Source: an uncultured Pseudomonadales bacterium (GTDB taxonomy: Bacteria > Pseudomonadota > Gammaproteobacteria > Pseudomonadales > UBA7434). Taken from it: 64,000 nt of DNA. Both the position numbers and the translations under genes were made by a program. Where the stretch lies: the NCBI GenBank assembly GCA_943788835.1, contig CALSRU010000010.1:124001-188000 (forward strand), written 5' to 3'. Numbering within the stretch: the first letter of the stretch is position 1; each line of letters begins with the position of its first letter. Below are positions 1 to 64,000 of this stretch, in pieces. The notes beneath the pieces were generated by a model. That model searched no databases and was not told the origin of the DNA. It was given only the letters and a program-made list of their open reading frames with translations.

Positions 1-812
1 GCAATATTCACTGCTAACAATACCGCTGCACTTAATGCAAAATGCCAGCTACCCTGACTTAGCATAATCCCAATAGTGGCAGCCGGAGGCAAAAGTGCAG
101 CTGCCACCATAACACCCACCAAGACGCTCGATAAGCCTGTTGTTAACGACAGTGCCGCAGCAGCTCCCGAGGCCAAAGCCAAAACAACTGCATCTATGCC
201 GACTAAAGTTCTACTCATCAACTCAGTATTAGGTGAGGCCGATCCTGGCCAAAAAAAACCGGCCAAAAACGCGATAGCAACGGCCAATAAAACCCCCACG
301 ACGAGGGATTTCACAGCCTCCTTGACCAAAGCGATATCGCCCAAGGCAGCGCCCAAGCTCAAGGCTAAGTTGGGGCCCAACAAAGGCGCAATCACCATTG
401 CCCCTACAACCACAGTAACGTTATTTTCAATTAAGCCAATAGCTGCTACTACGGTAGACAACACAACCAACAATAAGTAATTTCGGTCGAATCGGGAGCT
501 TCTGGCAACATCGTCGTAGAGCGATTCACGAATGACGGCACTCGGGGCGTCATGCCGATCATCATCACGTGAGCGCGGCAATGACGTTTCAATCTCAAGT
601 ACCACTATTCTAGCTTCGGCTGTGCCACCAAGAACCGACTGTAGATTGTCGAGCGTCTTTTGTAATGCGCTATCACCCACTAATAAACGCATCTGCTGTA
701 GGCCATCATCACCCACCTCACCAAGGCGAATATCATAGGCCTTAACGCTTTCTGCTATCGCTCTAATAGTGTCAGCGCTGCCTTGCGGAGCAACCACCTC
801 GATATATTTCAT
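1..812 (-). CDS. DUF389/TIGR00341 family membrane protein, 3' end cut by window edge
   Basis: The reading frame opens at ATG 812 and runs off the window, giving about 270 residues. It starts MKYIEVVAPQG, has a soluble N-terminal domain of about 110 residues, then a run of hydrophobic segments from about residue 115 with the GAMVIAPLLGP signature typical of the DUF389 (TIGR00341) family. Members are multi-pass inner-membrane proteins whose transport or other role is not established. A GAGGGTG ribosome site lies just upstream of the ATG. Plus-strand open frames over the same bases are shadows. The family call is from recognised motifs; the function is unknown. Confidence 0.85.
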   Translation of the reverse strand, partial: MKYIEVVAPQGSADTIRAIAESVKAYDIRLGEVGDDGLQQMRLLVGDSALQKTLDNLQSVLGGTAEARIVVLEIETSLPRSRDDDRHDAPSAVIRESLYDDVARSSRFDRNYLLLVVLSTVVAAIGLIENNVTVVVGAMVIAPLLGPNLALSLGAALGDIALVKEAVKSLVVGVLLAVAIAFLAGFFWPGSASPNTELMSRTLVGIDAVVLALASGAAAALSLTTGLSSVLVGVMVAAALLPPAATIGIMLSQGSWHFALSAAVLLAVNI

Positions 813-889
813 AGTCACCCTCTGCTTTTTTAGGTTTTAAAAATCAACTAGCAACGAATGTAGCGCAATTGGCCGTAGAATTTACGCCT

Positions 890-991
890 CTACCCATCGT
901 TACCCAGCTTATAGTCTCGCAATATTTCTTCACGCAATGTGTCTGTTTTAGGTCGCGCGCTTGGCACAGCCATTTTATTTTTTTTCATCAT
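890..991 (-). CDS. Small 33-residue ORF translationally coupled to the upstream protease
   Basis: The ATG at 991-989 overlaps the TGA stop of the protease gene (990-988) in an ATGA arrangement, followed at once by a second ATG. The peptide begins MMKKNKMAVPSARP and ends with a charged stretch LREEILRDYKLGN before TAG at 890-892. It is hydrophilic, basic at the N terminus, with no signal peptide or membrane segment. I do not recognise the family. The stop-start overlap and the protein-like composition argue for a real small gene; its shortness argues against. It would be co-translated with the periplasmic protease. Confidence 0.4.
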   Translation of the reverse strand: MMKKNKMAVPSARPKTDTLREEILRDYKLGNDG

Positions 992-2145
992 ACCTGTTCC
1001 TCTAACAGACTCTCCGACCGCTGGCGCAACGTTGCAATGGCAGCTCGCAGCTGGCCAAACTCACTCAGCAATCGATCCGCCGCAATAGCCACGCCAAAAC
1101 CATCCAAGCCTTTAGAATCGTTAGCCACTAGTTTCCAAATATTGATGCCAATCACCAAACCTTGTGAATTAATTAAGGGCCCACCACTATTCCCCGGCAA
1201 AATCTGTGCGTCAATGACAATTTGATCTCGCTTTAAGCTCGTAATAATACCCGAGGTCATATAATCAGTATTGCCCAGAGGGCTACCAATGGCAAAAACC
1301 TCATGGCCCTGACGGTAGATATTATTTTTAGCTATTGGAATAAAAGGGGTTGTATGGCCGTCTACTTTTAACAAGGCCAGATCATAGCGATCGCTTAGCG
1401 CAACAAGCCGTGCATTGAGTGGCGTATCGTCTTTTAATATTATTGTAAACTGCTGCGCAAGCATGGTGTTAGAGTGCCGCAGATTATAACGACTGCGCGC
1501 CGCGCCCAATTCACTGGCCTCACTTTTCAACCTTGCCGAAAAACGCTCAATGGCCTGCCTATTACTAGCGTGAGATTTAATTTTTTTGTTATATGCTCTG
1601 CGCTCCTGGGCTTGCTCCGAATCACTCAACCCCTCGAAATAGCGGACATAATCAGTTAGACGCCGTTGATTTTTAGCAAGCTGCGCCCGCTTAGTAGCCA
1701 ATAATTTGCGAGACTTTATTAAATTGCCTTCCGCTTGGAAAAACGTTTTTTCAATGTCCGCAGTGGCTAACTTCGCCGGTCGGATCACATGCCTATTTGT
1801 AACTAAAAAACCATCCTGCGATACAAAAAATCCGGACCCCGAACCTAGCGTAGTTTGAACTTTGACTACAGCCGTGGTCGCCTTTTCAATCGCTGACAAT
1901 GGTTTAAATTTTCTTTCTAGCGTCTTTTTGACATTTTTTTCTAGCCGCTTTTTATTGGATTTTTCGCTATATATTTTTACCTCTTGACCAGCCTGAGGCG
2001 GCTTATCGGTAAACTGCCACTTACCAGTAGCATCTTGATATTTGTAAATTTGCGCCCATCCAATTGCAGGCAAGACGCTCAGCGCGATGACAAGCGACAA
2101 CAAAAATGTCGCCGCGCATGTCGGCACCATGAGCAGGCGTATCAC
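988..2145 (-). CDS. Secreted trypsin-like serine protease with N-terminal DUF4124 domain
   Basis: The protein has 385 residues. The first ~32 residues are a signal peptide ending in AIGWAQ. A DUF4124 domain follows (IYKYQDATGKWQFTDKPP), then a basic linker, and an HtrA/trypsin-like domain with catalytic His in TNRHVI, Asp in YDLALLKV and Ser in PGNSGGPL. A helical, charged insert of about 90 residues sits between the His and Asp parts. There is no PDZ domain, so this is not DegP/DegS. It should act in the periplasm; its substrate is unknown. The start is a GTG at 2145, supported by GAGGG six bases upstream. It is followed by an overlapping 33-residue ORF. Confidence 0.85.
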   Translation of the reverse strand: MIRLLMVPTCAATFLLSLVIALSVLPAIGWAQIYKYQDATGKWQFTDKPPQAGQEVKIYSEKSNKKRLEKNVKKTLERKFKPLSAIEKATTAVVKVQTTLGSGSGFFVSQDGFLVTNRHVIRPAKLATADIEKTFFQAEGNLIKSRKLLATKRAQLAKNQRRLTDYVRYFEGLSDSEQAQERRAYNKKIKSHASNRQAIERFSARLKSEASELGAARSRYNLRHSNTMLAQQFTIILKDDTPLNARLVALSDRYDLALLKVDGHTTPFIPIAKNNIYRQGHEVFAIGSPLGNTDYMTSGIITSLKRDQIVIDAQILPGNSGGPLINSQGLVIGINIWKLVANDSKGLDGFGVAIAADRLLSEFGQLRAAIATLRQRSESLLEEQV

Positions 2146-2181
2146 TAAAGCCCTCAGCCTACTGGCCAGTAAAAAATAAAA

Positions 2182-2625
2182 TCATTTTACGGTGATGGTG
2201 ATTTTTTTTGAAAGTAACGGAGAGCTGTGAGGTCGATGCAAATAATCACCCAGCAAGAGCTGCAACGTATGCTCCCCTGGTGCAAGAGTCAGTCGCGTCT
2301 CGGTCTGGCCACCACCAAAATGAACAATATTCTCAGAGCTCGGCAGTGACTGACTCATATCGGGCAGTACATCTAAATCAATGAGTAAATGGTGGTGCCC
2401 TGTCTTTTCACGCTGTACACCCGCGGGGGCGACGCCCATCCCCGACAATCCAAAAACCACTTTAAACGTTTGCGGAACCACTTCATTGTCAACTGGGCTA
2501 GCAATATATAAATGGGCCGAGTCGGAGGCCGCAGCCTCATCTTGGGCAAATATCGCAGCAGAAAACAACCAGGCTATGAGCCCTAAGCAGTAAAAACCCA
2601 AGCGAAAAGTTTTTATGTTGTACAT
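2182..2625 (-). CDS. DUF4399 domain periplasmic protein
   Basis: The protein has 147 residues with an N-terminal signal peptide (cleavage probably after the Ala in AAIFAQ). The rest carries the DUF4399 pattern: SPVDNEVVP near the start, a VVFGLSGMGVAPAG core, GHHHLLID, and a C-terminal LLGDYLH with HSSPLLSKKITITV. DUF4399 proteins are small secreted proteins of unknown role, often with His-rich metal-like motifs; the HHH here could bind a metal (inference). A GGGGA site precedes the ATG. It lies 36 bp upstream of the protease gene on the same strand, so the two may be co-transcribed. Confidence 0.8.
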   Translation of the reverse strand: MYNIKTFRLGFYCLGLIAWLFSAAIFAQDEAAASDSAHLYIASPVDNEVVPQTFKVVFGLSGMGVAPAGVQREKTGHHHLLIDLDVLPDMSQSLPSSENIVHFGGGQTETRLTLAPGEHTLQLLLGDYLHRPHSSPLLSKKITITVK

Positions 2626-3007
2626 TATAAAATCCCCAATAGAGTTTAAAAAATGTGATGCGACTGCCGCCTAACCTCTAATAAATGTAGCACGCGTGCC
2701 TGGCCGAAAATTAGTCCACAGCCAAGATGTATATTCTACAGCAGCCTGAGCATTTATGCTTGCTTACTCCGTGCTTATGCAACCGCCAGAACGTTAAGAT
2801 GCAACATCGAAAATGGCTAAAATTGGCCTTGCATAACGCACCATAAAACCGGCAAATTATTTTAATAAGTGGCTCTATTCTGTTAAGATAAACAAAGTAA
2901 AAATTACTTACCACTCGCGAATTCAAGCCTCACACGATAGAAACGTCGCAGGCTTCTCTTCGAGCAAGCAGCGTAAACAAAAACCTTTAACACCAAGTGA
3001 AATCGCC
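2626..3007. other. Intergenic region between divergent genes
   Basis: About 380 bp separate the DUF4399 gene and the plus-strand aminotransferase. It must hold both promoters, but I see no strong consensus box. Short open frames here (for example minus 2711-2926) have no ribosome site and an unconvincing composition. Confidence 0.5.
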
Positions 3008-4121
3008 ATGATAAATAGCTTCAACCCACCGTTGAGAACGTTAATGGGCCCGGGGCCGTCTGATGTTCACCCAAATATTCTCGCCGCCATGGGTAGACCC
3101 ACAATTGGCCATCTTGACCCAGAATTTATTCGCATGATGGATGAAATGAAGGCACTCATTCAATATGCATTTCAAACTGAGAATGAACTGACCTTTTGTG
3201 TATCGGCGCCTGGCTCAGCCGGCATGGAAAGCTGCTTTGTTAATTTGCTCGAACCGGGCGACAAGGCGATCATCTGTGTGAACGGTGTATTTGGTACGCG
3301 CATGATCGAAAACGTTATACGCTGCGGCGCCGAAGCCGTTCGCGTTGATGATGCGTGGGGCACTCCGGTTTCGCCAGATAAACTCGAAGCCGCGCTCAAA
3401 GCCAACCCGGATGCTAAGTTAGTGGCTTTCGTCCATGCTGAAACTTCAACGGGCGTCCAATCCGACGCTAAAACACTATGCCAACTTGCCAAGCAATACG
3501 ATTGCCTGAGTATTGTTGACTGCGTGACCTCTCTGGGCGGCATTGCCATTGAGCTCGACGCGTGGCAGGCTGATGCTGCTTACTCTGGCAGTCAAAAATG
3601 TCTTTCATGCTCACCAGGCTTATCGCCGGTATCGTTTAGTGAACTCGCCGCAAAAACGATTAGAGAAAGAAAAACACCGGTGCAAAGCTGGTTTCTCGAC
3701 CTCAACCTGCTCATGGGTTATTGGGGCGAAGGAGCAAAGCGAGCCTATCATCATACTGCCCCTATTAACGCACTATACGGCCTTCACGAATCACTGCTCA
3801 TGCTGAAACAAGAAGGACTTGAAGCCAGCTTCGCTCGACATACGGCAATGCATAATAAGCTGCGCGATGGTCTTGAAGAGATGGGCATTAGCTTTGTGGT
3901 AGATGCGCCCTATCGATTACCGCAGTTAAATTCCATATGGATTCCAGAAGGCGTCAGATGATGCGGCGATACGCAAACAGCTGCTCGAGCAACATAATTT
4001 GGAGATAGGTGCAGGACTTGGCGATTTTGCCGGCAAGGTTTGGCGTATCGGCTTAATGGGTTATTCGGCACGCGACGAAAATGTTGAGCTGTGCCTCTCA
4101 GCGTTAAAAGAGGCTATATAA
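3008..4121 (+). pseudogene. Class V PLP aminotransferase (alanine/serine-glyoxylate type), frameshifted near the C terminus
   Basis: Residues 1-316 read as a PLP fold type I alanine-glyoxylate / serine-glyoxylate aminotransferase: LMGPGPSDVHP at the start, GSAGME for phosphate binding, and Lys197 in SGSQK as the PLP lysine. The frame then meets TGA at 3959-3961. Dropping one base (A3956) restores EGV-DDAAIRKQLL and a normal C-terminal domain (GDFAGKVWRIGLMG) to TAA at 4119-4121, giving about 370 residues, the usual family length. Such enzymes move the amino group between alanine or serine and glyoxylate, which fits the nearby glyoxylate shunt gene aceA. Either a real inactivating indel or a sequencing error; the downstream half is well preserved, so damage is recent or artefactual. 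Confidence 0.85.
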
Positions 4122-4156
4122 ATACCCCTCTACAGCGCTTCAATAAATTACGCTTA

Positions 4157-4636
4157 CTATAAAAAAAGCTCGGTCGCTGACAAGAGCATGCCGTCGTCGT
4201 CGACATAAACATAGGTGCCTGGCACAAATTGCGCATCAGCAAAAGAAAGCGTGATATTACTTTCTCCATCATTATTTTTTTTGGGTCTTCTTGGCGTTGA
4301 GCCTAGCGCGACCACGCCAATTGGCATGTCGTTGATATCGGCAACATCGCGAATGTAGCCGTTGACAATGACGCCCTCCCAACCGTTCTTGATGGCAATA
4401 GCTGCTACGTTATCACCCATCAACGCTCTTCCATAGGAGGCCCTGCCATCAATCACTAATACTTTGCCATCACCCTGAGTTTCCAGTAATGCCTTAGCTT
4501 TTGTGTTGTCTTCGAAGCATTGGACGGTAATGATTTTTCCATGAAAATCACGCTTAGTTCCATAATGTTGATAGGCCGCGATATTAACAATACTCAAAGC
4601 ATCTTCGTACTTGTCGATAATGTCTGTGGTTTTCAT
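4157..4636 (-). CDS. rraA: RraA family protein (RNase E inhibitor / HMG aldolase fold)
   Basis: The 159-residue protein has the RraA/MenG fold signature: FHGKIITVQCFEDN, KVLVIDGRASYGRALMGDN and NGYIRDVADI. E. coli RraA binds RNase E and slows mRNA decay; other members are metal-dependent 4-hydroxy-4-methyl-2-oxoglutarate/oxaloacetate aldolases. The Arg-Asp pair in YIRDV and the acidic residues are compatible with the aldolase site, so sequence alone does not decide between the roles. It differs from E. coli RraA by a Lys-rich insert (RRPKKNN) near residue 120. It sits on the minus strand downstream of aceA, 114 bp away. Confidence 0.8.
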   Translation of the reverse strand: MKTTDIIDKYEDALSIVNIAAYQHYGTKRDFHGKIITVQCFEDNTKAKALLETQGDGKVLVIDGRASYGRALMGDNVAAIAIKNGWEGVIVNGYIRDVADINDMPIGVVALGSTPRRPKKNNDGESNITLSFADAQFVPGTYVYVDDDGMLLSATELFL

Positions 4637-4749
4637 AGTGGCATTACACCTAAATCTTCGATCTAAAAAATAGAATCAGCTAGCCAAAAAAAAAGCTGCG
4701 CCAAAATACATCAGCGCAGCCTCAAAAGGAAAATCAGATCCACATGGTA

Positions 4750-6348
4750 TTAGCCGAATTGATTCATTGTGTTGTCTTTACCGGAGGCTTTTAATGCATT
4801 ACCACCCGAGAAATACTCTTTGTGGTCATCGCCAATATTGCTCCCGGCCATATCTTGGTGCTTAACAGTAGCTAAGCCTTGTCGAATTTCACGTCGCTGC
4901 ACGCCGGCAACATAGGCAAGCATCCCTTCTTCGCCAAAGTAATCTTTAGCCAAATTGTCAGTCGATAGTGCTGCCGTATGATAAGTAGGGAGCGTAATTA
5001 AATGGTGGAAAATGCCCGCCTGTGCAGCCGCATTTTTTTGGAAAGAACGAATCTGCGCGTCGGCCTCTACAGATAACGCGGTTTCATCATAGTCAACACT
5101 CATTAGATCATCACGCACATAGCCTGACACATCTTTTCCTTCACTCTGCCAAGTATCGAAGACTTGCTGACGGAAGCTCAAAGTCCAATTGAAGGACGGG
5201 CTGTTGTTGTAGACCAACTTTGCGTTTGGCACCACTTCACGAATCCTATTTACCATGCCCGCTATTTGGCCAATGTGCGGCTTTTCAGTCTCAATCCAGA
5301 GCAGATCTGCGCCATTCTGTAGCGATGTTATACAGTCAAGTACACAGCGGTCTTCGCCTGTGCCTGCTTTAAAGCGCACCAAACCATTAGGCAACCGCTC
5401 AGGACGGATAGTTTTACCATCGCGGCGAATGACCATATCGCCTTCACGCAAATCGTCGGTGGAGCTGACCTCCTCACCCTCAATATAAGCGTTATATTGT
5501 GAAGCGAGGTCACCGGGTTCTTGCGACACTGGGATTTTCTGGGTCAACCCAGCACCCAGTGAATCGGTGCGCGCAACGATGACACCGTCATCTACGCCCA
5601 ACTCAAGAAATGCATAACGCACTGCATTGATTTTTGCCAAGAAGTCTTCGTGCGGTACGGTCACTTTGCCATCTTGATGCCCACACTGCTTAGCATCGGA
5701 AACTTGGTTTTCAATTTGAATACAGCAAGCACCTGCTTCAATCATTTTTTTAGCCAATAAATAAGTGGCTTCTTCATTGCCAAATCCGGCGTCAATATCG
5801 GCAACAATAGGTACAACATGCGTTTGAAAATTATCTATTTTATTTTTCGTGTCTTTCTCAGCAACCTCATCGCCAGCAGCACGGGCCGCATCGAGATCTT
5901 TAAATAAATGCCGCAATTCGCGGGCATCTGCCTGTTTAAGGAAGTCATATAGCTCTGCGATTAAGGAAGAGACACTGGTTTTTTCATGCATCGACTGATC
6001 GGGCAAGGGACCAAACTCTGAACGTAAAGCAGCCACCATCCAACCCGAAAGGTACAAGTAACGCTGCCGGGTGTCGCCAAAATGTTTTTTAATTGAAATC
6101 ATTTTTTGCTGGCCAATAAACCCATGCCAGCATCCTAAAGATTGCGTGTACTTCGAAGAATCCACGTCATAGGCAGCCATATCTTCGCGCATAATAGTTG
6201 CCGTATAACGTGCTATATCAAGCCCTGAATGAAAACGATTTTGCAGCCGCATACGCGCAACTGACTCAGGGTTAACAGCTTTAAAGTGCTCGCCATATTT
6301 GGCAACACTTAGCTCGGCATTTTTGACCGCATCTTGATAATTGCTCAT
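4750..6348 (-). CDS. aceA: Isocitrate lyase, Pseudomonas-type (532 aa)
   Basis: This enzyme cleaves isocitrate to glyoxylate and succinate, the first step of the glyoxylate shunt for growth on acetate or fatty acids. The sequence is of the long Pseudomonas form: SLGCWHGFIGQQK near residue 85, the catalytic loop motif KQCGHQ (KKCGH in the E. coli form), DIDAGFGN for metal binding, and LLWIETEKPH. The C terminus KDNTMNQFG is the usual end. I place the start at ATG 6348 (MSNYQDAV) because GAGGAAG lies about 12 bases upstream and family members start there; an in-frame ATG at 6393 would add 15 unmatched residues. It is divergent from a ScfR/RamB-like regulator, which probably controls it. Confidence 0.96.
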   Translation of the reverse strand: MSNYQDAVKNAELSVAKYGEHFKAVNPESVARMRLQNRFHSGLDIARYTATIMREDMAAYDVDSSKYTQSLGCWHGFIGQQKMISIKKHFGDTRQRYLYLSGWMVAALRSEFGPLPDQSMHEKTSVSSLIAELYDFLKQADARELRHLFKDLDAARAAGDEVAEKDTKNKIDNFQTHVVPIVADIDAGFGNEEATYLLAKKMIEAGACCIQIENQVSDAKQCGHQDGKVTVPHEDFLAKINAVRYAFLELGVDDGVIVARTDSLGAGLTQKIPVSQEPGDLASQYNAYIEGEEVSSTDDLREGDMVIRRDGKTIRPERLPNGLVRFKAGTGEDRCVLDCITSLQNGADLLWIETEKPHIGQIAGMVNRIREVVPNAKLVYNNSPSFNWTLSFRQQVFDTWQSEGKDVSGYVRDDLMSVDYDETALSVEADAQIRSFQKNAAAQAGIFHHLITLPTYHTAALSTDNLAKDYFGEEGMLAYVAGVQRREIRQGLATVKHQDMAGSNIGDDHKEYFSGGNALKASGKDNTMNQFG

Positions 6349-6494
6349 GATTTTTTGGACTTCCTCTAACAATAAATTAATGGTGGAATACATTTAGCAC
6401 GTACAAAGGCCTGCGCTCACAACGGGCTAAACCATCGACCCAGCTGACATGGACTCTGCGAATTGGTTGTATTGTACAAATTAATAGATTAAAA

Positions 6495-6536
6495 TTACAC
6501 AATAGAAATTTCACAATGTAAACTTCACAAAATGAA
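6495..6536 (+). promoter_or_regulatory. Three tandem 14-bp direct repeats at the aceA / regulator divergent promoter
   Basis: TTACACAATAGAAA (6495-6508), TTTCACAATGTAAA (6509-6522) and CTTCACAAAATGAA (6523-6536) repeat with an exact 14-bp period. The third copy runs into the regulator start codon. A TTGTACAA palindrome lies just upstream at 6473-6480. The array is a good candidate operator for the regulator itself, between it and aceA. Function is inferred from position only. Confidence 0.5.
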
Positions 6537-8049
6537 ACCATCCAAAACCGTCATACGAAACGCACACTTCTTAGGCACAAAAATAAGAAACCTTCGTAAA
6601 AACAACAACCTGACCATGGAAGACCTCTCGGCTCGCTGCGTCAAAATCGACCCAGAGTCAGCTCCATCTGTTTCTTATTTGTCTATGATCGAGCGCGGAA
6701 AACGCGTGCCTAGTGCCTCAATGTTAGGCGTTATCGCCAAAGTTTTCCAAAAAGATCAGAACTGGTTTCTCGACAATACCGCAGAGAGCACTTCTATCGT
6801 GCCCGACAAGGGTGGTCAAGGCGGCATTCAGGGAATTGCACTCGAACCAGGTTTTTTATTCTCTGAAGAAAATCTGCAGATAGCCATCCCCGAATTACTT
6901 TCGCAATCGGGCGTCACTGGCAGAGAATTTGCGCACCTACTCATTCGAGCCCATCAAGAAAAAAACCAAAACCGCTTTCCCGAACTAGAGCGAGCGGCCG
7001 AAGAGACTGGTAAAAAACAGATGCCGATGGATGTTGATGCTTTGCTTACTATTTGCAAGCATATGAACTTATCCATCAATTGGTTTAAACAGCTACCCGA
7101 GCATTTAATAAAACGATCGGGCTACCCTCCCAACACATTTATTCGATCTTTCTTCGAACCCCCCAACACGATTAATATTCATCACTCATTAAAAAAGCAG
7201 CCTACACGCTTGAAATATGATTTAGCCGCACACATCGGCCATATGGTGCTACATGCAACCGACGAAGCGACCAGCATGCTGTTTGCTAGCCGAGAGGGAA
7301 GTAGCGTTGACGATAATTCACATTTTTCGCAGATACATAGCACGGAGAGTGTCAACGCCCAAGAAATCTTACAGGCATGGCGCGACTTTGAAGTAAGTTA
7401 TTTTGCCGGCGCCCTGCTTTGCCCACGCGTGCCATTTCGCAGACTACTCGAACAACAAGCACACGAAATTAGCGTGGCCAAAACGTTAAACGTCACCGCA
7501 GCCGTTGCATTGCGCCGGATGACCGCAGTGTCGAACTATCCGCACTGGCATTACTTTGACGCCTACCCACCTGGCAAACTTAATGCGGTATACCGCGGTA
7601 ATGGGATTCCGCTGCCTTGGGGCAATATGCGCATGGTGCAAGACCCCTGTCAGCACTGGGCTGTGTTTAGAATGTTGGACACGCAATCTAAAGAATCTTC
7701 AGCACAAATATCCATTCTAGAAACCGCTAACGGTGCGCGAATCTATGCTTGTGAATCAATTAAAGTCAAAGATCTTGCGGACAAGCCGCATGTGCTGTGC
7801 GCTGGCATCGATGTGGTTCCCGCATTGAAAGCACAAGGCCTGCCCGCGACCGAAATTGCTGAAGAAATGAAACAAGCGTGCCTTAAAAATGACGGCAGCA
7901 ATGTGCTACCCAAGGCACCCAAACAAGCACTCACAGCTGTGGCAAAAATACTTAATATTGGATGGTTAGAGAGGGGGATAGAAAAGGAAGCGAGACTAAT
8001 TTGCCCACGCCGCAGTCAATGCCCACGTAATCCCTGTTGCAAGGATTAG
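6532..8049 (+). CDS. XRE-family ScfR/RamB-like regulator of short-chain fatty acid metabolism
   Basis: The protein has 505 residues. Residues about 12-75 form a lambda-repressor-like HTH (LGTKIRNLRKNNNLTMEDLS). The middle carries a DUF955/IrrE-like segment and the C-terminal half the short-chain fatty acid regulator domain (DUF2083) ending in a Cys-rich CPRRSQCPRNPCC. RamB of actinobacteria, of this family, controls aceA, which is the divergent neighbour here. The expected HExxH metal motif reads AHIGH (around residue 235), so peptidase activity is unlikely. No clear Shine-Dalgarno precedes ATG 6532; the transcript may be leaderless or short-leadered. Three 14-bp repeats overlap the start and suggest autoregulation. 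It ends 13 bp from iscX, which converges on it. Confidence 0.85.
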   Translation: MKPSKTVIRNAHFLGTKIRNLRKNNNLTMEDLSARCVKIDPESAPSVSYLSMIERGKRVPSASMLGVIAKVFQKDQNWFLDNTAESTSIVPDKGGQGGIQGIALEPGFLFSEENLQIAIPELLSQSGVTGREFAHLLIRAHQEKNQNRFPELERAAEETGKKQMPMDVDALLTICKHMNLSINWFKQLPEHLIKRSGYPPNTFIRSFFEPPNTINIHHSLKKQPTRLKYDLAAHIGHMVLHATDEATSMLFASREGSSVDDNSHFSQIHSTESVNAQEILQAWRDFEVSYFAGALLCPRVPFRRLLEQQAHEISVAKTLNVTAAVALRRMTAVSNYPHWHYFDAYPPGKLNAVYRGNGIPLPWGNMRMVQDPCQHWAVFRMLDTQSKESSAQISILETANGARIYACESIKVKDLADKPHVLCAGIDVVPALKAQGLPATEIAEEMKQACLKNDGSNVLPKAPKQALTAVAKILNIGWLERGIEKEARLICPRRSQCPRNPCCKD

Positions 8050-8062
8050 CAAACCAAGGTGA

Positions 8063-8257
8063 CTAGCCAGCCTCTTCAATCCAGGCCATTTGAATCCCTT
8101 CAAGAATCTTTTCGCCGCAACGGTCTGGATCGTCATCAAAATCATCTAGCGAAATAACCCAATTGCGAAGGTCAACAAAGTTGATGGACAATGGATTCAC
8201 ATCGGGATGGGCATCGCACAGCTCGATAGCAATGTCATTTATATCAGTCCAGCGCAT
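8063..8257 (-). CDS. iscX: IscX, small Fe-S assembly protein
   Basis: The 64-residue acidic protein matches IscX (YfhJ): WTDIND at the start, a central DFDDDPDRCGEKILE and WIEEA at the end. IscX binds IscS and iron and tunes the rate of cluster assembly on IscU. It is the last gene of the isc operon, 75 bp after fdx, in the usual place. Length is normal. Confidence 0.95.
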   Translation of the reverse strand: MRWTDINDIAIELCDAHPDVNPLSINFVDLRNWVISLDDFDDDPDRCGEKILEGIQMAWIEEAG

Positions 8258-8332
8258 AGTGAGCAGCCCTCTTACAATTTAGCTTTAAAAATGAAGAAAC
8301 AACGTCGTTTGTACTGCGGCATGTTCTGTATT

Positions 8333-8665
8333 CTATTCTCTAGCATGGTTGATTGTGTATTTAGGAATTTCAACCACCAGATCTTGATCGGCTACCAGCG
8401 CCTGACAACTCAAGCGACTTTCCGGAGCCACGCCCCAAGCCTTGTCTAGATAATCCTCTTCTAAATCATCGGCCTCTTCAAGTGAATCAAAGCCCTCACG
8501 AACAATGACATGGCAGGTTGTGCAGGCGCATGACTTTTCACAGGCATGCTCAATATCGACATGATGAGCCAACAATGCATCGCAAATGGTCGTGCCAGGC
8601 GACGCGTCAAACGCAGCGCCCTCAGGTGCTAGGTCGGCATGGGGCAATACAATAATCTGTGGCAC
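8333..8665 (-). CDS. fdx: ISC-system [2Fe-2S] ferredoxin
   Basis: The 110-residue protein has the adrenodoxin-type cluster ligands: three cysteines in CEKSCACTTC and the fourth in RLSCQALV, followed by VEIPKY. Fdx supplies electrons to IscS/IscU for cluster formation. It lies between hscA and iscX in the canonical order and has the normal length. Confidence 0.96.
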   Translation of the reverse strand: MPQIIVLPHADLAPEGAAFDASPGTTICDALLAHHVDIEHACEKSCACTTCHVIVREGFDSLEEADDLEEDYLDKAWGVAPESRLSCQALVADQDLVVEIPKYTINHARE

Positions 8666-8701
8666 AGTAAACTACCTTTATCTGAAGGTTAAATAATTCG
8701 A

Positions 8702-10618
8702 TTAGTCATTTTGCACAGACTCAGCAATCGCATCAATATGACGCCCCTGCAATGCCTGCTTAATACTTTGATTCATACGCCGCGCAGCAAATGCTTCCGT
8801 CTGATGACCTAGTCGCGCAATAGCATCTTTAATTAAAATAACCTCGTCCTGCTTTGCTGCAGCAGCGAGTTGGGTAACAGCCGCTTCAATGCTCTGCACT
8901 TCGCTCTCATCAAGTAAATGCCGATCGGCTTGGAGCGCGGCCTGCACTGCATCGAGCAATGACTCCGCTTCGATGCGCTGCTCAACCAGAGCGCGCACCT
9001 CAAGATCATCGCGCGCAAACTGATGCGATGCCTGCAACATAGCCGTTATCTGAGCTTCCTCTAGCCCATACGAAGGCTGAACTTTAATACTGGCAGCCAC
9101 ACCGGTATTGGTCTCGCATGCACTCACCTCCAACATACCGTTGGCATCAACAGCAAAGGTTACCTGGATATGCGCCGCGCCAGCCACCATCGCCGGTATA
9201 CCACGCAGCTCAAACCGGGCTAACGATCGACAATCCACCACCTGCTCTCGCTCGCCTTGAAGCACGTGCAGGGCGAGCGCTGTTTGGCCATCTTTGTACG
9301 TAGTAAATTCCTGGCCGCGAGTACAGGGAATAGATGTGTTGCGATGAATGATTTTCTCAACTAAACCACCCATAGTTTCAATCCCTAATGAAAGCGGCAA
9401 CACATCCAATAATAATAATTCGCGCTCTTGATTATTGCCGACCAACATATCGGCCTGAATCGCAGCGCCCATAGCCACAACTTGATCGGGATCAACGTCG
9501 ATCTTTGGCTCTTGGCCAAATAACAGCGCCACTTTCTCGCGTACTCTTGGCACCCGAGTTGAACCGCCTACCATTACCACATCGCCAATATCACTCGGGA
9601 CTAAATCGGCATCATCTAAGCTGGCTTTGCATCCAGCTAACGTTTGCTCAACTAACCCATCAATCAATTCTTCAAACTGATGTCGACTCAACTCACCAGC
9701 CCAATCAACACCATTGCCGGCTACTGCAAGACCCACTGCACTGTGCTCTGACAACGCTTGCTTGGCTGCACGAGCTTCTTGCAACAACTGGCGGTACGCT
9801 GAGGGACCTAAATCGGCGGCCGACACTGCTGCCTGCGCCAACACCCAGTCGGCAATCGCGCGATCAAAGTCATCGCCCCCTAGCGCCGCATTACCGCCGG
9901 TAGCCAGCACTTCAAAAACGCCTTCGCTGAGCTGCAAAATAGAAACATCAAAGGTACCGCCACCCAAATCAAAAACCGCTATATAGCGATCATCGGCTTT
10001 ATCTAAACCATAAGCCACAGCCGCAGCCGTAGGCTCGTTAATCAGTCGCAATACATTCACGCCGGCTAGCGTAGCGGCGTCTTTAGTCGCTTGGCGCTGG
10101 GCATCATCAAAATATGCTGGCACAGTAATAACAGCACCCTGTAGCTGCCCACCCAATGCACTTTCTGCACGGGCAGCCAGATTTTTAAGAACCTCTGCAG
10201 AGGCCTCAACTGCAGTAACTACCCCAGCCCGCGTACGCACAGCAACTAACGATGAACTGTTGCTCGCATCAGTCGATCCAGCACTAGCGTCCGGCCTTAC
10301 GTAATCATAGGAGTCATTGCTTTGAATATCATCTGTAGAACGCCCCATCCAGCGCTTAAAAGAGGCTAATGTATTGTGTGGATCAGCAATGGACATATCG
10401 AGCGCAGGCTGCCCAACCAAATTAACTTGATCTTCGGCATAATGAACAACAGAGGGCAGCAAAGCTTCTCCCTGGGCATCGACAATCACATGGGGCGCCT
10501 TGCCAGGCGGCACTGTAGCCACTAACGAATTGGTTGTGCCAAGGTCAATACCCACTGCCCGCTTGAACTGATGAGGCATTGGCGACTTGCCAGGTTCTGA
10601 GATTTTTAATAACGCCAC
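8702..10618 (-). CDS. hscA: HscA, Hsp70-type chaperone for Fe-S cluster transfer
   Basis: The 638-residue protein is an Hsp70: [11 protein letters not shown] at the N terminus, [21 protein letters not shown] in the nucleotide-binding domain, then a substrate-binding domain with [12 protein letters not shown]. HscA binds the LPPVK motif of IscU and with HscB drives cluster transfer by ATP hydrolysis. The start at 10618 gives an N-terminal extension of about 20 residues before the ATPase domain, as usual in HscA. It is cytosolic. It lies 73 bp after hscB. Confidence 0.96.
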
Positions 10619-10691
10619 GCTTAACTCGTTCTGTTGATGATCGATGACAAACTAATAAGTTTTAATAACACGGCTGCAGAACCATTGGGTT

Positions 10692-11237
10692 TTATAATGC
10701 CTTGAGCGCCACGCTTACTTCTTCGTTGAGCTTTTCAAAAAAACGCATCTTGCTTACCAATGCAGCGAGGGCTTGGCCATCCAGTAATGGCAGATCAAGC
10801 ACTTGACCCTGACCAACTTCGGTAGCCGAAAAATCCTGCTGCGCCACACGAAAAGAATGAGTAACCTCACTTAAGAGCACCTCAAGGGCCTTAGCGTCGC
10901 GCTCATCACGACTTTCTTCAAGGGATTCACGTAACTCCATTTGCTCAAATAAAAATGCACTATCTTTTTCCGTATAACTTTGAGCATCTAACACTAAGCC
11001 TTGAAGCTCGAGCAAATGCATCGCTCGCTGTACAGGATTACCTAGCACGCTCGCAGCAGTATTTATTTGCGCAGAAAACTGCGCCGCTAATCGTTGCTCT
11101 TGCGGAGTTGCGTTACAAAAACGGTCAGGGTGGTATTTCCGCTGTAATTCACGCGAATTTTTTCTCAGAACCTTAAGATCAACTTCAAAGCGCTGCGGCA
11201 AAGCCATCAGCGTAAAATAATTACTCTCGATATTCAC
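10692..11237 (-). CDS. hscB: HscB, J-domain co-chaperone
   Basis: The 181-residue protein has an N-terminal J domain with the HPD motif in KYHPDRF (about residue 35) and a C-terminal helical IscU-binding domain. HscB delivers IscU to HscA and stimulates its ATPase. It follows iscA after 14 bp, so both are probably translated from one message. Length and order match the family. Confidence 0.95.
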   Translation of the reverse strand: MNIESNYFTLMALPQRFEVDLKVLRKNSRELQRKYHPDRFCNATPQEQRLAAQFSAQINTAASVLGNPVQRAMHLLELQGLVLDAQSYTEKDSAFLFEQMELRESLEESRDERDAKALEVLLSEVTHSFRVAQQDFSATEVGQGQVLDLPLLDGQALAALVSKMRFFEKLNEEVSVALKAL

Positions 11238-11251
11238 AGCTTATGGCGCGC

Positions 11252-11575
11252 TCACACAGTAAAACTTTCACCGCAGCCACATTCGCCTGCTGCATTGGGG
11301 TTTTTGAATTCAAAGCCTTCGTTTAAACCCTCTTTTACAAAGTCCATTTGAGTTCCGTCTATGTAGACAAGACTTTTCGGGTCAACCACCAGCTTTACGC
11401 CTTGAAATTCAAACACCTCGTCACTGACTTCAACATCATCAACAAACTCGAGTACGTAAGCCATACCAGAACAGCCGGTAGTCTTGACGCCCACACGAAT
11501 ACCGACACCTTCACCACGCTGCTCGAGCTGTTGGCGAACATGCTGAATAGCTGTATCTGTCATGGTAATAGCCAT
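11252..11575 (-). CDS. iscA: IscA, A-type Fe-S carrier
   Basis: The 107-residue protein has the three A-type cysteines: one in TTGCSGMAY and two in ECGCGES at the C terminus. LDGTQ-like and [10 protein letters not shown] segments match IscA closely. It carries iron or clusters from IscU to targets. The gene begins 4 bp after the stop of iscU, so translation is probably coupled. Confidence 0.96.
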
Positions 11576-11579
11576 CGTT

Positions 11580-11978
11580 CTATACGGCTTCCTGCGTGGC
11601 AGCAGACTTTTCTTTTAAGTCTGAAATAGCTGCTTTGATAGCGTCTTCGGCTAGCACCGAGCAGTGGATTTTAACGGGCGGTAAAGCCAGCTCTTCAACG
11701 ATATCAGTATTTTTTATTTCCAGAGCCTCGTCTAAGGTTTTACCCTTGACCCATTCCGTTAGCAATGAACTAGACGCAATAGCCGATCCACAGCCATAAG
11801 TCTTAAACTTAGCATCTTCAATAACACCATCATCGCTGACTTTGATTTGCAGGCGCATCACATCGCCACAAGCAGGCGCACCCACCATACCAGTACCAAC
11901 CGATGCATCACTCGTGTCTAACTTACCAACATTGCGTGGATTCTCGTAATGATCGAGCACTTTTTTACCGTATGCCAT
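11580..11978 (-). CDS. iscU: IscU, Fe-S cluster scaffold
   Basis: The 132-residue scaffold has its three ligand cysteines in [14 protein letters not shown] and IHCSVLA, and the HscA recognition motif LPPVK directly before the third. New [2Fe-2S] clusters are built here with sulfur from IscS. Normal length. A 97-bp gap separates it from iscS. Confidence 0.97.
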
Positions 11979-12075
11979 TCGTTCTTACCTCTGTTTTAAC
12001 GCTTTCTAAAGCCTTCCCTGTATTAGAGTCAGCTTTAACCGATTAGTTATACCATTGTGCCGGCAGACTCGCTTT

Positions 12076-13290
12076 TCAGTGGGCTGCCCACTTCACCGAA
12101 TCTAAATCGACACCATCTTTAAACATATCCCACAACGGGGATAGATCGCGTAATTTCTCGACCGCCGCGCGCACCTTTTTAATAGTGAAGTCAATCTCAG
12201 CTTCGGTGGTGTAACGCCCAACGCTAAATCGCAAAGAGCTGTGCGCCAACTCATCGCTACGACCCAGCGCTCGCAACACATAAGACGGCTCAAGGCTGGC
12301 TGAAGTGCACGCTGAGCCTGATGATATAGCCAAATCTTTGAGTGCCATAATTAGCGACTCGCCCTCAACAAAGTTAAAGCTGACATTGAGCATGCCTGGC
12401 AAATGATGCTCACCATGGCCATTCAAATAAACTTCTTCCATATCACACACACCCTGCCACAATCGCTCACGCAAAGCTGCTATGCGCTCATTGTCAGCGG
12501 CCATTGTTTCATGAGCAATACGCGCTGCCTCACCAAAACCTACTAGTTGGTGCGTGGGCAGCGTGCCCGATCGCATACCTCGCTCATGTCCACCGCCGTG
12601 CATCTGAGATTCGATTCGCACCCGCGGCTTACGTCGCACATACAAAGCGCCAATACCTTTGGGGCCATACATTTTATGTGCTGACATCGACATCAAATCA
12701 ATTTTCAAGGCTTCCATGTCAACGGGTATTTTTCCCACCGACTGCGCCCCATCCACATGCAAAATAATTTTTCGCGCGCGGGTAATTTCGCCAATAGCAG
12801 CAATATCATTTAGCACACCAATTTCATTATTAGCATGCATGATTGAAACTAAAATTGTATCGTCGCGAATCGCAGCTTCTACTGCAGCAGCCTGAGTTAA
12901 ACCCTCGCTATCGGGTTTCAAATAAGTCACTTCAAAACCCTCTCGCTCTAGCTGCCGGCAAGTGTCGAGCACCGCTTTGTGCTCGATAGAAGATGTAATA
13001 ATATGCTTACCCTTGCCCTGATAAAAGTGCGCAGCACCCTTAATCGCCAGATTATCTGACTCGGTTGCACCTGAAGTCCAAACGATCTCACGGGGGTCAG
13101 CATTAATAAGTTCAGCTACTTGCGACCGAGCGGTTTCAGCTGCCTCTTCGGCTTGCCAACCAAACTGATGCGAACGAGATGCGGGGTTACCAAAAATGCC
13201 TTCGTTCGTTAAGCATTCCGACATCTTTGCAGCCACACCCGCATCGACTGGCGTGGTGGCTGAGTAGTCAAGATAAATCGGCAATTTCAT
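12076..13290 (-). CDS. iscS: IscS, cysteine desulfurase
   Basis: The 404-residue PLP enzyme converts cysteine to alanine and a persulfide for Fe-S clusters and tRNA thiolation. The PLP lysine is in [10 protein letters not shown], the mobile active Cys in [10 protein letters not shown], and the C terminus ends VKWAAH. I start it at ATG 13290 ([14 protein letters not shown]) because GGAGTACACA precedes it and family members start there; the ATG at 13302 would add four residues and lacks a ribosome site. It lies 51 bp after iscR. Confidence 0.97.
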
Positions 13291-13341
13291 TGTGTACTCC
13301 AAATGTGTAAAAAAATAAAATATAAAAACAACACAAGTCTG

Positions 13342-13827
13342 CTAATCACGCACTGCGATTCGCACTACCTGCTCAAGGTTGGCCTCAGAAAATGCATGCC
13401 TTTGCCGCGCCGAGACTGCTTGAATTTCTTTGCGCTGAACCAAGTCTGCCAAAGAAATCCCATCCAAGAAGTTATGTATTTGCCGCGTTAAGTCATCCCA
13501 CAAATGATGCGTTAGACATGTTTGCCCCTCATGACAATCACTTTTACCTGAGCAGTTCGTAGCATCCACGACTTCATCAACCGCCTCGATGATAGCTGCC
13601 ACGGATACAGTAGCTAAGTCTCGGTCAAACGAATACCCGCCCCCAGGGCCACGTGAACTAGCCACCAATTTATTACGGCGCAGCTTTACAAAAAGCTGTT
13701 CGAGATAAGACAGTGACAGCTCCTGTCGCTTAGCAATTTCAGCCAAGCTCACCGGCCCCGACTCGCTGTGCAGCGCGAGATCGAGCAGCGCGGTTACTGC
13801 GTACCGGCCTTTAGTGGTTAAGCGCAT
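13342..13827 (-). CDS. iscR: IscR, Rrf2-family Fe-S regulator
   Basis: The 161-residue protein has an Rrf2 winged helix (MRLTTKGRYAVTALLDLA) and the [2Fe-2S] ligand cysteines at 92, 98 and 104 (CSGKSDC, then GQTC). Holo-IscR represses the isc promoter and derepresses it when clusters are scarce. It is first in the operon, with an IscR-type site over its own promoter at 13924-13956. Confidence 0.97.
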   Translation of the reverse strand: MRLTTKGRYAVTALLDLALHSESGPVSLAEIAKRQELSLSYLEQLFVKLRRNKLVASSRGPGGGYSFDRDLATVSVAAIIEAVDEVVDATNCSGKSDCHEGQTCLTHHLWDDLTRQIHNFLDGISLADLVQRKEIQAVSARQRHAFSEANLEQVVRIAVRD

Positions 13828-13923
13828 CGTACTTTCTCTTTAAAATCAATTGGTTGCGCAGGGCGCGCTAGAGATAAACTTCGCTCAGCAAGCCCACGCA
13901 ATGAGGTGGACGCTTCGTCGGCA

Positions 13924-13956
13924 ATTATCTTAAACCTGAGTGATTTGGTCAAGTAT
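13924..13956 (-). promoter_or_regulatory. isc operon promoter with IscR type 1 operator
   Basis: On the minus strand TTGACC (13952-13947) and GATAAT (13929-13924) are 17 bp apart, a strong sigma-70 promoter. The 25-bp stretch 13956-13932 begins ATACTTGACC and ends CTCAGGTTT, close to the type 1 IscR consensus with about three differences. The overlap with the -35 box fits repression by holo-IscR. Confidence 0.8.
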
Positions 13957-14059
13957 ATAATTGAGTTAATTAGTGGGTTTTAAATCAGGCGAAACCACAC
14001 ACAAAATCACAAGCCTATGATTTATTTGACATTCTGACGCCCTTCTTAAATGCGGCCCA

Positions 14060-14713
14060 TCATTTAGTTGGGTAGCCTTCAACTTTCACCATGATCTCGT
14101 TGCGGCGCATGAATGGTGGCGTAAATGGGGGGTTGTAGGCAGCCGACTCAGTCACCCCCATTACCTCTATGCCATGCTCTTGCAGGCGCTCACGCAACCG
14201 CTGCTCATACTTCACTAAATTTCTCTCGGTCCATCTGCCTGAGTATCGCAACACAGCCATTAAACGCTCCGGCATTGGTCTGATCACAACGCGGGGATCA
14301 ACAGGCACCGGCGCGTCATCTATTGCATATTGGCTTGGTAACATAAATGCCACCTTCCAACCCTGAGTCGTCGGCAAGCGCTGCACGGGCGCGGTCATCG
14401 CTATATCCTCACTGACTCGATGGCGCTGCACCGGAGCCGTCATGGCAATGCTGGCTTGATCGATATTGCCGCCGGATATGTACCTGAACAAGCGCATAAA
14501 GCCCTCATTCGATGCGGCCTTGTAGCTCTCCTCCCCAACCACCTCGGTCTCGGCCACAATATAGGGCTGATAAAGCCGGTATTCCAACTTGCCTTCTTGA
14601 TAAAGCACTTTATATCCGGGTTTTTCAAGCGCCATGGAATGGCCCGCTAAATGCGAAGTTAATAGAAAAACCAGCACCTGGCCATATCGCTGAAAAAAGC
14701 TTGATAAATGCAT
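14060..14713 (-). CDS. SOUL-family heme-binding protein
   Basis: The 217-residue protein starts with a hydrophobic segment (residues about 10-28, probably a signal peptide) and then the SOUL domain: EYRLYQPYIVAETEV, two near-identical IAMTAPVQR segments, and a C-terminal YNPPFTPPFMRRNEIMV. Eukaryotic SOUL/p22HBP proteins bind heme or porphyrin; bacterial roles are not settled. The repeated AMTAPVQ motif is a hallmark of the family. It is upstream of iscR on the same strand but separated by 230 bp holding the isc promoter. Confidence 0.85.
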   Translation of the reverse strand: MHLSSFFQRYGQVLVFLLTSHLAGHSMALEKPGYKVLYQEGKLEYRLYQPYIVAETEVVGEESYKAASNEGFMRLFRYISGGNIDQASIAMTAPVQRHRVSEDIAMTAPVQRLPTTQGWKVAFMLPSQYAIDDAPVPVDPRVVIRPMPERLMAVLRYSGRWTERNLVKYEQRLRERLQEHGIEVMGVTESAAYNPPFTPPFMRRNEIMVKVEGYPTK

Positions 14714-15027
14714 TTCGTAAGACCACTCTAGTTTATCGGTGAATGGCGAATACTATACGCCATGGTCACAAAACCAGATCATCCTCACACACCTCAATCA
14801 TGATAGATACGCCGTCCGGCGAATCCGACCGCAGCGCTGCAAACACCGCAGTATATTATCGGCAAAAATAGCCGGCTTAACCGTTTCAGCCGAGGGCACT
14901 GTGTGACATAGTAATGCGGCGTAACTAGCGCCATAACTTCAGCGGAGTTCAGACAAAGGCTCCAACTAAAACTGCTTCAAACGCTACAGCCTTTCATTTT
15001 TTAGCTCTACACAATGAGGATTAATCC
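14714..15027. other. Intergenic region, divergent SOUL and enoyl reductase genes
   Basis: About 310 bp with no convincing ORF. It must contain divergent promoters; I see no strong consensus box. An AGGATTAATCC-like ribosome region precedes ATG 15028. Confidence 0.5.
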
Positions 15028-16266
15028 ATGCGGCAATTCGATATTATTTTATTTGGCGCAACAAGTTTCGTGGGTGAGATTTTAACGAGATATATGCTCG
15101 CTCAGCAGCCATTAAATGGAGAGATGAAGTGGGCGATCGCTGGGCGATCGCCCACCAAACTTAATCAGCTAAAGTTGTCACTCGGCGATGCTGCAGAAGC
15201 CCTTCCGATCGTTGTGGCTGACACTGACAACCAAGCAAGTATTGACGCCATGTGCGGCTCAACCAAGGTCATAGCCTCGACTGTGGGACCCTATGCACTG
15301 TATGGCGAGCCGGTGATTCAGTCCTGCGCCGCTTTGGGCACCGATTACTGCGACTTAACCGGTGAACCCCAATGGATTCATAAAATGCTGGGGCGGCATG
15401 AAGCTGCGGCAAACAAGTCTGGCGCCCGCATTGTTAACTGCTGCGGTTTCGATTCTATACCCTCCGATCTAGGCGTATATTTTTTGCAACAAAGATCGAA
15501 ACAAACACTCAAGCAACACTGCAACATCGTCAAGATGAGAGTAAAAGCCATGAAAGGCGGCGCCTCTGGCGGCACCATCGCCAGCATGCTGAACGCGATA
15601 AAAGAGGCTATGCAAGACAAAAATATACGTAAAAAAATTGCCAGCCCCTACGCATTGTGCCCCGCCGGACATGGCTTCAAGGTCAAGCAAATTAATCTCA
15701 AATCTGCGCAATACGACAAAGATGTGCAGGCATGGATCGCTCCTTTTGTCATGGCAGCCATTAACGTTCGGGTAGTGCATCGCAGTAATGCCCTATTGCA
15801 TAAGCAATACGGCGAGAACTTCCTGTATGACGAAGCAATGATTACTGGCCCTAAAGCAAAGGGCGGTATGGGCGCCGCAGCCCTAACCGCAGGGCTAGGC
15901 GGATTTATGCTCGCCGCCCTCCTTCCGCCTACCCGATGGTTGATGGAGAAAACCATCTTACCCAAACCCGGCGAGGGGCCGAGCCCGCAGGCACAACTGG
16001 AAGGCTATTACGATTTGCGCTTCATTGGGACTACCCCAGATGGCCAAACTATAAGCTGCAAGGTCACCGGTGATAGAGATCCCGGCTATGGCTCCACCGC
16101 CAAAATGCTTGGGCAAGCCGCGTTATGCTTAGCGCAAGATATGAATGAAAAGCCTGGCGGCTTTTGGACTCCCGCCAGTCTTTTTGGTGAAAAAATAATC
16201 GCCAGACTGGAGGCCCGTGCCGGGCTAACTTTCGACATCGAACAGGCCTTGAAAGCCTCTCAATAG
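15028..16266 (+). CDS. Saccharopine dehydrogenase-like / trans-acting enoyl reductase family protein
   Basis: The 412-residue protein opens with a Rossmann motif (IILFGATSFVGEILTRY) and has the WAIAGRSPTKL and GEPQW segments of the family that includes saccharopine dehydrogenase-like proteins and mycobacterial trans-acting enoyl reductases. A hydrophobic stretch around residue 290 (AAALTAGLGGFMLAALL) may contact membrane or lipid. Members reduce or bind lipid-like substrates with NAD(P)H, but the substrate here is unknown. AGGA lies upstream of the ATG. It stands alone with 240 bp before the next gene. Confidence 0.8.
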   Translation: MRQFDIILFGATSFVGEILTRYMLAQQPLNGEMKWAIAGRSPTKLNQLKLSLGDAAEALPIVVADTDNQASIDAMCGSTKVIASTVGPYALYGEPVIQSCAALGTDYCDLTGEPQWIHKMLGRHEAAANKSGARIVNCCGFDSIPSDLGVYFLQQRSKQTLKQHCNIVKMRVKAMKGGASGGTIASMLNAIKEAMQDKNIRKKIASPYALCPAGHGFKVKQINLKSAQYDKDVQAWIAPFVMAAINVRVVHRSNALLHKQYGENFLYDEAMITGPKAKGGMGAAALTAGLGGFMLAALLPPTRWLMEKTILPKPGEGPSPQAQLEGYYDLRFIGTTPDGQTISCKVTGDRDPGYGSTAKMLGQAALCLAQDMNEKPGGFWTPASLFGEKIIARLEARAGLTFDIEQALKASQ

Positions 16267-16509
16267 AAGCACTGCATCGAACAAATCGCGGCACCTTTAT
16301 TACCCACTCATGTTGTTAGCGCTCTCAAAGGCCAAAAGGCGTCGCGCTCCCTCTCAATCCACAGTGACTACACTATTTTTGTGCTAAGCTTTTCAGCAGA
16401 CCATAATAAGGTTTCAGCAATGGAAAAGCTTTTGCATGCATCGAAAACCAGATTGCTAGGCTAAGTATTTTGAAGGCTGTTGAACGTGTGAACTGGGGTG
16501 GCAACAAGC

Positions 16510-17064
16510 ATGAAAGGTATGATTTTTTGTGAGTTTTTAGAGATGGCCGAAGAAGCCTTTGGGATTGTTGTAGTTGATGAAATGCTGGAAACTACAGAGC
16601 TACCCAGCGGAGGAATTTATACTGCGGTAGGCACCTACGACCACCAAGAGCTCATTGCCATGGTGATACGTCTTTCCCAAATTACTGAAATACCTCTGCC
16701 CGACCTACTCCAAACTTACGGACAAAACTTATTTGGCAAGTTAATGGAAACGCTGCCACAAATCATCCCGAAAAACCAGGACTGCTTTCAATTCATAAAG
16801 GCAATTGATAGCTACATCCATGTAGAAGTTGAAAAACTCTATCCCGACGCTGAGCTACCACGTTTACGCTGCGACGAAGTCGGTCATGACAAACTATTGC
16901 TACATTACAGTTCGTGCCGACCATTTGCCAAAGTTGCAGAAGGCTTGCTATTGGGATGCGCCGATTATTTCAATAACGCATTTACGCTGAGTGTTGTTGA
17001 TAGTGAACAGGCATCTGACCACGAAATTAGCTTTCAACTCCTGCGAACACGACTACCTGCATGA
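16510..17064 (+). CDS. H-NOX heme gas sensor (NO/O2)
   Basis: The 184-residue protein is a stand-alone H-NOX domain: MKGMIFCEFLEMAEE at the start, proximal His104 in SYIHVEVEKLYPDAELP, and the heme propionate clamp YxSxR as Y133-S135-R137. Such proteins bind NO (or O2) through heme and signal to a partner in the same operon. No distal-pocket residue can be judged by eye. I start at ATG 16510, preceded by GGGGTGG; an upstream GTG at 16498 adds four residues. Its stop at 17062-17064 is one base before the ATG of the GGDEF-EAL gene, so that enzyme is its likely partner. Confidence 0.93.
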   Translation: MKGMIFCEFLEMAEEAFGIVVVDEMLETTELPSGGIYTAVGTYDHQELIAMVIRLSQITEIPLPDLLQTYGQNLFGKLMETLPQIIPKNQDCFQFIKAIDSYIHVEVEKLYPDAELPRLRCDEVGHDKLLLHYSSCRPFAKVAEGLLLGCADYFNNAFTLSVVDSEQASDHEISFQLLRTRLPA

Positions 17065-17065
17065 A

Positions 17066-19021
17066 ATGAAAAAGCTTACACCCCAGCAGTTAAAATCTGA
17101 TGAAGAGAATTTAATTCTCAAACGCCAACTGCAGCGACAGAAAAAAGCACGCAAGCAGGCGGAGTCTATTTTGGAAGAAAAGAGCTACGAGCTCTACCAG
17201 ACCAATCAAAGTCTTCAAGAATCGATAGCACAACTGGACAGACGCGTCGATGAAAGAACGCAAGAATTAAGGGATGCCAAGAACCTTTCGGAAAAAAATG
17301 CACAAGATTTAGAAAAATCTAACAAGCGCTTCGAGCTTGTGTTAGAAGCCAGTAAAGCAGGCCTTTGGGAAATAAACTGCGAAACCCGAGAAGTTCGCTG
17401 CTCAGAACGCCTAGCCAACATGTTTCACCTATCCTTAACAGAAGCAACCGAAAAATTAGCCGATTTATCTATATTCGCTGGAGAAAATGGCCGCGAGGTT
17501 AAAGCGCGCCTTAACAAAGCGATGGCTTCGGAAACAACCGTCGACCTTGAATGTGAAATCGCCGTAGGTAATGGCCCAGCTAGGTGGTTCAAGCTGAACG
17601 CCAGAACTCACTTTGATACCAACGGCAAAGCTCTATGGCTTGCAGGCGCCTTTGTTGACATTAACGAGCGCATAGAGATTGCTTTGTCAGCTCAGCATAT
17701 GGCAACTCATGATAACCTAACCAACATAGCCAACCGTGCTCTATTTAATAAGCGGATGGCGGAGGCCCATGAAGCATCTATACGCAGTAACGAAATTTTC
17801 TCTATTATCATTTTAGATTTAAATGCATTTAAAGAAGTCAACGATGAGCACGGTCACCAGGCTGGAGACCAACTGCTGCGCCATGTGGCAAACAACGTAC
17901 TCTCGGTGGTTCAAAATACCGATACAGTTGCCCGGCTAGGTGGTGATGAATTTGCAATTATTTTAAGAGACATTAAAACTGTTGACTACGTTACAGCCGT
18001 GTGCCAAAAAATAATTTACCGATGTGGAAAAAAAATCACTTGCAACGAAGCCCAAGTTGGCATATGTATTTCTATGGGGGTTGCCACCTATCCAAATGAT
18101 GGAGCAACTACTTCTGAACTCATTAGAAACGCAGACCTTGCCATGTATCATGCGAAGAAAAATAAAAACAGCCAATCAGCATTTCATATTTTCTCTCACG
18201 AACTAGTCGCCGATATTCAACAAGCCCGCGCAATGAGACTGGCCATTAAAGAGGGCATGAAAAAACAAGAATTTATTTTGCACTACCAACCAAAATATAA
18301 TGTTGAGAGCAATCGTATACTAGGTGTGGAGGCGTTAATACGCTGGCCCAGAGCCGACGGCTCGTACACACCGCCCGATGAGTTTATTCCGCACGCCGAG
18401 GAAGGCGGCTTGATCAATGAACTTTCGGAATGGATAATTAACGAAGGCTGCAAGCAGGCTGCACGATGGTTTCGACAAGGGTTAGAGATACCTGTCGCAA
18501 TCAACCTTTCTCCTTTGCAATTTGCCGAACAAAACCTGCCCAATATTTTTTATGATGCGTTGCGTCGAAATAACCTACCGGGCACAATGATTGGCGTTGA
18601 AATTACTGAAAACTGCGTCATTGATGATCTTTACCGAACCACCCATCAGCTGTCTCTGCTGCGAGCGCTAGGCATAGAAGTGAGTATCGACGATTTCGGC
18701 ACGGGCTACTCCAGCTTAAGCTACTTACACCAACTGCCTATCCAAGTCATCAAGATCGATCGCTCATTCATCGGGCAAGTCACTGATAACCCAGAGAGCG
18801 CCACGATAGCCGATGCCATCATTAAGCTGAGCCATGCGCTCGGCGCCACTGTTGTAGCAGAGGGCGTAGAAACCGAAGAGCAGCTAGTTTGGCTTAAGGA
18901 AAGAAAATGCGAAGCTGCCCAAGGTTATTATTTTTCTCCTGCATTGCCTGCGGCAAAAATACCCACACTAGCCTCTGTAACGTTCCAAGCCTCGCCAAAA
19001 GATAGCAGGCAAGCTGGCTAA
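17066..19021 (+). CDS. PAS-GGDEF-EAL c-di-GMP turnover enzyme, partner of H-NOX
   Basis: The 651-residue protein has an N-terminal coiled coil (residues about 10-75), a PAS domain (about 85-210), a GGDEF domain with intact RLGGDEFAII, and an EAL domain with LGVEALIRW, NLSPLQF, VEITE, DDFGTGYSSL, KIDRSFI and VAEGVET. Both active sites look complete, so it may make and degrade c-di-GMP. The RxxD inhibitory site before GGDEF reads QNTD, so product inhibition at that site is unlikely. In Shewanella and Legionella, H-NOX partners of this type change c-di-GMP in response to NO. I choose ATG 17066, one base after the H-NOX stop; translational coupling is likely. Confidence 0.93.
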   Translation: MKKLTPQQLKSDEENLILKRQLQRQKKARKQAESILEEKSYELYQTNQSLQESIAQLDRRVDERTQELRDAKNLSEKNAQDLEKSNKRFELVLEASKAGLWEINCETREVRCSERLANMFHLSLTEATEKLADLSIFAGENGREVKARLNKAMASETTVDLECEIAVGNGPARWFKLNARTHFDTNGKALWLAGAFVDINERIEIALSAQHMATHDNLTNIANRALFNKRMAEAHEASIRSNEIFSIIILDLNAFKEVNDEHGHQAGDQLLRHVANNVLSVVQNTDTVARLGGDEFAIILRDIKTVDYVTAVCQKIIYRCGKKITCNEAQVGICISMGVATYPNDGATTSELIRNADLAMYHAKKNKNSQSAFHIFSHELVADIQQARAMRLAIKEGMKKQEFILHYQPKYNVESNRILGVEALIRWPRADGSYTPPDEFIPHAEEGGLINELSEWIINEGCKQAARWFRQGLEIPVAINLSPLQFAEQNLPNIFYDALRRNNLPGTMIGVEITENCVIDDLYRTTHQLSLLRALGIEVSIDDFGTGYSSLSYLHQLPIQVIKIDRSFIGQVTDNPESATIADAIIKLSHALGATVVAEGVETEEQLVWLKERKCEAAQGYYFSPALPAAKIPTLASVTFQASPKDSRQAG

Positions 19022-19052
19022 AAAGACTTGCTTAAACAATCTTTACGCCCAT

Positions 19053-19082
19053 AAAAAAACCATCTCAAATGAGATGGTTTTT
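19053..19082. terminator. Bidirectional rho-independent terminator
   Basis: The stem CCATCTC / GAGATGG with loop AAAT is flanked by an A-run on the left and a T-run on the right. It can end both the H-NOX operon (plus) and the convergent PEP-CTERM gene (minus). Confidence 0.85.
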
Positions 19083-19105
19083 CAGGTAGCTTTTAAAGTG
19101 TCTCG

Positions 19106-19651
19106 CTATTTTCGAACTCTGCGCCCAACTATACCAATGCCCAGAAATCCTAAGGCCAGCAAAGCTATGATGCCCGGTTCCGGCACCTCAGTCGACTCAC
19201 CGCGGTAGTAAATAGATGCGTGCGAGAGTCCTTTAGATGAAGACCATGTACCACTCAGTGGATCAGAACCGGTCAAATCGAGAAGAAAAGCACCAAAGCC
19301 ATTTCCTGCCTTTAACGTAATAAAGATCTCGTTCAAACCTGCGAGAGTATCGATTTCCCACCCACCCGATTTGGCGCCGTTTGTGGGCGAAGCGGCAAAC
19401 ACGATGGTTCCATCCCCATCCGGGCCGTCGCTCTTGTCTGAAAGAATCCACCCTGTCTTTCCAAAAAGCTCAAAAGTTGCGTTAATGCTGTTAGTGTCGT
19501 TGCCATCAAAACACTCTGCAGAGGTGGCAGCATCAAGCTCAAATGTAGCGCTAGAACCACCAGACCCTGCAGTGCACGTTTGCAGACCGGCCTGAGCGCT
19601 CACCGTAAACGACATGACTATTGCAGCTAAGATTTTGATAAGTATTTTCAT
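19106..19651 (-). CDS. PEP-CTERM sorting domain protein
   Basis: The 181-residue protein has a signal peptide (MKILIKILAAIVMSFTVSAQA) and a C-terminal sorting signal: VPEPGIIALLALGFLGIGIVGRR, that is PEP motif, hydrophobic helix and basic tail. Exosortase (EpsH) would cut and sort it to the envelope. The body is Gly/Ser/Asp-rich with two cysteines near the N terminus and another at CFDGND, and no recognised domain. I use ATG 19651 because the signal peptide begins there; an upstream ATG (19702) would add 17 charged residues. No exosortase gene is in the window. Confidence 0.88.
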   Translation of the reverse strand: MKILIKILAAIVMSFTVSAQAGLQTCTAGSGGSSATFELDAATSAECFDGNDTNSINATFELFGKTGWILSDKSDGPDGDGTIVFAASPTNGAKSGGWEIDTLAGLNEIFITLKAGNGFGAFLLDLTGSDPLSGTWSSSKGLSHASIYYRGESTEVPEPGIIALLALGFLGIGIVGRRVRK

Positions 19652-19765
19652 TGTGTAACACCGCCGAATTTTAAAAGTGTTTTTTTTGGGCGAGACTTCC
19701 ATTTCGTTAGCTGCTTTTTAAAGAAAAGCGGAGCCTAGCTACCGACCGAAAAGCGTACACTTCAT

Positions 19766-19800
19766 CATCAAGAGTGTAAAGATTTTTTACACTCTTGATG
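19766..19800. repeat. Perfect 15-bp inverted repeat upstream of the PEP-CTERM gene
   Basis: CATCAAGAGTGTAAA (19766-19780) and its exact complement (19786-19800) flank a 5-base loop GATTT. No T-run follows on either strand, so it is not a standard terminator. It lies 115 bp before the PEP-CTERM start and could be an operator or mRNA structure. Confidence 0.8.
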
Positions 19801-20182
19801 GGCACGGGATCATTGGCAGTGGCACGAAGGACTAAAAATACACCTCATCTGTACAAAAAAAAGCCAGCCACATCAGACCCCATTGAAGGCACAAACCCAG
19901 CAGCCACGCCGCACCCGCCATTTTGCAAGCCAACGCATCCAAAACCTTCTATTTGCCGCGTCTAATCTCAAATTATCAGGGTAAGCGTCCCAGCGACCAT
20001 TGCCTAAATGCATCAGATCAAGTAAGTTGTGGCCCGATTTCTGCATTGCATCAACATAATACAAGCCAACCAATAGCAACAAACTACACTCAGTAAACTC
20101 AGGCTTGATGCCCCAGCCGCTATCGCTGCGCGCAGCACATCAACTGATTACTAATTGCTCAAAATCTTAAGGACCCTAAGCT
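19801..20182. other. Region before oadGAB without a convincing gene
   Basis: About 380 bp should hold the oadGAB promoter. A minus-strand frame at 19873-20082 starts with TTG, lacks a ribosome site and matches no family I know, so I leave it out. No clear promoter box is visible. Confidence 0.45.
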
Positions 20183-20413
20183 ATGTCTCCAATACTGTCT
20201 GAAGGTTTAAATTTGATGGCGTTTGGCATGGGCACGGTGTTCGTATTTTTGAACATACTGATAATTGCCACCTTTTTCATGTCAGCCGCCGTTGAGCGCC
20301 TGATTCCGAAACCTGTACCTAAACTTGCCAATCAAGAACCAGACGCGCCGGCAATAGATTCAACGCTCCTAAAGGTTCTAACGGCGGCAATAAAAGAGCG
20401 TAAGGCACCGTAG
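20183..20413 (+). CDS. oadG: Oxaloacetate decarboxylase gamma subunit
   Basis: The 76-residue protein has one membrane helix (residues about 10-35, FGMGTVFVFLNILIIATFF) and a short Pro-rich, charged tail, the usual OadG form. The gamma subunit anchors the alpha subunit to the membrane and helps assemble the Na+ pump. AAGGA lies eight bases before the ATG. The gene order G-A-B is standard. Confidence 0.9.
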   Translation: MSPILSEGLNLMAFGMGTVFVFLNILIIATFFMSAAVERLIPKPVPKLANQEPDAPAIDSTLLKVLTAAIKERKAP

Positions 20414-20443
20414 CACTATTTTTAACCACACAGCACCCAAAAC

Positions 20444-22216
20444 ATGACGACAAATACCCCCGCACATCCCTTAGGCATTACCGACGTGGTCTTGCGCGAT
20501 GCCCACCAATCGTTATTTGCTACGCGTATGCGTATCGACGATATGCTGCCAATTACTGAAAAACTCGACCAAGTAGGATTTTGGTCGTTAGAAACATGGG
20601 GCGGGGCCACATTCGATGCCTGCATCCGCTTTTTAGGCGAAGATCCCTGGGATCGAATTCGCGAGTTTAAAAAGGCGATGCCCAACACACCCCAACAAAT
20701 GTTATTGCGTGGGCAAAACTTGTTGGGCTACCGTCACTACGCCGATGATGTAGTCGAAAAGTTTATCGAACGAGCGGCAACCAATGGCGTCGATGTATTC
20801 CGCATCTTTGATGCGATGAACGATCCGCGCAATTTTAAAACCGCTATAGATGCCGTTAAACGTCAGGGCAAACATGCGCAAGGCACTCTTTCGTACACTA
20901 CGTCACCCGTGCACAATCAAGATACCTGGCTTGGCTTGGCAAAACAAATTGAAGATTTAGGCGTAGATTCTTTAGCCATTAAGGACATGGCTGGAATCAT
21001 AAACCCTTATGATGCCTTCAGTTTAATTACTCGACTCAAGCAAGAAACCGATTTAGAGATACAACTGCATTGCCATGCCACAGCAGGCATGTCCGATATG
21101 GCCATTTTAAAAGCCATTGAAGCCGGCGTTGATCGAGTCGACACCGCTATTTCATCCATGTCGATGACCTATGGCCATAGCGCTACCGAAACCGTGGTAG
21201 CTGCGCTACAAGGCACTCGACGAGATACCGGCCTAGACCTCAACCTGCTCGAAGAAATCGCAGCTTACTTTCGTGAAATACGCAAAAAATATGCGAAGTT
21301 TGAGGGCGCCATGCGCGGTACTGACTCACGCATTTTAATCGCGCAGGTACCGGGCGGTATGCTAACTAACATGGAAAATCAGCTGCGCGAACAAGGCGCT
21401 GAGGACAAGTTTGATGAGGTATTACAAGAAATCCCTCGTGTGCGCCAAGACTTAGGCCACATTCCACTCGTCACACCCACCTCGCAAATTGTAGGCACAC
21501 AAGCAGTGCTTAATGTATTAACGGGAGAGCGCTATAAGTCAATTTCAAAAGAGACCCAAGGCATTTTAAAGGGCGAATACGGCGCTGCGCCGGCGCCTTA
21601 CAACGAAGCATTGCAGAAAAGTGTGCTAGCCGGTGCCGACGCAATCACCTGTCGCCCTGCTGACTTGATTGACAATGAAATGGATCAGATCGTTGCCGAC
21701 TTGGATGCGCTTGCCACTGAGCAAGGCCTTAAGTTAGCGCAAGAAAAAATTGATGACGCACTCACTTATGCAATGTTTCCGCAAGTTGCACCAAAATTTC
21801 TGGGCAATCGCGGCAACGCAGCGGCCTTTGAAGCAGCACCGAATCAAGACACCGACACGTTTACTGTTAATGTTGAAGGCCACGACTATGTTGTTAAGGT
21901 TGATACCGGTGGTGATGTCACTCACCTGGCGCCTATCAATGGCGCGCCCCTAAGTCTCGGGTCAGCAGCATCAACGCCTACCGCCACCGCCGCAAGCAAC
22001 CAAGGCGAACCAATTGAAGCGCCATTAGCTGGTACTATCTGGAGAGTCGCGGTGCAATCAGGACAAAGCGTTACCAAAGGCGAAATTTTAATTATTCTGG
22101 AAGCGATGAAAATGGAAACCGAAATTCGCGCTGCCAAATCAGGTGTAATCGATACGATTAGCGTTAAAACCGGAGACTCTGTTTCTGTTGGCGATACCCT
22201 GCTAACTATCAACTAA
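20444..22216 (+). CDS. oadA: Oxaloacetate decarboxylase alpha subunit (biotin carboxyltransferase)
   Basis: The 590-residue protein has a carboxyltransferase domain ([16 protein letters not shown] at the N terminus, metal His pair in LHCHATAGM), a conserved PycB/OadA domain, a Pro/Ala/Thr linker and a C-terminal biotinyl domain with the biotin lysine in EAMKMET. It moves CO2 from oxaloacetate to biotin, giving pyruvate; OadB then releases CO2 and exports Na+. It lies 30 bp after oadG. The enzyme consumes oxaloacetate and adds to the sodium gradient, which suits a marine cell. Confidence 0.95.
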
Positions 22217-22225
22217 GAGCCAACA

Positions 22226-23392
22226 ATGAATCAGCTAGACATCTTATTTCAAGCCTCCGGTATTGCTCAGCTGGCCGGCGGACAAGCGCTCATGATTTTG
22301 GTGGGGCTCATACTACTCTTTATGGCCATTAATAAAGGCTTTGAACCGCTGCTGCTAGTACCCATTGGCATCGGCGCAATTTTTGTCAACATCCCCGGTG
22401 CTGGGTTTTATGACGCACCGGTTTACGATGCCATGGGGCACCTAGTCACACCCGCAGGCCTGCTTTATTACATCTACCATATCGGCATAGAAACCGGCGT
22501 ATTCCCCCTACTCATCTTTATGGGTGTGGGTGCCATGACTGACTTTGGCCCCCTGCTCTCCAACCCTAAAACACTGCTGCTGGGCGCCGCTGCGCAGTTT
22601 GGTATTTTCGCCACACTGATTGGCGCCGTGCTACTTAACCATTTTGGCATCCTGCCTTTCACCATCAACGAAGCCGCCGCCATCGGTATTATTGGAGGCG
22701 CCGACGGCCCTACCTCAATTTTTGTCGCTTCGCGCTTAGCACCTGATCTGCTAGGTGCCATTGCCGTAGCCGCCTACTCGTACATGGCTTTGGTACCAAT
22801 GATCCAACCGCCCATTATGCGTGCGCTAACCAATGATGCCGAGCGCAAAATAAAAATGGAACAGCTACGACCCGTTCATCAAGTTGAAAAAATTATTTTT
22901 CCATTGATGCTACTGCTGTTAGTCGCGTTATTCCTGCCGTCTGCAGCACCATTACTGGGTATGTTTTGTTTTGGTAACCTTATGCGCGAATCAGGTGTGG
23001 TAGATCGCCTGAGCGACACATCACAAAACGCACTCATCAATACGGTGACCATCTTATTAGGCTTAGGCGTTGGTGCAAAATTAAGTGCCGATGCATTCTT
23101 AAATGCCAAAACACTGGGCATTTTAGCGCTAGGGCTAGTAGCGTTTAGCATTGGTACAGCCTGCGGCGTGATCATGGCAAAAACCATGAACTTATTTTTA
23201 AAAACAAAGATCAACCCGCTTATTGGTTCGGCGGGTGTTTCTGCGGTACCCATGGCTGCGCGCGTGTCTAATAGGGTTGGTCTTGAATACAACCCGCAAA
23301 ACTTTTTATTAATGCATGCCATGGGACCCAATGTGGCCGGCGTGGTGGGTTCGGCCGTGGCTGCCGGAGTAATGCTCAGCTATTTGGGTTAG
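22226..23392 (+). CDS. oadB: Oxaloacetate decarboxylase beta subunit (Na+ pump)
   Basis: The 388-residue protein is hydrophobic throughout with about nine membrane segments, and shows [17 protein letters not shown], the region with the conserved Asp for Na+ transport, plus [16 protein letters not shown] and [14 protein letters not shown] near the end. It couples decarboxylation of carboxybiotin to Na+ export in the inner membrane. It starts 9 bp after oadA. Normal length for the shorter OadB group. Confidence 0.94.
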
Positions 23393-23484
23393 CCCGTGTC
23401 AACGCCATCGGTTACAGACTTACACAAGCAGACTTTGGTGCACCCAGTGTCAATAGTCTGCGCTTTTTATAACCGTATATAACC

Positions 23485-24489
23485 ATGCGACTTTTCCTCG
23501 CCCCCATGGAAGGGGTGATCGATCATCACTTTCGCAGCATCTATAGCACCATTGGCGGTATCGATATTTTTGTTACCGAGTTTATGCGCGTTAACGACAT
23601 TCCGCTCACCGATAAAACGTTTTTACGCGACTGCCCCGAGCTAAGACAAGCACAACCTGCTCAAGCCAAAGCCAGCGGAAAAACCAAAAGCAGTACCTCT
23701 AACGGCACGCCGGTGCGCATTCAACTGCTAGGCAGCAACCCCGCAACACTCGCACAAAGTGCCCATACAGCTGCACTGTTAGGCGCCTCAGCCATTGATC
23801 TCAACTTTGGCTGCCCCGCCAAACAAGTTAACAACAGCCACGGCGGATCAGTACTACTAAAAAACCCGGCTTTGGTGGGAGATATTGTGCGCGCAGTGCG
23901 CTCGGCGGTGCCTAACAGCACGCCTGTTACGGCAAAAATTAGGTTGGGGTTTGAAGATAGAAGTTTATATTTAGACAATGCCATCGCCATCGCCGAAGCG
24001 GGCGCCGACGAGTTATGTATACATGCTCGCTCACGCGCCGATGGCTACAATCCACCTGCCTACTGGACCTATATTGCCCACGTAGTAGAAACCATTGCGA
24101 TACCCGTTATCGCCAATGGTGAAATTTGGAACATACGTGATTGGCAGCAGTGCCAGCAAGACAGCGGGTGTAAAGACTTCATGCTGGGGCGAGGATTAGT
24201 GGCATGCCCCGACTTAGCCTTGCAAATTAGAGCCTTTAACGAAGGGCGCGATTATCAACCGCTAAATTGGCATGACATTATTGGTTTACTGCGAACGTTT
24301 TACTTAGATACCAAAGACGCCTACCCCCTGCGGTTTTTAGGTAACCGCGTAAAGCAGTGGCTGTTTTATTTAAAAATGCATTACTCCGAAGCCGAACCTT
24401 TTTTTGAAAAAGTTAAACGGTATAAAAAGCCTCATGAGTTTGATAGCGTGTTTCTTAATGCACACATAAAAAAAAGCCGCGGCTTTTAA
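23485..24489 (+). CDS. dusC: tRNA-dihydrouridine(16) synthase DusC
   Basis: The 334-residue flavoprotein has MRLFLAPMEGV at the N terminus, the catalytic Cys in NFGCPAKQVNNSHGGSVLL, ARSRADGYNPPAYW and VIANGEI, as in DusC. It reduces U16 of tRNAs using FMN and NADPH. An extra Lys/Ser/Thr-rich loop (KASGKTKSSTSNG) near residue 60 is not in E. coli DusC. The stop codon lies within the stem region of its own terminator. Confidence 0.9.
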   Translation: MRLFLAPMEGVIDHHFRSIYSTIGGIDIFVTEFMRVNDIPLTDKTFLRDCPELRQAQPAQAKASGKTKSSTSNGTPVRIQLLGSNPATLAQSAHTAALLGASAIDLNFGCPAKQVNNSHGGSVLLKNPALVGDIVRAVRSAVPNSTPVTAKIRLGFEDRSLYLDNAIAIAEAGADELCIHARSRADGYNPPAYWTYIAHVVETIAIPVIANGEIWNIRDWQQCQQDSGCKDFMLGRGLVACPDLALQIRAFNEGRDYQPLNWHDIIGLLRTFYLDTKDAYPLRFLGNRVKQWLFYLKMHYSEAEPFFEKVKRYKKPHEFDSVFLNAHIKKSRGF

Positions 24490-24502
24490 AGGCGCGGCTT
24501 TT
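24472..24502 (+). terminator. Terminator overlapping the dusC stop codon
   Basis: AAAAGCCGCG (24472-24481) pairs with CGCGGCTTTT (24493-24502) around an 11-base loop. T-rich sequence follows. The dusC TAA is in the loop. Confidence 0.8.
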
Positions 24503-24705
24503 CCATTTTTCACCGTATACACCAACACCGGTTGAAGTATTTAGCTTTGCTAGTGTATATAGTGTATTCCTAAGTCGTGCCGGCCTGCCTACTCCCCAGC
24601 CCCATCCTACGACCCCATACAGCTCCAAACTAAAGATGTAGACGTGTGAATCGATAGAATAAAGGCGATCAAAAAAACGTAAAGCATCAACGCCTATAGA
24701 AGAAC

Positions 24706-25215
24706 CTATATACCAATCTGAACTCCCAAAGAAAAATTAGCCAACTTTTCTTCGTCGGCATTAATCGCCGAGTACTCAAGTCTAACATTTAAATTTTTCG
24801 AGCCGCCCATCAAGCCAACGCCATACGCAAACTGCGTTTCGTAATTAGATTCGTCATCAATACCACAGCAATTTGCCTCCTGTTTTACGCGCAGCCGCAC
24901 CAAGCCCATTTTTGCGTAGGGCGTCACACCCGTTTTAATATCAACTGAAAATACGCCATAAACAGATAGTGCATCAGCGCTCAATTCGACATCTACGCCC
25001 TCGATATCGGCATCACCAAAACTATCGTAATTAACTTCAACAGCGAAATTTTCGCCCACGGCATGCCCGAGATACCAACCCAAACTACTGGAAGATTCAA
25101 GGTCAGACATTATCTCAGCATGCCCTAATTTCAATCCCACGTAACTCTGGGCTAAAGTCAGAGACGCATAGCTGCTGCAAATAAAAACGAATAAACTTCT
25201 CCACATTTTTTTCAT
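24706..25215 (-). CDS. Small outer-membrane beta-barrel protein (OmpA/OmpX-like)
   Basis: The 169-residue protein has a signal peptide ending at LTLAQ and alternating polar/nonpolar strands typical of an eight-stranded barrel: SYVGLKLGHAEI, LGWYLGHAVGENFAVEVNY, FAYGVGLMGGSKNLNVRLEY, and a C-terminal FSLGVQIGI. It would sit in the outer membrane. It has adjacent cysteines (NCCGID) in a loop. I do not recognise a specific subfamily or ligand. Preceded by an ATG-ATG-rich start; ATG 25215 is used. Confidence 0.75.
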   Translation of the reverse strand: MKKMWRSLFVFICSSYASLTLAQSYVGLKLGHAEIMSDLESSSSLGWYLGHAVGENFAVEVNYDSFGDADIEGVDVELSADALSVYGVFSVDIKTGVTPYAKMGLVRLRVKQEANCCGIDDESNYETQFAYGVGLMGGSKNLNVRLEYSAINADEEKLANFSLGVQIGI

Positions 25216-25328
25216 AATAAGACCCTTTTGATTTTATTTAATGAGACTTTCTAATTAAAATTGGTAGCGCCCAAATCATTTAAACGACACGAATATCAAC
25301 ACGATGTGATTATTATAAGACCAGGCAA

Positions 25329-25640
25329 TCAGGGCATTCCTATGGTGTAACCTCGTGTGACCGCCATAATAGCATCAGCCTGTACGTCGTGAGTCAACTT
25401 ACTTAACTCACCCCCATCCAACCATACGCCGCTACACTGGGGGCATTTATCAATAACAATCATGTGCGCAATTTCTTTTTGCATCGCGACTCCATCAACA
25501 GGACACAAATGAACATTCTCATTCGCCGCATCTAGCATCAGCTGCATTTTTTGCATACAGCCTTCGCACAGCGGTCTGCCTTTTTCTTCATGGCGGGTAC
25601 GCTGCCCACATCGATCACATTTCGGCGCAAAAATAGCCAT
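25329..25640 (-). CDS. Small protein with two zinc-ribbon motifs (zf-TFIIB type)
   Basis: The 103-residue protein has an N-terminal CDRCGQRT...CEGC pair and a C-terminal CPVDG...CPQCSGVWLDGGEL. The second is the zf-TFIIB domain found in many small bacterial proteins of unknown role. Both would bind zinc. It is cytosolic, with no signal peptide. It stands alone between the barrel protein and trmJ, both on the same strand. Function is not known. Confidence 0.75.
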   Translation of the reverse strand: MAIFAPKCDRCGQRTRHEEKGRPLCEGCMQKMQLMLDAANENVHLCPVDGVAMQKEIAHMIVIDKCPQCSGVWLDGGELSKLTHDVQADAIMAVTRGYTIGMP

Positions 25641-25754
25641 TTTTTTATTCTCCTATGCGTTTATTGTACGAAGATGTATCGCGCGCTTAAACATTTCAAA
25701 TCGTCGCTAGCATAAATAAAAACCGACCCACTCAACAGAAAAAGTAACCGCCTT

Positions 25755-26489
25755 TTATTTTATTTTTTTCTGCACTTCACTCAAAACACCGCGCAAAATA
25801 TTCAATTCCATTCTATCTAACCGCGCACGGTTAAATAGGCGGCGCATACGCGTGAGCATCTGACCGGGGTTATCTCGATTGTAGAAGTCGAGCTGTTCTA
25901 AGGTAGTATGCAAATGCTCATAAAAACGCTCGACATCGTCAGAGCTCGCTATGGGCTCGTCCCACTCGTCCATAGGGTCGAGCGCTCGCTCTTCATCTTG
26001 CAACGAGCGCATGCGCAGCTCGTAACAAAGGATCTGTACAGCCATGCCTAAATTTAACGAGCGGTAGGCTTCGCAGGTGGGCACATTGACATGTAAGTTA
26101 CAGCACTGAAGCTCATCATTGGTTAGGCCGCGGTCTTCTCGGCCAAACAAAATAGCCATGCGCGCATCTTCTGGCTGACTGTATAAGGTATCGGCGCAGG
26201 CACGAGGCTCAACCATAGGCCAAGGAATACGCCGCTCGCGAGCCGAAGTACCCACCACAAGCTGGCAATCGCCAATAGCCTCATCCAGCGTAGCAACCAC
26301 CCGCGCATTCGTTACAAGATCTTTAGCTCCGGCCGCACGCCAAATAGCACGCGGGTCAGGAAATTCTTGCGGGTCAACAAGCACGAGCTGGCTCAAACCC
26401 ATGTTTTTCATGGCCCTTGCTGCCGCGCCCACATTGCCCGGGTGAGTGGGGTTGACGAGAACAATCCGAATATCGCGCTGCGCAGCCAT
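25755..26489 (-). CDS. trmJ: tRNA (Cm32/Um32) 2'-O-methyltransferase TrmJ
   Basis: The 244-residue SPOUT enzyme has VNPTHPGNVGAAARAMKNMG at the N terminus (catalytic Arg), LFGREDRGLTNDE in the middle and RSLNLGMAVQILCYE for the knot and SAM site, then a C-terminal helical extension. It methylates position 32 of several tRNAs. It is divergent from suhB, a pairing common in gammaproteobacteria. Confidence 0.95.
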   Translation of the reverse strand: MAAQRDIRIVLVNPTHPGNVGAAARAMKNMGLSQLVLVDPQEFPDPRAIWRAAGAKDLVTNARVVATLDEAIGDCQLVVGTSARERRIPWPMVEPRACADTLYSQPEDARMAILFGREDRGLTNDELQCCNLHVNVPTCEAYRSLNLGMAVQILCYELRMRSLQDEERALDPMDEWDEPIASSDDVERFYEHLHTTLEQLDFYNRDNPGQMLTRMRRLFNRARLDRMELNILRGVLSEVQKKIK

Positions 26490-26779
26490 TTAATAGTTGT
26501 CCAAATAAGAAAAGTTGCGCGCAGTCTACCCAAACCTCGGCAAGGCATAAAGCACTGGAGCAATTTCTGGCTGATAATTACGCCCGAAACAGAGCCAAAG
26601 CAAGCCATAGCCACTTTGTCTTGCACAACTCCCGTCCCAGCTCAATTACCCCCCACTCTTATTCACTATCAACATTTTTTCGGGCTTGCTCTCTGGTATA
26701 CTCCCGCGTCAATTTTCGAGGGCATTGCGCTCCCCGATCACTCGACACTTTGTACTGACCCCACTTTTCGAGGCTTCCA

Positions 26780-27595
26780 TTGGAACCAGCCATTAATATC
26801 GCGCTCCGCGCCGCTCGAGCTGCAGGCGACCTTATAGCCAAGGCCAGCGAACGTATGGACTTGGTCAAAATCGAAGAAAAAGAGCGAAATGATTTTGTCT
26901 CTAATGTCGATAAAGCCGCCGAAGCTGAAATTGTGTCTCAACTGCGCAAAGCATGGCCCGACGACAATATTTTTTGTGAAGAAGGCGGGCTCATCACCGG
27001 TGCATCGGGTCATTCCGATACCACTTGGTATGTCGATCCGCTAGACGGCACCACTAATTTTTTGCGGGGTATACCGCACTATGCTGTTTCAATTGGCTGT
27101 GTGAAAAATGGGCGCCACGAACATGCCGTCATTTATGATCCGATACGCCGCGAAGAATTTACGGCCAGTCGCGGTCGCGGCGCCTCACTGAATGGCAAGC
27201 GTCTGCGCGTTAGCGACAAACACAATTTTGACGGTGCACTATTGGGCACCGGCATTCCCTATCGCGCTAGCCAACAGCCATTTATTCACGGTTATATGCA
27301 ATGCGTTGAGCATTTTGCCAACAACAGCGCAGGCATTCGTCGAGCAGGCTCAGCAGCGCTCGACCTAGCCTATGTTGCGGCCGGCCGAATGGACGCGTTT
27401 TGGGAATATGGCCTCAAAGAATGGGACGTTGCAGCAGGTATATTGCTGGTGCAAGAAGCCGGTGGCTTAGTGGCAGATTTTCAAGGCGGCAACACCAGTT
27501 TACACACAGGCAACATTGTCTGTGGTAATCCAAAATTATTTAAAGTTTTACTCAAAGTTGTTAATCACCACATGGGTGACATAAAACCTCACTAA
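26780..27595 (+). CDS. suhB: SuhB, inositol monophosphatase family
   Basis: The 271-residue protein has the Mg-dependent phosphatase motifs EEGG, WYVDPLDGTTNFLRG and WDVAAGILLVQEAGG. SuhB hydrolyses inositol-1-phosphate in vitro and joins the NusA/NusB/NusE-type rRNA antitermination complex in E. coli. The start is a TTG at 26780: family members begin (M)EPxLNIA at this point, GAGG lies six bases upstream, and no in-frame ATG is nearby. Divergent from trmJ. Confidence 0.94.
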   Translation: MEPAINIALRAARAAGDLIAKASERMDLVKIEEKERNDFVSNVDKAAEAEIVSQLRKAWPDDNIFCEEGGLITGASGHSDTTWYVDPLDGTTNFLRGIPHYAVSIGCVKNGRHEHAVIYDPIRREEFTASRGRGASLNGKRLRVSDKHNFDGALLGTGIPYRASQQPFIHGYMQCVEHFANNSAGIRRAGSAALDLAYVAAGRMDAFWEYGLKEWDVAAGILLVQEAGGLVADFQGGNTSLHTGNIVCGNPKLFKVLLKVVNHHMGDIKPH

Positions 27596-27639
27596 TAACG
27601 TTAGTTTTTTCTTACCATCAACCTCAGAAAGGTAGCACT

Positions 27640-27870
27640 ATGAAACTTGTAAAATCTACTGCCGAGTACAGCATTTATCAAAAGCGTAACAACCGTTACG
27701 GTGTAAAAAGCGCCGCCCGTAAATGGATCAATGGCGAAGCCAAAGTTGCCATTTTATTGGCTGAAGACTTAGTAAAAGCGCCGGCAACCAAAGCTCCAGA
27801 ACCTGAAGCAGCTGCTGAAGAAGCGCCAGCCGAAGAAACGCCAGCAGCCGATGCTAGCGAAGAAAGCTAA
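27640..27870 (+). CDS. Small conserved-looking protein with an acidic Ala/Glu/Pro tail
   Basis: The 76-residue protein has a basic N-terminal half (STAEYSIYQKRNNRYGVKSAARKWINGEAK) and, from residue 46, a low-complexity tail rich in Pro, Ala and Glu. AGAAAGGTAGC before the ATG is a good ribosome site, and a clear terminator follows at 27888, so it is very likely expressed. I do not recognise the family. It is cytosolic. The split into a basic head and an acidic flexible tail could suit nucleic acid or ribosome contact (inference). Confidence 0.7.
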   Translation: MKLVKSTAEYSIYQKRNNRYGVKSAARKWINGEAKVAILLAEDLVKAPATKAPEPEAAAEEAPAEETPAADASEES

Positions 27871-27887
27871 GCAAAGCCCTTATAAGT

Positions 27888-27915
27888 AGCCGAAGCTTTA
27901 GCTTCGGCTGTTTTA
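27888..27915 (+). terminator. Rho-independent terminator
   Basis: AGCCGAAGC (27888-27896), loop TTTA, GCTTCGGCT (27901-27909), then GTTTTA. It closes the suhB / small-protein unit. Confidence 0.85.
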
Positions 27916-27931
27916 ATGTTAACTATTGAGA

Positions 27932-28378
27932 ATGAATCCAATGAGCATATTTAATCGACTGCTTATTTGTTGCGTGGTTGCTATACCTGCCTCGGCTATT
28001 TATTTTGGCTATACATCAGAACCATCAACATTTTTTCAGTTTGACACCACTGCTGCGCTGAGCTTTTTAATCGTGGCTATAGCCTGTGTTTTCCTTACCG
28101 GCATTAAAATGAATACCGGCGGCAGCAAGTCAGCCAAACCCGCCAAACAAGTCAAGAAAAAAGCCGTGAAAGGCGGCCGTCAACAGGGCGAAGTAAAATG
28201 GTTTAACGGCGGCAAAGGCTTCGGTTTTATTAATTGCGATAACGGTGATGAAATTTTTGTGCACTTTCGGTCTGTGCGCAAAGACAGCCCGCGCCTATCT
28301 CCAGGTAAGCGCGTTGAGTTTATGATTGTGGCCGGCGCTAAAGGCCAAGAAGCCGACGACGTTGAAGTAATTGATTAG
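27932..28378 (+). CDS. Membrane-anchored cold-shock domain protein
   Basis: The 148-residue protein has two predicted membrane helices (residues about 5-22 and 35-58), a basic linker (KSAKPAKQVKKKAVKGGRQ), then a full cold-shock domain with the RNP1-like KGFGFI and RNP2-like EIFVHF motifs. The CSD would face the cytosol and bind single-stranded RNA or DNA. Most bacterial CSPs are free ~70-residue proteins, so membrane tethering is unusual, though related two-helix CSD proteins occur in marine gammaproteobacteria. Start is between ATG 27932 and ATG 27941; no strong ribosome site decides it. Confidence 0.8.
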   Translation: MNPMSIFNRLLICCVVAIPASAIYFGYTSEPSTFFQFDTTAALSFLIVAIACVFLTGIKMNTGGSKSAKPAKQVKKKAVKGGRQQGEVKWFNGGKGFGFINCDNGDEIFVHFRSVRKDSPRLSPGKRVEFMIVAGAKGQEADDVEVID

Positions 28379-28425
28379 CACTCGTGCTAATCATGCGGCT
28401 TTAGACGAGCCATTCGGCTAAAGCC
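28372..28425 (+). terminator. Two consecutive hairpins after the cold-shock gene
   Basis: A 10-bp stem TGATTAGCAC / GTGCTAATCA (28372-28393) overlaps the stop codon; a second, GGCTTTAG / CTAAAGCC (28397-28425), follows. Neither has a T-run, so termination is likely only partial. Confidence 0.5.
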
Positions 28426-28457
28426 CACTTAAATGTTGAATAGCGTGCTGGTTTAAG

Positions 28458-28820
28458 ATGCAAAATAAAAACCGAGTTTACAGTACCGAAACAGGCAAAA
28501 TTTGCCCCGCCTGCGACAGCCCCCTCGCAAATTGCCAGTGTGCGCAGCGAACTGCTGGAGCATTGGCCAATAGCACCGGTGATGGCGTTGTGCGCATTAT
28601 GCGCGAAACCAAAGGCAGAAAAGGTGCCGGCGTGACCGTTGTACGGGGATTAATAGTTGAGCAAGCTGAACTCAAGGCTATTGCCAAAAAGCTTAAACAG
28701 CTGTGCTCATGTGGCGGAGCTATTAAAGATGGCACTATTGAGATTCAAGGCGACCATCGCGAAAAAATTAAAGCTCATTTAATTGCCGCTGGTCATACGG
28801 TGAAAATTGCCGGCGGGTAA
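28458..28820 (+). CDS. yciH: YciH, SUI1/eIF1-like translation factor
   Basis: The 120-residue protein has an N-terminal Cys cluster (CPACDSPLANCQC), a linker, and a SUI1 domain with KGAGVTVVRGL, LKKLC-like LKQLCSCGGAIKDG and IEIQGDHREKI. Bacterial YciH resembles eukaryotic eIF1 and affects start-site fidelity in vitro. Length is close to E. coli YciH (108). No strong ribosome site is seen; translation may depend on the upstream unit. Confidence 0.93.
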   Translation: MQNKNRVYSTETGKICPACDSPLANCQCAQRTAGALANSTGDGVVRIMRETKGRKGAGVTVVRGLIVEQAELKAIAKKLKQLCSCGGAIKDGTIEIQGDHREKIKAHLIAAGHTVKIAGG

Positions 28821-29172
28821 GAAGCGCCAACCCCACCTCAATGCATTGATGTCCGCCCCACCGCGCACACCTATCATCCGGCCTACTCTGACTTATCATG
28901 AGGAGGGTTTATCGTTTAAGGTGAACTTTTTATACGGCGACCTATGGATTTGCTGGGTGCAAAGTGGCTCTAAAGCGCAATTTTACTCTTTTTACATCTG
29001 TATCACGGCCACGCAATTTACGACAATGCCATCCAGTTTCGCGCAATTAAAAATCATGGGTAAATGGTAAAGATCCGGCCAAGCAAAGCAAAAAGGCTGA
29101 CTCACCAAACACTATAAGCAAGCAACCGCTGCCTCTAACCCTTTATTTACTGCCTATGCTTAGGAGCATACT
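28821..29172. other. Leader region of the first porin-like gene
   Basis: About 350 bp without a supported gene; an open frame at 28807-29070 overlaps the end of yciH and has no family match. AGGAGCATACT directly precedes ATG 29173 and is a strong ribosome site. Confidence 0.5.
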
Positions 29173-30387
29173 ATGACAAAAAGAATCCTTTTAGCGGCTA
29201 TCACCGCCTCATCGGCCCTCACCTCAGGCTTAACTTGGGCTGATGAAAACGCCAACGCAGCAAGCAACGTGTCAAACAACGTGTCAAACAACGTGTCAAA
29301 CAACATAGTAACCAGCGCACTGGCCAACGGTACAATCAATGGCGAAGTGTATGTTGGTTTTTTCGATAAAGGCTACGACCTAGACAACAGCAGCGCAGCC
29401 AATGGGTATAGCGTGTCAGATATCGAGTTAGATGAACTACGCTTAGGCTTTAACACCCGCATCAGTGACAGCACTGAACTGGGTATTGAAATAGAGCTGG
29501 AGTCAGACGACGTCATTTATGACCTTTTTGTTGCTAAATCGATCAACGACACCACCACCATCACCGCCGGTCGCTTTAAGCAAATAGCCAGCCGCGATGC
29601 CGCGATTGAGCGCAGCGACAACCCGCTAACCACCTCTGTGAGCCTGCTAGACATTGCCGCAGAAGCCAACGACACCACGGTTAACGGATACGCCCTGGAT
29701 GATTTAGCACTTCTTACAGCGGGCTTTGCGCGCCGCGTTGACGGGGTTGAGTTAAAAACCGCGAGCGAGTCGGGGCTAAATGGAACGTTCAGCCTCTACA
29801 AAGGCGGCAACGATTCAACCGATGGCGATTTTAAGCGTAATTTCGGCTTAGCCGGCAGCACTGGCTGGCAAGCTATTGGTGATGAGCGCCAATACGGCTT
29901 CACCGCAGCGTGGTTTTTACAAGATGGCGACCAAAGTGACGCCAGCAACTCAGCAGACAGCCACGGCTACAGTTTCACGGCTAACTTAGCCACCGAATTC
30001 TTTGCTGGCTCCATTACATATTCAGGCAGCGAAGTCGACGTTGAGCAGCTAGGTGTGACTACCACTAACGATGTTGATGGCATTGCCATTGCCGGCGTTA
30101 TCAACCTCTATGACGCGCAGCGCTCATTCGACCAGTACGGCATTTTGCAGCGCCCAACAGCCCTTGAAGACGAGCTCAGCTGCGAAGCAGGCTTTAATGT
30201 CAGCACTACCAGCATCGACGACGGCACTAATACTATTGACGTGAATACCATTGGCGTAGCGTTTAATGCTTACTACGGCGCCTACACAAAACTGTATATC
30301 ACATGGTCGGAAGAAGAATGGGAATTTGATGGCGGCAAAAACTATGTGGTTGATCAACTGGCTATCGGCGCTCGACTGGACTTTTAA
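29173..30387 (+). CDS. Porin-like outer-membrane protein, tandem paralogue 1
   Basis: The 404-residue protein has a signal peptide (cut after LTWA), a short Asn/Ser repeat linker (VSNN three times), then ALANGTINGEVYVGFFDKGYD and alternating strands to a C-terminal GARLDF with terminal Phe, the usual OMP targeting end. It shares this layout with the next gene (ALANGTVSGEVYGAY, TTVTVGRFKQTADR-like segment, TKLYITWSEEEW). Both are probably 16-stranded porins; the substrate is unknown. It has its own strong terminator, so the two copies are separate units. Confidence 0.8.
   Translation: MTKRILLAAITASSALTSGLTWADENANAASNVSNNVSNNVSNNIVTSALANGTINGEVYVGFFDKGYDLDNSSAANGYSVSDIELDELRLGFNTRISDSTELGIEIELESDDVIYDLFVAKSINDTTTITAGRFKQIASRDAAIERSDNPLTTSVSLLDIAAEANDTTVNGYALDDLALLTAGFARRVDGVELKTASESGLNGTFSLYKGGNDSTDGDFKRNFGLAGSTGWQAIGDERQYGFTAAWFLQDGDQSDASNSADSHGYSFTANLATEFFAGSITYSGSEVDVEQLGVTTTNDVDGIAIAGVINLYDAQRSFDQYGILQRPTALEDELSCEAGFNVSTTSIDDGTNTIDVNTIGVAFNAYYGAYTKLYITWSEEEWEFDGGKNYVVDQLAIGARLDF
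29269..29304 (+). repeat. Three in-frame 12-bp tandem repeats in the porin gene
   Basis: GTGTCAAACAAC occurs three times back to back and encodes VSNN each time, just after the signal peptide. Slippage would change length by four residues without breaking the frame. Confidence 0.95.
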
Positions 30388-30436
30388 TGCGTAAAAAACA
30401 GCCAATTTCTGGGTGAATGCAGCGCCTAAATCATAC

Positions 30437-30466
30437 AAAAAAGCCCACATCCACGTGGGCTTTTTT
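30437..30466 (+). terminator. Terminator of porin-like gene 1
   Basis: AAAAAAGCCCAC and GTGGGCTTTTTT flank the loop ATCCAC; the T-run completes a strong intrinsic terminator, usable in both directions. Confidence 0.92.
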
Positions 30467-31002
30467 GTGGCTGCGGTTAATGACTTGGAAAGAACGCCTT
30501 GCCCGCCCCAAAATAGCCTGGCCGCGAGTCACTGCAAACTGACTGCAGACCGGTTGTTTTTTATACGCCCACTGCCGTTTCGCAGCCCCGCGCCTAGGCC
30601 CAAGTGCAAGCTATCACCCTGCACAGCGGCCATAATTTTCGCACAATAATTGTGCAGTCGATATTGGCATACCGCACCACTAAAGCTCTAAATTTATTGA
30701 TCGCCCTAATCAGCACATCAAATAAAATTTCACGACATTAAAAAAGTACTTAAAATAAAGTCTTTTTTAACCTTTTGTTAATCTTATAGCAGCATACTTT
30801 GGCCTTGTCGAATGCGTAATTTTACGCACTTTTATTGTGCATCAATACAGGTCTATTTCGGGCACTCTCCCTGTAAAGTGAGCTTAGCTTTATGAGAACG
30901 CGCTGGTTGCTCACTTTACAGCTAGCACCTCGTCATAAAAATTCTCTGAAGTTTGGCGATCTCTCAAAAACTTTACTTACTAGGTTACTTTAGGAGCACA
31001 AC
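30467..31002 (+). promoter_or_regulatory. Long 5' region of porin-like gene 2 with a 13-bp inverted repeat
   Basis: The stretch holds no supported gene. CTGTAAAGTGAGC (30871-30883) is repeated as its exact complement at 30909-30921, with a 25-base loop, 80-130 bp before the start codon. It can form an mRNA hairpin or bind a dimeric regulator. AGGAGCACAAC precedes ATG 31003. Confidence 0.6.
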
Positions 31003-32124
31003 ATGAAAACTAAGATTCTAACAGCAGCAATAGCATCGGTAATGGCAAGCAGTGCAGCCATGGCAGGAGGCCATAGCAACGCAGTCAGCAGCGCACTGGC
31101 TAACGGCACCGTGAGTGGTGAAGTTTATGGTGCGTACCGACAAGACGGCATTGACGGCGGCGCTGACTCTTCAGACATCGACTTAGACATTTTGCGTTTA
31201 GGCTACAGCACTAGCGTTAACGACAGCACCGAACTGGGCATTGAAGTTGAGTGGATGCTTGACGAGAATGGCAACACTGCGACAGAAATCCGCGATCTTT
31301 TCGTCGCTAAATCAGTTAGCGATAACACGACCGTTACTGTAGGTCGCTTCAAGCAAACCGCTGACCGCAATGCAGCGGTTGAGCAAAGCGATGCACTTTT
31401 CACCAGCTCGGTCAGTGGCCCCGCTCTTCTAGGTGCTCTGGGCAACGGTTTAAGCGCAGACGTAGCCAACCTTGAGCGCCGGATTGATGGTGTTGAAGTA
31501 ACATCTGCTAATGCTTCGGGCCTGAACGGCACAGTAAGCATTTATAAAGGTGGCAACGACACTTCTGGTGGCGATTCAGATCGACAGTTAAGCTATGCAG
31601 GTAGCTTAGGTTGGCAGGGCGGATCAGACGATCTAAGCTTTGGCGCTACCGTAGCCTTGTTTAAAGAAGATGGCGGCGACACTGGACAAGAAGCTGATGG
31701 TTATAGCCTTATTGTCAATGGCGCCATGGGCCCCGTTGTAGCCTCTTTAACTTACGCCGATCGCACGCAAGAAACGAACGGCGCAGCCGACGTTGACTAC
31801 GATAGCATTGGTGTTGCCGGCGCATTCAACCTAGGTGGCGCTTCACGCTCTTTTGATAACTACGGCGTATTGCAAGGCCCAAGCGTAGCTAGCGGCGACA
31901 TGGCTTATGAAATTGGCTTTAACTACAACAGCGCATCGGTAGAAGGCAGCACTTTTGCTCTCGGCTCTGATTACGATGCCGACGCTATGGGTATTGTATT
32001 GAACGCCTATTGCGGCCCTAACACGAAAGTGTACTTGTCTTACACTGATGAAGAATGGGATTTCGGTGCAGGCACTACCGCTGAGTTTGACCAAATCGCC
32101 TTGGGCGCACGCTTAGACTTCTAA
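31003..32124 (+). CDS. Porin-like outer-membrane protein, tandem paralogue 2
   Basis: The 373-residue protein has a clean signal peptide (cut after AAMA), then HSNAVSSALANGTVSGEVYGAYRQDG, a strand-rich body, LERRIDGVEVTSANASGLNGTVSIYKGGND and a C-terminal GARLDF. The order of motifs is the same as in the gene upstream, so they arose by duplication. Expected in the outer membrane as a diffusion pore; ligand unknown. A single Cys (AYCGPNT) replaces Tyr of the paralogue. It has a strong ribosome site and its own terminator. Confidence 0.82.
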   Translation: MKTKILTAAIASVMASSAAMAGGHSNAVSSALANGTVSGEVYGAYRQDGIDGGADSSDIDLDILRLGYSTSVNDSTELGIEVEWMLDENGNTATEIRDLFVAKSVSDNTTVTVGRFKQTADRNAAVEQSDALFTSSVSGPALLGALGNGLSADVANLERRIDGVEVTSANASGLNGTVSIYKGGNDTSGGDSDRQLSYAGSLGWQGGSDDLSFGATVALFKEDGGDTGQEADGYSLIVNGAMGPVVASLTYADRTQETNGAADVDYDSIGVAGAFNLGGASRSFDNYGVLQGPSVASGDMAYEIGFNYNSASVEGSTFALGSDYDADAMGIVLNAYCGPNTKVYLSYTDEEWDFGAGTTAEFDQIALGARLDF

Positions 32125-32174
32125 GCAACCACAAACGGTAACGATCGGCTGGCTTCATTAAAAGCCGGTACATT

Positions 32175-32199
32175 AAAGCCCACTTCGGTGGGCTTTTTT
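32175..32199 (+). terminator. Terminator of porin-like gene 2
   Basis: AAAGCCCAC, loop TTCG, GTGGGC and six T. The TTCG tetraloop makes it very stable. It resembles the terminator of the first paralogue. Confidence 0.93.
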
Positions 32200-32812
32200 G
32201 TGGGTGGGCATTTTTAGCCAGTAAGGCTTGGGAACTGCAGGAAGAATGATACGTCCCACAAGCCTTGCAAAGGCTTGTGGGACAGAGACTGGTCATCATG
32301 CTCACGAGGTCGTTTGAGTAGCACGTTAACTTGCTTATGCCACGCTACTTTAACCGGAAACAATGTCAAGCAGCGTCATGCAGGGCCAAGCACAGTCAAG
32401 CAGAACCCAGTGAAATCCAACCCATCTGACTATTAATGCTAACCAACCGCCCTTCTAAAAATGGCTAATGCCACAAAGAGTGAATAACGAGGCAGGCACT
32501 AGAATGCAAAAATAGACGCTAGCCACCCAAGAACAGTGCACCGGCCCAAGAACAGTGCACGGCCCAAACACCGAGCACGAGCCGAACATACAGTTAAGAA
32601 TACTGCGCCTAGCAATAGACCAGCAACAGACTAGAAAAAATACAAGAGCAACCCAAGAACGGCCGAAGCACGCTAATGCGCAAACTGGGCTATTGGCCTG
32701 GTGCGGCACAAAACCCTGATCACTGATGAAATGACCGTATAACCACAAAAACACAGCCCCACTCAAGACGACTCTCATCCATCGAGCCATGAAACGACAA
32801 AACCTACCGGCA
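32200..32812. other. Gene-poor stretch with a perfect hairpin and 19-bp tandem repeats
   Basis: About 600 bp between two terminators. A perfect 14-bp stem (GTCCCACAAGCCTT, 32253-32266 with 32270-32283, loop GCA) lies at the left. CCCAAGAACAGTGCAC is repeated at 32526-32541 and 32545-32560, and a degenerate third piece is near 32646. A minus-strand frame at 32455-32790 (111 residues, hydrophobic, Cys-rich) lacks a ribosome site and is probably not a gene. Confidence 0.6.
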
Positions 32813-32844
32813 TAAAAAAAGGGCTTCTTACGAAGCCCTTTTTT
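32813..32844 (-). terminator. Terminator of the TorF-type porin gene
   Basis: GGGCTTC / GAAGCCC with loop TTAC, flanked by A-run and T-run, 16 bp after the stop of the minus-strand porin gene. Confidence 0.92.
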
Positions 32845-32859
32845 GTACTAAGACCTAAC

Positions 32860-33550
32860 TTACAGATCGAAGCTTTTGCTCAAAGACAATACTAAGTAGT
32901 CAGAGGCAAATGACGTTTGATCTGCGCCACCGACTTCCGCATCAAAAGTACGGCCGTAAGTTGCAGTTGCGTCTGCGCCGCCAATTTCAGCTGAGTAAGA
33001 AAGCTCAACACGCTTCCATTCAACATCTGAATCGTCATAGTCAACTTGGCCTAGTAAAACACCAAATGCGCCGCTTGCGTAGCTCAAGTCAATCACGGTG
33101 TAATCATCATCACTCGACAGCATCCGAGGCCTTAGCGTCATCATCATTACCCAACGCTACAGCTAGACCAAAACCAGCAATACCAGCGCTTAAGTTGATT
33201 TCACTTTCGTAGTCAGAAGTGTAAGTGTAGTCGTAACGTGTGTAACCAATACCTACTTCAACACCACCAACTTCACCACCCCAACCCAGGTAAGTGTCAT
33301 ACTCAAGGCCGTCTTCACCGCTAACAGCATTGGCAGCACCGCTGCTATCATCAATTGCCCAAACACCGGCATAAAAACCGCCAACAGAATAGTCAACGCT
33401 TACATTCGCAGCGGCATCGCCTAAGCTAACACCACGGTAGTTGTAATCAGAAACCAAACCGATAGTAGTAGACAAACCTTCAACAGCCATGGCCGCTGTA
33501 GACACTGACGCCAATGATGCTACGGCAATTGCTTTAGTAAGAGATTTCAT
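32860..33550 (-). pseudogene. TorF-family putative porin, split by a one-base frameshift
   Basis: Residues 1-146 (from ATG 33550) have a signal peptide ending in TAAMA and the TorF/TIGR02001 pattern GLVSDYNYRGVSLGD, YDTYLGWGGEVGGVEVGIGYTRYDY. The frame meets TGA at 33112-33110. Leaving out T33112 joins DAVE to DDDYTVIDLSYASGAF and the barrel runs on to TSFASDYLVLSLSKSFDL at 32860, giving about 229 residues, normal for the family. TorF porins are small outer-membrane barrels of unclear cargo. The downstream half is intact, so the break is recent or a sequencing error. Confidence 0.87.
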
Positions 33551-34046
33551 AAATCAAACTCCAAAAGTTAATAATTAGTTACTGCTTATTAAAAAAAAGA
33601 TATGCATCTTTTAATAGAACTTCGACGACTTCAATTTACCCGCTCTCTACACCTAACAAGAACTACTGCGGGCAACCACCTCAATCGCACTGGTGAAGCT
33701 TCATGGTGTAACTCTATTAGCGCTCGCCGTTTTTTTCCTGTCGAAAATTCACAAACGCCAATAAATAACGAAACTATGCATCAATCAGTACAACACTGAG
33801 GCGTGACAAGAGTAGTAGCAAAAATGAATCCAACTTTATAAAAAAATAATAGAACAATACGAGCGCACAAAAAAACTCGTAAAACACCATAAAAATAGGG
33901 GTTTTGAACCCCTTAAAAAAGAAAATAACGATTGATGAGAGGAATGAAAAACAGGTTGTGCACTAATGTCGTGCACTTCGCACCAGCATGAGGCATATCG
34001 TTAGCAGGCCGTGCGAAATTACTACCACTCATTAAAACGCACCCAC
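33551..34046. other. Intergenic stretch between the TorF-type gene and fleR
   Basis: About 500 bp, AT-rich near 33800-33930. It must carry the porin promoter. A minus-strand hairpin with T-run at 33892-33913 probably ends fleSR. I see no gene; an open frame at 33602-33799 has no ribosome site. Confidence 0.55.
33892..33913 (-). terminator. Probable fleSR terminator
   Basis: On the minus strand AGGGGTT, loop CAA, AACCCCT followed by ATTTTTAT, about 135 bp after the fleR stop. Confidence 0.7.
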
Positions 34047-35495
34047 TTAATCCAGCAAACCCAACTCGCGCATCTTAGCCATTTTGTAACGTAACGTACG
34101 CGGGCTCACGCCTAATTTATCGGCGGCATCTTTGCGCGAACCGTTAGCATCATGTAAAGCATCAAGAATAATTTGATACTCGGTTTGTTTAAGCCCGTTT
34201 TCTAGTAAGCTGGCTGATGCATCACTGACAGGCTCATCCTGATCATTGATTAATGAAGCATCACACGATGGCGAAGCAGCACCCAAAGTATTGCCACTAT
34301 CAAACATCAAGTCGCTAACTTCGACCTGCAAACCCGACTGTAAAATTAAGGCGCGCTGCACTACGTTATCGAGCTCGCGCACATTGCCCGGCCAATGGTA
34401 GGCACGTAAGGCTTGCTCGGCAGCGGCACTAAAGACCACATGACCGCGCTGCATTTTTTTAACGTGCTCAGCCAGTAAATGCCGCGCTAATGGCACAATA
34501 TCTTCACGACGCTGCTGCAGTGGCAGTATATTTAATGGAAAAACGCTCAGGCGATAAAATAAATCTTCACGAAAATTACCCTGCTCAACATGCCGACGTA
34601 ACTCGCGGTTGGTAGTGGCAATAATGCGAACATCCAGCGCAATCGTTTTGCGCCCGCCCACACGCTCAACTTCACGTTCTTGTATTACGCGCAATAGCTT
34701 GGCTTGCAGCGCTAAATCCATTTCAGAAATTTCATCTAACAATAGGGTACCGCCGTTAGCCTGCTCAAACTTACCCGGCGCCGATTGATGCGCGCCAGTG
34801 TAGGCACCTTTTTCATGCCCAAACAAAGTAGCCTCAAGCATGCTTTCAGGTATCGCTGCGCAGTTAATGGCAACAAAGGGTTGCTCACTGCGAGGCGAGC
34901 TGGCATGAATATAACGAGCCAGCACTTCTTTACCGGTGCCCGACTCGCCTGCAATTAATACGGTGGAATCGGTTGACGCTACTCGCTCAGCCAACTGCAA
35001 TAAAGCGCGGCTAGATTCAGCCACAGCCAAGGGCTGATCGGCGCCGGCAATATGCCCCAGCGCATAACGCACCACCAACTCAATTAAAACCTTTGGCTCA
35101 AAGGGTTTAACTAAATAATCTACTGCGCCATTTTGCAAGGCGCTTACCGAACGCTGAATACTGCCATAAGCGGTAATTAACACCACCGGTAAATAGGGCT
35201 TAATTTGTTTAATGGCCTCAAGCAACTGATGGCCATCCATGCCGTCCATATTGACATCGGTAATTACAATATCCACAACGGTTTGTTCTAGCAGTTCTAA
35301 AGCTCTCTCGGCCGAACTAGCGGCCACCACAGCGCAGCCAGCCAAGTCAAGTGTATCGACAATGGCTTCTTGCAAAGCTGCGTCATCTTCAACCACCAAC
35401 ACTCGCGCCTCTAACAACGCAGCTTGCTGGCTAGTGAGGCCATGCGGCATGGTTACCGAGTGTGAATCAACGACTGTCGCTGCCGAGTGAGGCAT
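34047..35495 (-). CDS. fleR: FleR, sigma-54 response regulator of flagellar class III genes
   Basis: The 482-residue protein has a receiver domain (residues about 30-145, phosphoacceptor Asp in DIVITDVNMDGMDG), a sigma-54 AAA+ domain with GESGTGKEV, the GAYTGA sigma-54 contact loop (usual GAFTGA) and GGTLLLDEISEM, and a Fis-type C-terminal HTH (KDAADKLGVSPRTLRYK). It is phosphorylated by FleS and activates genes for hook, basal body and export. It follows fleS by 32 bp. The next genes are porins, not fliE as often found in pseudomonads. Confidence 0.93.
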   Translation of the reverse strand: MPHSAATVVDSHSVTMPHGLTSQQAALLEARVLVVEDDAALQEAIVDTLDLAGCAVVAASSAERALELLEQTVVDIVITDVNMDGMDGHQLLEAIKQIKPYLPVVLITAYGSIQRSVSALQNGAVDYLVKPFEPKVLIELVVRYALGHIAGADQPLAVAESSRALLQLAERVASTDSTVLIAGESGTGKEVLARYIHASSPRSEQPFVAINCAAIPESMLEATLFGHEKGAYTGAHQSAPGKFEQANGGTLLLDEISEMDLALQAKLLRVIQEREVERVGGRKTIALDVRIIATTNRELRRHVEQGNFREDLFYRLSVFPLNILPLQQRREDIVPLARHLLAEHVKKMQRGHVVFSAAAEQALRAYHWPGNVRELDNVVQRALILQSGLQVEVSDLMFDSGNTLGAASPSCDASLINDQDEPVSDASASLLENGLKQTEYQIILDALHDANGSRKDAADKLGVSPRTLRYKMAKMRELGLLD

Positions 35496-35527
35496 AAATT
35501 TTCAATCCGGTTAAGTACTAAAATTAA

Positions 35528-36742
35528 TCAGGAAAAACAAGGCAACACAATAGTTACCGTAGTTCCCTCGCCTTCTTTTGATTGCAATGCAAACGTGCCT
35601 TGATGCGCCTTCACCACTGCGCGCACAACGGCCAAACCTAGCCCAGTGCCTTGCGCTTTTGTGGTGACAAACGCTTCTTCAGCCTGCAGGCGGGCCATGA
35701 TGTCGTCGGCTATACCACTGCCGGTGTCGCGAATAATCAAGGTCAATTCACGCTCGCTAGCCTGCGTGGTGAGCGTAATGCTAGAGCCTACATCTGAAGC
35801 CTGTGCAGAGTTATGAATTAAGTTGCCCAGCGCGCCAATCATAGTTTGGCGGTTACAAATGATTTTGCTAGAGGTATGACTCGGTTCAATTTCCAGCGTG
35901 ATTTGATTGGCTGATAGCTCAATATCGGCCGCATGCTGAACTTCTTGCAACAAATCAGTTACGGCGACCGAATCGGACAACCGTACATCACCGCTTGCAA
36001 ATATGAGCATGTCGCTGACCTGCTGCTCTAAGTTATTCAGCCGCGATACAATTTTTTCAGAAAAACGCTGAGTCTGCTCAACACTTAATTCACGCTCAGA
36101 CAAATGCCCCGCATAAAGCAGTGCCGCCGATAAAGGTGTGCGAATTTGATGGGCTAATGCCGACACCATCTTACCCAGTGCCGAAAGACGCTCGTTGCGG
36201 CTTACCTGCTGCTGCAAGCGACGGGTTTCGGTTTGGTCGGTGAGTAAAATAATTTGGCCGGTTTCAGCTTCAAGCGAGCGCGTAGCTAAACTCACACGCT
36301 TACCATTTTTTAACGAAATTTCATGCCAGTCGTCTTTGCGCGGGGAAAAACATTCCGCAATGACCTCAACCCACTTTCGACCCACCACTTCTCGCTCCAA
36401 CAGTTCTTCCGCAGCGGGATTCGCTTGTGCCACCGCTCCCCAGCGGTCGAGCACGATAACGCCACCGGGTAATAAATCGAGCAAGTTACTCAGGCGGGAG
36501 GTAACTTGCTCGCGGGTTTTCACTTCGATAGCCCGCTGGCGGTTGACGCGGTCAAGCTCGTCGGTGAGTGCAGCCACTTGCGCTTCCAACGTGCGATAAG
36601 AATCGGCCAAATTATCCGACATGCGGTTGAACAGCTCAAACGTCGCCTGCAAGCCCTCAGTTTGGGCGCGCGCGTCTGCTTGAGCTTGAGCCTGCGCAAC
36701 GTCATGCGGCGCAGAAGGATTCAGTGAGGGTGGAGGAGGCAT
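35528..36742 (-). CDS. fleS: FleS, cytosolic PAS histidine kinase
   Basis: The 404-residue protein has a Gln/Ala-rich coiled-coil N terminus, a PAS domain (about 95-165), the H box ALAHQIRTPLSAAL and an HATPase with N box NLIHNSAQA, DTGSGI and GTGLGLAVV. There is no membrane segment, as in Pseudomonas FleS. It phosphorylates FleR. A sigma-54 promoter sits about 90-100 bp upstream, which fits activation by FleQ. Confidence 0.92.
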   Translation of the reverse strand: MPPPPSLNPSAPHDVAQAQAQADARAQTEGLQATFELFNRMSDNLADSYRTLEAQVAALTDELDRVNRQRAIEVKTREQVTSRLSNLLDLLPGGVIVLDRWGAVAQANPAAEELLEREVVGRKWVEVIAECFSPRKDDWHEISLKNGKRVSLATRSLEAETGQIILLTDQTETRRLQQQVSRNERLSALGKMVSALAHQIRTPLSAALLYAGHLSERELSVEQTQRFSEKIVSRLNNLEQQVSDMLIFASGDVRLSDSVAVTDLLQEVQHAADIELSANQITLEIEPSHTSSKIICNRQTMIGALGNLIHNSAQASDVGSSITLTTQASERELTLIIRDTGSGIADDIMARLQAEEAFVTTKAQGTGLGLAVVRAVVKAHQGTFALQSKEGEGTTVTIVLPCFS

Positions 36743-37206
36743 GGTTAGATCACTCGCAGCTCTGCAGTTTACGTACGCAACCCAATGCTGCTAACTACAG
36801 CTAATGGGAAATCTATACGCGCCCTGTTGCAAGGGCTATGCCCAAGGCGAAAAGTCCAACTATATTAGAGCCTTGCGATTTTTTTGCTCGAATACTGAGC
36901 GGCCACAGGCCAGTAGCTGTCAATGTTTTGGCGGGCGGCAAGGGATTGCCGAACACCGCTAATGCCAAGCAGCAGCCAGAAGAAATAGAATGCCTGAGCA
37001 CCGCCAAAAAAGTACGAGCAAAACACATCCCAGCTCTCCGGTAGGTTGCTCGGGCGGGCGAGTTAAGGGTATAAAAGGGTAGCGTTGATCACTGGAGTTT
37101 TAACTGGGCTGGTATAGAAGCCCAACACGAAGGCTTTAAAAAGCATTATTATCCCGCCGAGCTTAACGGTACCTGATTGCTATATCGCACCCAATCATTA
37201 AAACAA
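36743..37206. other. fleQ-fleS intergenic region
   Basis: About 460 bp without a supported gene. It holds the sigma-54 promoter of fleSR at 36828-36843. Overlapping short frames on both strands (36813-37044) are not protein-like. Confidence 0.6.
36828..36843 (-). promoter_or_regulatory. Sigma-54 promoter for fleSR
   Basis: Minus-strand GGGCATAGCCCTTGCA has GG and GC exactly 10 bp apart and TTGCA at -12, close to TGGCACG-N4-TTGCA. It lies 86-101 bp before the fleS start. Confidence 0.7.
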
Positions 37207-38727
37207 CTAAGAGACCCGATTCAATTCGTACTTGCGCATTTTTTCAACCAGGGTAGTACGCCGCACGTTTAGCTTATCGGCAGCGCGTGCCACCACACCG
37301 CCACAGTCATCTAAGGCTTGCTGAATAAGATGCTGCTCAAGCGAGGCAATGTACTCTTTTAAATCAATACCGTCGCTGGGCAATAAAGGCCGGTCTTCGA
37401 GACTAGCCGTACTAGGAATGTTAACGCCAGTAGCCTGTTGCAGCGCTTCTATATCGGTATCGTCTTCTACGTAGCGAAACTTGGCTGGCAAATCTTTAAC
37501 ACCCACCACCCCATACGGATACATGATGGCCATACGCTCAACTAAGTTGGCCAACTCACGAACGTTGCCCGCCCAGTTGTGCTGACACAGCGACAAAATA
37601 GCCGCCGAATTAAAACGCACCGAACCGCGCTGCTCATTCTCTAAACGCGAAATCAGCTCGTTGAGCAGTAACGGCAAATCTTCTATACGATCGCGCATAG
37701 CCGGCATTTCAATAGGAAATACATTAATGCGATAATAAAGGTCCTCACGAAAATCACCGCTAACAATCATTTCTTCAAGGTTTTTGTGGGTCGCGGCAAT
37801 AATTCGAATATCGGCGCTGTAAGTTTTGTTGCCCCCTACGCGCTCAAAGGTTCGCTCTTGCAATACGCGCAAAATTTTGACCTGCATATTTAACGGCATA
37901 TCGCCGATTTCATCGAGGAATAACGTACCGCCTTCGGCCAGCTCAAAGCGCCCTGCCCGTGAACTAATGGCACCGGTGAAAGAGCCTTTCTCGTGGCCAA
38001 ACAATTCGCTTTCAAGCAGCTCAGGCGGTATAGCGCCACAATTAACCGGCACAAAGGGTCGCTGACGACGCGGTGAATGGTAGTGCAAGTTGCGCGCAAC
38101 CACCTCTTTACCTGTGCCCGACTCACCGGTAATTAATACGGTCACATCTTTGTCGGCCACCTGACCCATAAGCTCGCGTACTTGCTGGACTTTACGGCTA
38201 GTGCCGACCAAGCTGCGAAATAACAACGGATCTCGCTGGCCATGCTGGCGATGCGAGGCATTAAATTGTTCGCGAAATACCTGCGCACGGTGCAGGTCGT
38301 CAATGAGCTTGCCGTACTCCAAGGGTAAATCAAGATATGAAATGACCATGCGTGCTAAATCGGCTGGCAAATCTTTATGCGCGCTTTGGCTGACGCTTTC
38401 ACCCATCAAAATAACTGGCAAGGTAGCGCACCAATCGGCCACGGTTTGCAAACGCTCGGCCAGCGGTCGCACGGCACACGTACCCAGCAACACTAGCGTT
38501 AGGTGCTCGGTAGTCGACCTCAACAGCGGCTCGTTGCCGGCATCTACATCTTGCATAGCCTGAGACCAATCGGCATAAGCAATTACACGCGCCGGCTCGC
38601 CCACAAACTGCAACAACAACTGCGTATCTTGGGCGCGGCGATGGTCGTCATCGATAATAATGACGCGCGTGGCCTCCCACGGGGTCAGGTCAGCGGCGCT
38701 GTTGTCGTTAGTCCCTTCTAGTGACAT
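37207..38727 (-). CDS. fleQ: FleQ, master flagellar regulator and c-di-GMP sensor
   Basis: The 506-residue protein has a receiver-like domain without phosphoacceptor (LVLLGTCA where an Asp is expected), a sigma-54 AAA+ domain with LFRSLVG (c-di-GMP contact in Pseudomonas FleQ), GESGTGKEVVARNLHYHS, GSFTGA and GGTLFLDEIGDM, and a C-terminal Fis HTH. It switches on fleSR and flgB-type class II genes and is inhibited by c-di-GMP, often with FleN. The AAA+ domain is almost identical to the Pseudomonas protein. Normal length; no visible FleN gene in the window. Confidence 0.95.
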   Translation of the reverse strand: MSLEGTNDNSAADLTPWEATRVIIIDDDHRRAQDTQLLLQFVGEPARVIAYADWSQAMQDVDAGNEPLLRSTTEHLTLVLLGTCAVRPLAERLQTVADWCATLPVILMGESVSQSAHKDLPADLARMVISYLDLPLEYGKLIDDLHRAQVFREQFNASHRQHGQRDPLLFRSLVGTSRKVQQVRELMGQVADKDVTVLITGESGTGKEVVARNLHYHSPRRQRPFVPVNCGAIPPELLESELFGHEKGSFTGAISSRAGRFELAEGGTLFLDEIGDMPLNMQVKILRVLQERTFERVGGNKTYSADIRIIAATHKNLEEMIVSGDFREDLYYRINVFPIEMPAMRDRIEDLPLLLNELISRLENEQRGSVRFNSAAILSLCQHNWAGNVRELANLVERMAIMYPYGVVGVKDLPAKFRYVEDDTDIEALQQATGVNIPSTASLEDRPLLPSDGIDLKEYIASLEQHLIQQALDDCGGVVARAADKLNVRRTTLVEKMRKYELNRVS

Positions 38728-39060
38728 CGTGTTGGTCTCGGTAAATAATAATTGAAGACTCGATTATCTTTGGCGTTAGTTATTTTTTGTACTGCTGATA
38801 AAACCTAGCCACCACAACGGCCATGGTCAAAAGCTTGACTAATTCTATACCAAAAACAAATGATTAACATGAAGGGTCAAAATAGTGACGTAATAATGCG
38901 CAAAATTATGATGCATGGCGCATGCATCAGCGCTGCACACAACAAGCGCCTACCCGCCCAGCGAAGAAAGGAGATTGCTTTAATAACGGGAATTTACTTT
39001 AAAATGGAAGACTGCTTTGATAACGGGAGTTTGCGAAAAAACCAACTTTACAGCGAAAAC
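38728..39060. other. fleQ upstream region with paired 21-bp repeats
   Basis: The region has no supported gene. A 21-base motif around GCTTTRATAACGGGARTTT occurs at 38975-38995 and again at 39012-39032 with three differences. On the minus strand TTGACC with TAGGTT 17 bp downstream is a weak sigma-70 candidate for fleQ. Confidence 0.55.
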
Positions 39061-39414
39061 CTACAGCTTGGCATTCGAGGTGTACTCATCAATGCCCACT
39101 TTAGCGTTACCCAAACCCCGCAGCTGCTCACCCATTTTGCCTCGCTCGCTAGTGGCGAATGCAACTGCGCGCTGATTGTGCTCAAAAAGCTCTTGCAGCT
39201 TGCTTTGCACCGAGGCCACTGTATCGCTTGAGGCAGATGTTGACTGCACATGCTGCACCGTCGATTCAACGACTGCCCGAGTATCGGCATCGAGCTGGGA
39301 CAACTGCTGCCAATCGCCATCGTCTAACGCTTTTTTATAGCCTTTTATCAAGACATCTATTTTTGCAAGGCTGCGCCGTGTCGGATCGTCTGCTACCTGA
39401 GATTCGTCTTTCAT
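39061..39414 (-). CDS. fliT: FliT-like flagellar chaperone
   Basis: The 117-residue protein is mostly helical and charged (ALDDGDWQQLSQLDADTRAVVES) and sits directly after fliS, where fliT/fleP is found in this cluster. FliT proteins bind FliD and regulate export and, in enterics, FlhDC. Sequence identity to known FliT is low by eye, so the call is chiefly positional. No signal peptide. Confidence 0.65.
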   Translation of the reverse strand: MKDESQVADDPTRRSLAKIDVLIKGYKKALDDGDWQQLSQLDADTRAVVESTVQHVQSTSASSDTVASVQSKLQELFEHNQRAVAFATSERGKMGEQLRGLGNAKVGIDEYTSNAKL

Positions 39415-39541
39415 CGTATTGGCATACTTCCTAACTAAGCTCTACAAACGCTAAAATTTTTATTCGTTCTTGCTAAAGCACCGCCAAAAAAAACCAAGAA
39501 GGTCGCATCAGCTAGGGCGAAGTCAGCTAGACAGAAGTCAA

Positions 39542-39958
39542 CTAGGCAGAAGTCAACTCACCCTTAGCCAAAAATTCAGGACGAATATCATTCCAACCCG
39601 CTTGCAGCTCCTTGAGAACGCCCATCGCATCATCTAAACCCGCCTCATCATTAGCAAGATTGGCCTCACTGACACGCCGCGTGGCAAACTCGTACAAAGC
39701 AGTGAGATTATCCGTCAATTCAGGAGCACCGGCTTCGGCATTGACGCTATCTCTTAAAGCGCCCAATATACCTAATACTTTGCCAATGGCCTTACCTTTA
39801 CCTGCAACTTCATCACGCTGTATACAGCCCTTGGCTATTGCAATTTGCTCTAAGGCACCTGCAAATAACATTTGAATCAAACGATGCGGATCGGCATCGA
39901 CCACACCTGTTTGCGCATTAATTTGCTTGTACTGCTGGCCCGCTGAAGATTTATTCAT
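39542..39958 (-). CDS. fliS: FliS, flagellin export chaperone
   Basis: The 138-residue helical protein has YKQINAQTGVVDADPHRLIQMLFAGALEQI at the N terminus, the typical FliS start, and a helix bundle. FliS caps the C terminus of flagellin in the cytosol until export. It lies between fliD and fliT in normal order. Confidence 0.92.
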   Translation of the reverse strand: MNKSSAGQQYKQINAQTGVVDADPHRLIQMLFAGALEQIAIAKGCIQRDEVAGKGKAIGKVLGILGALRDSVNAEAGAPELTDNLTALYEFATRRVSEANLANDEAGLDDAMGVLKELQAGWNDIRPEFLAKGELTSA

Positions 39959-40026
39959 GCCTTCCTCTTTAACAAAATTATTTTTAAAGCCACCATCTAA
40001 TAAACTGGCGCTTGTAGATACCCAAT

Positions 40027-41889
40027 TTAATTCCTGTTGCCGCTATTACGGCTATTAGAAATTTGCGAGATGCTGCTTAACTGACTCAACAAAAAATCAC
40101 CGCTGGCGGTTAAGTTTGCCACCAACAAATCTAAGCCGGCGAACTGCCGGGTTAAACGGTCTTGAAATGCATTTAAACGATTCTGCTCTACTAGGCGCTC
40201 GTCATCAATCCGATCGATGTCTCGCGTTAAACCCTGAGTGCGCGAATCTATAATACCGACCTCACCACCGCCACCCAAAAAACCTGCCACAACATCCTGC
40301 AATCTAAGCACGATGCCCGACGGCGCATCCAGCGTACTTGCAACATTCTCAGTTAAATTGACACTGGCCAACCGCGACAGGCCAAAAAGATCTTCATTGT
40401 CGCCATCGGAATCTACAACCGTAATAGCAATAGCCGACTCATCACCCACCTCGTCAGCAGTTAAAATCAACTGCGCGTTAGTGCCACCCAAGCCATCGTC
40501 AACTAATATAATGGAGGCGGTCACACCGGCGTTATCGCCTGCCGCGTTTATAGAATCACGCACGCCCTGCAAAGTATTGTTCGCTTGACCAGCCGAGATA
40601 GCAACCGTAAAGCTTGTATCGCCTACCGAAATGGTCAAGTCACCCTGACCCACCTCCGAATTTACTGTGCCGTAGGTAAGCGATTGCAACTGCTGATTTT
40701 GCGCGATGGCATTGCCGTCCGCCGCTAACAGCCGCGCTACATCATCAAAATTTGTTTCAAGTAGCGATGCCAATTTACTGCTATCTAACGCTAACCGACC
40801 TTCTCGATCGATGTTAATGCCAATATCACTAAGGGTTCGCAAACCCTCAGGCTGTGTTTCGTCAATCACATTAAAAATAACGCTACGCAACTGGCCGCTG
40901 AGCGACCGCAATACTGAGTTTCCTACTAATATTCCGCCAGTGGCTCCATCTTCGTTACCGGCTCGGCCTAGGTCTTTGACGCTGGTGGTTAAGGCGTTGA
41001 AACTATCCACAAAGTCACTTACCGCCGAAGTGGCTTGGTCAATATCTTTGGTAATGGTCACGGTGCCGGCAGAGGTGGTCTCGGCCAAAGCAGTAATGGA
41101 TACGTTGCTAATCACATCGCTAAAAACGTTGCCCGAATTAGACGTCACCGTTTGACCGTTCACCGTAATTTGCGCATCTAATGCCGCATTAGCCTGAGTT
41201 AAATTTGATCCAGGAATATCACTCGGATCAAAGCTAAGCTGGGAGAGACCCTGCGCATCGGTGTTATTGGTGTCAACATCATCAACCGAAATGGTCACTT
41301 GATTATCAGTGCCCACATCATTGGCGTTGATCACTAGCACAGGGCCACTGTCGGCATTGATAATGGAGGCTTCAACCCCAGTGTTACCCTCGGCGCTATT
41401 AATCGCCGCTACAATTTCGTTCAAAGAGCTCGTTGCAGAATTAATCGTGACGGCAAAGCTAGGCTGCCCACCTTGCTGAATGGTTAACGTGCCACCACCA
41501 ATGGCAGTGTCGGCGCTAGCAATAGCGGTGTTAGTCACGTCAACAAAGCTACCGCCGGTTAGGCGCTGCGCCTGACCCGTGGCAACAACCTCAACACTAT
41601 AACTACCGGTAGCCGCATTACCTGCAGCACTGACTGAAAAAGAATCGGCATCGGATGAAGCCGCATTGCGACCCTGGAACGTTGAAACATTGCCAAGAGA
41701 GAGAAGAGAATCGTTGAAAAGGGATACAGAGCTTTTGAGTAGCCCAAATGCAGAGATACGCTCGTTAGCGATGGCTTCGCGACGGTTGAGTCCCGTAAAT
41801 TTACGTTGCTGCTCGCCGGCAATAAGCCCATCAACAAGAGCCTGAAGGTCAAGCCCCGAGCCTACACCAAGAGAAGAAATACTAGCCAT
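40027..41889 (-). CDS. fliD: FliD, filament cap protein
   Basis: The 620-residue protein starts MASISSLGVGSGLDLQALVDGL, and has the Ser/Thr/Asn-rich middle and C-terminal coiled coil (DRIDDERLVEQNRLNAFQDRL) of FliD. The cap is a pentamer or so at the filament tip that folds flagellin. It is longer than the Pseudomonas proteins (about 470), with extra central domains. I start at ATG 41889; an upstream ATG (41898) adds three residues and would not match the family start. Confidence 0.94.
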   Translation of the reverse strand: MASISSLGVGSGLDLQALVDGLIAGEQQRKFTGLNRREAIANERISAFGLLKSSVSLFNDSLLSLGNVSTFQGRNAASSDADSFSVSAAGNAATGSYSVEVVATGQAQRLTGGSFVDVTNTAIASADTAIGGGTLTIQQGGQPSFAVTINSATSSLNEIVAAINSAEGNTGVEASIINADSGPVLVINANDVGTDNQVTISVDDVDTNNTDAQGLSQLSFDPSDIPGSNLTQANAALDAQITVNGQTVTSNSGNVFSDVISNVSITALAETTSAGTVTITKDIDQATSAVSDFVDSFNALTTSVKDLGRAGNEDGATGGILVGNSVLRSLSGQLRSVIFNVIDETQPEGLRTLSDIGINIDREGRLALDSSKLASLLETNFDDVARLLAADGNAIAQNQQLQSLTYGTVNSEVGQGDLTISVGDTSFTVAISAGQANNTLQGVRDSINAAGDNAGVTASIILVDDGLGGTNAQLILTADEVGDESAIAITVVDSDGDNEDLFGLSRLASVNLTENVASTLDAPSGIVLRLQDVVAGFLGGGGEVGIIDSRTQGLTRDIDRIDDERLVEQNRLNAFQDRLTRQFAGLDLLVANLTASGDFLLSQLSSISQISNSRNSGNRN

Positions 41890-41919
41890 GCGAAACACAT
41901 CCCGCGCATGCTAATGAAA

Positions 41920-42348
41920 TTAGACGCGCACTTCGAGTAAATTACCTTTTGAGCCTTCCAGCTCTTCTTGTAACTCAAGCAGTTTCTGTGCCAGCTGAAC
42001 AACTTCTTCGCTGGGTATTTGCCGAACCACTTCATCGGTCTGGCGATCTTTGACCACAATAATTGTGTCGCCGGTATTGTCGTCCACCGTAAAGGACAGA
42101 TCACGCTCAACAGCTTGAACAAAATCGGACAACTTAGCAACAACTGCTTCAAAATCCTGTGCAGTTGGCTGCTGATCAGCCGCTTCTGCCTTAGTGGCCT
42201 TGCCGGATTGCGGCAAAGTCTTGCCGTCAACGGCCGCCCTTGCTATTGAGTCTTGGGCACTATTGCTCAGCGCTTGCTGAGGGCTCACTGAGTCTCTCGG
42301 CGCTTGCGCTGAACCCCTTACGTTATTAGCACTATCTATGTTTGTCAT
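41920..42348 (-). CDS. flaG: FlaG
   Basis: The 142-residue protein has a disordered N-terminal half (Gln/Ala/Ser-rich) and a folded C-terminal half with DLSFTVDDNTGDTIIVVKDRQTDEVVRQIPSEEVVQLAQKL, the FlaG signature. FlaG affects filament length. It lies between fliC and fliD as in pseudomonads. GAGG precedes the ATG. Confidence 0.93.
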   Translation of the reverse strand: MTNIDSANNVRGSAQAPRDSVSPQQALSNSAQDSIARAAVDGKTLPQSGKATKAEAADQQPTAQDFEAVVAKLSDFVQAVERDLSFTVDDNTGDTIIVVKDRQTDEVVRQIPSEEVVQLAQKLLELQEELEGSKGNLLEVRV

Positions 42349-42368
42349 GTTTTAACCTCAGCTTAATC

Positions 42369-42399
42369 GAATAAGCGCCATCGCCGATGGCGCTTATTC
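42369..42399 (-). terminator. Perfect 14-bp hairpin between fliC and flaG
   Basis: GAATAAGCGCCATC pairs exactly with its complement around a 3-base loop. It is 16 bp after the fliC stop. No T-run follows, so it may block 3'-end decay of fliC mRNA or give partial termination. Confidence 0.8.
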
Positions 42400-42414
42400 A
42401 ACCGCGCTAAAACC

Positions 42415-43896
42415 TTACTGAAGTAAGCCAAGTACCTGCTGCGGCAAAGCATTTGCCTGAGCAAGTACCGAAATACCCGCCTGTTGCAAGATCTGCGTAC
42501 GAGTCAAGTTAGCTGTTTCTTTTGCAAAATCAGCGTCTTGAATTTGGCTTCTAGCGGCAGAAACGTTTTCTGAAACGCTGCTCAGGTTAGAGATCGTTGA
42601 AGACAGCCGATTCTGAACCGCACCAATACCCGCTCGCTGTGAGTCAATGCCCTGGATAGCCGCATCAATGACCGCAATAGCTGATTGGGCGCCGGCTTGA
42701 GTAGAGATATTGACCGAAGCTACTGTCTGCAGCGACGACGCAACGGTCGTGGCTACCGTCGCATCCGCACCGCTAATATTGAACCCAGCACTTGAGTCTA
42801 CTCGCAACTGACCCTGAACCCTAGTGGCCAGATTCGTAGCGGTGAGACTAGACGTGGAGGCTGCAGCACTCGTTGTAGCCGTATCATCATAATTACGCGC
42901 GGTTACAGTGGCCGTTTCTGTTGTAGAGCCAGCAATATCGAAGTTGTCAATCTGGATATCGTCGCCAGCTTCATTCACTAGAGTGACTGTGCCGCCGTCT
43001 GCAGTGGCCGTTACCCCAGTAGCGGCAGACTGCTGATTGATTGCTGTAGCCAAATCTGACAGGTCAGAGACAGACGTAACGTTAACAGAAATACTGGCAA
43101 TTGCCGTTCCTGTGCCTTGGAGATCGAGACTCAGGACGCCCGTCTCATTTAAAGCGCTAAATGTTGCCACGGTACGCGCATCCGCAGAGACACCTGTATT
43201 ACCTTGCTCAGCATTAATCGCACCCGCTATAGAGCGCGCAGAGTCAGCCGCCTGGTAGGTAACCGCTGCCGAGCCCAAGTTACCATTTACGGTAAAGGTC
43301 GTACCAGCTACCGTACTTGCAGGAACTGCACCAGCCGCAGTGCCTGCTGCGCCAATGGCCGTACCATCAAAATCAATACGGTTAGAGCCAATATCGTTAG
43401 ATGATGATGCTGTTAGGGTTACACCGATCGTTTGGTTAGCCTGGGCACCTACCTGAAATGATTCTGTTCCGAAAGAGCCATCAAGTAAAACACGATCACC
43501 AAATGAAGTTGTGCTAGAGATTCGATTCAGCTCTTCTTGCAACTGGCCCACTTCTTGTTGGAGCGCTGCTCGTTCACTACCACCGTTTGAGCCGTTAGCC
43601 GACTGAATAGACAATTCACGGATTCGCTGCAGAATGTTAGTGCTTTCTTGCAATGCACCCTCTGCCACCTGCGCCAATGAAATACCGTCATTGGCGTTTC
43701 GAATGGCTTGATCAAGCCCTCGAACCTGCGAGGTGAAGCTGTTGCTAATTGCTAAGCCCGCTGCATCGTCACGCGCGCTGTTAATTCTCAGACCAGAAGA
43801 CAGGCGCTGCAATGAAGTGTTCAAGCTGCCTTGCGATTCGTTAAGGTTTCGCTGAGCGGTAAGCGATGCGATGTTACTGTTGACTGATAAACCCAT
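42415..43896 (-). CDS. fliC: Flagellin FliC
   Basis: The 493-residue protein has conserved D0/D1 ends: [41 protein letters not shown] and, at the C terminus, [44 protein letters not shown]. The Ala/Thr/Ser-rich middle forms the exposed surface. It is exported with FliS help. A sigma-28 promoter lies 114-140 bp upstream. One flagellin gene only in the window. Confidence 0.97.
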
Positions 43897-44009
43897 GAGA
43901 GTGTGCCCCTTCGTAATTGTAAGTACTGCTGCTAAATGCGTTACTGTCCGGTTTCTTGTATGGCAAGAGCCCGATTAGAGACCGGCATTAAAAAGCGCGG
44001 TTACCATTT

Positions 44010-44036
44010 ATAACGGCCAACAATTAGAAATCTTTA
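44010..44036 (-). promoter_or_regulatory. Sigma-28 (FliA) promoter of fliC
   Basis: Minus-strand TAAAGATT, 11 bp, GCCGTTAT: two mismatches in the -10 box and one in the -35 box from TAAAGTTT-N11-GCCGATAA. It lies 114 bp or more before the start codon. Confidence 0.75.
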
Positions 44037-44238
44037 GTACTTGAGGGGACAAAAGTGTGATCTAGTTCACAAAAACCCACGGAGCGCCGGTTTTTTGTAC
44101 AGCCAATAACAAAGAAAACAAAGACTTAGATCAAAATCGAACAAGAGAAGATGCAGTCGGGGCGAGACTGACTGAATACTTGAATGACTATTAAACGGCA
44201 CATAAACAGCCGCAAGGGCTCGCCGCCAGCTTACGATA

Positions 44239-45465
44239 CTAGCGAAGAAAATTAAAAAGCGACAAGTTCGATACACGCACAAAGCTCTGTTGGGCCGCTT
44301 CGAGTACAAAGCTCTGAAACGAAAGCTGACTAATTGCCGCATTGTAATCAAGGTCACGAATACTGCTGAGAGTTGCTTGATTGTTGACATCGGCAATTTC
44401 CAACGTGTTGCGCGTACTTTCAATCGTATTGAGTCGCGCCCCTATGCGCGAACGACCCTGCGACAGGGTATCAAAGACGCTATCAAGGTCATTCAATGCA
44501 TCGGCGATAAATTCATCGCGCTCGGTCGAGTCATTAAAGGTGGCCATATCGCGAGCAATACGCTGCACGGTGGTTAACATATCGCTAGTGTTGGTCGACT
44601 GCACAACAAACTGATCGCCCTGCTGCGGCACACCATCTAGCTCAAGCGTAAAACCACTAAACGTAATCCCACTGGCGGCATCATAGACAACATCGGTGGC
44701 CACGGCCGCGCCATCGGAGCGACGCGTGATAGTGTAGTTAGGGGCTGCCGGCGCGATATTATTCAAGTCATTAAAAGTCACCACAAAGTCTTCAGGGAAT
44801 GCCGCATCAAAAGCTGCTTGATCAGTAACTTCTGCGCTGGTGATTTGCACGCCGCCTAAATTCGCACTCACTGCAGTGGTGGCCACCTCATTCCTAGCTA
44901 CAGGAATATCGCCAAACAGCTTCTCACCCGATTCAGAAATCGCCACATAAGAGCTGTTAGCAATTTGCACTAACCGAACGCCGTCATCGCCCTGATAATT
45001 AAAACCCGAGGCATTTTCAGCAAACGCTGGCGCATCGACATTAAAACCACCAAAAATATAATCGCCAGCGGAATCTTGTGTATTAGTCAGATCTACCAAC
45101 TGCTTTGTGCGCTCATCTATTTCGGTGGCAATTTGCGTGCGCTCATTGTTGGTTAATGCGCCATTGCCAGATTGAATAACCAACTCTCTTACCCGCTGTA
45201 TAATATCTTCTACGCCGGCAACCGAACCCTCAATAAGCTCTAAGCGCCCCTCGGCTAAGTCAATATTACGCTTGTACTGGTCTGATTTACCGAGCTCTGA
45301 TTCGAGCTGCAAAATGCGAGCAGCCGCTACCGGGTCATCGGCAGCCGTTAAAAGCCTCTCACCGCTCGAGATCTGTTGTTGCAAACGCTGCACCTGACTA
45401 TTGATATCAATAATCGCGGTGGAGCTATTTTGAAAAAATGTTTGCGTCGATAAACGCATAGACAA
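44239..45465 (-). CDS. flgL: FlgL, hook-filament junction protein
   Basis: The 408-residue protein starts MSMRLSTQTFFQNSSTAIIDINSQVQRLQQQISSG, the FlgL D0 start, and ends with a D0 C-terminal helix (FQSFVLEAAQQSFVRVSNLSLFNFLR). FlgL joins FlgK to the first flagellin. It follows flgK by 24 bp on the same strand. Confidence 0.94.
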   Translation of the reverse strand: MSMRLSTQTFFQNSSTAIIDINSQVQRLQQQISSGERLLTAADDPVAAARILQLESELGKSDQYKRNIDLAEGRLELIEGSVAGVEDIIQRVRELVIQSGNGALTNNERTQIATEIDERTKQLVDLTNTQDSAGDYIFGGFNVDAPAFAENASGFNYQGDDGVRLVQIANSSYVAISESGEKLFGDIPVARNEVATTAVSANLGGVQITSAEVTDQAAFDAAFPEDFVVTFNDLNNIAPAAPNYTITRRSDGAAVATDVVYDAASGITFSGFTLELDGVPQQGDQFVVQSTNTSDMLTTVQRIARDMATFNDSTERDEFIADALNDLDSVFDTLSQGRSRIGARLNTIESTRNTLEIADVNNQATLSSIRDLDYNAAISQLSFQSFVLEAAQQSFVRVSNLSLFNFLR

Positions 45466-45489
45466 CGACCTTGTTACAAATATAAACGG

Positions 45490-48144
45490 TTAGCGAAACG
45501 CCGCCAACAATGAATCAAAGATGGACCGAGCAATAGAAATAACCTGTGCCGATGCGTTGTAAGCCTGCTCATACTCCAGCAGCCGGGCCGCCTCTTCATC
45601 GAGGTTGACACCGCTAACCGATGACAATCGCTCGCTGGTTTGAGTCAATAGCGATTGCGCAGCTTCACTATCGATACGTGCCGACGACGCTTTATTACCC
45701 ACCGAGCCTACCAACTGTGCATACACCTCATTGATCGAGCTACCGCCTCTTCCTGTATCGGCTGTTTGCAACGCAGCTAAAGCCAGCGCATTGCGATTGT
45801 CACCTTTACCCGTGCTGCCGGTGTTAATCAAAAACTCGTCGCCAACTTGAGGCTTGCCAGAAATTGTTGCCGCATAGCCTATGTAAGCTGGCAGCTCTGA
45901 GGCTGTCGAGGCGCCCAAAAAGCCACCAGAAGAACTTAACGCCAGATTTTTATCAAGCACCACCTCTACTGTGCCCGCCACTACTAACTCTTGGCCAGCA
46001 CCTGCGGTAACCGATGCTGCAACCCCGTTAATAGACGTAAGCGTAATACTATCAGTGCCGGCACCCAAGTTCTCCAGCGTAAGATCTTCGCCATTGACCG
46101 AGCGAATGCTCATACTTCCACCATTGGCCGATGCGCTAATGCCACTGCCAGCAAATAATTGATTAATGCGCCGTGACAAAAATGTAGCATTAAGAGGGCT
46201 AGGAACAGGCCCACTGGCAGCGTCAGTTAGGTCAACGCCGTTGAGCCGCACTTGCATGGGCGGCGCCAGTGCATCGTCACTAACTTGCAATTGCAGCTGT
46301 GTATTAGCCGTGGCATTTACGCCACTTACGTCACTTAACCTTGCTGCTGCAGTTGCGGCAGACTCGCCCGGCAACAAGACCAAGTTCTGGCTACTACCAA
46401 GACCCGTAGTTGAATCAGTTTGAGTTAAAACAATATTTTCGCCCGGGTTGCCATTAGTCGTGGCACCCAATGAGCCTGCCGAAGCCGTAAACGCAAACGC
46501 TCCACTGGTAGTGAGCATCGACGATCTCAGATCAAAATCTAACACCGTATTATTACGCCCAGGCAGAAATGATAAACCGCGCAAAGGAGGCGACAACTGG
46601 GTTGGCTGAGCCGGGTTGGAATTATCTAAAATATCGTAGGTTGTTTCACTAGTAAACTTCACCACTAACGGCGGTGATACACTGCGTTTTTCCTGCGCGA
46701 ATTGCTTGTCGGCCAAACTATTCAAACCGCTGGCTAAAGATTCAACCTGACTGATGGCACCTGAGCCTAAATTACCCACACCCTCGCCTGTACTCACAGG
46801 AAGACCCAGCGCCAACGAGGCGGAGTCTGGCACTAGCCGCTCCACACTCAGTGGGCTAAGCCTCGCTGGGCTCAAAATAAACTTATCGCCCGCTTGAAAG
46901 TCACCCGATTCAAGATTGATCGTAAAGCCATCAGCCGCACTTAAAGATTGCGGAAAACTATTCGGAATAGCGCCACTGTTAATTACAGCGCCATCGGATT
47001 GCCGCGTTATGCTAAAGGCCAGTAAGTTACCAGCTTGCGACAGGTCAAGCGCATAATCGCTGGCCACCAACGATGACGGATCATCAATGCTCACCGACAC
47101 AACCGAACTACCACTGTTGGCTATCGCCGGCTTCGCACGAAATAGCTGCGAGTCGCGATCATTAATTGAAGTGAAAAAATCGCCTCCAGACAAGCCGTTT
47201 AAATCGACCCCTTCGCCATGCAAGCTATTGAAACTATGGCTAACTAGCGTTTGCACTAAGCCTAACTGATTGGCTGCTTCGCCCAAACCCTGACTACGAA
47301 ACTGCAGTATGCCGCCCAACGAACCGCCAACAACACGCTCGGTAATTACCTTAGGCACACCGTTAGAAACAAGGGCCAATTCTAAGCCTGCGTTTTCGGT
47401 CGTGCCATTCAATGTAGTTAACTGATTAGCACTGCTACCTTGCACCAACGCCTGCCCCCCACCGACAAAAATATTGATCATGCCGTTGTCTTGGGTCGAG
47501 GTCGTAAACCCAATATTTTCAGACAACTCACGCAACAACTGGTCTCGGCGGTCGAGCAAGTCGTTAGATTTAGTTAAATTGCCTCCTGCTGCCTGCACCT
47601 CGGCGTTAACTTGGGCAAGGCCATCAGCAATACTATTAATTTGCCGAGCCAGGGCCACCATCGCATCGTCACTTTGATCGACGATGGTATCGATCTGCCC
47701 AGCAATACCCTGATAACGACTAATCAAACTGTCTGCATTATTAAGCACCTGCTGCCTAAGTGGGAGCGAGGTAGGCGATTCTGCAGCCGCTTGCAAGCTC
47801 GCAAACAACTGGTCAAGTGAACCCGACAAGCCGGTCTCTTCACTAGACAGTAAATTATCGAGCTGATCAATACCATCGCGGAACACGCCCAACTCACCAA
47901 CTCTGGCAATGTCAGTAAACGACTGTCTCACCAAGTATTCATCGGTGATCCTGCGAATAGTGCCCACATCCACACCACGGCCAACTAAGCCATCGCCAGC
48001 AAACTTAGTGCCGCGCGTTTCAAATTCCACCTCTTGCCGGCTATAACCTTCAACACCTGCATTAGAAATATTCTGCCCGGTAGTGGCAAGTGCCCGTTGG
48101 TGCGCTGTTAAACCGCTTACACCGATGTCAAGTAATCGCGTCAT
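45490..48144 (-). CDS. flgK: FlgK, hook-associated protein 1 (long form)
   Basis: The 884-residue protein has the FlgK start MTRLLDIGVSGLTAHQRALATTGQNISNAGVEGYSRQEV and the C-terminal VNLDEEAARLLEYEQAYNASAQVISIARSIFDSLLAA. Typical FlgK is 550-680 residues, so the middle holds extra domains, rich in Ser, Gly and Ala. It sits at the hook-filament junction. Confidence 0.95.
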   Translation of the reverse strand: MTRLLDIGVSGLTAHQRALATTGQNISNAGVEGYSRQEVEFETRGTKFAGDGLVGRGVDVGTIRRITDEYLVRQSFTDIARVGELGVFRDGIDQLDNLLSSEETGLSGSLDQLFASLQAAAESPTSLPLRQQVLNNADSLISRYQGIAGQIDTIVDQSDDAMVALARQINSIADGLAQVNAEVQAAGGNLTKSNDLLDRRDQLLRELSENIGFTTSTQDNGMINIFVGGGQALVQGSSANQLTTLNGTTENAGLELALVSNGVPKVITERVVGGSLGGILQFRSQGLGEAANQLGLVQTLVSHSFNSLHGEGVDLNGLSGGDFFTSINDRDSQLFRAKPAIANSGSSVVSVSIDDPSSLVASDYALDLSQAGNLLAFSITRQSDGAVINSGAIPNSFPQSLSAADGFTINLESGDFQAGDKFILSPARLSPLSVERLVPDSASLALGLPVSTGEGVGNLGSGAISQVESLASGLNSLADKQFAQEKRSVSPPLVVKFTSETTYDILDNSNPAQPTQLSPPLRGLSFLPGRNNTVLDFDLRSSMLTTSGAFAFTASAGSLGATTNGNPGENIVLTQTDSTTGLGSSQNLVLLPGESAATAAARLSDVSGVNATANTQLQLQVSDDALAPPMQVRLNGVDLTDAASGPVPSPLNATFLSRRINQLFAGSGISASANGGSMSIRSVNGEDLTLENLGAGTDSITLTSINGVAASVTAGAGQELVVAGTVEVVLDKNLALSSSGGFLGASTASELPAYIGYAATISGKPQVGDEFLINTGSTGKGDNRNALALAALQTADTGRGGSSINEVYAQLVGSVGNKASSARIDSEAAQSLLTQTSERLSSVSGVNLDEEAARLLEYEQAYNASAQVISIARSIFDSLLAAFR

Positions 48145-48154
48145 TATTTTTCCG

Positions 48155-49246
48155 TTAGCCCGCCACTGGTGTTAATGGCACTACTGACTCATTAGCCGCA
48201 CGTTGACTGTTAACTAAAGGCAACCCAGTACCATTTTTCTGCTCAAAGCGCTGCATGATATTTTCAATTTTCTCGGCATATGCTGGATCTGTTGCGTAAC
48301 CTGCTCGTTGCAATGCACGGGGATATTGCTGCGGGTCTTGCGTGACATGCTGATAGCGCTGGTTGGTGTTAATAAACTCAACATAATCATTAAAGCTTTC
48401 AGCATACGAATCGTAGCTTCTAAACTGCGCACTTACGCGCACTGGCCGCTCGGTAAAATATTCCAATGTGTTGACCGTGACCGCCTCTCCCTGCCAGCGC
48501 TTATCGGCCTTGATACCAAACAAATTATGACTACTGCGGCCATCGCTATGCTGACTCACTTTCTGACCCCAGCCACTTTCCAAAGCTGCCTGCGCTAGTA
48601 TCGCCTCGGGGGGCACACCCAACTTTTCTGCAGCTACATTAGCCAGTGGCTGTAACTGCGCAATAAAGTCTTCAGGAGAGCCAATAGATTGGGGCAAAGT
48701 GCTAATCTGCGCAGCTGCCGAACCTGATGGTGAAGGAATCGCCGCTACATCAGCAACATCTGCGCCTGCATCGACTTTAATACTGGCTCTTTGTACCGGC
48801 CGCATGCGCGCAATATCGATCATGCCAGATACAGAAGCTTGCTCTTGCTCGTTGCTACGTGTGTTAGTAAAGCGCTTTGCCAGATCATTGGTAAACTGTT
48901 TGGCCAAGCCAATGCCATCTCCCTTGGTCATCTCCAAGCTTAGCTGGTCATCCATCATCTCTTGATAAAAACCCACTCGGTCAGAATTAAGCAAACCACC
49001 CTCAGACCAAACCTTTGAAGCATTGCGCATCGACTTCAACATTTGATGCACTAACAAAGATTCAAATTGACGACCAATTTCATTCAGCGCCTGACGAGGA
49101 TTTTCACCGTCAATTAACTTCAAGTTTTGTAGTGAACTAAGATCGTTATAAGCCGTCGAGTCTTGACTCAAGCCTCCAGAGCGTCCGGCACTAATGCCAG
49201 TGGTGGCGAGCGAATCGCTCAACGAATTCAATCCGGCAGCTTGCAC
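48155..49246 (-). CDS. flgJ: FlgJ, rod assembly protein with glucosaminidase domain
   Basis: The 363-residue protein has an N-terminal rod-capping domain (ENPRQALNEIGRQFESLLVHQMLKSMR) and, from about residue 190, a glucosaminidase domain with catalytic-type LAQAALESGWGQKV and YFTERPVRVSAQFRSYDSYAESFNDY. It opens peptidoglycan for the rod. The start is GTG 49246, overlapping the TAG stop of flgI by one base (TAGTG). Confidence 0.93.
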   Translation of the reverse strand: MQAAGLNSLSDSLATTGISAGRSGGLSQDSTAYNDLSSLQNLKLIDGENPRQALNEIGRQFESLLVHQMLKSMRNASKVWSEGGLLNSDRVGFYQEMMDDQLSLEMTKGDGIGLAKQFTNDLAKRFTNTRSNEQEQASVSGMIDIARMRPVQRASIKVDAGADVADVAAIPSPSGSAAAQISTLPQSIGSPEDFIAQLQPLANVAAEKLGVPPEAILAQAALESGWGQKVSQHSDGRSSHNLFGIKADKRWQGEAVTVNTLEYFTERPVRVSAQFRSYDSYAESFNDYVEFINTNQRYQHVTQDPQQYPRALQRAGYATDPAYAEKIENIMQRFEQKNGTGLPLVNSQRAANESVVPLTPVAG

Positions 49247-50355
49247 TAGATCACCACCAACTCTGCCCGCAATGCACCAGCTTGTTTCATAGCTTCTAAA
49301 ATGGCCATCAAATCGCCGGGTGCCGCGCCTACTTGATTCACTGCACGCACGATCGTATCGAGCTGCGTGCCAGCGTCAAACAAAAACATCCGCCCGTCGC
49401 CCTCATCAATTTGTATTTGCGCGTCAGGAACAATAGCTGTTTCGCCGCCTGCGAAAGCACCGGGCTGCACAACACGCGGATCTTCTGTCACCGTGACGGT
49501 TAAGCTGCCATGCGTAACCGCTACCGGAGACACTTTGACACTCTGGCCGACCACAATGGTGCCTGTACGAGAATTGATAATCACTTTGGCCGACTCACGG
49601 CCCTGCTCGATCTCAAGGTTTTCTAAAACCGAAACGTAAGTGACCCGGTCACTGGCCGTTTTAGGCGCAGTAACAATAATTGAGGCGGCATCGAGTGCTT
49701 GCGCAACGTCAGGGCCAAAGGTTGTATTAATGCTATCGGCAACGCGCTTGGCTGTTGTAAAGTCGGAGCGGTGTAAGTTGAAAATGATATTGGCAGAAGT
49801 ATCAAAACCTGTTTCTACCAACCGCTCCACCGTAGCACCGTTGGGAATACGGCCTACGCTGGGAACGTTTACCGTGATACTGGAGCCGTCCGAACCCTCT
49901 GCCCCAAAGCCACCCACAACCAAATTACCTTGCGACAAGGCATAAACTTTTCCATCGGCACCTTTTAACGACGTCAACAGTAGGCTGCCACCGCGCAAAC
50001 TTTTAGCATTACCAATTGATGAAACCGTTACATCAATGCTTTGCCCTGGCTTCGCAAAAGCAGGTAAATCGGCATGCACTGCCACGGCCGCTACATTTTT
50101 TAGCTGATAACGCAAGCCATCGGGCAAGGTTACCCCAAATTGCTTCAGCATATTGCTAAACGACTGCGTGGTGAACGGCGTCTGCGAGGTCTGGTCACCG
50201 GAGCCATCAAGCCCTACCACCAAACCATAACCGAGTAAGGCATTGCTGCGCACACCAGCTAGCGAGGCAATGTCTTTCAAACGATCTGCCGCAGCGTTAC
50301 CCGACTGTAACAACACCGCCAGCAAGACTATTTTTTTAAGCAAGGAGTTCATCAT
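49246..50355 (-). CDS. flgI: FlgI, P-ring protein
   Basis: The 369-residue protein has a signal peptide ([23 protein letters not shown]) and the FlgI pattern [32 protein letters not shown] and ends [14 protein letters not shown]. It forms the periplasmic P ring around the rod. I use ATG 50355 because the signal peptide begins there; the longer frame back to 50475 overlaps flgH and has no family match. Confidence 0.93.
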
Positions 50356-50377
50356 AATGATTCGCTTGAGTGATAAT

Positions 50378-51115
50378 TTAAAAAGGCCAGTATCGAGAAT
50401 TAAAGAAGCGTGAACCCCAACCTTGACGGCTAGCATCAGCCAACTCGCCAGTGCCACTATAAGAAATACGCGCATCCGCTATTTTGGTAGAAGAAATAGT
50501 ATTGTTCGATGAAATATCCTCGGGCCGAATGAGTCCGCGCAAGCGAATAAACTCTTCGCCTGTAGTTAGCGTCATCCATTTTTCGCCACGTATCACCAAT
50601 AAACCGTTAGGCAATACATCGGCAACCGTTGCTGCAATGCTGCCGCTCAAACTATTTTCCTGATCAGTCTCGCCATTACCATCAAACGTACGATCTTGCG
50701 CGACGTCAGCAAGTAATGAATTGCCTTTGAGATCTACGACTCGGCCAAGAATCGTCCCTTCAGTCATCGATAGGTCAGCACTTTTACCAACAGATGTTTC
50801 AGTTGATTTACTCGATACAGTGCGCTCATTAAGCATCACCGTAATAATGTCACCAGATCGGTAAGCACGCCGATCTTCATAAAGCGACATGCCGGCAACC
50901 GATTGATACAAACTGCCCGCACTAATTGTGCGCGGCAATTCACTGGGTACTAATACTGGCGCATACTCCGGATCATCTGGCTCAACATTGGCTAACGGAT
51001 AACTAGCGCAGCCCTGCAGCCCCAGGGCAATTAACAAGAGCGCCAACAAAGATTTTGGCGCCCTAACTAATTGTGCGTTTTGTCTATTACTGATCGGCTT
51101 GCTCACACTCATCAC
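50378..51115 (-). CDS. flgH: FlgH, L-ring lipoprotein
   Basis: The 245-residue protein has a lipobox LQGC at about residue 36 and then [16 protein letters not shown]; the rest has the FlgH motifs [47 protein letters not shown] and a C-terminal [13 protein letters not shown]. It forms the outer-membrane L ring. 22 bp separate it from flgI. Confidence 0.95.
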
Positions 51116-51144
51116 CTACTCGTTAAAAATTTCCCGCAACTATG

Positions 51145-51176
51145 TAACTTATATATTTTGTAACTTATATATTTTG
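51145..51176 (-). repeat. Perfect 16-bp tandem duplication spanning the flgG stop codon
   Basis: TAACTTATATATTTTG (plus strand) occurs twice back to back at 51145-51160 and 51161-51176; the second copy contains the flgG TAA stop on the minus strand. Confidence 0.95.
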
Positions 51177-51950
51177 CGAAACAAACTGCAGCATTTGATC
51201 GGCAGTCTGAATCACTTTTGAGTTCATTTCATACGTTCGCTGAGTAGTTATCATATTGACCAACTCTTCGACGATATTGACGTTAGAGTTTTCTACCATA
51301 CCTTGCTCAATGGATCCGAACCCGTTGGTAGCAGGCGTACCCTGCTGTGCAGCACCACTAGATGCGGTCTCGAGATATAAGTTTGAACCTACTGCTTGTA
51401 AGCCGCTGGGATTTAAAAAGTCGCTTAACTGAATCGAACCCACTTGCGTTGGAGCAGAGTTACCTGCCACCAATGCAGAAACCGTACCATCACGAGCCAC
51501 CGTAACCGACAGGGTGCTATTAGGTATGGCAATCGCTGGCTGAAGTTGAAAGCCATCGCTGTTAACAATTTCGCCATCAGCGCTCAATGAAAACTCGCCG
51601 TTACGCGTATAAGCGGTAGCGCCATCGGGCATCAAAATTTCATAAAAACCGCGACCATCGATAGCCATATCGAGCGGCTGATCGGTAACCTGCAGCGTAC
51701 CAGTACTAAATTCTTTCTGGGTACTCACCACTCTAACACCAGTACCAAGCTGCAAACCTGTAGGGAGCTGGGTGTTTTGCGACGACTGCCCACCGGGCTG
51801 ACGCTGCACTTGATACAACAAGTCTTCAAACACAACACGATCGCGTTTAAAACCTGCGGTTGATGCGTTCGCAAGGTTGTTCGAAATGGTTGTCAGCTGT
51901 TTGTCTTGGGCGGTTAAGCCCGTTTTACTTACCCAAAGTGCAGCATGCAT
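51165..51950 (-). CDS. flgG: FlgG, distal rod protein
   Basis: The 261-residue protein has MHAALWVSKTGLTAQDKQLTTISNNLANASTAGFKRDRVVFEDLLYQ at the start and NVNIVEELVNMITTQRTYEMNSKVIQTADQMLQ at the C terminus, the FlgG hallmarks. Length is normal (260-262). Part of the flgF-flgG pair. Confidence 0.96.
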   Translation of the reverse strand: MHAALWVSKTGLTAQDKQLTTISNNLANASTAGFKRDRVVFEDLLYQVQRQPGGQSSQNTQLPTGLQLGTGVRVVSTQKEFSTGTLQVTDQPLDMAIDGRGFYEILMPDGATAYTRNGEFSLSADGEIVNSDGFQLQPAIAIPNSTLSVTVARDGTVSALVAGNSAPTQVGSIQLSDFLNPSGLQAVGSNLYLETASSGAAQQGTPATNGFGSIEQGMVENSNVNIVEELVNMITTQRTYEMNSKVIQTADQMLQFVSQNI

Positions 51951-52052
51951 AATTCTTCTCTCTCTAGTTACAACATCTTATTAGTTGCAGCGTCTTAGTA
52001 TTCGCTAGCGCCTTCTATTTTTACGATCAATCACTGATATACAAAAATTCAG

Positions 52053-52796
52053 TTAAACCTGAACCTGTAACAAACGAGTAGACGACTCAGCCATTTCACT
52101 GACTGTTTGCATCAATTTAACTTGCATTTCAAACTGCCTGGCAAGCGCCACGACGCTAGTAAGCTCTTCAACTGGATTAACGTTACTATTTTCTACAAAA
52201 CCTTTGCGCACGCTGAGGGTAGCGTTAGGTTCTAACGGGCCATTTTTGGAAAAAAACAGGCCGCTTGTATCTTTAACAAGCTCGCCAGGCTCTGGCAGGA
52301 CTAATTTCAGGCGGTCGACTTCAACCAATGTTTCAGGGCCCTGACCCAGTGCGCGAACAGATATTGTGCCGTCGGTACCAATTTCTATTTTCTCAGCCTC
52401 AGGAATAACAATGGGGCCCTGATTACCAAGCACCTGATCACCGCGCTCATTGCGCAATACGCCAAATGCATCAGTCGACAATTTACCTGCTCGCGTGTAA
52501 GCCTCGCGACCGTCCTCACCCATTACCGCCAACCAACCGCCGCCTTGTACCGACACATCTAAATCACGACCTGTTTCTTGCAGTGAACCCGGTGCAAAGT
52601 TGGTGGCCGGCGTTTGAGCAACTGCGTATGTTCTAGTACGCAAGCCATCACCGCCGGCTACCTGCATTGACAGCGCATCAACAAAATCGGACTTAAACCC
52701 TGTCGTTGCAGCATTCGCCAGATTATGCGAGTGTGCTGCCTGGGCAAGCATATTGTGCTTAGCCCCAGTCATTGATACGTAGAGTGCTCGATCCAT
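52053..52796 (-). CDS. flgF: FlgF, proximal rod protein
   Basis: The 247-residue protein starts MDRALYVSMTGAKHNMLAQAAHSHNLANAATTGFKSDFV and has NVNPVEELTSVVALARQFEMQVKLMQTVSEMAE at the C terminus, as in FlgF. It is a rod subunit under FlgG. 100 bp separate it from flgG; no promoter seen there. Confidence 0.94.
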   Translation of the reverse strand: MDRALYVSMTGAKHNMLAQAAHSHNLANAATTGFKSDFVDALSMQVAGGDGLRTRTYAVAQTPATNFAPGSLQETGRDLDVSVQGGGWLAVMGEDGREAYTRAGKLSTDAFGVLRNERGDQVLGNQGPIVIPEAEKIEIGTDGTISVRALGQGPETLVEVDRLKLVLPEPGELVKDTSGLFFSKNGPLEPNATLSVRKGFVENSNVNPVEELTSVVALARQFEMQVKLMQTVSEMAESSTRLLQVQV

Positions 52797-52834
52797 TGTA
52801 ATTAGCCTTAAGCTATCGCTCAGTAACTTAACTA

Positions 52835-54760
52835 TTAACGAAGGTTGATAATTGTTTGCGTCACTTCATTAGCCGTTTCAATGGTTCTGGCATTAGCCTG
52901 GAAGTTTCGCTGCGCGATAATCAGCGCCACCAATTCTTCGGCCAACTCAACGTTGGACTCTTCTAATGCCCCCGACTGAATGGCACCTAATGCCGCTGAA
53001 CGTGGCGCTCCAACAACCGGCTGACCCGACAGAAAAGACTCCGCCCATGCGGTATCACCGACAGGTGTTAAACCCTGCTGGTTAGCAAAGTCTGCTAGCG
53101 CCACCTGACCCAGTATCAATGCTTCACCATTGCTGTAACGCGCAAAAATGATTCCGGTTTCATCAATATCAAGGCTCGACAACTGACCAGTAGAAAAGCC
53201 GGTTTGGTCTAACGAGTTGACTGAGAAAACGCCACTGAATTGACTGGCATCGCCGATATCAATTTCAATATTTGAACTGGTGGCAGGCACCTCTACCGGC
53301 ACCGCACCGCCGCTAGCCACTGGAAGCGGCCCTAACGAGCCGTTAGGTGCACCCGATGCGTCTATTGGTGACCAGTTTGAGATGAGAATTGGATCAGTAT
53401 TAACTGTATCTAACGAGCCATCCGCGTTGAAACGAACCCCAAACTGCGCCAACGTAGCAGCGGTAGGATCAACCGCCAAAGGATCGGGGTCGCCAACATT
53501 TTGCCCATCAATTTGCACATACATACTCCAAGTGTTAGCAGCATTGATGCTAGTAGACTCTTTAACAAAGAACATTTCTAAAACGTGGGCTGATCCTAAA
53601 GAATCGTATACTGTCACTGAAGTAGCGTCGTTATACGTTGCCTGATTGGCCGGGTCGAAAGTATTTTCTTCAAATGGAAACAGGGCAGGAGCCGATGAGA
53701 AAATATTGCCTGACCCATTAGCGAAAGTGACACCCTCATCTAAATTGACAGAAATAACACCCCCCTGCGTTAAAATCTGATCTGCTGCGGCACCAACGCC
53801 CTGAGTTACAGTCTGCCCTGAGATCGTGACCGCAAGGCCTGAGCCACCGCTAGAAACATCAAAAACTAAATCTGCACCATCAGTAGCCGTGACGGTAATG
53901 TCTGAGCCAACCACACTAGCGGACAAACCTAGCTGTGAATTAATACTCTGGGCAACTTCAATCACGCTAGTACCAGAAATATCTCTGCCGTTAAGACGAA
54001 ATTCACCGGGTGAAATCGTTGAACCACCGCCGCCAGGAGCATAAGTAAAGCTAGCTGTGTTGGTCGCAACGGCCGAAACACCTTCAACACCAGACAACGA
54101 AGCCGCTATGAGCTGGGCCGACTGATTAGGTACCGCGGGAATAGCGACGGTAACGCCATCGATGTCGATGGTGCCTGCGCCGTATCCATTTTGATTGCCT
54201 ACCTGCAACACACCAATTTCCGTGCCGTCCGAAGATACACTATTGCCGCGATCTGCCAACACCAATGAGTCGGCATTAAGGTTAAATCCGATATTCACTT
54301 CTGAAGTTTGACGTGGGTCGATGTTCACAGTATTTAAACGCAAATCACTGGTCACTCCAGACACATCGCCCGCGTCATTGGCAGAGAAACCTTGCAACCT
54401 GCCACCAGCGTTATTGGTAATGAAACCTGTATCGTCAACACCAAACTGACCTGCGCGTGAAAAAGTCTGTACACCCTGGTCACTTAAGACGAAAAAACCG
54501 CCGCCGTTAATCGCAAGGTCTAAAGCGTTTTCGGAAAAACCTATATTGCCCTGCGAGAACTGCTGGGCAATATCGGAAACGCGCACACCGCTACCAACGG
54601 CATCGGCCCCACTACCAACAATACCACTGGCATAAACGTCAGAGAATTCGGCTCTTGACTCTTTAAAACCCACAGTACTTGCATTGGAAATATTGTTACC
54701 CGCCACTTCCAATTCTTTATTGGCTGTTCGCAATCCGGTTAAGGCAGTATTAAAACTCAT
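52835..54760 (-). CDS. flgE: FlgE, hook protein (long form)
   Basis: The 641-residue protein starts [44 protein letters not shown] and ends with [39 protein letters not shown]. Most FlgE are 400-470 residues, so the D1/D2 region is expanded by about 180 residues, giving a thicker or more decorated hook. GGGAGCTATACC precedes the ATG. Confidence 0.95.
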
Positions 54761-54807
54761 GGTATAGCTCCCGTAGGATTAAATAGTATTGATTTAAAAT
54801 AAAAAAG

Positions 54808-55482
54808 TTAGAGGAAACGTCGAACATCGTCGATAGGCACTTGCCCAACACCATCTACATTAAGAGTCATGCTGTTGTCCGCACCAATTGACACACTGTT
54901 CACATTGGCAGCAAGCCTTACCGGTACCTCTACACTCTCACCCCCAATAATGGCATTGGCGCGTACACGATAAGTACCGGGCGCTTGCGCAACGTTGTTA
55001 GAGTCCAATCCATCCCAGCGAAACTGCACATCACCTGCTGCCTGCGCTTCAAGCTCTTCAACGCGCAATACTTCGCCCAACATTGACTCGACCGTTATTT
55101 GCAATCGCTCAGTGCTCGCCGGCAACTCGACTGTACCACTGAGCTCACCATCTTCCGGCAAGCGTGCGGTATTGGAACTAATCTCAACTAGCTGACCCAC
55201 TAACGCCGATGCCTCCAAAGCGCGACTAGAGCGAAATTCGTTAACCAAATCACCCATTGAACTATTCAGATTGGTAATACCTTCTACCGAACTGAACTGT
55301 GCTAGCTGGGCAATAAATTCGCCGTTTTCTTGCGGGCTTAACGGATCTTGATTCTTAAGCTGCGCAATCATTAACTGCAAAAATGCGTCTTGCCCCAGCT
55401 CGTCATTGCCCTGCAACGGCTTTGTGCTTTCAACTGCCAAGCTTTGTAACAGTGGGTTCGATTGAATATCTAAATTACTCAT
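54808..55482 (-). CDS. flgD: FlgD, hook cap
   Basis: The 224-residue protein has LGQDAFLQLMIAQLKNQDPLSPQENGEFIAQLAQFSSVEGI near the N terminus, the FlgD scaffold signature, and a C-terminal Ig-like part with VQFRWDGLDSNN. It caps the growing hook. Normal length. Confidence 0.95.
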   Translation of the reverse strand: MSNLDIQSNPLLQSLAVESTKPLQGNDELGQDAFLQLMIAQLKNQDPLSPQENGEFIAQLAQFSSVEGITNLNSSMGDLVNEFRSSRALEASALVGQLVEISSNTARLPEDGELSGTVELPASTERLQITVESMLGEVLRVEELEAQAAGDVQFRWDGLDSNNVAQAPGTYRVRANAIIGGESVEVPVRLAANVNSVSIGADNSMTLNVDGVGQVPIDDVRRFL

Positions 55483-55567
55483 AGGATTAACCAGTTCTAT
55501 GTCAGTTGTTTACTCGACGCTTTAAGCCTGTGCGCCGCTACCTCATTTAACTATTTTGCAACGCGGC

Positions 55568-56005
55568 CTATTGACCCAAGCTCAACAAGCGCTGCATCAT
55601 TGATTTTGCGGTGTTAGCCATCTCTGCATTCATCTGAAAAGACCGCGAAGCTGAAATCATATCGGCCATTTCTTCTACCGGATTAACGTTGGACATAAAT
55701 ACATAGCCTTGCTCATTAGCCAGCGGATGATCAGGTCGATAGCGCTGTTCCACCGGCGCTTCGCTCTCCATAATCTCGCTAACTAGCACGCCAAAAGCCG
55801 ACCCAGATCCGGTCTTACCTTCGTTACCAAAAGGATTTTCCATGGCGTTTTGTGCCACAAACACGGGATGACGTGCCCGGTATGCGTCTTCCTCACTGCC
55901 TGCAACAGTCTCGGAATTTGCGATGTTGCTGGCAACGGTATTCATGCGGATCGTTTGCGCCGACATACCCATGCCTGCAATATCAAAAACGTTAGCAATA
56001 CTCAT
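55568..56005 (-). CDS. flgC: FlgC, proximal rod protein
   Basis: The 145-residue protein has FDIAGMGMSAQTIRMNTVASNIANSETVAGSEEDAYRARHPVF and VNPVEEMADMISASRSFQMNAEMANTAKSMMQRLLSLGQ, the FlgC ends. It is the rod subunit next to FlgB. 39 bp separate it from flgB. Confidence 0.95.
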   Translation of the reverse strand: MSIANVFDIAGMGMSAQTIRMNTVASNIANSETVAGSEEDAYRARHPVFVAQNAMENPFGNEGKTGSGSAFGVLVSEIMESEAPVEQRYRPDHPLANEQGYVFMSNVNPVEEMADMISASRSFQMNAEMANTAKSMMQRLLSLGQ

Positions 56006-56044
56006 AATCTGCGCTCATCACTTATTAAAAATTAGGTTGAAAAG

Positions 56045-56446
56045 TTACTCGCCTTTGATCGCCTTGCTTAGCGATGCAAAACGCCCATTAAGCAGGCGAA
56101 AACTCGCTGCGAAATCCATTGCATTTTTGGCAAATTCAGCACTTTCACGCTGCGGGTCGACCGTATTGCCATCAATCCCTACTTGGTCGGGGGTGCGATA
56201 TTTCAAATCGCCGGCCAACCCTGATGCCTGAAAATCCTGATTTAAATGGCGTCCGTGAGTGGTCTGCATCTGCAAGCCACTCCCACTAACTCCCGCTAGC
56301 ACCTGTCTAAAATCGACATCTCTGGCTTTAAACCCGGGGGTATCCGCATTCGCCAGATTATTGGCAATAATTTCTGCGCGGCGAACACCAAGGTTAAGCG
56401 CTTGTTCATGCACTCCGAGTGCGTTGGCAAAACTGATGGCTGTCAT
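56045..56446 (-). CDS. flgB: FlgB, proximal rod protein
   Basis: The 133-residue protein has LNLGVRRAEIIANNLANADTPGFKARDVDFRQVL and YRTPDQVGIDGNTVDPQRESAEFAKNAMDFAASFRLLNGRF, the FlgB signature. It is the first rod subunit and first gene of the flg operon. A sigma-54 promoter lies 100 bp upstream. Confidence 0.95.
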   Translation of the reverse strand: MTAISFANALGVHEQALNLGVRRAEIIANNLANADTPGFKARDVDFRQVLAGVSGSGLQMQTTHGRHLNQDFQASGLAGDLKYRTPDQVGIDGNTVDPQRESAEFAKNAMDFAASFRLLNGRFASLSKAIKGE

Positions 56447-56545
56447 GAGATCATTGTTCCGGCATGGGTCGTTGGGCGCGGAGTATCTTTAAAAAATGTA
56501 AAAAGGAGTATTTACTCCCGTTTTTTGCCCGCGCACTAGCTCTAG

Positions 56546-56562
56546 AGCAACGCTTATGCCAA
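56546..56562 (-). promoter_or_regulatory. Sigma-54 promoter of the flgB operon
   Basis: Minus-strand TTGGCATAAGCGTTGCT has GG and GC 10 bp apart, near the consensus YTGGCACG-N4-TTGCW. It lies 100 bp before flgB and would be activated by FleQ or FleR. Confidence 0.82.
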
Positions 56563-56805
56563 GTAGTTTTTTTATATATAAAACATAAGGTTACTGTTTT
56601 TACTCGCAGCTTTCGGTCGATTTTTAAACCACGAGCGGCAAGGCTATGCCCACTGGCGGCAAACAACGGCACCCGAAATTAAGCTCGCGACCAAAGAAGC
56701 TGACCGAAAGCTGGCGAATACCATAGCGAACTAGCGAGCCAAGCGAGGGTATCGCAAGCTTGCAGCGAATCAAGGAGCAGGCATGAATATTGCTCGACGC
56801 AAAGT

Positions 56806-57600
56806 ATGGGAAAAAACAGCCAATTTTTGACAGCACTTATGCCGCGCCCTGAGCGTCGGGGGCTCCGCACTAGGATAATGAGTGCATGCCTAACCACAAC
56901 TTTACTGATCAACGCTCAGCTAAGCTGGGCTCAAGTCAGTCATGTGGCAACAGCACCAGAGATAATGCCCAACGCAGAGCTACAGAAACAAGCACTGGCT
57001 TTTGCACAAGAGCATTTAGAAATCAATATACAAGAAGGTGATAGGTTTGAACTGAGCACCGGCAAGATGGACCCCCGCTTGAAGCTTGTGCGCTGTGACC
57101 AGCCCCTATCATTTCAAATGCAAAATAATAGTGCGCGCTCCAATCGGTTACTGGTCAAGGCACGCTGCGCCGGCAGCAAGCCCTGGGCCATGTTTGTGCC
57201 ATTGGAAGCCAAAATATGGAAGACAGTAGTAGTAGCGCTTCGCCCCTTAAATCGCAACAGCACTGTGCGAGCCGATGACATAAGCCTACGCGAAGTTGCA
57301 GCCGAACTGCTGACCGGACGCTATATACAATCGCCAGACCTAGCCGTAGGCATGGTTTTGACGCGGAGCATTGAATCGGGAAGCCCACTGCAATCGAGCC
57401 AGTTAGTGGCACCCAAGCTGATCAAACGGGGTGACCAAGTCGTTATTGTCGCTACCACAGGTGGCATAAGCGTGCGCATGGCCGGCACAGCCATGGCTGA
57501 TGGGCGCCGTGATGAGCAGATTACGGTAAAAAACAAAAGCTCCAAGCGCTTAATCAAGGTTAGGGTCGTGGCGCCCGGCACGGTCCAAGCGGTCATGTAG
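56806..57600 (+). CDS. flgA: FlgA, P-ring assembly chaperone
   Basis: The 264-residue protein has a signal-type N terminus (hydrophobic residues about 27-41), then the SAF-type C-terminal domain with VVALRPLNRNSTVRADDISLREV, LTRSIESGSPLQSSQL and ITVKNKSSKRLIKVRVVAPG. FlgA helps FlgI form the P ring in the periplasm. The N terminus to residue 24 (MGKNSQFLTALMPRP...) is basic and could be shortened to a later Met. Divergent from flgB. Confidence 0.92.
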   Translation: MGKNSQFLTALMPRPERRGLRTRIMSACLTTTLLINAQLSWAQVSHVATAPEIMPNAELQKQALAFAQEHLEINIQEGDRFELSTGKMDPRLKLVRCDQPLSFQMQNNSARSNRLLVKARCAGSKPWAMFVPLEAKIWKTVVVALRPLNRNSTVRADDISLREVAAELLTGRYIQSPDLAVGMVLTRSIESGSPLQSSQLVAPKLIKRGDQVVIVATTGGISVRMAGTAMADGRRDEQITVKNKSSKRLIKVRVVAPGTVQAVM

Positions 57601-57622
57601 GTCGTGTAGGTCGTGTAGGTCA
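57596..57622 (+). repeat. Three 9-bp tandem repeats at the flgA stop codon
   Basis: TGTAGGTCG (57596-57604), TGTAGGTCG (57605-57613) and TGTAGGTCA (57614-57622). The first TAG is the flgA stop; further copies repeat it. Confidence 0.95.
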
Positions 57623-57705
57623 ACCCGAGCAAAAAATTTACTTCATTATTTTCAATAGCTTAAAAGGATTCATACAAAAACGAGGCAATAGGTTATGCAA
57701 CGCAT

Positions 57706-57732
57706 TAAAGTTTAGGGAATAATGGCCGATAA
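57706..57732 (+). promoter_or_regulatory. Consensus sigma-28 promoter for flgM
   Basis: TAAAGTTT (57706-57713), 11 bp, GCCGATAA (57725-57732): an exact match to the FliA consensus. Transcription would start near 57740, giving a leader of about 265 nt before flgM. Confidence 0.9.
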
Positions 57733-58006
57733 CATTGGCAAGAAGCGAGAATATTGATCACGCGAACTGCACGGTTATCGGTTAGCCACGAGGTTATTAG
57801 GTGGCGATGGTGTAAGGACACCGGCAAGGCAACAGACAGCGCAACCGTTAACGAGTGGCAAGCAGTTTACAGAGAGTATTCATTGATCGCTTTTAAGTAA
57901 TCGCAGCGAGGTCGCCAGCAAGATACAAAGTCTATCTCTAGGTCGACTTAAAGTAAGGCATTATAGGTTTATTCCATTACAGGTATTAGGTAGTAGCAAC
58001 GACATC
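57733..58006 (+). other. Long flgM leader
   Basis: About 270 nt between the sigma-28 promoter and the flgM start carry no supported gene. I cannot assign a riboswitch. Together with 57601-57705 it forms a 400-bp non-coding stretch. Confidence 0.5.
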
Positions 58007-58327
58007 ATGGTTATTGACACTAACAGCATCAATCCAGCACAACCGGGCAAGCGCAATGGCGGCGCCGACTCGACTGCGCTCGATCAAAAAGCTGCCGGCA
58101 ACAATAACCCTGAGCAGGCTAAAACTGCGTCGCCCACTACCACCGACACTGTCAAGCTAAGCTCACAGGCGCAAAGCCTAAGTAGCTTGCAAGAAACGCT
58201 AGGCAATTTACCTGAAGTTGACGAGGCACGTGTTGAGCAGATTCGCCAACAAATTGCCGATGGAAGTTACCAAGTTGATGCTGAACAAATTGCTGCGGCT
58301 ATTCTGCGTGACGATCAAAGCTTCTAA
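58007..58327 (+). CDS. flgM: FlgM, anti-sigma-28 factor
   Basis: The 106-residue protein is disordered at the N terminus and has the FlgM C-terminal helices (DTVKLSSQAQSLSSLQETLG, VDEARVEQIRQQIADGSYQVDAEQIAAAILRD). It binds FliA in the cytosol until the hook is complete, then is exported. Under a consensus sigma-28 promoter it makes the usual feedback loop. ATG at 58007; the nearest AGG is distant. Confidence 0.93.
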   Translation: MVIDTNSINPAQPGKRNGGADSTALDQKAAGNNNPEQAKTASPTTTDTVKLSSQAQSLSSLQETLGNLPEVDEARVEQIRQQIADGSYQVDAEQIAAAILRDDQSF

Positions 58328-58561
58328 CTAACGAAGCTGCAGTAATCAACTGCGTGTAAGACTCCCTGTGTAACACTTTCCCTTACCTGTTTAGCTACTG
58401 AGGCATCGGCTTTATTATCGAGCGGACGACTCTTGGTTAGCCCCTTGGTTAGCACCACGGTAACGCTATGTGGCCTATTTATAACCGCCATAACGGCATA
58501 ATATTATCGGTATGGCTTTGTGAAGAGCTAATCAGCACAGATTGATCACTGGAGTTACCCA

Positions 58562-59116
58562 ATGCAAAATCAAACACCCCCACAGCAGCAAAACCCCGCA
58601 CAAGTGAAAGCCAACTCGGCGCGCATTGCCCACGATGTACTGCGCTCCCTCAACGAAGACGCTACTGATTTAACCGCCATGCGCACGCTCCTAGAAAATG
58701 AACGGCAAGTACTGGAACAGCGCGATCACAGTCAGCTGGAAGAAATTACCCATAACAAATCAGCGCTTGCCGCACAGTTAGAACAACGCAATAGCAAGCG
58801 CCTCGCAAGCCTAGCTCGATTAATTCCAACCCCTATTGCCGCATCGCCCACCGATGCCAAAAGCTGGCGCGAGGCCATGCAACACCTTGAGCAAAATTCA
58901 GGGCTAGCCATGATCGGCACATGGGATAAAGTGGAGCAGCAGCTGCGCGAGTGCAGCGAGCTACTACAAATTAATGAAAAAATTATTGGCAACATGCGCC
59001 AAGGGGTCAATCAGTTCTTAAATTTACTGCGGGGACAAACTGGCTCTGGGCAGACCTATGGCGCAACAGGAAAAGCCGAAGTTTTTGCTGACAACCCGAC
59101 CATTACTAGCGCCTGA
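58562..59116 (+). CDS. flgN: FlgN, export chaperone for FlgK and FlgL
   Basis: The 184-residue helical protein has a Gln-rich start, LRSLNEDATDLTAMRTLLENERQVLEQRDHSQLEEITHNKSALAAQLEQRNSKR and a C-terminal NQFLNLLRG, as in FlgN. It follows flgM after 234 bp. GGAG lies six bases before the ATG. It converges on the glycosyltransferase gene with a 5-bp gap. Confidence 0.88.
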   Translation: MQNQTPPQQQNPAQVKANSARIAHDVLRSLNEDATDLTAMRTLLENERQVLEQRDHSQLEEITHNKSALAAQLEQRNSKRLASLARLIPTPIAASPTDAKSWREAMQHLEQNSGLAMIGTWDKVEQQLRECSELLQINEKIIGNMRQGVNQFLNLLRGQTGSGQTYGATGKAEVFADNPTITSA

Positions 59117-59121
59117 CCACT

Positions 59122-59769
59122 TCAGTGCCGATGGGGCTCGGCAATACCGCAAGAAGCGAGCAAGGGTAAGTCTTCGGCCCGATCGATATCGTGCCGCTCG
59201 CTCAGCAATACCGTTTTTAAGCCGGCGTGCTGCGCTTTTTTTAATGTGGTTTTCAGTACGCCGCTACCACCCCAAGCCACATCATCAAAAATAAGCTTAG
59301 TACACTTGCTCATACCAATAAGTACATAGCCGCCATCACTCGCCGGCCCTATCACCAAGTCATTGCCCTGCTCTAACGCTTTAAATGCATCGCGCAAATA
59401 CGCAGCATCAATACTCGGGCAATCTGAGCCTACTAAAACTACTGCCTGCGTACTGGGCCTCTGCAAAGCCTCGTCAAAAACCGCTGCCATTTTTATACCC
59501 AAATCGCCCTCTATTTGCTCACAGACCTCAACGCGTCCACTGACGCCCAATTGCTGCATAAATGGATGTTCAGGCATGTTGGTATGTAATTCAACTGGCG
59601 CTAAATGCCCCGCCAGTAAGCTAGTGAATACATGCGATGTCATTTTTTGATGTAATTCACAGGCACCATTAACGCCCAACCAAGGAATGAGACGCGTTTT
59701 GACCTTACCGGGCACAGGCGCTTTGGCAAATTGCACAATCAGCGCATTGGGGTATTCAAATGATTTCAC
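59122..59769 (-). CDS. TIGR04282-family glycosyltransferase (DUF2064), arsenosugar synthesis
   Basis: The 215-residue protein has the family motifs FAKAPVPGKVKTRLIPWLG at the N terminus, VLVGSDCPSIDAAYLRDAF and VIGPASDGGYVLIGM, the nucleotidyl/glycosyl transferase core. This family is found with ArsS and TIGR04283 in arsenosugar clusters. It is last in this operon-like run. Its exact step (sugar-arsenic bond or sugar supply) is not known. Confidence 0.88.
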   Translation of the reverse strand: MKSFEYPNALIVQFAKAPVPGKVKTRLIPWLGVNGACELHQKMTSHVFTSLLAGHLAPVELHTNMPEHPFMQQLGVSGRVEVCEQIEGDLGIKMAAVFDEALQRPSTQAVVLVGSDCPSIDAAYLRDAFKALEQGNDLVIGPASDGGYVLIGMSKCTKLIFDDVAWGGSGVLKTTLKKAQHAGLKTVLLSERHDIDRAEDLPLLASCGIAEPHRH

Positions 59770-59832
59770 GGCACCTAATGCTTTTGGCTTAAAAAATTAA
59801 TGGGGTCGTTTATAAAGACGCAAAACGCCAAC

Positions 59833-60513
59833 CTACTCATACCGCCTCACTAACGCTCTCGCATCGACGCCTAGCCAATAAAGCGCACGTAAACGCCACA
59901 TGAGCAATATAGTGGCCAATGTGCCGCGCTGCTCCCAGCGACGACTCGAAGTGACCACCGACACGTCGCTGATAACCAGTGGCTTGGCAAAACGGCGGCT
60001 ATGGCCTGTTAACTCTACATCCTCCATGAGCGGCATCGCGGCAAAGCCGCCTCGCTCAAAAAAAAAGGCTCGATTAAAAAATAATGCTTGATCGCCCGTG
60101 GCCACATGGGTGGCGGCTGAACGCCAATTAATGCTGCGCTCAACAATACGAAAAGCAAGCGAGCGACCCGACAACACCAACGTAAAAAAACCCCAGTGAA
60201 CATCAGCTTGCAGCCACTGCGTGATCACAACCTCAGCTTGAGGCAGTAAAGTGTCGGCATGTAAAAAAACCAATAAGTTTCCAGTGGCCTTTTGCGCCCC
60301 TGTATTCATCTGGGCGGCTCGGCCTTTGTTCGAATGCAATACGCAGTCAACCTGGCCGGCTGCTATTGCGCAGCTGTTATCACGACTGCCCCCATCGACG
60401 ACAATCACTTCACAACCACGCTGCCGATAGCTTTGCAGCGCAGCCAACGTAGCCGGCAAGCTGGCCGCTTCGTTGTATATTGGGATGATTATAGAGGCGA
60501 CAGGCTGCGACAA
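59833..60513 (-). CDS. TIGR04283-family GT2 glycosyltransferase, arsenosugar synthesis
   Basis: The 226-residue protein has SIIIPIYNEAASLPATLAAL and VVDGGSRDNS at the N terminus (GT2 fold), LVFLHADTLLP as acidic metal motif, and a RRWEQRG segment. TIGR04283 proteins occur with ArsS. It lies between arsS (51 bp) and the TIGR04282 gene (63 bp), all on the minus strand. Confidence 0.88.
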   Translation of the reverse strand: MSQPVASIIIPIYNEAASLPATLAALQSYRQRGCEVIVVDGGSRDNSCAIAAGQVDCVLHSNKGRAAQMNTGAQKATGNLLVFLHADTLLPQAEVVITQWLQADVHWGFFTLVLSGRSLAFRIVERSINWRSAATHVATGDQALFFNRAFFFERGGFAAMPLMEDVELTGHSRRFAKPLVISDVSVVTSSRRWEQRGTLATILLMWRLRALYWLGVDARALVRRYE

Positions 60514-60564
60514 AAATTAGACCCACTCAATGAAAAAAAATAACTGACTAACACTCAGCATGGG

Positions 60565-61548
60565 CTAATCGGCCACTAGGGCCCCGCTGCAACTGCTACC
60601 TTGCCCAGCCGTGCAACCATAACAATGATCAGCAATACGAATATCTTCGCCGGCGTAATCGGTGCGTAAAAGATCGCGCAAATGCGATTTTTGTCGCTCA
60701 TCATTACCTTTTATTTTTGAAAGCAATGGCATTTCTAACATTTGATTAAAGTCGCAATCGTAAAGATAACCTTGCCAATCGACACTCACTAAATCGCGGC
60801 ACATGACGGTCGCTAAGTTTTCTTGTGCGTAATTGTTTTTTAACAGTGCTAAATAATCATCGTACTGATTGTGTGCGAGTAAGGTAGCGCCGAAACGGCT
60901 AATAGGCATGTTGGTGATAGTCAGCAACTCGTTAAACACCACCCCATGTTTTTCGCCTAATTGTTGTTTGTAATCCTGCTGTAAGCTTTGTTGCGACGGC
61001 GGTAACTGCGGGCCAATGGGGTTGTAAACTAAATGCAGCGCCAAGTCCTCGCGCCGCCCATAGCCCAACGCATTCAACCGCTGCAATGCCTCAACACTGA
61101 GCTCGTAAACCCCTTTGCCACGCTGCTTTTCCACATTTTCTTCAACATAGCACGGTAGCGAAGCGGTCACGGTTACGCTATGCTCGGCGAGAAACTCGGC
61201 TAAATCTTCATAACCAGGCTCTAATAAGATCGTTAGATTACACCGGTCGATCACCTCAATACCTAATGCCCTTGCGGCAATAACGATGCGTTTAAAATGC
61301 GCGTTCATCTCCGGCGCCCCACCGGTCAAATCCAGTGTTTGTATGTTGCGGTGCTGTAAAACCTCAATCACCCTATCGGCCGTTTCACTGTCCATTTCCT
61401 CTTTACGCGTAGGCCCCGCGTTCACATGGCAGTGCACACAGGTCATATTACATAAATAGCCCAAATTGACCTGCAAGGTATGAATACCTCGCCGTGTAAT
61501 GGGCGGGAAATCAGTATCAAGAAGCAATAATGGGCGGGTGTCTTGCAT
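60565..61548 (-). CDS. arsS: ArsS, radical-SAM enzyme of arsenosugar biosynthesis
   Basis: The 327-residue protein has a radical SAM site CNMTCVHC (about residue 33-40), LDLTGGAPEMN, and the C-terminal CYGCTAGQGSSCSGAL of ArsS (TIGR04167). It links the adenosyl group of SAM to methylated arsenic on the way to arsenosugars. An ArsM methyltransferase is expected in the pathway but is not in the window. First gene of the three-gene run. Confidence 0.92.
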   Translation of the reverse strand: MQDTRPLLLLDTDFPPITRRGIHTLQVNLGYLCNMTCVHCHVNAGPTRKEEMDSETADRVIEVLQHRNIQTLDLTGGAPEMNAHFKRIVIAARALGIEVIDRCNLTILLEPGYEDLAEFLAEHSVTVTASLPCYVEENVEKQRGKGVYELSVEALQRLNALGYGRREDLALHLVYNPIGPQLPPSQQSLQQDYKQQLGEKHGVVFNELLTITNMPISRFGATLLAHNQYDDYLALLKNNYAQENLATVMCRDLVSVDWQGYLYDCDFNQMLEMPLLSKIKGNDERQKSHLRDLLRTDYAGEDIRIADHCYGCTAGQGSSCSGALVAD

Positions 61549-61654
61549 AGCGGGGCTGATCCAGCGATTTTGGCCATCAATTAAGGAGTAAATATTCTAC
61601 CTTATATAGTATTTGAAGGTAGCCGCGAACGCGTCATCGAGTAAACAACTGCAC

Positions 61655-61682
61655 TTGGAATCAGTCCATAATCCATTAGAAT
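61655..61682 (+). promoter_or_regulatory. Likely promoter of tRNA-Arg
   Basis: TTGGAA (61655-61660), 16 bp, TAGAAT (61677-61682). Predicted start near 61689, just before the mature tRNA. Confidence 0.6.
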
Positions 61683-61693
61683 GCTTGCATGTT

Positions 61694-61770
61694 CCGCCCG
61701 TGGCACAGCTGGATAGCGCGGCCCCCTCCTAAGGGGCAGGTCACAGGTTCGAATCCTGTCGGGCGGGCCA
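61694..61770 (+). tRNA. tRNA-Arg (anticodon CCU)
   Basis: The 77-nt cloverleaf has acceptor CCGCCCG / CGGGCGG, anticodon stem GCCCC / GGGGC with loop CTCCTAA (CCU at 61728-61730), T arm ACAGG-TTCGAAT-CCTGT, and an encoded 3' CCA. The D stem has an A12-C23 mismatch in the middle of an otherwise good stem. It reads AGG codons. Confidence 0.93.
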
Positions 61771-61809
61771 TATTGACTAGAGCTCACAGCAAGTGAGTTC
61801 TGGTCAATA
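61771..61809 (+). terminator. 17-bp hairpin directly after tRNA-Arg
   Basis: UAUUGACUAGAGCUCAC pairs with GUGAGUUCUGGUCAAUA (two G-U pairs) around AGCAA, starting on the base after CCA. A weak T-rich stretch follows. Likely terminator or processing stem. Confidence 0.65.
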
Positions 61810-61856
61810 TCTTTCGCTCGTCAGTTTTTGACCAAACTGCGGTTCGACAAAATGCG

Positions 61857-62002
61857 CTAGCATTTTAGACGTGCATAGCACGCCCCACCGGGGTGAAAAA
61901 ATTCACACGGATTTTTGAATCAATCCTGCCTAGCATTTTAGACGTGCATAGCACGCCCCACCGGGGTGAAAAAATCCACACGGATTTTTGAATCAATCCT
62001 GC
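61857..62002. repeat. Tandem duplication of a 73-bp structured unit
   Basis: Two copies (61857-61929 and 61930-62002) differ by one base. Each has several short hairpins: CGTGC-ATA-GCACG, CCCC-ACC-GGGG and GTGAA-AAAA-TTCAC (one G-U pair in copy 2). It has no ORF. Position after a tRNA suggests a mobile or dispersed repeat. Confidence 0.92.
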
Positions 62003-62137
62003 TTAACGAGTCATCATAAAAATCTGGATACATGCCGTTATTAAGCGCATAATTTGCCCACAGACTGAATCATCATTACCAGTCTGAGTAAATTCTTTCC
62101 AAGCGTCGCACTTGGCGCTTTGCAAGAGGGGTCGCCG

Positions 62138-62614
62138 ATGTTCCATGTCATATACATTAGCAAAGCAACTCAACCATTTTCACAAGCTGAATTGGCCGAG
62201 CTACTCAGCCAAGCCCGGCAACAAAATACCCAAAGGCTACTCACAGGGCTACTGCTGTACGCCAACGGCTGCTTTATGCAGCTCTTAGAAGGCAAGGAGG
62301 CAGAGGTAAAAAATGTCTATGAACGAATCAAGCAGGACCCTCGCCACACCGATATAGTAACCTTGAGAATGCAAGAAACCCCCAGCCGTCATTTTCCCGA
62401 CTGGCGCATGGCCTTTGGTGATTTAAACGAAGGAGCGCAAAACCTAGCAGGCATCTCGCGCTTTTTAGAGCCTGGCTTTAATAGCTCTACGCTTAAAAAT
62501 GAATCCAGTAATGCCTATGCGTTATTGCGCGCATTTCGCGATGAACACTGCCCCAAAGCAAAACACGGCAGGCCGGCTTCAGGCAAGCAGTTAGACATTG
62601 AGCCGCATCACTAA
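62138..62614 (+). CDS. BLUF-domain blue-light sensor
   Basis: The 158-residue protein is a BLUF domain (FAD-binding photoreceptor): MFHVIYISKATQPFS at the start with the conserved Tyr, NTQRLLTGLLLYANGCFMQLLEG with the conserved Gln, and FPDWRMAFGD with Trp and Met. The C-terminal ~50 residues have no recognised output domain, so it should act on another protein. I start at ATG 62138, preceded by GAGGGG; an ATG at 62120 adds six residues. Target unknown; no EAL or GGDEF domain is fused. Confidence 0.9.
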   Translation: MFHVIYISKATQPFSQAELAELLSQARQQNTQRLLTGLLLYANGCFMQLLEGKEAEVKNVYERIKQDPRHTDIVTLRMQETPSRHFPDWRMAFGDLNEGAQNLAGISRFLEPGFNSSTLKNESSNAYALLRAFRDEHCPKAKHGRPASGKQLDIEPHH

Positions 62615-63090
62615 TCTTAAATTTTTGAGATTAAAGCCCTTACTTTTACATGATTGCGCTGACTCATAGCATCATTCCTTGATAGCTGAGTGGGTAATAT
62701 GCGACCGCATAACAAACTTCGCAACGGCTGAGGCCGCTCATTGATGTAAACAACCAGTTTGCTCCCTACCCTTAACAACCATGTAGTAATCGCGTACTAC
62801 ATTTCAATTCACGATGCTGAGCACGGCCTAGTCATTAGGATTAACTGACCTGCATGTGCCGTTTTTCAACGACAGCCCTATTAAGCAATTGAATTGACTT
62901 AACGACTTTTGCGACAGTAATAAAAAAACAACGACACGCGCCGTATTATCTTTTAAGGCAAAATGCGACATGATTTGATAAGCCATTGAAAAGCGTGTAA
63001 CTTTATTTTTTAATTAATGAATTAACGTCGCAAAAGCCGAGATTTAAAAAGCGGCAGCTGTCGTTGAATAAACTGTTAAGTGAACACAGA
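62615..63090. other. Non-coding stretch before the cassette-like genes
   Basis: About 475 bp without a supported gene. It contains a palindrome ATGTAGTA-N6-TACTACAT (62781-62802) and a long imperfect inverted repeat whose outer arms CGACTTTTGCGAC (62902-62914 approx.) and GTCGCAAAAGCCG (63028-63041 approx.) enclose about 110 bp. A TTAAC and a GTTAAGT lie at its borders. Confidence 0.6.
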
Positions 63091-63522
63091 ATGAAAAATG
63101 TGCTATCCATCATTGCGGGAATTTTGACACTAGGGGTTTACTACCTTGTGTTCAAATACTTATTTGATAGTTTATATTTTTCATTTGATGTAAGGCCGGT
63201 TCTCAACTACTGCCGAAATATAATTGATGGTAATGCTTGTAGTGGGGTTGCTTATGTATCGCTATGGGTTATGGAGTCCCCTCTCGTAGTTTTGGCATTT
63301 TTCATTTCAGCTTTAGCTGTGGGGTTATCGCAACGACTGCATTACGAATTAAACATATATATAGTTGCCATTGCATATGCTGTAGCATATTGGGGTTTGG
63401 TTGTATTTAGCCCTTACGGCCCTGGTTCTTTGGTCTACATTACTTGTGTTTCTATCTATCAGGCGCTTTTATTTTTAATTCTGTTACTTGTGGCTCGGCA
63501 CTTAACAAAGCCAAGCATCTGA
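63091..63522 (+). CDS. Small multi-pass membrane protein of unknown function, cassette-like
   Basis: The 143-residue protein has about four membrane helices (residues ~5-25, ~50-75, ~85-105, ~112-138) and short loops with two cysteines (NYCRN, NACSG). I recognise no family. ATG 63091 is preceded by a weak site; a TTG at 63064 would add nine residues. It looks more AT-rich than the core genes. The stop lies inside an attC-like structure, and the next gene begins 20 bp after it, as in integron gene cassettes (inference). Confidence 0.65.
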   Translation: MKNVLSIIAGILTLGVYYLVFKYLFDSLYFSFDVRPVLNYCRNIIDGNACSGVAYVSLWVMESPLVVLAFFISALAVGLSQRLHYELNIYIVAIAYAVAYWGLVVFSPYGPGSLVYITCVSIYQALLFLILLLVARHLTKPSI

Positions 63523-63612
63523 CGGCTTTTCCGTTGCTTGGCTTATGCGCTTGACGCTACGCTAGCGCAACACCAACCAACTACAAAGCCGCAGCTGTTG
63601 GCGGCGTTAACT
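63500..63612 (+). repeat. attC-like recombination site between the two edge genes
   Basis: ACTTAAC (63500-63506, RYYYAAC) and GTTAACT (63606-63612, near GTTRRRY) bound 113 bp. Inside are AAGCCAAGCA/TGCTTGGCTT (63508-63517, 63535-63544), GCGCT/AGCGC and GCCGC-AGCTGTTG-GCGGC next to CGTTA. The layout resembles integron attC sites. The sequence AAAGCSGCAGCTGTYG recurs before the upstream gene. Confidence 0.5.
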
Positions 63613-63624
63613 TTCGGTTCAACT

Positions 63625-64000
63625 ATGGCAAAGTTCCTCAAAATTATTGGAGTAACTATTCTATTGATTGGGGCTTTCACCATAGTTTTACTTCTATGGC
63701 TTGATCGTTCTCAGGAGATAGATTTCACCAGACTTTTGCCCGCCACATTAAATACATGCGAAGGTGAGATTGAGCAAGGAACGAGGGAGTATGACACTCT
63801 TATGCTCTGGCTAGCATTGAATAAATCAGGCTGGCGCAATTATCCAGCGACAGTTGCTCCTGGTTACTTTTACCGAGGCAACAAAATCACTATTAATGTT
63901 TATGAAAACGGTGCGGTTATTAACTACGGAATTGAAAATACTTGGAGTCAGGTTCACGTCCAAGCTAATACGGAAAGCATAAATGGCACTTGCCATAAAA
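63625..64000 (+). CDS. Small membrane-anchored protein, 3' end cut by window edge
   Basis: The frame from ATG 63625 gives 125 residues to the edge: a basic start and one membrane helix (FLKIIGVTILLIGAFTIVLLL), then an extracytoplasmic part with CEGEIEQGTREYD, a YRGNKITINVYENG segment and a Cys near 122. No family recognised. It starts about 20 bp after the attC-like core GTTAACT, as cassette genes do. Confidence 0.6.
   Translation, partial: MAKFLKIIGVTILLIGAFTIVLLLWLDRSQEIDFTRLLPATLNTCEGEIEQGTREYDTLMLWLALNKSGWRNYPATVAPGYFYRGNKITINVYENGAVINYGIENTWSQVHVQANTESINGTCHK

Follow-up and report, generated by a model that had tools for sequence, protein, structure and literature searches.

A cold-shock-domain protein with a predicted membrane anchor, conserved among Pseudomonadales genomes

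The window, by which we mean the whole stretch of 64,000 nucleotides that was analysed, belongs to a genome of 2.76 Mb in 17 contigs that carries four genes with a cold-shock domain (CSD). One of these lies in the window and encodes a protein in which the CSD is preceded by two predicted membrane helices and a linker (Table 1). The longest reading frame of this gene starts slightly upstream of the assigned start codon, at TTG 27926. No hydropathy peaks were present in the other three CSD ORFs of the genome (69, 68 and 110 aa).

Table 1. Features of the anchored-CSD locus, in window coordinates
Feature	Position	Strand	Basis
Terminator-like hairpin upstream of the gene	27884..27913	+	13-pair stem, 3′ T-run, ViennaRNA -16.6 kcal/mol
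Gene for the predicted membrane-anchored CSD protein, 148 aa	27932..28378	+	ATG 27932, stop ends 28378
Predicted transmembrane helix 1, residues 3-28	27938..28015	+	Hydropathy and AlphaFold2 model
Predicted transmembrane helix 2, residues 39-59	28046..28108	+	Hydropathy and AlphaFold2 model
Linker, residues 60-82, basic in the window protein, non-basic in many relatives	28109..28177	+	Charge counts, dN/dS
Cold-shock domain, residues 85-146	28184..28369	+	PF00313, modelled five-strand barrel, CspA 1mjc match
Presumed RNP1, KGFGFI, residues 95-100	28214..28231	+	Translation; matching positions kept in relatives
Presumed RNP2, IFVHF, residues 108-112	28253..28267	+	Translation; matching positions kept in relatives
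Gene for YciH/SUI1 translation factor, next downstream	28458..28820	+	Pfam/NCBIfam

We examined 42 gene neighbourhoods of anchored CSDs, in 38 of which the CSD gene itself was retained by gene picking, and found no universal operon partner. The gene slyX adjoined the anchored-CSD gene in 15 of the 42, divergently in eight and convergently in seven, and according to the annotation of the record it also does so in L094; in the window's own genome slyX is located on a different contig. A yciH/SUI1 gene lay within six genes in 7/42 neighbourhoods, always on the same strand, and these included all four of the genus loci that were read. As no neighbour is universal, the gene context leaves the function undefined. 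The 3′ end of the terminator-like hairpin falls 18 nt short of the start codon, and a similar hairpin was found in genome G007. The hairpin was missing from the + strand matches of the scan that also covered sigma-70-like promoters; that scan reported three such promoters where 3.3 were expected by chance, all on the opposite strand, and they were discarded. A structured RNA near the gene was likewise rejected, since the Rfam search of the whole window returned a single tRNA and nothing at the locus. Cold-shock proteins are known to act in antitermination. An antiterminator role of these proteins is also mentioned in a passage of an E. coli study (PMC5571963), and self-regulation of the anchored-CSD gene through the hairpin is possible.

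The Pfam cold-shock model matched the window protein with 71.4 bits against a cut-off of 27 (E 5.6e-20), and no other Pfam domain was found in it, while all 11 NCBIfam cold-shock models that hit it stayed below their cut-offs. The translation contains the motifs KGFGFI and IFVHF, which we take to be RNP1 and RNP2, in agreement with an earlier note on this DNA that had described the RNP motifs as complete. That note had also listed two helices, and both were recovered: the 19-residue hydropathy profile has maxima of 1.93 and 2.42, both N-terminal of the CSD, and the AlphaFold2 model, built with 39 aligned relatives (mean pLDDT 82.2), has a helix at each of the two predicted segments. The modelled strands (78-92, 97-102, 107-111, 127-134 and 139-146) form a five-strand barrel, whose pLDDT exceeds 90, compared with about 74-81 for the helices, which is moderate, and a low 52-69 for the linker. 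The top PDB match of the model was E. coli CspA (1mjc), with a Foldseek E-value of 2.8e-8 and an rmsd of 1.3.

We counted hydropathy peaks before the CSD in 122 distinct CSD ORFs. Two peaks were found in 63 ORFs, four in 17, three in four, one in three and none in 35; these proportions are not population frequencies, as the search profile was built from anchored proteins, and the counts rest on a single hydropathy threshold. By this count, the number of helices is even in 80 of the 84 members. In the 63 two-helix proteins the loop between the helices carries on average 0.38 K+R per 14.6 residues, compared with 1.40 per 8.5 residues in the N-terminal tail and 4.40 per 28.5 residues in the linker. 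Tail and linker together have more K/R than the loop in 61 of the 63 and fewer in none, which is partly an effect of length. The 17 four-helix proteins show a corresponding pattern, with means of 0.35 in loop 1 and 0.12 in loop 3 and 1.65 in loop 2. In both forms the charges follow the positive-inside pattern, which argues that the CSD is cytoplasmic. The basic linker, to which the earlier note had drawn attention, held for the window protein itself (9 K/R and no D/E over 27 residues) and failed for the family, where the net charge of the linker is positive in 43 of 84 members, zero in seven and negative in 34. The basic linker therefore deserves no weight as a functional element and was the weak point of the first interpretation.

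The anchored architecture is conserved well beyond the window. Nine of the 12 genus genomes, among them the one that contains the window, have a match over almost the whole protein; the three genomes in which it was missing were G001 and G011 (both 70% complete) and G009 (94% complete). Some CSD match was present in all 38 relatives, and near-full-length matches extended to more distant members of the order. Of the 244 genomes surveyed in the order, at least 134 combined a match that extends into the helix region with an open frame of at least 130 aa, a lower bound in which a query start at or before residue 53 plus the long frame served as a proxy for the N-terminus and in which G004, G232 and G106 were counted although a stop falls inside their matches. 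The positive genomes represent at least 25 of 41 family-level groups, and at E 1e-15 four genomes had no CSD match among the matches listed. In a survey of the class (232 genomes, four of them from the same order), helix-reaching matches with such frames were found in at least nine of the 228 others (among the matches listed: G362, G445, G451, G428, G383, G470, G371, G293 and G258); eight of them satisfied the two-peak hydropathy count, and the ninth, missed by the motif, has two hydrophobic stretches by eye. Across 299 genomes of the phylum, helix-reaching matches with long frames occurred, among the matches listed, in the same order only, at a threshold (E 1e-32) so strict that weaker members could escape it. 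The nearest named record in a search with the window protein (one locus) was a protein 94% identical from an uncultured Pseudomonadales bacterium; named relatives were drawn from this search and from plasmid records. The recurrence of the helix-reaching match in nine genus genomes out of 12, and in at least 134 of the 244 surveyed in the order, rules out a chance fusion.

Substitution rates were compared in four pairs of genomes. For the helix region dN/dS was 0.047 (G000-G007), 0.170, 0.087 and 0.128, and for the CSD 0 (G000-G007), 0.025, 0.067 and 0.009. The low values in all four pairs indicate that both parts are under constraint. For the linker the corresponding values were 0.65 (G000-G007), 0.237, not computable and 0, such that the linker is clearly loose in the G000-G007 pair only. 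Between families the helix residues are poorly kept, and neither of two alignments (A1 and A2) contained an invariant column before residue 86. Hydropathy, the structural model, the charge distribution, the selective constraint on the helices and the conservation across many genera all back the membrane-tethered CSD that the earlier note had proposed. We infer that the protein is inserted in the membrane, which is well supported by prediction, and its placement at the inner membrane is probably correct.

We then compared the face of the CSD that would contact RNA, using E. coli CspA positions that face nucleic acid in the CspA and CspB structures. Among 74 anchored members, to which L019 was added by hand, the residues at W11, F12, F20, F31 and H33 are identical in all, and the positions of F18 and F34 hold either F or Y throughout. 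The position of Tyr42 is different: it is aromatic in a single anchored member and H, R or K in 67 (the non-aromatic residues being 36 H, 25 R, 6 K, 3 P, 2 A and 1 Q), whereas 31 of the 37 soluble ORFs, including the three of the window's own genome, have F or Y there. In the window protein this position is Pro, while seven of the eight RNA-facing positions are kept. The domain thus looks binding-competent and changed at one stacking position, and since 73/74 members have lost one aromatic of the RNA face, binding may be weakened or otherwise altered. Given the retention of the nucleic-acid face, the most likely reading of the sequence is that the protein holds RNA at the inner membrane, with the RNA binding itself inferred from these conserved positions.

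Two known kinds of protein resemble the window protein. The CspA/CspE-type proteins share its domain, its fold and the retained RNA-facing positions, but they are soluble, about 70 aa long and free of helices, whereas the window protein has twice that length and two predicted membrane helices. The CSD-DUF1294 proteins (L161) also join a CSD-like domain to hydrophobic segments, but in the reverse order, with the CSD-like region at the N-terminus followed by the hydrophobic segments and DUF1294; no match to DUF1294 (PF06961) was found by Pfam in the window protein or across the 12 genomes of the genus, its own included. We found no description of a membrane-anchored or transmembrane cold-shock protein in a literature search that covered few subscription journals. 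The anchored-CSD architecture is real and conserved, and it is apparently an undescribed variant among cold-shock-domain proteins.

A relative that has been studied is a Pseudomonas aeruginosa protein of 204 aa (WP_003106665.1) with four hydropathy peaks and a CSD, annotated only as 'cold-shock protein'. The gene order in a P. aeruginosa record that carries a plasmid annotation is aspS-dps-CSD-slyX, and a passage of PMC2771283 lists PA0963 as aspS, PA0962 as a DNA-binding stress protein, PA0961 as a cold-shock protein and PA0960 as hypothetical. The matching gene order identifies the 204-aa protein as PA0961. Like the window protein, PA0961 has hydrophobic helices and, after a linker, a single CSD at the C-terminus; it is 43% identical to the window protein over window-protein residues 46-144 and falls in its group of the CSD tree, with weak support. 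It differs in length, in having four peaks instead of two and in its neighbours. We propose a PA0961-type group, defined by N-terminal helices, a linker and one C-terminal CSD, an arrangement that the window protein has as well. The helices of PA0961 are not mentioned in the passages on which we draw here from PMC8545117, PMC13086522, PMC9239060, PMC3406104 and PMC2771283. A P. aeruginosa gene that has been studied as a member of a set of five interchangeable cold-shock proteins thus probably encodes a membrane protein.

We suggest, with a probability of roughly 60%, that the protein is an inner-membrane RNA chaperone, a tethered CSD with cytoplasmic ends that captures single-stranded, probably U-rich mRNA at the membrane. 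Both termini would be cytoplasmic and a hairpin of two helices would anchor the one CSD to the inner face of the membrane, while in the Pseudomonas-type form two hairpins would serve as the anchor. The CSD would bind short single-stranded RNA, probably rich in U, and hold it unfolded near the membrane, and tethering would raise the local concentration there of a weak single-strand binder. For the identity of the RNA and the effect on translation or decay we offer a hypothesis by analogy: the likely task would be the capture or chaperoning of mRNAs whose translation or decay takes place at the membrane, those of inner-membrane proteins being the first candidates, and the anchored protein may be a built-in version of the activity of E. 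coli CspE. According to passages of PMC5571963, CspE binds U-rich mRNAs of inner-membrane proteins, its overexpression increased these mRNAs on the membrane and the yield of most tested membrane proteins, and the loss of cspE and cspC made no appreciable difference; the factors that target mRNAs to the membrane are described there as still to be investigated. A conserved CSD that is already anchored would be a concrete candidate for how membrane-protein mRNAs reach the membrane before translation. More tentatively, and in our view doubtfully, the protein might be a membrane-resident receptor whose CSD recognises U-rich helix-coding stretches and passes the mRNAs to membrane ribosomes independently of translation, so that the CspE activity would be built into the membrane throughout the order.

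Reports on PA0961 bear on the chaperone reading in both directions. In its favour, Grad-seq places PA0961, in contrast to CspA, in the middle part of the gradient, and the study suggests stable complexes (passage of PMC8545117). Against it, passages of three other papers report that there is little or no PA0961 RNA at 25 and 37 °C (PMC13086522), that a mutant of each cspA-family gene, PA0961 included, grows normally in LB (PMC9239060), and that a PA0961 transposon mutant has wild-type virulence in worms (PMC3406104). The altered aromatic of the RNA face, the variable gene neighbours and the absence of the gene from three genomes of the genus also count against this reading. The probable membrane status of PA0961 bears on how the mid-gradient sedimentation and the mutants are to be interpreted. 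An aminoglycoside screen, as a passage of PMC2771283 has it, yielded a multi-gene clone spanning PA0960-PA0963.

An unlikely alternative is that the helical hairpin senses membrane order or stress and alters RNA binding by the CSD, conveying for example a cold or envelope signal to translation or transcript termination. Purifying selection on the helix region would fit such a sensor, as would the regulation of RNA structure by cold-shock domains and the terminator-like hairpin just 5′ of the gene, but the protein has no sensor domain, the helix residues diverge between families, and a passage of PMC13086522 indicates that PA0961 is not thermoregulated between 25 and 37 °C. Quite unlikely, too, is that the ligand of the CSD at the membrane is ssDNA instead of RNA, in a process such as replication, segregation or DNA uptake. 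Both ssDNA and RNA are ligands of cold-shock domains, and among the neighbours are ruvC and dps (P. aeruginosa) and, in some loci, a gene that we take to be holC (neighbour cluster 8); yet the neighbours vary by family and translation genes are more frequent among them, namely aspS, yciH and presumably valS (neighbour cluster 4). On the side of ssDNA we also count that the binding assays in a passage of PMC9239060 were done with it.

It is improbable that the protein is dispensable and draws cold-shock activity out of the cytoplasm as a decoy or store, or that it survives as a duplication relic of little impact. Passages of PMC9239060 and PMC3406104 report no change in growth or worm virulence for PA0961 mutants and four loci have soluble copies beside the anchored gene, but the CSD is under strong constraint in all four pairs (dN/dS 0 to 0.067) and the presence of the gene in 134 or more of the 244 genomes surveyed in the order points to a maintained function. 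Finally, that the hydrophobic N-terminus is a cleaved or soluble extension of an ordinary soluble cold-shock protein is hardly credible: the helices are predictions of moderate pLDDT, but the two hydropathy peaks, the recurrence of two helices in 63 and four in 17 distinct ORFs, the charge bias and the purifying selection on the helices speak for an anchor, and a first helix acting as a cleaved signal peptide would mean an exported CSD. We prefer the inner-membrane RNA chaperone.

As for the origin of the gene, a CSD tree of 111 rows and 69 columns separated anchored from soluble domains with weak support (71/95) and with a few soluble rows on the anchored side; this tree is compatible with a single origin of the anchored CSDs and also with more than one. 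The four-helix forms cluster in it, in a group of 12 four-peak rows plus a single three-peak row, 13 in all (support 94/76). A defence or phage origin was rejected, as the PADLOC and PHROGs matches cover the CSD alone. The anchored CSD was also rejected as a plasmid gene: in a first search of plasmid records none covered 80% of the query, and a second search returned one such record, from P. aeruginosa (NZ_CP131792.1). Soluble cold-shock genes directly adjoin the anchored gene in L061, L063, L066 and L071, as if from tandem duplication. Within the window, an ORF of 76 aa (27640-27870) with an Ala/Glu-rich tail lies between suhB and the anchored-CSD gene and has no Pfam, NCBIfam or PHROGs match. 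The ORFs at 29173-30387 and 31003-32124, the first of which has no Pfam match at E 0.01, are arranged in tandem and encode proteins (404 and 373 aa) that resemble each other and have exported-like starts and a porin-like look.
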